Origin: Kiritimatiellota bacterium | Lineage (GTDB): Bacteria > Verrucomicrobiota > Lentisphaeria > Oligosphaerales > JAADHN01 | Length of the DNA: 32,120 nucleotides | Assembly: GCA_013151865.1 (NCBI GenBank) | Contig: JAADHN010000003.1 | Span: 1 to 32,120 of the forward strand | Reading direction: 5' to 3' | Shown: positions 1 through 32,120 of the stretch, piece by piece | Numbering within the stretch: the stretch's first letter is position 1 | How the letters are laid out: every line of letters begins with the position of its first letter | Notes under the pieces: model-generated | What the model saw: only the letters and a program-made list of their open reading frames with translations | The model's database searches: none | Told to the model about the DNA's origin: nothing | Made by a program: the position numbers and the translations under genes

Positions 1-150
1 GCGGGCGAGCCGATCTCTGATCTCACGGTGGCGCGGCACGGGCTGGGACGCACCGGTTTGGGGATTGTGGTACCAGTCGTGGCTGGAGCCATGGCGAACC
101 AGCACGCATCCCATCTGCTTCAATTGCCGGATGAGGTCGACGCGTTTCAC
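1..150 (-). CDS. hicA: HicA-family mRNA interferase toxin (3' end beyond window)
   Basis: The first 50 codons are visible and the gene runs off the left edge, so the C-terminus is missing. It starts with GTG at 150-148, and that start overlaps the hicB stop by four bases (GTGA), the usual sign of translational coupling. The peptide begins VKRVDLIRQLKQMGC and carries the HicA signature GSSHDWYHN, with a histidine at residue 24, the position of the catalytic His in HicA toxins, followed by the typical PVPRHREI segment. HicA is a small double-stranded-RNA-binding-fold ribonuclease that cleaves mRNA and is neutralised by HicB. HicA proteins are usually about 60-80 residues, so only a short tail is lost. 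I am confident of the family; activity cannot be judged from a partial gene. Confidence 0.85.
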   Translation of the reverse strand, partial: MKRVDLIRQLKQMGCVLVRHGSSHDWYHNPQTGASQPVPRHREIRDRLAR

Positions 151-353
151 GAGACCTGCAACTCCGCAAGACGACGGACCCCGGGCACTTCGCCGCTCTT
201 GAGATCCTTGAGGAGGTCTCGAAGACTGTCCTCAAGCTCTTTGATCGTCTCGGCCTGCGTCCAGTAGTCCGGGTATTCTTCCAGGTACCCGAGCCACATC
301 TCCCCGTCCCGCCAGTAGATGTATCGAAGAGTATTCATGTCCATAAGGTACAC
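147..353 (-). CDS. hicB: HicB-family antitoxin
   Basis: A 68-residue protein with the compact HicB partial RNase H-like fold pattern: a strand-rich N-terminus (TLRYIYWRDGEMWLGYLEEYPD), then a helix with the HicB-typical TQAETIKELEDSLRDLLKDL. It should bind and block the HicA toxin encoded immediately downstream, the stop and start overlapping as GTGA. The chosen start is GTG at 353-351; ATG codons at 344 and 338 in the same frame are alternatives, since no strong Shine-Dalgarno decides between them. No separate C-terminal DNA-binding domain is present, so this short form may not autoregulate by itself. The order antitoxin-then-toxin is the reverse of the E. coli hicAB operon but is common elsewhere. 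Confidence 0.85.
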   Translation of the reverse strand: MYLMDMNTLRYIYWRDGEMWLGYLEEYPDYWTQAETIKELEDSLRDLLKDLKSGEVPGVRRLAELQVS

Positions 354-399
354 CGACCATCACGGCCCTTCAATCTTCTCGATCTGCCAGACAACGCCA

Positions 400-466
400 C
401 CATCACCTGACGGGGCAGCGGGGCCGACCGTCTTCGGGCGGCCGCGATGCGCTGGTCAGGTGATGG
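400..466. repeat. REP-like nested hairpin at the 3' end of the RAYT gene
   Basis: A 67-base imperfect palindrome. The outer arms at 400-410 and 456-466 are a perfect 11-bp inverted repeat (ccatcacctga / tcaggtgatgg). Inside are three further stems: 416-420 with 450-454, 422-426 with 439-443, and 428-430 with 435-437 closed by a TCTT loop; a bulge at 411-415 breaks the symmetry. The stop codon of the transposase (456-458) lies in the right arm. RAYT transposases are known to act on imperfect-palindrome REP sequences that usually flank them, so a REP/BIME-type substrate is the natural reading; a transcription terminator is the alternative, but no T-tract follows on either strand. Confidence 0.6.
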
Positions 467-942
467 ACATGTTGGATTCCGGGTTCTCCGAATCGGTTGC
501 CCACTGCATGGGATTGTCATGGATGTACTGCGTGATACGGGCCAGAGATCGGTCATTCAGGACGATGCTGTCATGAAACGATTTTTGCCAGCGAAACTGC
601 ACGTGGCTGGCCAGATGAATCGCCTTCGATGACGTTGTCTTGAACGCCCCAATCAACCCGGACAGCGATTTGCGCCTGTAGGGACCGGTTGATTTGAATC
701 AGCGCGTGAATGTGGTTCGGCATGACCACGTATGGTCCCAAAACAACATAGGGATACTGTTTTCCCAGCCACTGCCATTGTTCGTCGGCAATGGTGCCGA
801 TGCCATTCAGCACGACAGCGCCATCTTCAACGCAACCAAACCATTCAATCCGATCGTGCGTGAAGACCGTCACGAAGTACATGCCGTCACGGCTGTAATC
901 GTAGCCCGGAAGGCGATTCCGTTTGCGATCAGGTCTCTTCAT
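456..942 (-). pseudogene. REP-associated tyrosine transposase (RAYT, Y1_Tnp), frameshifted
   Basis: Two overlapping frames together make one RAYT/IS200-like HUH transposase. The first frame starts at ATG 942 (NRLPGYDYSRDGMYFVTV...) and contains the HUH pair in VVMPNHIHALIQI (His77 and His79). The family sequence then continues in the other frame, from about base 687: PYRRKSLSGLIGAFKTTSSK, then FRWQKSFHDSIVLND and the helix ITQYIHDNPMQW, whose tyrosine is the expected nucleophile. The shift lies near 680-687, where a one-base insertion (+1) in a CGGTCCC context explains the break. All known catalytic residues survive, so a single indel, programmed frameshifting or an assembly error are all possible; the simplest reading is a recently inactivated gene. 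An AGGG just before the ATG could serve as ribosome-binding site. Confidence 0.8.
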
Positions 943-1637
943 CCCTGTCTAACATTACATATTTATAGACGGATCGAAAATCATGGGATACCGTGAACCG
1001 GTACTCTACCGTAGCGCATTCAGTCGGGGCTGCAATTCCAGGGGACGAAAAAAGCCGGCGTGCGCGTAAGCCATGGAAGCCGAGCGGGACAGGCACGTCC
1101 GCCTTTGGCGGATCCCGGAGTCCCTGCTGTGCAGGGTCGCTCGGGGACTCGCTCCGTCGCCCTGCGCCCCCGCCCGGCGGGGAAGAGAGACGGAGCGCCC
1201 GAAGCGGCGCAGTGAATTCGCGTGGCGTAAGAACGCCGACTTCCGCGGCTCACGCCCCTTTTCGAACGACTCATTCTGCAATATTCTGCGCAGAGCCCAC
1301 CAGCGTTCACGCGTCTCAGTCTATTTGCCGGGCTCGGGGCGGTTTCTTTCCCTTGATCGCAGTGTTTCAGGAAGCGAGGCGGAACGGTTTGAGCCGCACT
1401 GCCTCTCGCCCTTCTCTCGGCCGGGGACCGCCGGAACCACGTGCCGCCCTGCATTGCGGGGCGTGCCGCGGGCTGGTATGTTTGGGGCTTTGGCCCTGTC
1501 GACGCCCCATGTGGGGGAGACGGGGCGGTTGCGACGCTTGCCGGCGAATCGGTTTGAGACGACAGTCGTCCCGTATCGAAGCAAACAGCGGCGAGGTCGA
1601 CTCTAAACGGACACCGGAACAACGGGGAGCCGGTCTG
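943..1637. other. Gene-free spacer with GC-rich stem-loops
   Basis: About 700 bases without a credible gene. The plus strand is open in the frame of the downstream DUF4838 gene for some 215 codons, but the translation is Arg/Pro/Gly-rich with no family resemblance, and the opposite strand is equally open, as expected for GC-rich non-coding DNA. The first 40 bases are AT-rich (around 951-980) and may hold the promoter of the transposase on the minus strand. Two hairpins at 1118-1150 and 1150-1197 are listed separately. Confidence 0.6.
1118..1197. repeat. Two adjoining GC-rich hairpins
   Basis: The first hairpin pairs 1118-1124 (gagtccc) with 1144-1150 (gggactc), with an alternative inner stem 1122-1126/1132-1136. 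The second pairs 1150-1158 (cgctccgtc) with 1189-1197 (gacggagcg), a perfect 9-bp match, and encloses a further stem 1168-1172/1178-1182. Tandem hairpins close to a RAYT gene are reminiscent of a BIME, although their sequence does not match the hairpin at 400-466. They could equally be ordinary secondary structure in high-GC DNA. Confidence 0.4.
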
Positions 1638-4600
1638 ATGTTGCAGTGCAGTTCCATTCAGGCGCTGGGTGTGATTGCGGCGGCCTTGTCGGGCTATCCG
1701 ACGGTTGAGGGCGCGGCATTCGCGTCGCCGGTATTTCAGTTGGACTTCGACAAGGGGGTCGAGGCCCGGGACCGGTCGGGCAATATCGTGCGCCCCACTA
1801 CGGTCAAGAACGCCAGGTTTGCGCCGGGATTGCGGGGCAAGGCCCTGGTTGCCGACTCCGCCCTGCTCGTGTACCCGGCCTCGGTACTACCCCGGGACAG
1901 CGGAACGGTGCTGGCGGTGGTGTCGCCGCTGAAGAACGGCACAAGCCGGAAAGCTTGGATGGCATTCTGCGGTCCGGCGGAAAAGTGGGGAATTCGCGGC
2001 GTCCCCCGGCTCTGGCGCTGGAACGGGCAACCCCGATTCGACATGGACGGCGGCCCGATGGCCGTGTACGGAGGCGGGACGGACGGTTTCGACTGGAAAG
2101 TGGGCAAGTGGCATGTATTCGCCGGGACTTGGGACCGGAAGACGGGACGTTTGGCCTTGTACCTGGACGGGCGTCTGATAGGTTCGAAAGCTGTCGCCCC
2201 TTGGAAACCGGAAGCGACCCCGGGCTTCGCCGTAGGCTGGGCGCGAAACCTCGACAATCGAGCTACCGACTGGGCCCAGTCCCTGATCGACTCCGTCACC
2301 GTGTACGACCGGGCGCTGCCGATGCTTGCCGTGGCTTTGGAGACTCGCCGGCTGGGCGTGTATCCGCATCTGCCGCCCTCGGTGCCGGCCCACCCGGGAT
2401 GGTCCAACACCCTGGCCCCGAACGGGCCGAAGGGGCCCGAGCTGGTCTTGGCCGAGAACGGCAAACCCCGGTACACGGTCCTGCTTCCGGCGCAACCGAC
2501 CAGCATGGAAGTCAAGGCGGCCTTGGATCTGACCGAATGGTTGTACGCCATGACCGGTGCGAAGTTCGCCATCGCGACCGAGCCCGATGCACCCGACGGC
2601 CCGGTGATCGGCATCGGCCGGACGAAACGGTGCGCAGGCGCCGAGCCGCCCGGTTGGGATCGGGATCTCGGGCGCGAGGGGATCGGCATCGGCGTTTCGG
2701 GGCGAGATCTGTTTCTCTGGGGCGGTTCGGGTCGCGGAATCATCAATGCGGTGTACGCCTTACTCGAAGAAGACTTGGGATGCCGGTGGTATTCCCGGGG
2801 TACGGCGACGATCCCGAAACACGCGACTCTCCGCTTCCGCCCGGTCCCGAGGACGTTCGCGCCGATCCTCGAAATCCGCGACCCGTTCTACTGGGACGCG
2901 TTCGAGGCGGACTGGTCTTTGCGCAACCGGACCAATGCCCCCAGCGCCGCGGTCCCGGACGAGTTCGGCGGTCGCGTGCACTACTCCGGCGGGTTTTTCG
3001 TGCACACGTTCAATCGACTCGTACCGCCCAAGAAGTATTTCAAAGCACACCCAGAATACTTCAGTGAAATCGGCGGAAAACGTGTTCCCCGCCAACTCTG
3101 CCTCACCAATCCCGATGTTTTGCGGATTGCCGTCGCGAAAGTTCGAGACGTGCTGCGCACCGATCCCGCCGAACTCATCAGTGTCTCGCCAAACGACGGC
3201 AAAGGGTATTGCGAATGCGCCAAGTGCAGGGCCATCGATGACGCGGAAGGCACGCACGCCGGCACGCTCCTGCGATTCGTCAATGCGATCGCGGATTCGG
3301 TCCGGACCGAGTTTCCGGATGTGAAGATTTCCACGTTGGCCTACCTCGGCACCGTGCAGCCCCCCAAGACCGTCCGTCCCCGGGACAACGTCGTGATCCG
3401 TCTTTGCACCGACCGCCACGCCTGGGGGCACGAATTCCAGTTTGTGACCGAGACCGACGAATTCAGCGGCGCCATGAAAGCCTGGAGCGAGATCGGAGCG
3501 ACCATCAACATCTGGGACTACACCACGAACTTCAGTCATTACAGTCTGCCGTTCCCGAACATGCCGCTGGTCACGCAGAATGTGCGGTGGATGATTGCGC
3601 ACAACGCACGGGGCATCATGCTGCAGGGCGCGTATCAGAGTCCCGGTTCGGCACGCGGGCCGTTGCGTTGTTGGGTGTGGGCGAAACAACTTTGGGCCCC
3701 ATCTTTGAACACGCGCGACCTGATCCGCGACTTCACCTACGGTTTCTATGGTGAAGCCGCAGACCCCATGCAACAATACAACGAACTCTTATGGCGGCTG
3801 TGGGAACGGGAGTATATGGGGGCCCTGCGCCAAGTGGGCGGCATCCGTTTTCCGCCGGATTCAAAGTTCTTCACCGTCGACTTCGCTCGCAAAGCCACCG
3901 CCTTATTCGCCGCGGCCGAAAGCCTCGCGAAGCATCCGGAAGTGAAGCGACGCGTGCGCCTGGCCAAGTTTTCCCTTCTCTACCTGAAACTGGCGCGTGG
4001 TCCGGATTTCTTGCCGGGCGAGGATTATGCGGCGCTCTGCGACGAGTTTGCGGCCATTGCCGAGGAACAGCACATCACTCATTTGTGGGAAGGCGGCGGA
4101 GGTCGCAACGGACAGGTGGCCCGGAAACTCGCGTACTGGCGGGGGTTGATCAAAGCGCGTAAGATGAAAACAGAGGTCTTGCGCATCGGCCCTGTGTGCA
4201 TGTTTCAGCCCGATCCGAACAACGTCGGCGAAAAGGAGGGGTGGTACCGGGCGGACTTCGCGGACCTGGGCTGGGCCAGAATCCGGTGCGGCGAACCCGG
4301 CGGTTGGAACAAGCAGGGCTTTCCCAATCTCACCGGGGCCGGATGGTATCGGATCCGATTCGATGTGCCGAAAGACTTCGGCAAGGACCGGATGGTCCGT
4401 GTCTTTGTCGGCGCCGCGGACGAAGATGCCGTGTTCTATTTGAACGGCGAGAAGGTGTTCGAGCACACCTGTGCGTCGACGGGCCTGACGCCGGAGCAGA
4501 TTTGGGACAGGCCGTTTCTGTTTGACCCGGGACCACTGCTCGAACGAGGCGTGGAGAACCTGCTGGCAGTGCGCGTCTACAATCGTTTCGCCATGGGCGG

Positions 4601-4691
4601 CATTTGGAAACCCGTGCTCCTGGTCGCCGGCAAGGAACTCCCAAAGCCCGAATTGATTCTGGAAGCCGTCCGGCCGCGAGAAAAGAAATAG
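1638..4691 (+). CDS. Secreted LamG / GH67-like / DUF4838 protein
   Basis: A 1017-residue exported protein, probably acting on uronate- or amino-sugar-containing glycans outside the cytoplasm; the exact reaction is unknown. The start is ATG 1638, preceded by GGGGAG at a good distance and opening a signal peptide (residues 1-30, ending around AAFA). Next come a LamG/concanavalin-like sandwich (about 33-235), a segment resembling the N-terminal domain of alpha-glucuronidases (about 268-400, ELVLAENGKPRYTVLLP... and IGIGRT), and the DUF4838 domain (about 410-690) with its hallmark SVSPNDGKGYCECAKC at 515-530. A helical region follows, then a C-terminal galactose-binding-like sandwich (about 890-1017) of the type found at the ends of GH2-like enzymes. 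The amidohydrolase gene begins 115 bases downstream on the same strand. DUF4838 is related to the GH67/GH20 barrel class; hydrolase activity is inferred, not shown. Confidence 0.85.
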   Translation: MLQCSSIQALGVIAAALSGYPTVEGAAFASPVFQLDFDKGVEARDRSGNIVRPTTVKNARFAPGLRGKALVADSALLVYPASVLPRDSGTVLAVVSPLKNGTSRKAWMAFCGPAEKWGIRGVPRLWRWNGQPRFDMDGGPMAVYGGGTDGFDWKVGKWHVFAGTWDRKTGRLALYLDGRLIGSKAVAPWKPEATPGFAVGWARNLDNRATDWAQSLIDSVTVYDRALPMLAVALETRRLGVYPHLPPSVPAHPGWSNTLAPNGPKGPELVLAENGKPRYTVLLPAQPTSMEVKAALDLTEWLYAMTGAKFAIATEPDAPDGPVIGIGRTKRCAGAEPPGWDRDLGREGIGIGVSGRDLFLWGGSGRGIINAVYALLEEDLGCRWYSRGTATIPKHATLRFRPVPRTFAPILEIRDPFYWDAFEADWSLRNRTNAPSAAVPDEFGGRVHYSGGFFVHTFNRLVPPKKYFKAHPEYFSEIGGKRVPRQLCLTNPDVLRIAVAKVRDVLRTDPAELISVSPNDGKGYCECAKCRAIDDAEGTHAGTLLRFVNAIADSVRTEFPDVKISTLAYLGTVQPPKTVRPRDNVVIRLCTDRHAWGHEFQFVTETDEFSGAMKAWSEIGATINIWDYTTNFSHYSLPFPNMPLVTQNVRWMIAHNARGIMLQGAYQSPGSARGPLRCWVWAKQLWAPSLNTRDLIRDFTYGFYGEAADPMQQYNELLWRLWEREYMGALRQVGGIRFPPDSKFFTVDFARKATALFAAAESLAKHPEVKRRVRLAKFSLLYLKLARGPDFLPGEDYAALCDEFAAIAEEQHITHLWEGGGGRNGQVARKLAYWRGLIKARKMKTEVLRIGPVCMFQPDPNNVGEKEGWYRADFADLGWARIRCGEPGGWNKQGFPNLTGAGWYRIRFDVPKDFGKDRMVRVFVGAADEDAVFYLNGEKVFEHTCASTGLTPEQIWDRPFLFDPGPLLERGVENLLAVRVYNRFAMGGIWKPVLLVAGKELPKPELILEAVRPREKK

Positions 4692-4806
4692 CCGTGCTTC
4701 AGGTGCTCCGTATTTCCTGCGGTCGCGGGGTCGGGAGCGAATGCATGGCGGGAGCGGACAGATTGCGTGCTTGGGGTGCGACATCGCACCCCCGAAAGGG
4801 CTTGCC

Positions 4807-6000
4807 ATGACCGAAACGAAAGCGATCCTCCACGCCACTCTGATCGACGGGACGGGTGCTCCGCCGTCGGCGGACAGCGCTGTTGTCGTTCGCGGGCAAC
4901 GCGTCGAGGCCGTGGGACATGCGGACGAACTCGCGATTCCGCCGGATGCGGAGGTCGTCGACGCTGCCGGGACGTGGCTGATGCCGGGCATTATCGAAGC
5001 CCATGCGCACGTAGGGGGGGACGGCAAGGCCCAGCAAGTGTTGCGCCTGTCGCTGCAACGCGGGATCACGACAGTCTGCAGTGTATCCGCCAACACTTCG
5101 GGGATTGAACTCAGCAGGGCCATCGAAGCGGGATGGGTTCGGGGCTGCGCCCGCCTGATTCCGGCCTGCGTGGTCTCCTGCACGCATGGCCATGTCAGGT
5201 TCAGGACGGCGGACGGTCCATGGGAAGTGCGCAAGGCCGTGCGAGAGACGGTATCGGCCGGCGCGCGTTTCATCAAGACCGCAGCTTCCGGAGGGTTCTG
5301 GGCCGAGAACGAGACGTGCGCGGCGCGGAACTACACGTACGAAGAATTGGAGGCCCTCGTGGACGAGGCCCATGCCTGGGACATCCCGGTGGCGGTGCAC
5401 TGCCACACCCAACCGGGTCTCGATTACTGCATTCGCGCCGGGGCGGACCAGATTCACCACGGCGCATTCATCGACGAAGTCGCGGTTCGCGGAATGGCGG
5501 AGAAGGGCATTTTCTTCATTCCCACGCTGGCCGTCACCTGCCAGCGCAATATCGACGCCTCCGGCGCCGAGCGTCCGTGGATGGTCCGTGAAATGCAAGA
5601 TTCCCAGCTCGTCCACCGGGAGGGCGTGCGCCTCGCTCGCGAACTCGGAGTGAAAGTGGGCGTCGGCACGGACTATCCCGGTGGGCACTGGTGGCAAATC
5701 GGCGAGCGCACCATGGTCGAACTCCAGGAATTGGTCGCCTGCGGGTACACGCCCATGGAAGCCCTTGTCGCGGCGACGCGCACCAATGCCGCGGCCTTCC
5801 GGCTGCTCGACGACCTGGGCACACTCGAACCCGGGAAGCGGGCCGACCTCGTGCTTGTAAGCGGCAATCCTTTGGACGATATCTCCCTGTTGGCACGGCC
5901 GGAGAATATTCTCCTGGTCATGAAAGACGGTGTGGTCGAAGCCACGGAAGAGACGTACAAGCGCCACTATCGGGTCAAGGAAGCGCAACCGGATGCATGA
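4807..6000 (+). CDS. Metal-dependent amidohydrolase (imidazolonepropionase/prolidase-like)
   Basis: A 397-residue member of the amidohydrolase superfamily, which hydrolyses C-N bonds in cyclic amides, dipeptides or related compounds; the substrate cannot be read from sequence. The ligands of a binuclear metal site are all in place: HxH in EAHAHVGG (His66, His68), the candidate carboxylated lysine Lys157 in FIKTAASGG, HCH at 198-200, HH at 217-218, and the late aspartate Asp289 in VGVGTDYPGG. A C-terminal beta-sandwich return (LEPGKRADLVLVSGNPLDD) completes the typical fold. The start at 4807 has GAAAGGG upstream; the frame stays open back to 4741 but that extension looks non-coding. No signal peptide is visible, so it is likely cytoplasmic. 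It follows the DUF4838 gene by 115 bases and may be co-transcribed. Confidence 0.88.
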   Translation: MTETKAILHATLIDGTGAPPSADSAVVVRGQRVEAVGHADELAIPPDAEVVDAAGTWLMPGIIEAHAHVGGDGKAQQVLRLSLQRGITTVCSVSANTSGIELSRAIEAGWVRGCARLIPACVVSCTHGHVRFRTADGPWEVRKAVRETVSAGARFIKTAASGGFWAENETCAARNYTYEELEALVDEAHAWDIPVAVHCHTQPGLDYCIRAGADQIHHGAFIDEVAVRGMAEKGIFFIPTLAVTCQRNIDASGAERPWMVREMQDSQLVHREGVRLARELGVKVGVGTDYPGGHWWQIGERTMVELQELVACGYTPMEALVAATRTNAAAFRLLDDLGTLEPGKRADLVLVSGNPLDDISLLARPENILLVMKDGVVEATEETYKRHYRVKEAQPDA

Positions 6001-6072
6001 AACATTTCTCTAACCCATGCTCCCGGTACTGACAAGTTCAGAATGAAAAAACCGGAGGCCGACGGTCGGGCA

Positions 6073-6151
6073 GCCGGAGTTACCCACAGTCGGCAACTCG
6101 GCTCCGACGAGTGACTTGCGACCCATTCTCGCCCCTATGGATAACTCCGGC
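6073..6151. repeat. Intergenic inverted repeat
   Basis: A perfect 10-bp inverted repeat, gccggagtta (6073-6082) and taactccggc (6142-6151), extended by further pairs after one mismatch. The loop contains a smaller actcg/cgagt stem around 6096-6112. It lies in the 265-base gap between the amidohydrolase and the beta-helix gene. Possible roles are an mRNA 3'-end structure or a repeat element; no T-tract follows. Confidence 0.45.
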
Positions 6152-6177
6152 GACGGGGGTGGGGAGAGGTCAGCTCG

Positions 6178-6205
6178 GCGCGTAACGCGCTTTTACAGTG
6201 ACTGT
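6178..6205 (+). terminator. Short stem-loop with T4, followed by an 11-bp palindrome
   Basis: Positions 6178-6182 (gcgcg) pair with 6186-6190 (cgcgc) around a TAA loop and are followed by TTTT at 6191-6194, a minimal intrinsic-terminator layout reading rightward after the amidohydrolase gene. Directly after it, acagt-g-actgt (6195-6205) is a perfect palindrome that could be a small operator for the gene starting at 6266. Both are short, so chance is a real possibility. Confidence 0.3.
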
Positions 6206-6265
6206 TACGGCGAAATGTCTTGGTGAAAATCGACAGAACCCATGCCCCCTTTCCGGAGACCGATC

Positions 6266-9200
6266 ATGAAACCGCTTTCTGCACGACCGGAATCCGCGAC
6301 CCGGGCCCTGTCGCGGTCCCGCTCGGCCCTTCTCTTCTTGCGGGTCCACGCCTGTGCGGCGTTTGTCTGGAGCGGCACGGCCGCCGCTCGGTCGTGGTAC
6401 GTCAGCCCCACGGGCGACGACCGCGCTGCGGGAACGCGGCAGGCGCCGTTTCGGACCCTTGCCCGCGCCGCCGCCGTCGTCCGGCCCGGGGATGTCTGCC
6501 GGGTCCGGGCCGGCACATACCGGGAAACGGTCACACTACGCCGATCGGGAACCAAGGACAGCCCGATTCGATTCGAAGCCATGCCGGGCGAGCGCGTCGT
6601 TCTCAGCGGTGCGGAACCATTGTCCGGCAGGTGGGAACGGTACCGGGGGCGCATCTTCCGGACCAAGGTACAGCGGGAGTTCGATCAACTCTTCGTGGAC
6701 GGGCGCATGATGATCGAGGCCCGGTGGCCCAATGCCACGCTGGACACTCTTTGGGACCGGACCACATGGGCAAGAGCCGAACCGGGCAGCCGGTACGGCA
6801 AGATTGTCTGCCCGGCCCTGGCTGCGACGGGGATCGACTGGACGGGCGCCGTCGCGATGTTGAACGTGGCACACCAGTTTTACACATGGACTCGACCGGT
6901 CGTTGCATCAAAGTCGGGGCAGGACTATTTCCTGTATCCGAAGGACTTGGGCAAAAGTATCGAGTACCGGTACGGCACGAAGACCCGGGTCTGGGCCGAC
7001 GACCGTTTCTACCTATTCGGAAAGCTCGAAGCGTTGGACGCACCCGGCGAGTGGTACCTCGACCGCAAGAACCGCACCCTGTACTTGTGGACCGAGGACG
7101 GGGGAGACCCGGCCGGCAAGCGCGTGGAGGTCAAGCAGCGGGATTACGCTTTTGTCGCCGAAGGCTGCAATTATATCCAGCTTGACGGGTTTCACTTTTT
7201 CGGCGCGGCATTTCTATTCAAGCCGTCGTCCAACCACTGCCTGGTGGAGAACTGTCACCTCCTGTACCCCTGCTACGCGCGCGAACTCAGCGAATTGAAT
7301 CCGGGCCGGTCCCGGGCCAAAACGGTACGGGCCGCCATGTTCGGCGACTTCAATGTCATCCGCAACTGCAGCCTCGGCTACACGCCGACTGCGGGTTTTT
7401 TCCTGAGCGGCCGTCAGGTCCGAATCGAGAATTGCCGGGTCCACCACGTTTGCTGGAGCGGGTCGCTGCTGTATGCTCCCATCCTCACTGCCGCTCGGCG
7501 TCGTCCGGAGTCCGACGGACCCGAGCCGGGGGCGGTGATCCGCGGGAACACAATCTTCAACTGCGGCAACGCAGCGCTCTGCTTTCGGGGCCAACCCACG
7601 GTCATCGAGTACAACCACGTCTACGAGGGCGGTCTGCTCTGCAAAGACGTGGCACTCGTCTACACGGGCGGTCCGACCTGTGCAGACAGTGTCGTACGCT
7701 ATAACTGGGTCCACGGCTGCCGCACGGAAAGCGGCGGCGGCCTCGGCATTCGGGGCGACGATCAGACTCGCAAACTCACTGTGCACCACAATGTCGTCTG
7801 GGATTGCGGCGCGGCGGGCATCATCGTCAAGGGCGACTTCAACCGGGTGGACAACAACACGGTCCTGTATATCGGCACGCGCAGACGCCCCGGCGCTTTT
7901 CTGAACATGCCCACGCGCCCGGAACCCCGGAAGCCATGGCGCAAACAATTCCCGTTGCTCGAAGTCCAGAACTCACGCAGCGAGATATTCAACAATGCGG
8001 CGCGAACCTGCTATGCCAACCGGTCCCGGCAGACGCCGTTTCCGGCCGGTGCGAACTTCGCAAACAACTATGCCGGTCCGGACCCGGGTTTGGCCGATCC
8101 GGCGCACCTGGACTTCCGCCCCCGGGCGGATTCGCCTCTTGTCGACGCCGGCCGGGTCATTCCGGGCATCACGGACCGTTTTCGCGGCAAGGCGCCGGAC
8201 ATCGGGGCGTACGAGTTCGGCGGTGCGCACTGGAAACCGGGTTGCCGCAACGGCGTGCTGGTCTGCCCTCCCGACGGCGACGCCCGGACGACGGTTCGAG
8301 TCGCTTTGCTCATGCCCCCGCTTCGGCCCGTAACACTCCGGGCGACGCCGTCCGGTGCGGAGTTGCATTTCGACGCCACGAACTGGGCACGGCCGCAACC
8401 GCTTCCCAGTCCTGCCGGGCGACCTTTGCGCTTGTCCGTCGAAGGCTGGGGCGAAGTCGCCTGTACTCCGACTGCCGCACCGCAACGGCGGCTGTTCCCG
8501 GAACCGGAGGTCGGACCTGTTCGGCCCATCGACCACCGATTCAATACGTTGCTGTATCCGGCGAACGCCCACGCACCTCAACGGTCGCTTCGTCCGGTTG
8601 CCCGTGCATTCCGTGCCCCGAAACCCGTGACTGTGGACGGACGGATCGACGGGAATGAATGGCCCGGGGACATTCCGGCAAGGCGCCTTCAGCTGGTGGG
8701 ACTGTCCGGCGAGCAAGCCACAGCAGCCGGGACGGTCCGGATTATGTTCGACGAACGTCGGCTTTACATCGCTTTCGCCCTCACCGGCCAGCCGAGCGCG
8801 GTCTCCCCGGGGGGACCGGAATGGGGGCGGGACGACGGCGTCGAAGTGGACCTCCAGGCCGTTATCGGGAACCGGCTCGGGCAGACCGTGGTGTTGCACG
8901 GGTATCCGTCCGGCGCCGTCGCAGCCGAACCCCCCGAACCGGTGCGGAAACCCGCTCCCGAATTCGCCCGGATGGTTCGTTATGCCGCACGGCCCGCGCC
9001 CGATGGCTGGACCGCCGAGTTCAGTATCCTGTTCGCGGCGTTCGGCGCGGAGAGCGGAGAACTCCGGCGAATCCGGTTCAATGTCGGCGCGCGCGTCAAC
9101 CGCGCCGCGGGCGGCCCCTGGTTCGCCTGGGTCCGGACCGGCGGCGCCAACTATCGCCTCGATGCGGCCGGAGACTTGGTGTGGCGGCCGAGCTGCAGCG

Positions 9201-9766
9201 CCGCTGCCCCGAACCTGGTCGAAAACGGGACGTTCGAAACCGCAGACCTCGCCCCTTGGCACAAGAGCAACAATCGCGGAAAGGACCTGGAAGTCATGCG
9301 GATCGACCGGACGCGCGGAGCGCCGGACGGTGGTTGGTGTATCCGAATGACATGCCGCGACCGGGACCGGATGAAGAACGGCGTGTTCAAGTGGATCTAT
9401 CCGCTGTACGCGCGGAACTTGCGGCCCGGAACGTATGTCTTGACTTATGACCTGCGGGTCGCCGATCTGAACCCCATGGCCAAATCGGGGATGTTCTGCA
9501 GCTACATCCGGACCCGAACCGACCCGGCCGCCTCGGGAAAAGGGGCCAATCAGGGCCAGATGTCCGGCGCCTTTGCCGGACGCGATCTGCCGTGGACCCG
9601 CCGGGACCAGGTGATTGAAATCCCGGAAGGCTCCCGGCCGTCGTTCATCTCGCTGCAGCTGCACAAGTCCGTGGGGGTGATTTGGCTGGATAACGTGGCC
9701 TTGTTCCGTGCGGATCCGACGGGGGCCCCCGTCTCACACTCCTCTCCCGCGGCACGAACACCCTGA
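6266..9766 (+). CDS. Secreted right-handed beta-helix protein with two CBM-like modules
   Basis: A 1166-residue exported protein. ATG 6266 is preferred over ATG 6242 because GGAG lies seven bases upstream and it begins a signal peptide (about residues 1-41, ending GTAAA). The mature N-terminus WYVSPTGDDRAAGTRQAPFRTL is the standard opening of parallel beta-helix proteins of the polysaccharide lyase/DUF1565 type; the helix runs to about residue 655 with repeated NC/N-rich coils (VIRNCSL, IENCRVHH, VIRGNTIFNCGNA, VHHNVVWDCGAAG) and ends in DIGAYEFGG. A CBM9/DOMON-like domain follows (about 785-975, with VDGRIDGNEWPGD and a DDGVEVDLQ strand), then a CBM4/9-like jelly roll (about 983-1160, NLVENGTFETADLAPW). 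The likely role is binding and cleaving an extracellular polysaccharide; no catalytic residues can be assigned with confidence. Confidence 0.85.
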   Translation: MKPLSARPESATRALSRSRSALLFLRVHACAAFVWSGTAAARSWYVSPTGDDRAAGTRQAPFRTLARAAAVVRPGDVCRVRAGTYRETVTLRRSGTKDSPIRFEAMPGERVVLSGAEPLSGRWERYRGRIFRTKVQREFDQLFVDGRMMIEARWPNATLDTLWDRTTWARAEPGSRYGKIVCPALAATGIDWTGAVAMLNVAHQFYTWTRPVVASKSGQDYFLYPKDLGKSIEYRYGTKTRVWADDRFYLFGKLEALDAPGEWYLDRKNRTLYLWTEDGGDPAGKRVEVKQRDYAFVAEGCNYIQLDGFHFFGAAFLFKPSSNHCLVENCHLLYPCYARELSELNPGRSRAKTVRAAMFGDFNVIRNCSLGYTPTAGFFLSGRQVRIENCRVHHVCWSGSLLYAPILTAARRRPESDGPEPGAVIRGNTIFNCGNAALCFRGQPTVIEYNHVYEGGLLCKDVALVYTGGPTCADSVVRYNWVHGCRTESGGGLGIRGDDQTRKLTVHHNVVWDCGAAGIIVKGDFNRVDNNTVLYIGTRRRPGAFLNMPTRPEPRKPWRKQFPLLEVQNSRSEIFNNAARTCYANRSRQTPFPAGANFANNYAGPDPGLADPAHLDFRPRADSPLVDAGRVIPGITDRFRGKAPDIGAYEFGGAHWKPGCRNGVLVCPPDGDARTTVRVALLMPPLRPVTLRATPSGAELHFDATNWARPQPLPSPAGRPLRLSVEGWGEVACTPTAAPQRRLFPEPEVGPVRPIDHRFNTLLYPANAHAPQRSLRPVARAFRAPKPVTVDGRIDGNEWPGDIPARRLQLVGLSGEQATAAGTVRIMFDERRLYIAFALTGQPSAVSPGGPEWGRDDGVEVDLQAVIGNRLGQTVVLHGYPSGAVAAEPPEPVRKPAPEFARMVRYAARPAPDGWTAEFSILFAAFGAESGELRRIRFNVGARVNRAAGGPWFAWVRTGGANYRLDAAGDLVWRPSCSAAAPNLVENGTFETADLAPWHKSNNRGKDLEVMRIDRTRGAPDGGWCIRMTCRDRDRMKNGVFKWIYPLYARNLRPGTYVLTYDLRVADLNPMAKSGMFCSYIRTRTDPAASGKGANQGQMSGAFAGRDLPWTRRDQVIEIPEGSRPSFISLQLHKSVGVIWLDNVALFRADPTGAPVSHSSPAARTP

Positions 9767-9908
9767 GCGTCGCGCCATTGCCGTTGCCGCCCGCCGCCTC
9801 CATGCCCCCTCCCGAGAAAGCCGGTTCGCATTACCGTGAGGGCGGACCCCTTGGGGCGTGTTTGCTTTCGGCGCCCGATGCCTTGTGCCTTCGGCAGGCG
9901 GGCGAGCC

Positions 9909-11090
9909 TCAGTCGGCGTCGAGACGCACGATCCGGTCGTCATCCGCGTCCGGGCCGGATTCGAGAAATTGGAAGAGGGCTTCGGCGGCCCGAGACGAAG
10001 CATTGCCGCCGCCCCCGAGGGCGACGACCAAGTCGCGCATTCCGGTCTCGACTTCCGAGCGGCGCGGGCCGTCCGGCAGAATCGCTTCGAGAGCCGCGGC
10101 GGCGTTTTCCGGGGTGGCTTGGCTTTGGATAAACTCTTCGAAAACCAAGCGCCGGCAAACGAGATTGACCATGGTGATGAACGGCACGTCGATCAAGTGG
10201 CGCGCCAATTGATAGGTCAGCCAGTTCACTCGGTAAACCACCACGAGCGGCAGCCCGAGAATGGCGGCTTCGACCGTAACGGTGCCGCTGGCCGCCAAGC
10301 CGGCAGCCCCCCGTCGCAACCACTCCCGCGCATTGCCGCAGTCGACCTCGATCGCCAGCTCCCCGCCGAAACGCTCTTCAAAGGCCTGGATGGTCGCTCG
10401 GGCCTGACTCACTAAAGCGGGACGCGGCAGCGGCATCGCGAAGTTGAGTTCGGGACGTCGTTGTCGCAGCAACCTGACGGCGCCGAGCATGACCGGAAGA
10501 ATGCGCCGCAATTCGTTGGTCCGACTCCCCGGCAGAAGCACCACCGTATCCGGACAGCGCTCGACGGGGGCCCGCCGCGTTTCCGCCAAGATCCCGATCA
10601 GGGGATGCCCGACGAATTCAACGTCCAGTCCCGTGCCGGCGTAGACGCCGGGCTCGAACGGAAAGATGACCAGCATCTTGTCAACCATCCGGGCAATTTT
10701 CGGGATCCGACGTTTTCCCCAAGCCCAAACCTGGGGGCTGACGTAATAGACAACCGAGATCCCCGCCTTGTGCAGCCGTCGGGCAAAACGAAGATTGAAA
10801 CCCGGGTAGTCGATCAAGACAACGGCAGCGGGACGTTCCCGCAAGGCGCGACTGAGCAGGTCGTAGAAGATCCGGCGGAACATGGGCAAGTGACGCATGA
10901 CTTCCACCAGACCGACCACGCCCAGTTCCGTGGAGTCGATCAGAATGTCGACCCCGACGGCCGCCATGGCTTGCCCGCCCATGCCCCGCACCGTGATGTC
11001 GGGGTCGAGCTTGCGGAGTTCGCAGGCCAATCCGGCGCCGTATGCGTCGCCGGACGTTTCACCTGCAATGATCCAAACCGTTCGATTCAT
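9909..11090 (-). CDS. lpxB: Lipid-A-disaccharide synthase (LpxB)
   Basis: A 393-residue GT19 glycosyltransferase that condenses UDP-2,3-diacylglucosamine with lipid X (2,3-diacylglucosamine-1-phosphate) to give the lipid A disaccharide, acting at the inner face of the cytoplasmic membrane. Family motifs are clear: AGETSGD (9-15), GMGG, VLIDYPGFNLRFA (91-103), YYVSPQVWAWGKRRI (115-129), FPFEP, FVGHPL, VLLPGSR and the C-terminal ASGTVTVEAAILGLPLVVVYR. The start at 11090 gives the normal N-terminus and has GGAG ten bases upstream; an in-frame ATG at 11123, three bases after the preceding gene's stop, is the alternative. It directly follows a DegT-type aminotransferase and is probably co-transcribed with it. 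The other lpx genes are not in the window. Confidence 0.95.
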   Translation of the reverse strand: MNRTVWIIAGETSGDAYGAGLACELRKLDPDITVRGMGGQAMAAVGVDILIDSTELGVVGLVEVMRHLPMFRRIFYDLLSRALRERPAAVVLIDYPGFNLRFARRLHKAGISVVYYVSPQVWAWGKRRIPKIARMVDKMLVIFPFEPGVYAGTGLDVEFVGHPLIGILAETRRAPVERCPDTVVLLPGSRTNELRRILPVMLGAVRLLRQRRPELNFAMPLPRPALVSQARATIQAFEERFGGELAIEVDCGNAREWLRRGAAGLAASGTVTVEAAILGLPLVVVYRVNWLTYQLARHLIDVPFITMVNLVCRRLVFEEFIQSQATPENAAAALEAILPDGPRRSEVETGMRDLVVALGGGGNASSRAAEALFQFLESGPDADDDRIVRLDAD

Positions 11091-11126
11091 CCCGGGTCCG
11101 CTCCGCCGCTCTTTCCGGCCCATCTC

Positions 11127-12329
11127 TCAGTCGCCGATTTCGCCCGCATGGCGTTGCACCTTCCGGCAGATCTCGGCAATGTCCGCCATGTCCCGTTCCT
11201 CAGCCAGGAGCAGGTAGTGCGGCAGCCACATTGCGGAGACCGCACACAGTTTTTCGGTGTTCGGACACGAGACGCTGCGATAGTCCGGCGGCGCGGGGCG
11301 CTCGACGAACATGGGTTGCCGGTAAAGCGGTACGGGGTACCCGGGCGAAAAGCTTACTCCCTCGGCCGCTGCAGCACGGATGAACGCCTGACGCGAACAC
11401 CCGAATTCCTCCGGCTCGATCCGAATGCAGTACAAGTGGTAAGAACGCCGCAACAGCTCGTCTCCTCGCGGCGTGGGGTACAGTCCCGGCACTTCCCCGA
11501 GCCATTCATTGAGTCGGGCGGCGTTCTTCTCGCGCACCGCCACCTGTTCGGGGAGGCGCGTGAGCTGGGCCGAAAGGACGGCCGCCTGGAATTCGGTCAT
11601 GCGCAAGTTGCTGCCCATGAGGAAGTGCTGGTACCAGCCGGTACCGGCGCCGCGACCGCAATTGGTGTACGAGCGACAGCGTTCGGCCAAGTCGGGATTA
11701 TTGCTGACGATGGCCCCGCCCTCCCCGGCCGTAATGTTCTTACTCATCTGAAAGCTGAAGCACCCGCAATCTCCCACGGCGCCGGCGCCGGTCCCGTCCC
11801 GCCAAATGGTCCCCCAGGCGTGGCAAGCGTCTTCCACGATAAACAGGTCGTGCCGGGCGGCCAGGTCGCGCAATGCGTCCATGTCCGCCATGAGTCCTCC
11901 GAAATGGACGGGCAACAGGGCCCGGGTGCGCGGGGTGACGGCATCGGCCGCCGCGACCGGATCGAGGCAGAACGTCTCCGCCTCCACGTCTGCGAATACG
12001 GGGGTGGCGCCGACGCGCAGCACGACGCTGGCGGTGGCCATGAAGGTGTACGGCGGCACAATGATCTCGTCGCCGGGACCGATCCCCAACGCGAGCAGAC
12101 AAGTTTCGAGTGCCGTGGTACCGCTGGTGGCGGTCACGCAACGGTCCGCTTTCTGGAAGGTCGCGAAAGCCGCTTCAAAGGTGTGCACGCGCTCGCCGTA
12201 GTTCCACTTACCGCTCTCAAGCACTTGAAGGAGTGCGCTCCGCTCCTGTTCGTCCCATACCGGCCACCGAGGCCAAGGCTGGTCCGGACTGCGAACCGGA
12301 ACACCACCGTGAATCGCCAGTTTTTCCAT
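11127..12329 (-). CDS. DegT/DnrJ/EryC1/StrS-family PLP aminotransferase
   Basis: A 400-residue type I-fold, PLP-dependent enzyme of the sugar aminotransferase family, which transfers an amino group (usually from glutamate or glutamine) to a keto-sugar or keto-cyclitol. Visible features are the cofactor-binding GTTALE (70-75), Asp167 in IVEDACHA that pairs with the pyridine nitrogen, the Schiff-base lysine Lys197 in FQMSKNITAGEGG, and the MTEFQAA segment. The N-terminus LAIHGGVPVR resembles the inosamine/AHBA-type subgroup. GGAG precedes the ATG by ten bases. Its stop is 3-36 bases from lpxB, depending on which lpxB start is used, hinting at a lipid A or envelope-sugar substrate, for example a 3-keto-GlcNAc nucleotide as used by GnnB; no GnnA-like dehydrogenase is seen here, so this is speculation. 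Family certain, substrate unknown. Confidence 0.9.
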   Translation of the reverse strand: MEKLAIHGGVPVRSPDQPWPRWPVWDEQERSALLQVLESGKWNYGERVHTFEAAFATFQKADRCVTATSGTTALETCLLALGIGPGDEIIVPPYTFMATASVVLRVGATPVFADVEAETFCLDPVAAADAVTPRTRALLPVHFGGLMADMDALRDLAARHDLFIVEDACHAWGTIWRDGTGAGAVGDCGCFSFQMSKNITAGEGGAIVSNNPDLAERCRSYTNCGRGAGTGWYQHFLMGSNLRMTEFQAAVLSAQLTRLPEQVAVREKNAARLNEWLGEVPGLYPTPRGDELLRRSYHLYCIRIEPEEFGCSRQAFIRAAAAEGVSFSPGYPVPLYRQPMFVERPAPPDYRSVSCPNTEKLCAVSAMWLPHYLLLAEERDMADIAEICRKVQRHAGEIGD

Positions 12330-12368
12330 GGAAGGTTTTCTCCAGCTTAGCGGCGGGGACCGCGCAAG

Positions 12369-12394
12369 GACCTTTCCGAAAGGCTCGAAAGGTC
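12369..12394 (-). terminator. Hairpin downstream of the M20 peptidase gene
   Basis: gacctttc (12369-12376) and gaaaggtc (12387-12394) form a perfect 8-bp stem with a 10-base loop; an alternative 13-bp palindrome, cctttccgaaagg, overlaps it at 12371-12383. It starts about 36 bases after the peptidase stop codon and lies upstream of the aminotransferase start. There is no T-tract, so it may be a weak terminator, an mRNA stabiliser or a regulatory structure. Confidence 0.35.
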
Positions 12395-12429
12395 AATGCC
12401 GGACCGCCGCAACACGGCGACGGCGCGCA

Positions 12430-13500
12430 TCAGGCCCACGGTCGAGCGCCGATGAACCCGGCCAACATTTCTTCATACATGGCGAGCGCGGCGCGCTCGA
12501 CGAACTCGCCCGCGCCGTGCACATCGGCGCCCGGCAGACCGATAATGCCGATGGGGACACCCGCCCGGACAAAATGCCGGGCGTCGGTGGCGCCGTTCAG
12601 GCGATTGACTTCAATGGGCCGGTCGAGGAACCGCTGCATGTGTTCAACCAAGCATCTCAGGATAGGGGTGTCCGGGCTGAAGGCCACCGGCGGACATTCC
12701 ATGAGGCAGTCGGCATCCAAGCCGGAAGCGGCAACGAGTTGCTCGAGGAGGTCTGCCGCCGTCGACTGTTCGGTGAACCGAACGTTGAGCGTCATTTCGG
12801 CGGCATCGGGCACTCGGTTCGAGACCGTTCCCGCGGACAATCTGGAAGCGACCAAGGTATTCTGCCACGTGTCGGGCGGTTGCACCTCGGGAAAAAGTTT
12901 CCGCACGCGCAGATACCCGGCAATGAGACGGTCGATGGCGTTTTCCCCTTTCCAGGGCTCGGCGGCGTGGCAGGCCACACCGCGGGCTCGGAGGCGGACG
13001 GTGAGGACCCCTTTTTGGCCCACGGTCAGAGCGTAGCCCCCGCCGTCCATGACCAAAACGAGTCGAGTAGCGCCGTACCCTCGCTCGACCATGGCCGCCG
13101 TGGTCTCACCCCCGATCTCCTCGTCGCTGGAAAACACCGCGCCGACCGAGGCCCGTCCCTTGAGGCGGTGCAGCACTCGGGCGGCCACGACGCAATTGCC
13201 GAGGCAATCACAGGCGCCGCGACCGTACAGGCGACCGTCCGTCTCGCGGATTTCGTACTGCTCAGGTTCGGCGGGAACGACGTCCAAGTGCGCATTGAGC
13301 AGCACTTCGGGGCGCGTGCAGCCGGGTTCCGTCGCGGCATACAGGATGCGCCGGCCCGCCAGTTCCTCGACGACAATATGCAGGCCCGCCTCCTCCAGTT
13401 CGCCCCACAATAAGTCCACGGCATGGTTGACGGCCGATACATCGGCGCTTACGGGGCGACACGCCGCCAGGGCGCACAGCAATTCCACACCGTCACGCAT
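12430..13500 (-). CDS. M20-family metallopeptidase (ArgE/DapE/ACY1-like deacylase)
   Basis: A 356-residue zinc-dependent amidohydrolase of the M20 family, which removes acyl groups from amino acids or cleaves dipeptides in the cytoplasm. The metal and catalytic residues are visible: His71 and Asp73 in LLNAHLDVVP, bridging Asp98 in GRGACDCLGN, the Glu127-Glu128 pair in SSDEEIGG, Asp152 in VMDGGG, and the late His328 in GADVHGAGEF. The lid/dimerisation domain occupies roughly 165-280. ATG 13500 is chosen because GGAG lies eight bases upstream; ATG 13506 two codons earlier is too close to it. The frame is open back to 13689, but that part has no family resemblance. The substrate (acetylornithine, succinyl-diaminopimelate or another N-acyl amino acid) cannot be decided. 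Confidence 0.9.
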   Translation of the reverse strand: MRDGVELLCALAACRPVSADVSAVNHAVDLLWGELEEAGLHIVVEELAGRRILYAATEPGCTRPEVLLNAHLDVVPAEPEQYEIRETDGRLYGRGACDCLGNCVVAARVLHRLKGRASVGAVFSSDEEIGGETTAAMVERGYGATRLVLVMDGGGYALTVGQKGVLTVRLRARGVACHAAEPWKGENAIDRLIAGYLRVRKLFPEVQPPDTWQNTLVASRLSAGTVSNRVPDAAEMTLNVRFTEQSTAADLLEQLVAASGLDADCLMECPPVAFSPDTPILRCLVEHMQRFLDRPIEVNRLNGATDARHFVRAGVPIGIIGLPGADVHGAGEFVERAALAMYEEMLAGFIGARPWA

Positions 13501-13801
13501 CGTCATGTCTCCGAATTGGGTGTCCGCCGTACAACGCGATTCGCGGCGAGCCGTCCACACTTCACTCTGCAGTCGACCGGAAACGCCTGCTTTCCGCCGC
13601 AACCACGGCATTGCGGAATTGTCCGCCGACGATTCCGTCGGAGCGGCACATTCGGCGACGCTCCGGATGAGCTCGAAGCGAGCAGACAAAGCGCCTCGCT
13701 CGCTCCACCGTGAACCCCGCCTCGTCTCCTCCGTCCGGCACGGCGCTGCCCTCTGTTCCGATGCACCTGGATTGACTCGGGAAGGGCGGTGAGCCTGGGC
13801 C
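13501..13801. other. Intergenic region with one perfect hairpin
   Basis: About 300 bases between the secreted protein gene and the peptidase gene, both on the minus strand, with no convincing gene. It contains a perfect 6-bp stem with a tetraloop (ccgacg-attc-cgtcgg, 13626-13641) and no T-tract after it. GGAG at about 13509-13512, read on the minus strand, serves the peptidase start. I see no recognisable promoter. Confidence 0.5.
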
Positions 13802-15001
13802 TCAGCGTTTCGCGGGACGGCGTCTCTTGGTGGAGCGTTCTACGGGCACAGCCGGTCCAGGCTTGCCGGCTGTTTTTTTGGCGGGGTCGGCGGAGATCGC
13901 CAGGACAACGGGCACGGCGGCGTCCCCGGGGCTGGACAGCCGGATCCATGAAATGGGCACATCCGGGCGCGGGTTTTGCCACTCGGCGATTCCCACCCCG
14001 ACCTTCCGCCCGTCAACGGCGGTTTCCCAGGCCAGTTTCCAGCCGGGCAGGTCTTTCGGCGCCCAAAGCGACCCGATTTCGATGCCCTCCCGCATGGGGA
14101 TGTCCACCGTACGCCCATCAGCGAAACGAAGGGTGTATTGCAGGCAGGGCCGCTGCCGGGTCGGGTCGCTCCACGCTGCGGCCTGGAGAAAGAACAAGCG
14201 CTTTACGGCCATTTTCACGGGAATGACCGTCTCGATTCGTTTCGGCAGTTGCGGTCGTTTGCGGCCGGCCAGCACAACGCAGGTTCGCCCGAAATTGCGG
14301 GCGGGCGTTCGGATGTAAAAGTCCACATTGCGAAAGCGAACATAGCCCAGCGGCAGCGCACTCAGGTCCGGCGGACCGGCGTCCAGAAAACCAAACCCGT
14401 CGCCCGGTGTCTCGTCGTGGAAGTTGCTGTTGGCCACGGAGGCAATATCGAGCACCGCCTGTTCACGTACGCCGTCGTCCACCGTGAGGTCGTCGTACCA
14501 GGCTGTGCCGGTCCCGTTCTGGATTCCCAGATCGAGCACGACCTCCTGGGCGTCCTCGGGGACGTCCACGGCCAGGAACTTGTCGCTCCAATCGGCCGTC
14601 CCGGTAAAACGAGTTGCAAAGTTGAGCGTCCGGCGGTCCGCGGTCCTGATGCCGACATGGATCTTGGCTGTCGAGTACACCTTCGGTCCGCGCACCACGT
14701 CTCTGATACGGACTTTGCAGCGGATCAGGATGCTTTTCCCGCGGACCTTTTCGGGGTCGAGTTTCAAAGAGTAATAGACCAAGGCCTGGGCTTCGGAAAC
14801 AGTCTTGAGGCATTTCCCGTGCACTCCGCCCGGCACCAGAGAAATACTGCCTTTGCCGCGGACGTGTTCCTGCCAGGCGCCCCGGCTTTCGAAGTTTTCC
14901 GACAACATCTGCGTCGCCCGGACCGGGCACGGCAGGAAAAGGACGGCCAGGAACAGGATACCGCACTTGACCGGGGATTGCACCGCCGGCATCAACTTCA
15001 T
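13802..15001 (-). CDS. Secreted two-domain beta-sandwich protein of unknown function
   Basis: A 399-residue protein I do not recognise by name. The ATG at 15001 has GGGAG eight bases upstream and opens a signal peptide (hydrophobic ILFLAVLFLP at 15-24, cleavage near VRA). Residues about 33-185 look like a CBM4/9-type jelly roll (NFESRGAWQEH at the start, conserved TAWYDDLTVDDG at its end). Residues about 190-375 form a second strand-rich domain with VRFRNVDFYI and IPMREGIEIGSLWAPKDLP. The last 25 residues are rich in Lys, Arg and Pro. No catalytic motif is visible, so a glycan-binding or enzyme-accessory role is the best guess. It lies about 110 bases downstream of the sulfatase gene, on the same strand. 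A run of seven A residues in the coding strand occurs near its 3' end. Confidence 0.75.
   Translation of the reverse strand: MKLMPAVQSPVKCGILFLAVLFLPCPVRATQMLSENFESRGAWQEHVRGKGSISLVPGGVHGKCLKTVSEAQALVYYSLKLDPEKVRGKSILIRCKVRIRDVVRGPKVYSTAKIHVGIRTADRRTLNFATRFTGTADWSDKFLAVDVPEDAQEVVLDLGIQNGTGTAWYDDLTVDDGVREQAVLDIASVANSNFHDETPGDGFGFLDAGPPDLSALPLGYVRFRNVDFYIRTPARNFGRTCVVLAGRKRPQLPKRIETVIPVKMAVKRLFFLQAAAWSDPTRQRPCLQYTLRFADGRTVDIPMREGIEIGSLWAPKDLPGWKLAWETAVDGRKVGVGIAEWQNPRPDVPISWIRLSSPGDAAVPVVLAISADPAKKTAGKPGPAVPVERSTKRRRPAKR
13849..13879 (+). terminator. Intrinsic-terminator-like hairpin plus T7 (antisense) inside a gene
   Basis: cagccgg (13849-13855) and ccggctg (13866-13872) form a perfect 7-bp stem with a 10-base loop, followed at once by seven T (13873-13879). 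This is a textbook rightward terminator shape, yet it lies inside the 3' part of a leftward gene. Read on the minus strand it is A7 directly followed by a hairpin, a layout that can also promote transcriptional slippage. No rightward gene upstream needs it. Confidence 0.4.
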
Positions 15002-15113
15002 GGTCTGCGTCTCCCAGTTGGATACATGCCCGCGGTCCGCGGTGAGTTCGGGAACGAGTTCGTTTGAATCGCAATCGACACGTCGGCGGTCCGCGCGGCG
15101 CCGATGGGGTCGG

Positions 15114-16676
15114 TCAGCCGCGGCCGGGCGGCAAGGCGGCCCTCCAACCGGCGCGCAGCATACCGCTGAGTCGCGCCGTCAGTTCCCGGTTTTCCGGACG
15201 ATACGCCAAATTCACGTTCTCATTCGGATCGACCTGATGATCGTAGAGTTCCGCGCCGGCCGGCTTTTCGCCGCACTTGGCCCATTCGGTGTACCGGTAC
15301 CGGTCGGTTCGGATCGAGTAGCCCATGTATCCACCGCGGGGATACTGACTGAACGCCGCCTTCTTCCAGGGGCGGTCCGGAGTGTCCATGAGCGGGGCGA
15401 AGCTGAAGCCTTCGAGGCCTTCGGGTACCGGCAGGTCGCACAGTTCGCACAGTGCCGGATAGATGTCGACGAATTCGACCAGTGCATCGGTCTTGCGGCC
15501 CGGGGCCCGCTGACCCGGGCTCGAGCAGATCAGGGGCGCCCGGGCAGCAACCTCGAAATTGGTGTGCTTGCACCACAGTCCGTGTTCGCCGAGCTGCCAG
15601 CCATGGTCCCCCCATACCACGATCACGGTGTTGCGGCGCAGGCCGAGCCGGTCGAGTTCGCGGACCACGCGGCCGATCTGTGCGTCCACGTAACTGGTTG
15701 CGGCATAATACCCGCGGATTAATTCCAGGGCTTTTTCGTCGGAGATCTTGCCCTTCGCCGGAATGTCGCTGTAGGCACGCAGTTCGCCGGAATTGTGCAG
15801 CGCCATGGGCGGACAATCCTTGGGCGGAAAGGGGTTGTCGGCAAGCGTGATCCGGTCTTTGGGATAGAGACCGTAATAGCGCTTCGGGGCCACGAACGGA
15901 AGATGGGGTTTGAGAAACCCCACGGCCAGAAAAAACCGCCGGTCCCCGACGTTGCGGAGGACCGATATGGCCTGGTTGGCGGTCTTGCCGTCCGGCAACG
16001 CATCATCCGGTACGTCCGGATCTTCCCACGACGGTCCCCGCACCCGGTATCGCGGGCGACTCACCTTGAGGACCGCGCCGGTCTTCGGATCGCGCGCCAA
16101 TACCTTGGTGGGCTGGAGCTTGCCCTCGGCCCTGAGGCGGGCGCGTTGGGCGCGCATGGCCTCGATGGTTTCGGGTTTGAGGTAGCCGGGCCCTTTCGGG
16201 CGCCACCAGGGGACACTCCAGGAGAGCGGGTCGTTCAAGCCGCCATGGTAAATCTTGCTGAAACCGGCCGTGTAGTAGCCCCGCTGCTTGAAATACTGCG
16301 GCAGCGTGACCACATCGGGCAGGTAATTCCGGAAATGCGTCTGAAGGTCGTAGATCCGTGTTGTGTCCGGCCGGCGCCCCGTAAGGAGAGACGTCCGGGA
16401 GGGGCTGCAGACAGCCTGTTGGCAGTAAGCGCGGTTGAACAACGTACCGGAAGCGGCCAGAGCATCAAGACTCGGCGTCACCATTTTCTCGACGCCGTAG
16501 CAGCGTGTTTGCGGGCGCAAATCGTCCACCGCGATAAACAGAACGTTGTATCTTCCGGATGGGGCCTTACTCATGGGCAGTGCGGCCCGCAGTCCCGGTG
16601 CGGCCGCAGCCACCACGGACCACCCCAATCCGCCCAGACTCGATGCCAAGAACTCTCTGCGAGACTCGTTCGCCAT
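15114..16676 (-). CDS. Exported sulfatase, iduronate-2-sulfatase-like
   Basis: A 520-residue type I sulfatase that hydrolyses sulfate esters, probably on polysaccharides outside the cytoplasm. ATG 16676, with GGAGG ten bases upstream, starts a Tat signal peptide (RREFLASSLGGLG followed by an Ala-rich hydrophobic stretch). AVDDLRPQ (Asp51, Asp52) supplies metal ligands; CSPSR (Cys90) is the C-x-P-S-R site whose cysteine must be converted to formylglycine. The context CQQAVCSPSRTSLLTGRRPD and the later THFR, GFLKPHLPF and WGDHGWQLGEHGLWCKHTNF match the iduronate-2-sulfatase-like subgroup. The C-terminal part (LYDHQVDPNENVNLA) is complete. Longer in-frame starts up to 16787 give only Arg-rich sequence. 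No formylglycine-generating enzyme is encoded in the window. It follows the UbiB-like gene on the same strand by 110 bases. Confidence 0.93.
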   Translation of the reverse strand: MANESRREFLASSLGGLGWSVVAAAAPGLRAALPMSKAPSGRYNVLFIAVDDLRPQTRCYGVEKMVTPSLDALAASGTLFNRAYCQQAVCSPSRTSLLTGRRPDTTRIYDLQTHFRNYLPDVVTLPQYFKQRGYYTAGFSKIYHGGLNDPLSWSVPWWRPKGPGYLKPETIEAMRAQRARLRAEGKLQPTKVLARDPKTGAVLKVSRPRYRVRGPSWEDPDVPDDALPDGKTANQAISVLRNVGDRRFFLAVGFLKPHLPFVAPKRYYGLYPKDRITLADNPFPPKDCPPMALHNSGELRAYSDIPAKGKISDEKALELIRGYYAATSYVDAQIGRVVRELDRLGLRRNTVIVVWGDHGWQLGEHGLWCKHTNFEVAARAPLICSSPGQRAPGRKTDALVEFVDIYPALCELCDLPVPEGLEGFSFAPLMDTPDRPWKKAAFSQYPRGGYMGYSIRTDRYRYTEWAKCGEKPAGAELYDHQVDPNENVNLAYRPENRELTARLSGMLRAGWRAALPPGRG

Positions 16677-16753
16677 TTGCGAAAAACCTCCGGGGCGTGC
16701 ATTCGTCCATGGCCGGCGTCCGTCCGGGATTCTCGGTCGGAACTCACGTGCCG

Positions 16754-16769
16754 CGCGCCGGTCGGCGCG
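16754..16769 (-). terminator. Hairpin after the UbiB-like gene
   Basis: cgcgcc-ggtc-ggcgcg (16754-16769) is a perfect 6-bp stem with a tetraloop, about 17 bases beyond the stop codon of the UbiB-like gene and before the sulfatase start. It lacks a T-tract on the minus strand, so termination would be weak or factor-assisted. Confidence 0.35.
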
Positions 16770-16786
16770 ACGGGAAGGCACCGGCA

Positions 16787-18484
16787 TTACAACTTACCAT
16801 GTTTTAATATGGAATACAGCAACGAGAACCCCATAAGGCCGGAAACCAGGAACCCCGCCACCCCGAGCAAAGGAATCCCGTGCCATTTCGGCGGAATATC
16901 GCTCAATACCATGATCGAAGATCCGACGACGAGGGCGGCGAGCACGATGGCGAAAACCATTCGGTTGCTGATTTGATCGTGGGTGTGAATCATGTTTTCG
17001 AGGCCGCGGTGCTCGAACTTCACCCGGACTTCCCCGCGCTTGAAGAGCCGAAGGACTTCGGCCACGTCCGACGGCAGGTCCCGAATCAGAGCTTGTAATT
17101 CGAGCGCGCTGTAGAAAAACTCGGAGGCCAGGCGCCGCGCTCCCATCCGTTGCCGCAGCAGCTTTTTGGCCAGAGGCGCCATGTGCTGAATTACGTCGAA
17201 TGCAGGCGACAACCGCCGTCCGACTCCCTCGATCGTGGTAAGGGCCTTGGTCAGGATGAAAAATTGCGGCGGCATGCGAATGTCGTGTACGATGAGCATT
17301 CGCGTCAGCTCGTTCAGAACTTCACCGATGCGGATGTCCTCGAGCGGGCGATAGAGATGCTGCTCGATGAAATCTGCAGCGTCGGCCTCGATCACTTCGA
17401 CCCGTTCGTATCGGCTGTAACCTGAGAGCCGGAATATGGCCGAAGTGATCTGGCGTTCGTCGCGGTTGACCAGTCCGAGCACCAGATTGCTGAGTTGTTC
17501 CCGATACCGTCGGGAAAGGACCCCCATCATGCCGTAATCGAGGAAGCAGATCACGTGGTTTGCCTGCACGAGAATATTGCCGGGATGCGGGTCCGCGTGA
17601 AAAAAGCCGTGGGTGAAAACCTGTTCGAACATCAGCTCGACCCCGTGTTGGGCCACCGTCTCCGGATCGAGCCCGGCCGCTCTCAGGGCGTCGATTTCCG
17701 AAACCTTGATTCCCTCCACGTATTCCATGGTCAAAACGCACTCGGTCGTCAGGTCGCGCCGGATGTGCGGTACGTGAATACGTGCGTCGCCTCGAAAACA
17801 GCGGTCGAACCGTTCCACATGAGCCGCCTCTGACAGGAAATCCAGCTCCCGCCGGAGCACTCCCCCGAAGTGTTGCACGATGCGAACCGGCTCGAAGACC
17901 TCGGCCCCATCGACCAATCGTTCCGTCATTCCGGCCAACTGCTGGATGATCTCGAGGTCCGTACGCACCGTGCTCTCGATGCCGGGCCGGCGGACCTTGA
18001 CCACGACGCGTTCCCCCTCCAACGTCACCGCCTCGTGGACCTGGGCCACCGAGGCCGACGCCAACGGCGGTTCGGAGAAGGTCCGGAAAAGCTCGCCGAT
18101 CGGACGCCCCAGTTCCCGCTCAACGATGCGACGGGCCTCGGCGCCGGGAAACGGGGCGACCGTATCCTGCAATCTTTCGAGTTCGACGATCAAGGCGTCG
18201 GGAAGCAGGTCGCGGCGCGTGCTGAGGAACTGCCCGAGCTTGACGAACGTAGGACCTAGTTCCTCCAACGCCAGTCGAATCCGTTCGGCCCGGGTGGGAA
18301 GGGCCGGCCCCTCCTCTACACCGGCTTGCATCGCACGTCGGTGTCGAAACGGCAAGTGCCGACGCAGCCCGAGCGTGGCCGCGAGGTCGCCAAACCCGTG
18401 TTTCAGCAGGACCATCGCAATTTCACGGTACCGCTGAACGTGCCGGTATGTCCGAGCCAATGCGGTAAAACGGTTGACGACCAT
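16787..18484 (-). CDS. ABC1/AarF/UbiB-family atypical kinase, membrane-anchored
   Basis: A 565-residue protein of the UbiB family of atypical kinase/ATPases, which support quinone biosynthesis or lipid handling at the membrane. ATG 18484 has GAGGA upstream; the open frame before it is non-coding. Signature features are the KxGQ motif FVKLGQFLSTR (Lys82-Gln85), the Ala-rich loop ASASVAQVH (142-151) replacing a normal P-loop, the VVKVRRPG lysine (Lys163), the catalytic HADPHPGN (296-303) and LDYGMMG, the DFG equivalent (315-321). The C-terminus has two hydrophobic segments separated by a short polar turn (about 505-560), the usual UbiB membrane hairpin. It is transcribed divergently from folB. 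The precise quinone pathway cannot be told from this window. Confidence 0.93.
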   Translation of the reverse strand: MVVNRFTALARTYRHVQRYREIAMVLLKHGFGDLAATLGLRRHLPFRHRRAMQAGVEEGPALPTRAERIRLALEELGPTFVKLGQFLSTRRDLLPDALIVELERLQDTVAPFPGAEARRIVERELGRPIGELFRTFSEPPLASASVAQVHEAVTLEGERVVVKVRRPGIESTVRTDLEIIQQLAGMTERLVDGAEVFEPVRIVQHFGGVLRRELDFLSEAAHVERFDRCFRGDARIHVPHIRRDLTTECVLTMEYVEGIKVSEIDALRAAGLDPETVAQHGVELMFEQVFTHGFFHADPHPGNILVQANHVICFLDYGMMGVLSRRYREQLSNLVLGLVNRDERQITSAIFRLSGYSRYERVEVIEADAADFIEQHLYRPLEDIRIGEVLNELTRMLIVHDIRMPPQFFILTKALTTIEGVGRRLSPAFDVIQHMAPLAKKLLRQRMGARRLASEFFYSALELQALIRDLPSDVAEVLRLFKRGEVRVKFEHRGLENMIHTHDQISNRMVFAIVLAALVVGSSIMVLSDIPPKWHGIPLLGVAGFLVSGLMGFSLLYSILKHGKL

Positions 18485-18690
18485 CGACTGATCCTCTGCG
18501 GCCCAACGGCCGCGCTCGGGTTGCACTTCCCCAAGACACGTGTATTCGTATTCGGCGGTCGCCCGCGACACACGGGAGGCGCCCGGACGCCGGTCCTGCG
18601 AGCCGCCCTACAGGACACGGCGGCACACGGCGCCCGTCAAACCGCGAGACAAGCATACGGCCTACATATCACCTCATCGAGGCATATTCC

Positions 18691-19077
18691 ATGGACTGCA
18701 TTCGCATTGAGGACTTGTCCTTCTCGTGCATCATCGGCGTCAACCCGGATGAACGGTGCAGGAAGCAAGGCGTCCTGCTCAACATTGCGCTTTTTCTCGA
18801 TTTACGCTCCGCCGCCGCCGACGACGATCTGACCTTGACCGTGGATTACAAGACCCTGAAAAAACGTCTTGTGACTCGAGGGCGAGCGAGCCGTTACCGA
18901 CTGATCGAGGCTTTGGCCGAGGATGTGGCCCGAACATGTTGTCGGGAACCCAGAGTCGCACGCGTCCAGGTCAGGGTCGACAAACCCGGTGCATTGCGCC
19001 ATGCACGTACCGTGGCCGTCGAAATCGAACGGACACCGGCGGACTACAACACCGTCGTGTCTACGGAAAGCGATTAG
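18691..19077 (+). CDS. folB: Dihydroneopterin aldolase (FolB)
   Basis: A 128-residue enzyme of the T-fold family that converts 7,8-dihydroneopterin to 6-hydroxymethyl-7,8-dihydropterin and glycolaldehyde in folate synthesis. The N-terminus MDCIRIEDLSFSCIIGVNPDER carries the family I-GV.P.ER pattern with its substrate-binding glutamate; VDYKTL, the YRLIEALAEDVA helix with the second conserved glutamate, and VRVDKPGAL with the catalytic lysine follow in order. Length is typical (about 115-130). GAGG precedes the ATG. It diverges from the UbiB-like gene across about 200 bases and converges with an aminotransferase gene; no other folate gene is nearby, so it stands alone here. Confidence 0.93.
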   Translation: MDCIRIEDLSFSCIIGVNPDERCRKQGVLLNIALFLDLRSAAADDDLTLTVDYKTLKKRLVTRGRASRYRLIEALAEDVARTCCREPRVARVQVRVDKPGALRHARTVAVEIERTPADYNTVVSTESD

Positions 19078-19106
19078 CTCCGAAGGGGCGGGAAACGCGG
19101 AACGGC

Positions 19107-19132
19107 CTCGACCGGGGTGGTCCCCGAACGAG
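19107..19132. terminator. Hairpin between convergent folB and aminotransferase genes
   Basis: An outer ctcg/cgag stem (19107-19110 with 19129-19132), a 2x2 internal loop, and an inner cgggg-tggt-ccccg stem (19113-19117 with 19122-19126). It begins 30 bases after the folB stop, where a terminator would be expected for either convergent gene, but there is no T-tract. The rest of the 220-base gap shows nothing else I can name. Confidence 0.35.
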
Positions 19133-19297
19133 CCCACTCCGCGACGCGAAAACGGAGACGCAGCCCTTGGCCGACAACATCGGAGTAACTACGGGTTCCC
19201 TATCCCGATTTCCCGGTCGCGTCCAGGCCGGGCGAGCGAGCACGGATTGAGGCGTCCGTCGTGCCTCCGAGCGCCGCCGCCCGACGTCGACCTCGGT

Positions 19298-20497
19298 TCA
19301 GCGGAGTCGACGCACACAGTCGATCAGGCTCGCGGCGATGTATTCGTTCTCCGCATCCGTCATGGCAGGATGCAGAGAGATGCAGATCATGCGTTCTCCG
19401 ATCTCCTCCGAAAGCGGCACGCGCTGTCCCGGTGTGTGGTCGCGCAGGATCCGCCGTGTCAAGTAGGCGGGTTTGTTGGCGACGACACAGCCGATGCCGT
19501 GTTCCCGGTCCATCATTTCGATCAGCCGATCCCGCTTCTCCCCGGCCCAGTCCTTCCGAACCAGACAAGAGTAGAGGTAATAGGTGTGCACGCATTCCGT
19601 GGGCTCGTAAGGAAGGACGATTTCATCGAGCCCGTCGAGCATTTCGTTACGGGCGTAGGCCAGACGCCGGCGCGCTTCGATAAAACTGTCCAGCTTGCGG
19701 AGCTGCACCAGTCCGACCGCAGCCTGGACTTTGGTCATGACGTTCGAAGTCCCCCATTCCTCGACCTCGGCCCCATACATGCGCACCGAGCGACAGTAGC
19801 GCTCCACGTCGTCGTCGTCCGTGGTGATCATGCCCCCCTCGCCGAGAGTGGTCATGTTTTTCATGGTGTGAAACGAAAAGACCGTCATCAGGCCCTTCTT
19901 GCCGATCTTCGTGCCTTTGTATCCACCGCCGCAGGCACGGGCCGCATCGCTGATGACTGGAATGGGGCCGTGTTTCGGGTGCGGGTGACGGCGTCCGACT
20001 TCGATCAAGTCGTCCATAGGCGCGGACATTCCGTTCATGTGCACCGGGAAAATCGCCCGGGTTCGCGGCGTGATCTTGGCATCGACGTCGTTCGGATCCA
20101 GTTCGAACGTCCGCGGATCGATTTCGCCCCAGACGATCTGGCCGCCGGCCCCAAGCACGGCAAGCGGGGCGGCCTGATAGTTTACGGCCGGGACAATGAC
20201 CTCGTCGCCGGGTTCGAGTTTGAGGAAGCGCATGGCCATATCAAGGCCGGGGCCCGCGCTGTTGACTGCCACGGCGTGTTTGCTTCCGCAATAGGCCGCG
20301 AACGCCTGCTCGAAATCCGGGATCGGCGGCGCCGAGAAGCCAAACCCTTTGCTGATGTCGGAGGCGTCGCGAATGGCGGCGACGGCGGCCTCGACCTCCT
20401 CTTCGTCGTAGGTGCCCCCGAGTAGCGGCTCGGAGCGCCAGGGCGGATCGAATTTCGGCCGTTTCAGGGCCTCCCGGATACGCGTTTCACTGAGCAT
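19298..20497 (-). CDS. DegT/DnrJ/EryC1/StrS-family PLP aminotransferase (second, distinct)
   Basis: A 399-residue PLP enzyme of the same family as the one at 11127-12329 but clearly a different subtype: it has a long N-terminal arm (KRPKFDPPWRSEPLLGGTYDEEE), Asp184 in PVISDAARACGG, and Schiff-base lysine Lys213 in FSFHTMKNMTTLGEGG. It should aminate a keto-sugar, probably nucleotide-linked, in the cytoplasm. GGAGG lies about nine bases before the ATG. It follows the GH112-like gene by 215 bases on the same strand, with a hairpin in between, so co-transcription is possible but not assured. Substrate unknown; family assignment secure. Confidence 0.9.
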   Translation of the reverse strand: MLSETRIREALKRPKFDPPWRSEPLLGGTYDEEEVEAAVAAIRDASDISKGFGFSAPPIPDFEQAFAAYCGSKHAVAVNSAGPGLDMAMRFLKLEPGDEVIVPAVNYQAAPLAVLGAGGQIVWGEIDPRTFELDPNDVDAKITPRTRAIFPVHMNGMSAPMDDLIEVGRRHPHPKHGPIPVISDAARACGGGYKGTKIGKKGLMTVFSFHTMKNMTTLGEGGMITTDDDDVERYCRSVRMYGAEVEEWGTSNVMTKVQAAVGLVQLRKLDSFIEARRRLAYARNEMLDGLDEIVLPYEPTECVHTYYLYSCLVRKDWAGEKRDRLIEMMDREHGIGCVVANKPAYLTRRILRDHTPGQRVPLSEEIGERMICISLHPAMTDAENEYIAASLIDCVRRLR

Positions 20498-20549
20498 CGC
20501 CTCGACCTCCTTCGATATCTACGGCCTGTTTGTCGTTGCTAACAGATCG

Positions 20550-20580
20550 CGGGCGGCGGCGCTGTCCGTCCTGCCGCCCG
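20550..20580 (-). terminator. 8-bp hairpin between the GH112-like gene and the aminotransferase gene
   Basis: cgggcggc (20550-20557) and gccgcccg (20573-20580) form a perfect 8-bp GC stem with a 15-base loop, about 130 bases after the GH112-like stop codon and 50 bases before the aminotransferase start. Without a T-tract it may attenuate rather than stop transcription, or stabilise the upstream mRNA. Confidence 0.35.
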
Positions 20581-20712
20581 TCCTTCCGACGTCGGCGGAA
20601 ACAGTACCACGATAGGACGACATTTGCCATGTGGTCGGGTCGATTTGCGCCGCCTTCATCCAGCGCCCCCCGAGATCGCACTCGACCGCCGGCGTCCCCT
20701 CGCTTGGTTTGC

Positions 20713-23700
20713 CTACTCGGACGCCTTCTCCAGCCTGAGCAAGACGAAGGCGCCCGCCGGCAGATCGATCGCCAGACCTCGCCGCAATTGCCCCCCGGTC
20801 ACGGTCCTGGACGTCCGTCGGATCAGGTCCCCCAGGACAACACGATCCGCGTCGTGAAAACCGAAGATCCCCGGATCGCATCGCAGTGTCGCCGAGACCG
20901 TCCCTCCCGACGGACCGCCGGCGCCGTCCACGGCGAGAAGTTTTCGATCCGGATAAGCAAACACCCGCACCCCGGTCGGACCGACAACAAGTCGCTCGGC
21001 GTCCTGCTCCCGGTGGGCCGCCCACAGCAGCGAGCGTTCCAGCAGTCCGGATTGCAGCGGAACACAGGCGTACAAGGTTCGGCCGCGGCCGAAACGGCGG
21101 AGGACGAGTCCCGGCCATTCGCGCTGATTGTTGTCGCGCCAAACCGCTTCCGGCACGGCCTCCGATGTGGTCGTCCGGACCCGAACCACGTCGTTCCGTA
21201 TCGGTTGCAAAGCTTGTGAATCGAGGGTCTGTACGAGCCAATGTCGCCGGCCCTCAGACGCGCTCAGGCAGGCGTCTTCGGGGACGGCGCCCCATGTGCC
21301 GAAAACCGGCTCGACGCCCAAAAGGGGACTCAGCGCCCATTTCTTCCCCAGTGCGGAGGGCGCTTGCGCAGCGACCAAACCTCCCCCGTCTTTCACAAAC
21401 CGCTCCAGGGCCTGTGCGAGTGTTCCGTCCGCCCACCACGCCCCACCGCTCCAGGATGTATTCGGAAGGCCGTACAGGTAGACCACGTTCGTCCCGGCGG
21501 GGACCCCCCGGGCACTGACTTCCCGAAAAGACGCAAACCGAACCTGCACCGGCAGCGTCGTGAACGGACGCAGGGCCGTGGTCCCCCACGGACGCCAGGC
21601 ATAGTTCGCGCCCCAGGAATTCAAGATCGTCACGGTCAGGTCGTGCCGGTACGGACGAGCGTCACCGAGGGTTGTGGCGATAAGGCGAAATTCGTCACTG
21701 ATGTTCGTGAGGGTTTCGATCATATCCGCCCGAATCGCGGCGACCGGTGAAAACGCCACGTTGTCGAAAACCATCCAGTACAAACCACGGACACCCGGGC
21801 GGCGCAGAAACGCCGGACGGGCGTCCCGCCACCTTCGTCGAAACCGCCCGGGAGCGACGGGATCCGCCCCGCTCCGGGCGGACAGCCAATCGACCCGCAT
21901 TCGGCGCATGGTTTTGCCCGGAAAATCCGTTAAGGCGCGCAGAGTGACGGGATCTCCGGCCGGTTTGTCGAGTTCGTCCACGAGTTCGGCGCTCCCCCCA
22001 TAGGGTTCCATGCCGACCTGACAGTCGCCCCAATAAAGCCAGGAACGCATTCCGGCTTGGCGCACCACGGCGGCGTTGGCGGCGATGAACGGCTTGAGTC
22101 GGTCCCGGATCCAACGCATCCAGGCCAGGTACTGAGTGTCGGGGACCGCCTCGATAGCCGACGGCAATCGGACCAGCCATTGCGGATCGAAGCGAATGCC
22201 GGTTTCCGCCTCGAACCGGGCCACTTGGTATTTCCCGGCGCCCAGTGTGTACGATTCCCATTCCCACCGGGCGTGCTCGTTCGGCCCGGGGTAGCCGTAG
22301 CCGATGTCGTCGAACCAATACGTGTCCAGAAGCCCGTGCAACGGGCGGAGTGTTTCCTGGAGGTGACGCACCGCGCGGCGTTGGCTCCCGGGAGCGAGCG
22401 GATCCAGAAGCCCCTTGGCTCGAAACGTGTAAAAAACTCGGTAGAGGCGCCCGGGCTCCGCTTTTCGAACCACCACTGCCGGACGTGCGGGGTCGAGAGA
22501 CCAACTGGTCGGCGGAATGATGCGGCCGTGATCGTCCACGACTTTCCAAGTGCGTGCGGCACGGTCCCGCTCCAGACCATATGTAGCCCCGCCCCAGCCG
22601 GGCAGGCGGAATTCGATGCGAACCCGAGATCCGGCCGCACGGACCCAGGTCGACACCCAATAACCGCGTTGCCGGTTTTCCGGATGGTCTCTCAGCCAAG
22701 CCCCGTCGTGAATGGGTAGCCCCTGCAACCACACGGTTCGATATCCGGCGTCTTTCCAAATCCGCAGACGTTCGGGATCGGCCGCGCCGGAGGCAATCAA
22801 TTCGTTGGCGCCCAGACGGCGGGCCCATGGAAACGCACCTTCCGGGTCGTGATGCCAACTCATGGAGATGCGCACCGTCGGCGGCAAAGCTCGCGAGCGA
22901 GCCAAACGATGCAGGGCCGCCGCGTACTCAGCCGAGCCGTTCGTCAACCGTAACGCCGCATTTCGCGCCCCGCTCCTCAAGGCGTCGGCGGCGTCCAGGT
23001 CCCGGGCGCCCAGGGCGGCCCGGAGTGCGGACAGGTAGGCACGAGCCACGTCTCGAGCCGTCGCCAACTCGGGGGCAGTGCTCCGGTCGACGGCGTTCGC
23101 AACCTGCCGGACCGCCCGGGTGCAACGGAAAAACCGGCGCCCGGCGGCCTCGACGCTTTGCCGCGCTGTGCCGATCATGCGTCCGTCCGCACCCAAAAAA
23201 TCGAGCGTGGCCAGACACACCCCCGCCGGCAACACATCAACCGGAACCAAGTCGCCCGCGGCGGCCTGCCGAGCGAATTCTTTCTTGAAAACCGTGCGGT
23301 CCCCTTGCCTGATAGTGATCCGCAATCCCGTCACGCTGGACGGCAACGCTTGCACCGGCACGCCCAGACGCGCCGCCTCGCCCTTCAGCAAGAACTGCGG
23401 CGCCAGCAGCGGGCGGAACGAACGCACCCGCCGGGAAACCCTGATTTCGTCCACATCCCCGCGGAGGAAGCCCGTCCAACCATCGTGACTGCCCACCCAC
23501 AGCGCCGGGCTGCTTTTGGCATAGTCACCCTCGGCCGGATGTCGGGCTTCCCCGACCTGACGGCCGTTCACAAAGACGCGAACCGTCCGGTCGGGTGCAT
23601 GTGTCAGGGCCACGTGCGACCACATCCGCGGTGCGAGCCGCAATCCGTCGAAGTCGATGTAGCGGATAGGGAAAGACGACGACCGGTAACCGAAACGCCG

Positions 23701-24081
23701 GCGATTGCCGATGAACAAGTAAAACCGGAGGGCGCACGACCAAAGGGCGCCGCCCTTCGTGTCGGCCGGGCGTACCCACATCTCAATGGTGAATGCCTCG
23801 TCTTGCCGGAGAAGAAGTTTGTCGTTCCCGGTTAGTTTGAGGCTTTGTTTGCCCGCGGCAAAGCGGAACCCGCGGCCGAAACGCCCGGGACAACTCGCGG
23901 CCCCCCGGACCTTCGTCAGCCGTGGCGCCGCCGAGCCTTCTGCGAAATCGTCGTCGCAGTGAGCGAGAACCAGGGTGTCCGGGTCTGAACGATACGGCAA
24001 GAACCACACGGACGGCGTGGGCGCTGCCCAGGCGGGGACCGAAACGGCGAAAAACCAGCAGAGGACCCAGCGTCTGTACAT
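20713..24081 (-). CDS. Secreted LamG protein with divergent GH112 (lacto-N-biose phosphorylase-like) core
   Basis: A 1122-residue protein. ATG 24081 has GGAGG eight bases upstream and opens a signal peptide (VLCWFFAVSVPAWAA, 6-20). A LamG/concanavalin domain spans about 35-220 (AFTIEMWVRP, WSHVALTHAP, VDEIRVSRRV). From about 400 the sequence follows the GH112 order: MSWHHDPEGAFPWARRLGAN, ARFEAETGIRFDPQWLV (621-637), YLAWMRWIRDRLKPF, and YWGDCQVGMEPYGG (683-696), the counterpart of the GH112 G-D-x-x-x-G-x-E-P motif, then LRALTDFPG. The Rossmann-like middle domain has ISDEFRLIATTLGD, LNSWGANYAW and TSWSGGAWW (875-883), and a small C-terminal sandwich follows. GH112 enzymes phosphorolyse beta-1,3-galactosyl-HexNAc in the cytoplasm; an exported, LamG-bearing version is unusual, and the FTTFFYQF-type segment of true phosphorylases is replaced by TYWFDDIGYGYP (587-598). 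Phosphorylase activity is therefore doubtful. Confidence 0.75.
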   Translation of the reverse strand: MYRRWVLCWFFAVSVPAWAAPTPSVWFLPYRSDPDTLVLAHCDDDFAEGSAAPRLTKVRGAASCPGRFGRGFRFAAGKQSLKLTGNDKLLLRQDEAFTIEMWVRPADTKGGALWSCALRFYLFIGNRRRFGYRSSSFPIRYIDFDGLRLAPRMWSHVALTHAPDRTVRVFVNGRQVGEARHPAEGDYAKSSPALWVGSHDGWTGFLRGDVDEIRVSRRVRSFRPLLAPQFLLKGEAARLGVPVQALPSSVTGLRITIRQGDRTVFKKEFARQAAAGDLVPVDVLPAGVCLATLDFLGADGRMIGTARQSVEAAGRRFFRCTRAVRQVANAVDRSTAPELATARDVARAYLSALRAALGARDLDAADALRSGARNAALRLTNGSAEYAAALHRLARSRALPPTVRISMSWHHDPEGAFPWARRLGANELIASGAADPERLRIWKDAGYRTVWLQGLPIHDGAWLRDHPENRQRGYWVSTWVRAAGSRVRIEFRLPGWGGATYGLERDRAARTWKVVDDHGRIIPPTSWSLDPARPAVVVRKAEPGRLYRVFYTFRAKGLLDPLAPGSQRRAVRHLQETLRPLHGLLDTYWFDDIGYGYPGPNEHARWEWESYTLGAGKYQVARFEAETGIRFDPQWLVRLPSAIEAVPDTQYLAWMRWIRDRLKPFIAANAAVVRQAGMRSWLYWGDCQVGMEPYGGSAELVDELDKPAGDPVTLRALTDFPGKTMRRMRVDWLSARSGADPVAPGRFRRRWRDARPAFLRRPGVRGLYWMVFDNVAFSPVAAIRADMIETLTNISDEFRLIATTLGDARPYRHDLTVTILNSWGANYAWRPWGTTALRPFTTLPVQVRFASFREVSARGVPAGTNVVYLYGLPNTSWSGGAWWADGTLAQALERFVKDGGGLVAAQAPSALGKKWALSPLLGVEPVFGTWGAVPEDACLSASEGRRHWLVQTLDSQALQPIRNDVVRVRTTTSEAVPEAVWRDNNQREWPGLVLRRFGRGRTLYACVPLQSGLLERSLLWAAHREQDAERLVVGPTGVRVFAYPDRKLLAVDGAGGPSGGTVSATLRCDPGIFGFHDADRVVLGDLIRRTSRTVTGGQLRRGLAIDLPAGAFVLLRLEKASE

Positions 24082-24557
24082 GACCGGAGCCTCCGGATGC
24101 TTCAGTGTTTCGGACCGTTTTTTACGAAAGTTGCACGCCACAGGGCTCGGATGCCCGGCGATCCGCCCCCGGCACCTCGGTCGCCAAGGCGCCTGGGGGC
24201 CGCGACTCCTGTCCGGACAACATACATTGCCCCGCAGAAATGTCCGGGGAATGCGCCGGAAACCGGGGCGCCGCCGGCGCTCGAACGTCTCGTTCGGGGC
24301 ATTGCCTGCAAGCGTTGTCAGCTTATAATAACCCCTAGGCAAAGAATATGTGCGGGCCGACTTCGAGCATGGTTTCACCATTCTTCCCGGCGATGCCGGC
24401 TTCGACGACAGTCCCACATGGCGGGGGGGCCGTTCCGGGGCGGACTGGCGCCGGGCCGAAGCAGGCGGCAGGTCCAGTCGAGTCCAGACCGGCTGTTATG
24501 CGCAGATCCCCGGCCCGGTCGCAGGCAGTGAAAATGAACCAGACAAAAGGCAGCAGC
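24082..24557. other. Divergent intergenic region
   Basis: About 475 bases between two diverging genes (the GH112-like gene leftward, a sulfatase gene rightward). It should hold promoters for both. A rightward promoter candidate is listed separately; none was convincing for the leftward gene. The in-frame extensions of both flanking genes into this region are Arg/Pro-rich and unlikely to be translated. Confidence 0.55.
24302..24329 (+). promoter_or_regulatory. Sigma-70-like promoter candidate for the sulfatase gene
   Basis: TTGCCT (24302-24307), a four-of-six match to the -35 consensus, is separated by 16 bases from a perfect TATAAT (24324-24329). It sits in an AT-rich patch that stands out from the GC-rich surroundings and would give a 5' leader of about 220 bases for the sulfatase. 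Confidence 0.5.
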
Positions 24558-25964
24558 ATGCAGAAAAGCGAGCGCCCCAACATCCTCTTCTTCTTTGCGG
24601 ACGATCAGCGGTTCAACACGATCCACGCCCTCGGAAACGATGAAATCCGAACGCCGACGCTCGACAGGCTGTGCGCCCGAGGCGCCACATTCACGCACGC
24701 CCACATTCCGGGGGGCACTTGCGGTGCAGTCTGTATGCCCTCTCGCGCCATGCTGCACACCGGTCGCACGCTTTTTCATCTCCAACACTCGGGCCAAGAC
24801 GTGCCTGCCGACCACACTCTGCTCGGCGAACACTTCCAAAACCAGGGGTACCGCACGTTCGGTACGGGAAAATGGCACAACGGACCGGGCGCTTATGCCC
24901 GGAGTTTCACGGACGGCGGCGAGATCTTCTTCGGTGGAATGGACGATCACTGGAATGTGCCGGCTTTCGATTTCGACCCCACCGGAAAGTACCAGGGACG
25001 GTTGCCGATCGTCAAAGACTGGGCCAGATCGAATGCGGTGACCCGCAGACATGGCGATCACGTTACGGCGGGGAAACACTCCAGCGAACTGTTCTGCGAC
25101 GCCGCGATCGACTTCCTCGAACGGTACGAGGGTGTCCAGCCGTTCTTCATGTATGTGGCGTTCATGGCGCCGCACGATCCGCGCACGATGCCGGAAAAAT
25201 TCCGCCGGATGTACGACCCGGAGCAGATTCAGTTGCCGCCTAACTTCATGGGCGGACATCCGTTCGATAACGGCGATCTGAAGATCCGCGACGAACTGCT
25301 GGCGGACTTTCCGCGGGACCCCGACGAAACCCGACGGCACATCGCCGAATACTACGCCATGATCACCCATCTGGATGCCGAGATGGGCCGCGTCCTGGCC
25401 GTGCTCGAAGCCAAAGGACTGGCGGACAACACGATCCTTGTGTTTGCCGGCGACAATGGCCTGGCGTTGGGACAACACGGGCTCATGGGAAAGCAGAGCA
25501 ATTACGACCACTCGGTTCGGGTTCCCCTAATCCTGGCCGGACCCGGCATTCCAAAAAACACGAAAAGCGATGCCTTCGTTTACCTCCTGGACATCTTTCC
25601 CACGCTTTGCGACTTGACCGGCGCACCCACGCCCCACTCGGTGGAAGGCAAGACGCTGGTCCCGGCCTTCCGGACACCGGGCGACAAGGTTCGCGACACC
25701 TTGTTTTTTGCGTACAAGGGACTGCACCGTTCGGTCCGCGACCGCCGGTACAAACTCATCGAGTACGCCGTCCGCGGCAAACGCACCACCCAATTGTTCG
25801 ATTTGCAAACCGACCCGTGGGAACTGCACAACCTGGCGGCCGACCCCAACCACACCGGAAAAGTCGCCGAACTGCGCGCGGAGTTGCAGCGCTGGCGCAA
25901 CGAGTGGGACGACCTCGACACCGAGTGGGGCCGCGCTTTCCAGGAAGTCTACTCCGCGGTGTAG
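24558..25964 (+). CDS. Sulfatase, type I, no evident signal peptide
   Basis: A 468-residue sulfatase. ATG 24558 is preceded by AAAAGG at nine bases; ATG 24534 in the same frame is an alternative. It begins almost directly with the catalytic fold: NILFFFADDQRFNT (Asp15, Asp16 as metal ligands), then CGAVCMPSR (Cys59 as formylglycine precursor in C-x-P-S-R), GTGKWHNG, FMAPHDPRTMP, FAGDNGLALGQHGLMGKQSNYDHSVRVPL and a C-terminal LFDLQTDPWELHNLA. The choline-/arylsulfatase-like pattern suggests a sugar sulfate ester as substrate. Neither start yields a hydrophobic signal, unlike the sulfatase at 15114-16676, so it may act in the cytoplasm on imported sulfated oligosaccharides, or use an unrecognised export route. 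It precedes the methyltransferase-propeller gene by 195 bases, same strand. Confidence 0.93.
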   Translation: MQKSERPNILFFFADDQRFNTIHALGNDEIRTPTLDRLCARGATFTHAHIPGGTCGAVCMPSRAMLHTGRTLFHLQHSGQDVPADHTLLGEHFQNQGYRTFGTGKWHNGPGAYARSFTDGGEIFFGGMDDHWNVPAFDFDPTGKYQGRLPIVKDWARSNAVTRRHGDHVTAGKHSSELFCDAAIDFLERYEGVQPFFMYVAFMAPHDPRTMPEKFRRMYDPEQIQLPPNFMGGHPFDNGDLKIRDELLADFPRDPDETRRHIAEYYAMITHLDAEMGRVLAVLEAKGLADNTILVFAGDNGLALGQHGLMGKQSNYDHSVRVPLILAGPGIPKNTKSDAFVYLLDIFPTLCDLTGAPTPHSVEGKTLVPAFRTPGDKVRDTLFFAYKGLHRSVRDRRYKLIEYAVRGKRTTQLFDLQTDPWELHNLAADPNHTGKVAELRAELQRWRNEWDDLDTEWGRAFQEVYSAV

Positions 25965-26159
25965 TGCCTTGGGGCGCGAGGGCAACCGGCGAGAAAGCCT
26001 GGCAAGGTGCTGAATGCGGACCGTGAGTTGTGCACTGCAGGCAAAGTTTCCGGCAGGCGCGGGTTCAATATGTCAACCGCGGCCACGTCGTCCACGTGCA
26101 CATCCGAGAATGATTCCATTGCGGTTTTACCCGGGCAAAGGCGCCCAAGGAGCCCATTG

Positions 26160-29100
26160 ATGCGCGTTTTGTGCATTCATTGCCGGCCGAATGACCTTTC
26201 ATGCCGTGCGCCCGCGCCTGCTGCCCGGCCGGCCTTTCTCCTCGTCTCTCTGGCCCTAATGGCGGCCGGCCACGCTCCCGCGACGCTCGCCGTGCCGGGC
26301 GCGGTCAACCGGCAGGCGCAGCGCATTCTCGACGCGGCCGGTGTGCAGGGCGGCATCGTCGTTCATGTCGGCTGTCGCGATGGGCGACTTACCGCCGCCC
26401 TGCACGCGAGCGAAAGTTTCATCGTTCAAGGCCTCGACCGCAACCCTCGAAACGTCGACACGGCTCGTGCCCGCATCCGCTCGACCGGCCTCTACGGCAG
26501 AGTGTCCGCGGAATTGTGGGCCGGCGGCAAACTGCCGTACATCGACAACCTCGTGAACCTGTTGGTGGTGAGCGCCGGCGAGACGTTGGCGAAAACCGAA
26601 ATACAGCGGGTGCTCTGTCCCCGCGGCGTGGCGGTCTTCCTGGACGGACCGAAAAACACGGTGGCCTCACAGTGGCGCAAGCCCTGGCCCCAGGGAATGG
26701 ATGAGTGGACGCACTACCTCCATGACTCGACCAACAACGCGGTCGCCCACGACACGTTCATCGCGCCACTCGGTCGGTATCAGTGGGTGGGCAGCACGCG
26801 TTACTCTCGGCATCACGACCATATGTCGAGCATCAGTGCGGCGGTCTCGGCGAAAGGCCGGGTGTTTTACATCTTCGACGCCGCGCCGCGAGCATCCATT
26901 CTGATTCCACCCCAATGGCGGCTCATTGCCCGGGACGCGTTCAACGGCGTGGTATTGTGGGAGCGACCGATCAGCCGATGGCATAGTCACTTGTGGCCGC
27001 TCAAGAGCGGGCCGCAGCTCCTGACGCGCCGGTTGGTCGCGGTAGGCGACCGCGTCTACGTCACGCTCGGCATCGACTCGACGCTGACCGCGCTCGACGC
27101 GGCAACGGGAAAGACCGTCCGCACGTACGAGGGAACCAAGGCGACGGAGGAAATCCTGTACAACGCCGGCGTACTTTTCCTCAGCGTGGCTCGCCGGGGT
27201 CAACCGCTCCGCAGCGATCCGAATCGGTCGTACGCCAATATGCGGGAGATCAGGCAAGACGTTACCAACCCGCTCTGGACACAAGCCCCACGCACCATCA
27301 TGGCCGTGGACGCCGCATCGGGCAACGTGCTCTGGCAAAGGGAATCGATGCTCGTTTCCATGTCCCTGACGGCGGACACCCGGAACGTTCTGTTCCATGA
27401 CGGCGAGAAAATCGTGTGCCTGAATCGACGCACCGGCGGGCAGCGTTGGTCTTCTCGACCGTTGCCAAAACTCGAAAAAATGCGAAGCTCCTGTGGCGTG
27501 ACGCTCGTGAGCTATGGCGACGTGATCTTGTACAGCGGTCGGGTCGCGGCGGAAAAGTACAAGCTGCGTTCATCGACAACCATGTTCGCGCTGTCGGCCA
27601 CAGACGGAAGAAGTCTCTGGCAGGCGGAACATCCGCCGTGCGGACACCAGGGCACTCCGGACGACATCCTCGTCGCAGGTGGATTGGTTTGGTCCGGCGC
27701 CGTCGCGAGTCCCCGCGACTCGGGCGTGATGATCGGCCGGGATTTGCATACCGGCGAAGTGAAAAGCCGATTCCTGCCCGACGTGCAAACCCACTGGTTC
27801 CACCACCGCTGTTATCGCGCCAAGGCCACTGATCGGTATTTGCTCTTCTCCCGCACGGGGATCGAATTCATCGACTACGCGAAGAAACACTGGATCTGCC
27901 ATCACTGGGTCCGCGGAGCATGTCTGTATGGTGTATTGCCGGCCAACGGCTTGATCTACACGCCGCAACATCCGTGCGCGTGTTACCTGGAAGCCAAACT
28001 GTTCGGGTTCGCCGCACTCGCACCGGCGGCGCCGGACAAGCTGCCGCGGCGCCGCATTCCCGATGCGGAGCGCCTGCTCCGCGGCACGGCCTACGACGAG
28101 GCCATCCTCCCGTTTGAACCTCAAACCGCAGACTGGCCGACGTACCGCGGCGATGCGCAACGGAGCGGCTTCGCCCGCACCGCAGTCCGGGCCATGGGGC
28201 TCAGACAAGCCTGGACCACCGCGCTGGGCGGCAAGTTGAGCAGCTTGACCGCTGCGGACGGCAAGGTCTTCGTCGCGTCGGTCGATGCGCATACGCTGCA
28301 CGCGCTCGATGCAACCACCGGCGCACCGGTATGGAGTTTCGTCGCCGGTGGACGTGTGGATTCGCCGCCCACCATCTGGCGCGGCCGCGTGCTGTTCGGC
28401 TGCGCGGACGGTCGCATCTACTGCCTGATGGCGTCGGACGGACGGCTCGTCTGGCGCTATAGGGCCGCCCCGGAAAACCTGCGGATGGGCGGCGGCGAGC
28501 AAATCGAGTCCGTGTGGCCGGTGCACGGCAGCGTGCTGGTGCAGAACGACGTACTCTACTGCGTCGCAGGGCGTTCGATGTTCCTCGACGGCGGTCTGCG
28601 CTTCCTGCGACTCGACCCGAAGACCGGACGCAAACTCTCCGAAACCATCCTCGACGACCGCGACCCGAAAACGAAAAAAAACCTGCAAAGCGATGTGAAA
28701 GGTCTGAACATGCCGGTGGCCTTGCCCGACATTTTGTCGAGCGACGGGAGCTACGTGTACATGCGTTCACTGCCCTTCACCCTCGACGGTCGTCGCAAAT
28801 TCGTAGCCTACGTCCCAGTCTCCCAACGCGAGGGGGACGACCTACACCTGTTCAGCCCCACGGGCTTCCTCGACGGCACCTTGTGGCACCGCACATACTG
28901 GATTTACGGTCGCGCGTTCTCTTCGGGCGCCAGCGGTTACTACTTGGCCGGACGGGTGGAACCCTCCGGACGCCTGCTCGTGTTCGACGAAAGGCGAGTT
29001 TACGGTTACGGCCGGCTCTGGCGATACTACCGTTGGACGACGCCGCTGGAGTTCCACCTCTTCGCGGCGCCCAAACGCCCCCGGGTCGTGCCCGCCGGCA

Positions 29101-30116
29101 CGGAACGTCGGCCGATCCGGAAAAACGGCAAGGTCGTCGGTCGACGTACGCGGTTCGTCACCCGGTTCGCGCATGACTGGTCGGACCAGCTCCCCGTGCA
29201 AGTTTGCGCCATGGTGTTGGCCGAAAACGCGCTGTTCGCGGCCGGACCGCCGGACGAGGTCGATGAAGAACGGGCCGGGCGGCGGCTGAACGATCCGGAG
29301 ACCATCCGGAAGCTTGCAGACCAGGAAGCCGCTTTCGCGGCGCGGCGCGGCGGACTGCTTGTCGCGGTGCGACCGAACGACGGAAAACTGCTGGCTTCCT
29401 ACCGGCTCCGGTCCCCGCCCCTGTTCGACGGCATGATCGCCGCCAACGGACGGCTCTACCTGTCCACCCGCGACGGCAAAGTGCTGTGCCTGTCGACCAA
29501 GGCCGGACAGCCTCTCCCGGTCGCTCTCGGCGCAAAAGTGACGGCCCGTCCGCCCGATCCCGTCCTGAAACCGTCCGCGCCCAAGGTCGGCCTGCCATCG
29601 GCCGCGACCGAGTTCGCCGTGGTCGACGGCGCCTGGGTCTGGCGGACCAAGCACGGGTATCGCGTCTGCACCGACGCTCAGAGCAAGACCGGCATCGTGC
29701 TCAGGAAACTCCCGACCCCCCTCACCGGAAAAGTGACGTTTCGCACCCGGCTCCGGGCCAATGCCGACACCACCATCCGGCGCGGCCGCAGCAACGGCTA
29801 TCTCGTTTTCGGCGCGTCGCCCGAGACTGGCGCACTCGTGACCTGCGGAGTCATGGTCAAGGCGAAAAAGGCGCTCATCGCCGAAGGCGGGGGAAGGGGC
29901 GCCAACACGGCTTCGAAACGCCTCTTCGCCGACTTCGCCAAGGAGCAGGAGATCATCGTCACCGTGGACCCGACTTCCAACTCCGTGACCCTATCCGTCG
30001 GGGGGCAGACGGTGTCGCTGAAACTGAAGACCGGTCTCAAGCGCATCGGGTACGTCGGTTACTGCGTGCAGAGCGCCATCAGCGATTTCGGTCCGATCCG
30101 GATCGGTAGGGAGTGA
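26160..30116 (+). CDS. Exported methyltransferase-like / PQQ-type beta-propeller fusion
   Basis: A 1318-residue protein. ATG 26160 has a perfect AAGGAG eight bases upstream; the open frame back to 26007 is rejected. A hydrophobic segment (AFLLVSLALMAAGHAPATLA, about 25-44) acts as signal or anchor. Residues 52-165 resemble a class I SAM methyltransferase Rossmann fold: VVHVGCRDGRLTAAL (67-81), acidic loop QGLDRNP, LPYIDNLVNLLVV and a VLCPRGVAVFLDG strand. PQQ/BamB-type propeller repeats follow, for example GDRVYVTLGIDSTLTALDAA, GKVFVASVDAHTLHALDA and GRVLFGCADGRIYCLMASDG, in two blocks joined by TADWPTYRGDAQRSGF, a typical propeller opening. A C-terminal concanavalin-like sandwich spans about 1185-1318. 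Function unknown; it may bind or sense something outside the membrane. Alcohol dehydrogenase activity is not supported. Confidence 0.85.
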   Translation: MRVLCIHCRPNDLSCRAPAPAARPAFLLVSLALMAAGHAPATLAVPGAVNRQAQRILDAAGVQGGIVVHVGCRDGRLTAALHASESFIVQGLDRNPRNVDTARARIRSTGLYGRVSAELWAGGKLPYIDNLVNLLVVSAGETLAKTEIQRVLCPRGVAVFLDGPKNTVASQWRKPWPQGMDEWTHYLHDSTNNAVAHDTFIAPLGRYQWVGSTRYSRHHDHMSSISAAVSAKGRVFYIFDAAPRASILIPPQWRLIARDAFNGVVLWERPISRWHSHLWPLKSGPQLLTRRLVAVGDRVYVTLGIDSTLTALDAATGKTVRTYEGTKATEEILYNAGVLFLSVARRGQPLRSDPNRSYANMREIRQDVTNPLWTQAPRTIMAVDAASGNVLWQRESMLVSMSLTADTRNVLFHDGEKIVCLNRRTGGQRWSSRPLPKLEKMRSSCGVTLVSYGDVILYSGRVAAEKYKLRSSTTMFALSATDGRSLWQAEHPPCGHQGTPDDILVAGGLVWSGAVASPRDSGVMIGRDLHTGEVKSRFLPDVQTHWFHHRCYRAKATDRYLLFSRTGIEFIDYAKKHWICHHWVRGACLYGVLPANGLIYTPQHPCACYLEAKLFGFAALAPAAPDKLPRRRIPDAERLLRGTAYDEAILPFEPQTADWPTYRGDAQRSGFARTAVRAMGLRQAWTTALGGKLSSLTAADGKVFVASVDAHTLHALDATTGAPVWSFVAGGRVDSPPTIWRGRVLFGCADGRIYCLMASDGRLVWRYRAAPENLRMGGGEQIESVWPVHGSVLVQNDVLYCVAGRSMFLDGGLRFLRLDPKTGRKLSETILDDRDPKTKKNLQSDVKGLNMPVALPDILSSDGSYVYMRSLPFTLDGRRKFVAYVPVSQREGDDLHLFSPTGFLDGTLWHRTYWIYGRAFSSGASGYYLAGRVEPSGRLLVFDERRVYGYGRLWRYYRWTTPLEFHLFAAPKRPRVVPAGTERRPIRKNGKVVGRRTRFVTRFAHDWSDQLPVQVCAMVLAENALFAAGPPDEVDEERAGRRLNDPETIRKLADQEAAFAARRGGLLVAVRPNDGKLLASYRLRSPPLFDGMIAANGRLYLSTRDGKVLCLSTKAGQPLPVALGAKVTARPPDPVLKPSAPKVGLPSAATEFAVVDGAWVWRTKHGYRVCTDAQSKTGIVLRKLPTPLTGKVTFRTRLRANADTTIRRGRSNGYLVFGASPETGALVTCGVMVKAKKALIAEGGGRGANTASKRLFADFAKEQEIIVTVDPTSNSVTLSVGGQTVSLKLKTGLKRIGYVGYCVQSAISDFGPIRIGRE

Positions 30117-30117
30117 G

Positions 30118-30156
30118 AAGGGCTTACCGCCCTTGGAACGGGGCCTCGCGTCCCCG
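30118..30156 (+). terminator. Two consecutive hairpins after the propeller gene
   Basis: aagggc-ttacc-gccctt (30118-30134) begins two bases after the stop codon, and cgggg/ccccg (30139-30143 with 30152-30156) follows. Neither has a T-tract. They occupy the leader of the next gene and could attenuate read-through or protect the upstream mRNA. Confidence 0.4.
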
Positions 30157-30223
30157 CCCGCATCAACGGAGGTCGCGGAGGGGGAGAAGATGGACGGCGC
30201 CCGCCGAATCCGGAGAATCTGCC

Positions 30224-31903
30224 GTGAAATACTCCGTGCCCATTGCCTTGATCGCATTTGTTTCTTGCCCTGCCATGGCCGCGCAAGCGAATCTGGCCCG
30301 CGCCGCGCACTTGGTCGTCGATTCCCATCTTGGGGCGTTGCGCCCCAGCCTCCTCGTCGACGGCAAACGCGGCCGCCAAAGCCGACAGACCTACTGGAAC
30401 GACGGCACGCAGGGGCGCGGCGGGGATGTCGTCCGGCTCGTTTGGGATAAAACGCGCATGATCCAGGAGGTTCGCTTGCTTGCCCCCATCATGGATCGAG
30501 GGGGGCCTTACCGACTCTCCGGCATCGAAATCCAACTGCGGCGTGGCGGAAAGCCGCTGGTCACGGTCATGAACCTCGCCATGGTGGCGGCACCCACCTT
30601 GGTCGCCTGCCGCGACCCGGTGGTGAAACTGGCGGAAGGGGTTGCAGTCGACGAGATGCGTGTCACCTTTGGCAACGGCAATCGCGACGGCTGGAATTTC
30701 TGCGGTGAAATCGTCGTGCTTGGCCCCGGACAGAATCAGTCGCTCCTCTCTGAACTCGCCGCACAGGATGGACACGCGACTCCCATGGACTTCACACAAT
30801 CCGTCATTTGGCTCGAGGCGAAAGCCCGCGAACTCGTTCGCGCCAGTCAAAGAGACATGGCGAACGGCGTACACGCCTTCCCGCCGCAAGTCGGGCCGGG
30901 CTACAACGCATTCTGGCTGCGCGACTACAGCTACATGATCGAAACCTGCGCCGACGCCTTGACCGAGAAGGAACTCGTCGATGCCTGCCGATTGTTTGCG
31001 GACGCTGTTCGCGAAGACGGGGCCGGCGTCGACTGCGTCCGTTTTTCCGGGGAACCCGTCTACAAACCCGGCATGGGAACCATGGGCCGCAACCCGGTGG
31101 CGGATGGCGGTCAATTCACGGTGAACGTCGCATGGGTCACGTGGCGCCGCACCCGGGATCGAAACCTTCTCAACCACGTCCTCCCCGCCCTGTGCAAGAC
31201 CCTGGAGGCCGTGCCCCGCAATCCCGCCACCGGCTTGGTCCACATCACGCCCGGTGAGGGACGGGACCGTTGCCCCTACGGCTTCACCGACACAATCGGC
31301 AAGCAAGGCGATGTCCTTTTCTGTTCCCTCCTGTATATCCAGGCTTCTCGGCGACTGGCCGATCTGCTTCGCGCCGCCGGACAGGTCACCGCTGCCGAGA
31401 GTCGGGACAAGGAGGCGGAGAAACTTGTTGCCCGCGTTCGTTCCACATTTTGGGACCCGAAAACGGGGCTCTTCCGCGCCGCCACGGTGCGCTGTCGCGA
31501 GCCGGACATCTGGGGCTCGGCATTCGCGGTCTACCTGAACGTCGCCAGTGAGCCCCAGGCTCGCTCGGTGGGCGTCTACTTCCGCGATCACTACGCCGAG
31601 ATTTGCCAACGGGGTCAAGTGCGGCACCGCGTTTATTGGGAGCGCGGCTGCAAACGCGATACCTACCAGAACGGGGCCTTTTGGGCCGTGCCCACCGGCT
31701 GGTTTGTCCATGCGCTCGCCCCCGTGGCTCCCGAACTCGCTCGGCGGACCGTCCTCGACCTCGTCCGAGATTTCCACGAACGCGGCATCTGCGAGTGGAC
31801 CATCGGCGCCCGCACCCGCCTTCCCAACTACGTGGCCTCTGCCACGCTCCCCCTCCAAGGTATTCGTGAATTGGCCGGGCAGCCCGTCGGCGTGCGCAGG
31901 TGA
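30224..31903 (+). CDS. Secreted six-hairpin (alpha/alpha-toroid) glycosidase-like protein
   Basis: A 559-residue exported protein. GTG 30224 is chosen: GGAG lies eight bases upstream and it begins a clean signal peptide (YSVPIALIAFVSCPAMAA). An earlier in-frame GTG at 30113 overlaps the previous stop but adds only Arg-rich sequence. Residues about 21-170 resemble a discoidin/F5-8-type sandwich (ARAAHLVVDS, LVDGKRG, VDEMRVTFGNGN). Residues about 190-555 form an alpha/alpha toroid with FWLRDYSYMIETCADAL (230-246), CPYGFTDTIGKQGDVLFCSLL (350-370), STFWDPKTGLF and QNGAFWAVPTGWFVHAL, a pattern shared by glycogen-debranching and GH15/GH63/GH65-like six-hairpin glycosidases. Asp356 and an Asp/Glu in the C-terminal half are plausible catalytic acids, but the family cannot be fixed. 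It follows the propeller gene by 107 bases, likely in one operon. Confidence 0.8.
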   Translation: MKYSVPIALIAFVSCPAMAAQANLARAAHLVVDSHLGALRPSLLVDGKRGRQSRQTYWNDGTQGRGGDVVRLVWDKTRMIQEVRLLAPIMDRGGPYRLSGIEIQLRRGGKPLVTVMNLAMVAAPTLVACRDPVVKLAEGVAVDEMRVTFGNGNRDGWNFCGEIVVLGPGQNQSLLSELAAQDGHATPMDFTQSVIWLEAKARELVRASQRDMANGVHAFPPQVGPGYNAFWLRDYSYMIETCADALTEKELVDACRLFADAVREDGAGVDCVRFSGEPVYKPGMGTMGRNPVADGGQFTVNVAWVTWRRTRDRNLLNHVLPALCKTLEAVPRNPATGLVHITPGEGRDRCPYGFTDTIGKQGDVLFCSLLYIQASRRLADLLRAAGQVTAAESRDKEAEKLVARVRSTFWDPKTGLFRAATVRCREPDIWGSAFAVYLNVASEPQARSVGVYFRDHYAEICQRGQVRHRVYWERGCKRDTYQNGAFWAVPTGWFVHALAPVAPELARRTVLDLVRDFHERGICEWTIGARTRLPNYVASATLPLQGIRELAGQPVGVRR

Positions 31904-31912
31904 GAGTGCCGG

Positions 31913-32119
31913 CGCAACGGCCCGGCGCGTGTCCGAAAGCGGCGGGCGGGACCCCGGTTCTGCTGCGGCACGCCGGAGTCTGTTTTGCGGATGCCGTGTC
32001 GCCTGTCGCTCTCCTGCCATGCCTCTCATCATCTGCGTCTATCGGCGTCCATCCGCGGTTCGATTCGTGCCGCAGAGAGTACAGACGCAACGGCCCGGCG
32101 CGGGCCCGAAAACGACGGG
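31913..32119. repeat. Pair of 34-base direct repeats
   Basis: Copy 1 (31913-31946) and copy 2 (32086-32119) share the first 17 bases exactly (cgcaacggcccggcgcg) and about 30 of 34 overall, 173 bases apart, in the non-coding 3' end of the window. Copy 1 begins nine bases after the glycosidase stop codon. Copy 2 reaches the window edge, so more copies may follow. No gene was found in 31904-32120. Confidence 0.6.
32031..32060. repeat. Degenerate 10-base tandem repeat
   Basis: Three consecutive units, atctgcgtct, atcggcgtcc and atccgcggtt, follow a 10-base period (ATCNGCGTCY-like, third unit diverged). It lies between the two copies of the 34-base direct repeat. Similar ATCTGCGTCC-type arrays occur, as I recall, in intergenic DNA of several unrelated bacteria, but I cannot verify this here. 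Confidence 0.5.
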
Positions 32120-32120
32120 A

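Follow-up and report, generated by a model that had tools for sequence, protein, structure and literature searches.

The window, i.e. the whole stretch of 32,120 nucleotides analysed here, encodes on its minus strand (20713–24081) an exported LamG + GH112-like protein of 1122 aa, as read from the open reading frame. Judging by its sequence, this protein may be an exported inverting glycosidase of the GH112 fold, with D686 as the general acid and D591 or D592 as the base, a reading to which we give a probability of roughly 50%. It combines the GH112 fold, domains and acid with a score under the phosphorylase equivalog cut-off, the loss of R32, R210 and the N166 segment, and a signal sequence, and should properly be named a GH112-fold protein and not a lacto-N-biose phosphorylase.

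Domain architecture and predicted fold

The ATG at 24081 was chosen as the start codon, as a GGAGG ribosome-binding site is found 8 nt upstream (24090–24094, minus strand). All parts of the gene mentioned below lie on this same minus strand. Residues 1–20 (MYRRWVLCWFFAVSVPAWAA; 24022–24081) form a signal peptide of a typical Sec type, judged by eye and by hydropathy, with the cleavage read between MYRRWVLCWFFAVSVPAWA and A. Relatives with complete N-termini likewise bear a signal sequence, judged by composition. Downstream, a LamG domain (Laminin_G_3; residues 89–221; 23419–23817) is detected with Pfam at E 1.2e-15, the PF13385 match reaching 58.4 bits against a cut-off of 27.6, followed by a helical linker (residues 314–394; 22900–23142; DSSP of the predicted model). 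The remainder consists of a TIM barrel (Lact_bio_phlase; residues 404–812; 21646–22872; Pfam, DSSP and Foldseek), an LBP_M central domain (residues 818–1025; 21007–21630; Pfam, E 2e-17) and a C-terminal beta domain (residues 1026–1122; 20716–21006; DSSP of the predicted model). Within the barrel, the best stretch of the Lact_bio_phlase match covers residues 606–812 (Pfam, E 2.3e-18), and the TIGR02336 match extends to residue 1051.

The initial annotation had described a signal peptide, a LamG domain and a full GH112-like order of segments, and had proposed an HMM search against GH112. This layout is borne out by Pfam and by the fold match, with all the quoted segments being present, and the search found both GH112 Pfam domains above their cut-offs (E 2e-18 and 2e-17). 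PF09508 and PF17385 score 66.3 and 64 bits, respectively, against cut-offs of 26.6 and 25.2. In a phmmer search against the PDB, the GLNBP structures (3wfz/2zus; E 1e-19) were the only significant match. In contrast, the window protein scores 152.8 with TIGR02336, below the cut-off of 560.3, whereas canonical controls of the phylum reach 750 and 963. In the source genome (6.2 Mb, 97% complete), the window gene is the only Lact_bio_phlase gene that was found.

An AlphaFold2 model, built from nine relatives (mean pLDDT 74, pTM 0.70), contains the complete GLNBP fold, i.e. TIM barrel, LBP_M and C-terminal domain. Foldseek against the PDB places GLNBP chains on top, with E values of 3e-37 to 3e-33 and a target TM of 0.72–0.74 over about 800 columns. 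The GLNBP of B. longum (PDB 2ZUS/3WFZ; TIGR02336), which has the same Pfam domains, is matched over nearly its whole length (best match E 3e-37, target TM 0.73), so the structural likeness to GH112 expected by the initial annotation is present. GH42 enzymes such as beta-galactosidase come next, but with a best E value of about 1e-15, a target TM of only about 0.5 and 10–13% identity, and the GH42 Pfam family PF02449 was not matched in the window protein in a search up to E 5. The LamG domain drew Foldseek matches to botulinum receptor-binding domains, which were set aside because they reflect no more than a common jelly-roll lectin fold.

In the model, the barrel strands are formed by residues 404–408, 427–431, 448–452, 587–590, 679–683, 703–707, 725–730 and 764–769. 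D591-D592 are located just after strand 4, D686 after strand 5 and R729 at the end of strand 7, while pLDDT is below 50 at residues 597–601, 603–610 and 685–697. The aspartate pair is modelled on a strand next to that of D686 and might for this reason be situated on the acid side of the site and not where phosphate is held.

Active-site residues and relatives

The 121 positions that are invariant in seven canonical enzymes were compared with seven aligned members of the clade of the window protein. All seven members retain GLNBP D313 (in the window protein D686, in the motif YWGD; 22024–22026), E319 (E692), R344 (R715) and R358 (R729 at the end of strand 7; 21895–21897, by alignment), and six of the seven retain D331. 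D313, whose position was found by counting along phmmer alignments and which is invariant in every group, is what we take to be the proton donor of GLNBP, making D686 the proposed general acid. The clade lacks R32, N166-H167 and R210, as well as the whole invariant canonical segment M164-N166-H167-T169-N170-W172 ('MYNHLTN'). Of the canonical invariant arginines R32, R210, R344 and R358, only the latter two are therefore present in the window protein. A different residue is fixed in the clade at 16 canonical-invariant positions, with T212 to Asp being the only carboxylate gain in the table count. GLNBP Y362 is replaced by Trp in the window protein.

The change is found where barrel strand 4 ends: canonical Arg210-Phe-Thr-Thr/Ser becomes Trp-x-Asp-Asp. 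W589 (22315–22317) occupies the Arg210 position, being Trp in all relatives covering the site and Arg in canonical enzymes, and D591-D592 (22306–22311), the proposed general base and its neighbour, occupy those of T212-T213. The initial annotation had seen an FTT-type segment replaced by TYWFDDIGYGYP, with two adjacent aspartates. This replacement was confirmed by pairwise BLAST using L059 as a bridge (DTYWFDD to DIYRPTS to canonical VVRFTS), and both aspartates are invariant in every relative covering them (ten distinct proteins, three phyla), which is far more than chance would produce. An hhalign comparison of the two clades without intermediates introduced a 6-residue gap in strand 4, and the L059 bridge was preferred. 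Besides the Asp pair, W589, W608-E609, Y611, D686, E692, D705-K706, R726-R727 and R729 are invariant in the clade. R727 is a further arginine at a position where canonical enzymes have E356, and in total five basic residues are invariant between positions 706 and 729 (K706, R715, R726, R727 and R729).

Eight loci were found among 84,980 species genomes, and profile searches then added members from Armatimonadota. The clade of the window protein (support 100/99) comprises ten distinct proteins, drawn from Lentisphaerota, Planctomycetota and Armatimonadota; it falls outside the clade of the canonical GH112 enzymes (support 100/100). LamG is present in six of the nine A3 members, the remaining three being cut at contig starts. 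An orthologue sharing 49% identity over residues 23–1117 is encoded by Lentisphaerae SI037_bin151 (G388, the same record as L060), a genome of the same order as that of the window. No relative was found in the viral contigs searched, and the plasmids searched gave one distant match at 22.6% identity. Two loci of the same class, L092 and L093, are divergent, with YHHMDGCFHY and LIRILLSCRY as strand-4 residues, and have long branches and an unsure place in the tree.

Six other exported GH112-like proteins (L032–L036 and L059) share with the window type their signal sequences, the loss of R32 and a Trp at the positions of D260 and Y362. Unlike the window type, they keep R210 in five of the six cases and have a non-acidic residue at T212, and no fused LamG was found in the five in which it was sought. 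These R210-keeping exported proteins may be intermediates, although the two types do not form one clade in the tree. The export that the initial annotation called paradoxical is itself supported by the signal sequences, but the paradox needs qualifying, since several exported lineages of the fold exist. At least four GH112-like paralogues, exported and divergent (L032–L035), are encoded in genome G291 (3.4 Mb), and three of them keep Arg210. At two G291 loci, a separate gene with two LamG domains (L033:4347–6104 and L035:4326–5915) immediately precedes an exported GH112-like gene that lacks LamG, and this split counterpart of the fusion in the window type is hinting at a functional link. As the exported groups are not one clade and three rows of the tree have long branches, the tree gives no order of evolutionary events. 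It is also unrooted and gives no direction to the change, which the initial annotation had proposed to be evolution from a phosphorylase scaffold.

Candidate reaction and genomic neighbourhood

As an exported inverting glycosidase, the protein would be tethered by LamG to a glycan outside the cytoplasm, and the sugar would enter the TIM barrel. There, D686 (GLNBP D313) would protonate the glycosidic oxygen, while D591, with D592 adjacent, would activate a water where phosphorylases hold phosphate beneath the anomeric carbon, leading to inversion and a free sugar. Of the two aspartates, D591 would be the likelier base, since its position alternates with that of Arg210 along the strand and should be on the same face. 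Lacto-N-biose and galacto-N-biose are unlikely substrates, as the loss of the segment with canonical N166 would disfavour N-acetylhexosamine disaccharides.

A working analogy is provided by FjGH65A (a GH65 alpha-1,2-glucosidase) and the GH130 beta-mannosidases, which combine a phosphorylase scaffold and a kept acid with a carboxylate at the phosphate site (PMC8626586). In FjGH65A, the phosphate site was lost and a general base gained there, and in GH130 hydrolases a pair of Glu is found where phosphate would be bound (PMC8626586). However, their folds are unrelated to GH112, and they have been assayed, whereas the window protein is known from its sequence. For GH3, a carboxylate base beside the anomeric centre disfavours phosphate, and the same review lists residues that bind phosphate and a lack of signal peptides as features marking phosphorylases (PMC8950772). 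In GLNBP, the catalytic acid is near the GH42 acid/base, and phosphate binds close to where GH42 has its nucleophile (PMC8106489). Of the 'secreted hydrolase or lectin' suggested by the initial annotation, the hydrolase part is favoured: the protein retains the acid, lacks R32 and R210 and has new carboxylates where strand 4 ends, and precedents exist in GH65 and GH130. Against it, R344 and R358 are kept and R727 is gained, so an anion may still bind, and the protein may conceivably be a phosphorylase acting outside the cell or take an anionic substrate.

A retaining glycosidase, with one Asp of the strand-4 pair as nucleophile and D686 as acid/base, is doubtful. Its candidate carboxylates are modelled where the adjacent strands 4 and 5 end, an order that is also found in GH13-type enzymes, in which the nucleophile Asp ends strand 4. 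In addition, GH42, the next-best fold match, is a retaining family (PMC8106489). However, the scaffold has an inverting acid, as in GLNBP, and conversion through gain of a base, as in GH65 and GH130, keeps inversion.

That the protein is still a phosphorylase, extracytoplasmic and with a phosphate site rebuilt from R715, R726, R727, R729 and K706, we consider unlikely. The kept R344 and R358, the five invariant basic residues at 706–729 and the R210 kept by other exported relatives would agree with it, but canonical GH112 enzymes are cytoplasmic, whereas the window protein has a signal sequence by composition, has lost R32 and R210 and has gained two carboxylates. GalT was not found in the source genome. 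This was dropped as an argument against an enzyme forming Gal1P, since eight of the eight genomes of the phylum with a canonical GH112 also lack the family. These genomes (G156, G103, G099, G140, G367, G308, G285 and G076) have no match to PF01087 (GalT) and must therefore deal in another way with the Gal1P that their GH112 would be expected to form.

Two SGSH-type sulfatases are encoded in the window, at 15114–16787 (minus strand) and, adjoining the gene, at 24348–25964 (plus strand). With the E356 to Arg change fixed in the clade, they would fit a lyase, or other non-hydrolytic chemistry, on an anionic (sulfated or uronic) sugar whose charge is bound by R344, R358 and R727. Since sulfatases are common in such genomes and no neighbour common to the relatives was found, this chemistry is quite unlikely, though an anionic sugar as substrate could overlap with the hydrolase reading. 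Equally improbable is a protein that only binds glycans or serves as a scaffold, without catalysis. The LamG fusion and the strong divergence from characterised enzymes speak for it, but the acid and the surrounding D/E/R/W residues are invariant despite 38–48% overall identity; the same invariance of acid, charged and aromatic residues at about 40% identity makes the lectin of the initial annotation less supported.

A second fusion of LamG to a catalytic-looking domain is present at 993–4691 (plus strand), with DUF4838 at E 9.7e-89. The window further holds a beta-helix protein and an MGH1-like hydrolase, and the contig beyond it encodes GH42- and GH20b-containing proteins. This neighbourhood fits glycan foraging and fixes no substrate. 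Across the relatives, no conserved neighbours were found, the contexts being generic glycan-degradation genes, and L061 has different neighbours (FAD oxidoreductase, DUF2961 and GHL6). At 26007–30116 (plus strand), a PQQ/BamB-type beta-propeller protein has a weak N-terminal methyltransferase-like stretch (E 4.7e-4, below the cut-off), which would be unusual if the protein is exported. In genome G000, 36 stretches match GH42 (PF02449), many of them weakly, which suggests that GH-A-like proteins have expanded greatly there.

Significance for the GH112 fold

The characterised GH112 enzymes that one review lists are all phosphorylases (PMC8950772), and our literature search for an exported or hydrolytic GH112 found no report among the papers it covered. 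At somewhat under even odds, the clade would be the first in the GH112 fold to consist of hydrolases, which would add an inverting family to GH65 and GH130, with the R210-keeping exported proteins as an intermediate step. If true, GH112 would be one more of the few families showing both phosphate-using and water-using sugar cleavage, with living candidate intermediates, and phosphorolysis and hydrolysis would be exchanged by swapping phosphate-site residues for carboxylates, which is testable residue by residue. The automatic annotation 'lacto-N-biose phosphorylase' would then be wrong for the proteins of the clade, which would represent a new class of enzymes that degrade glycans outside the cell, from phyla that have been little studied.
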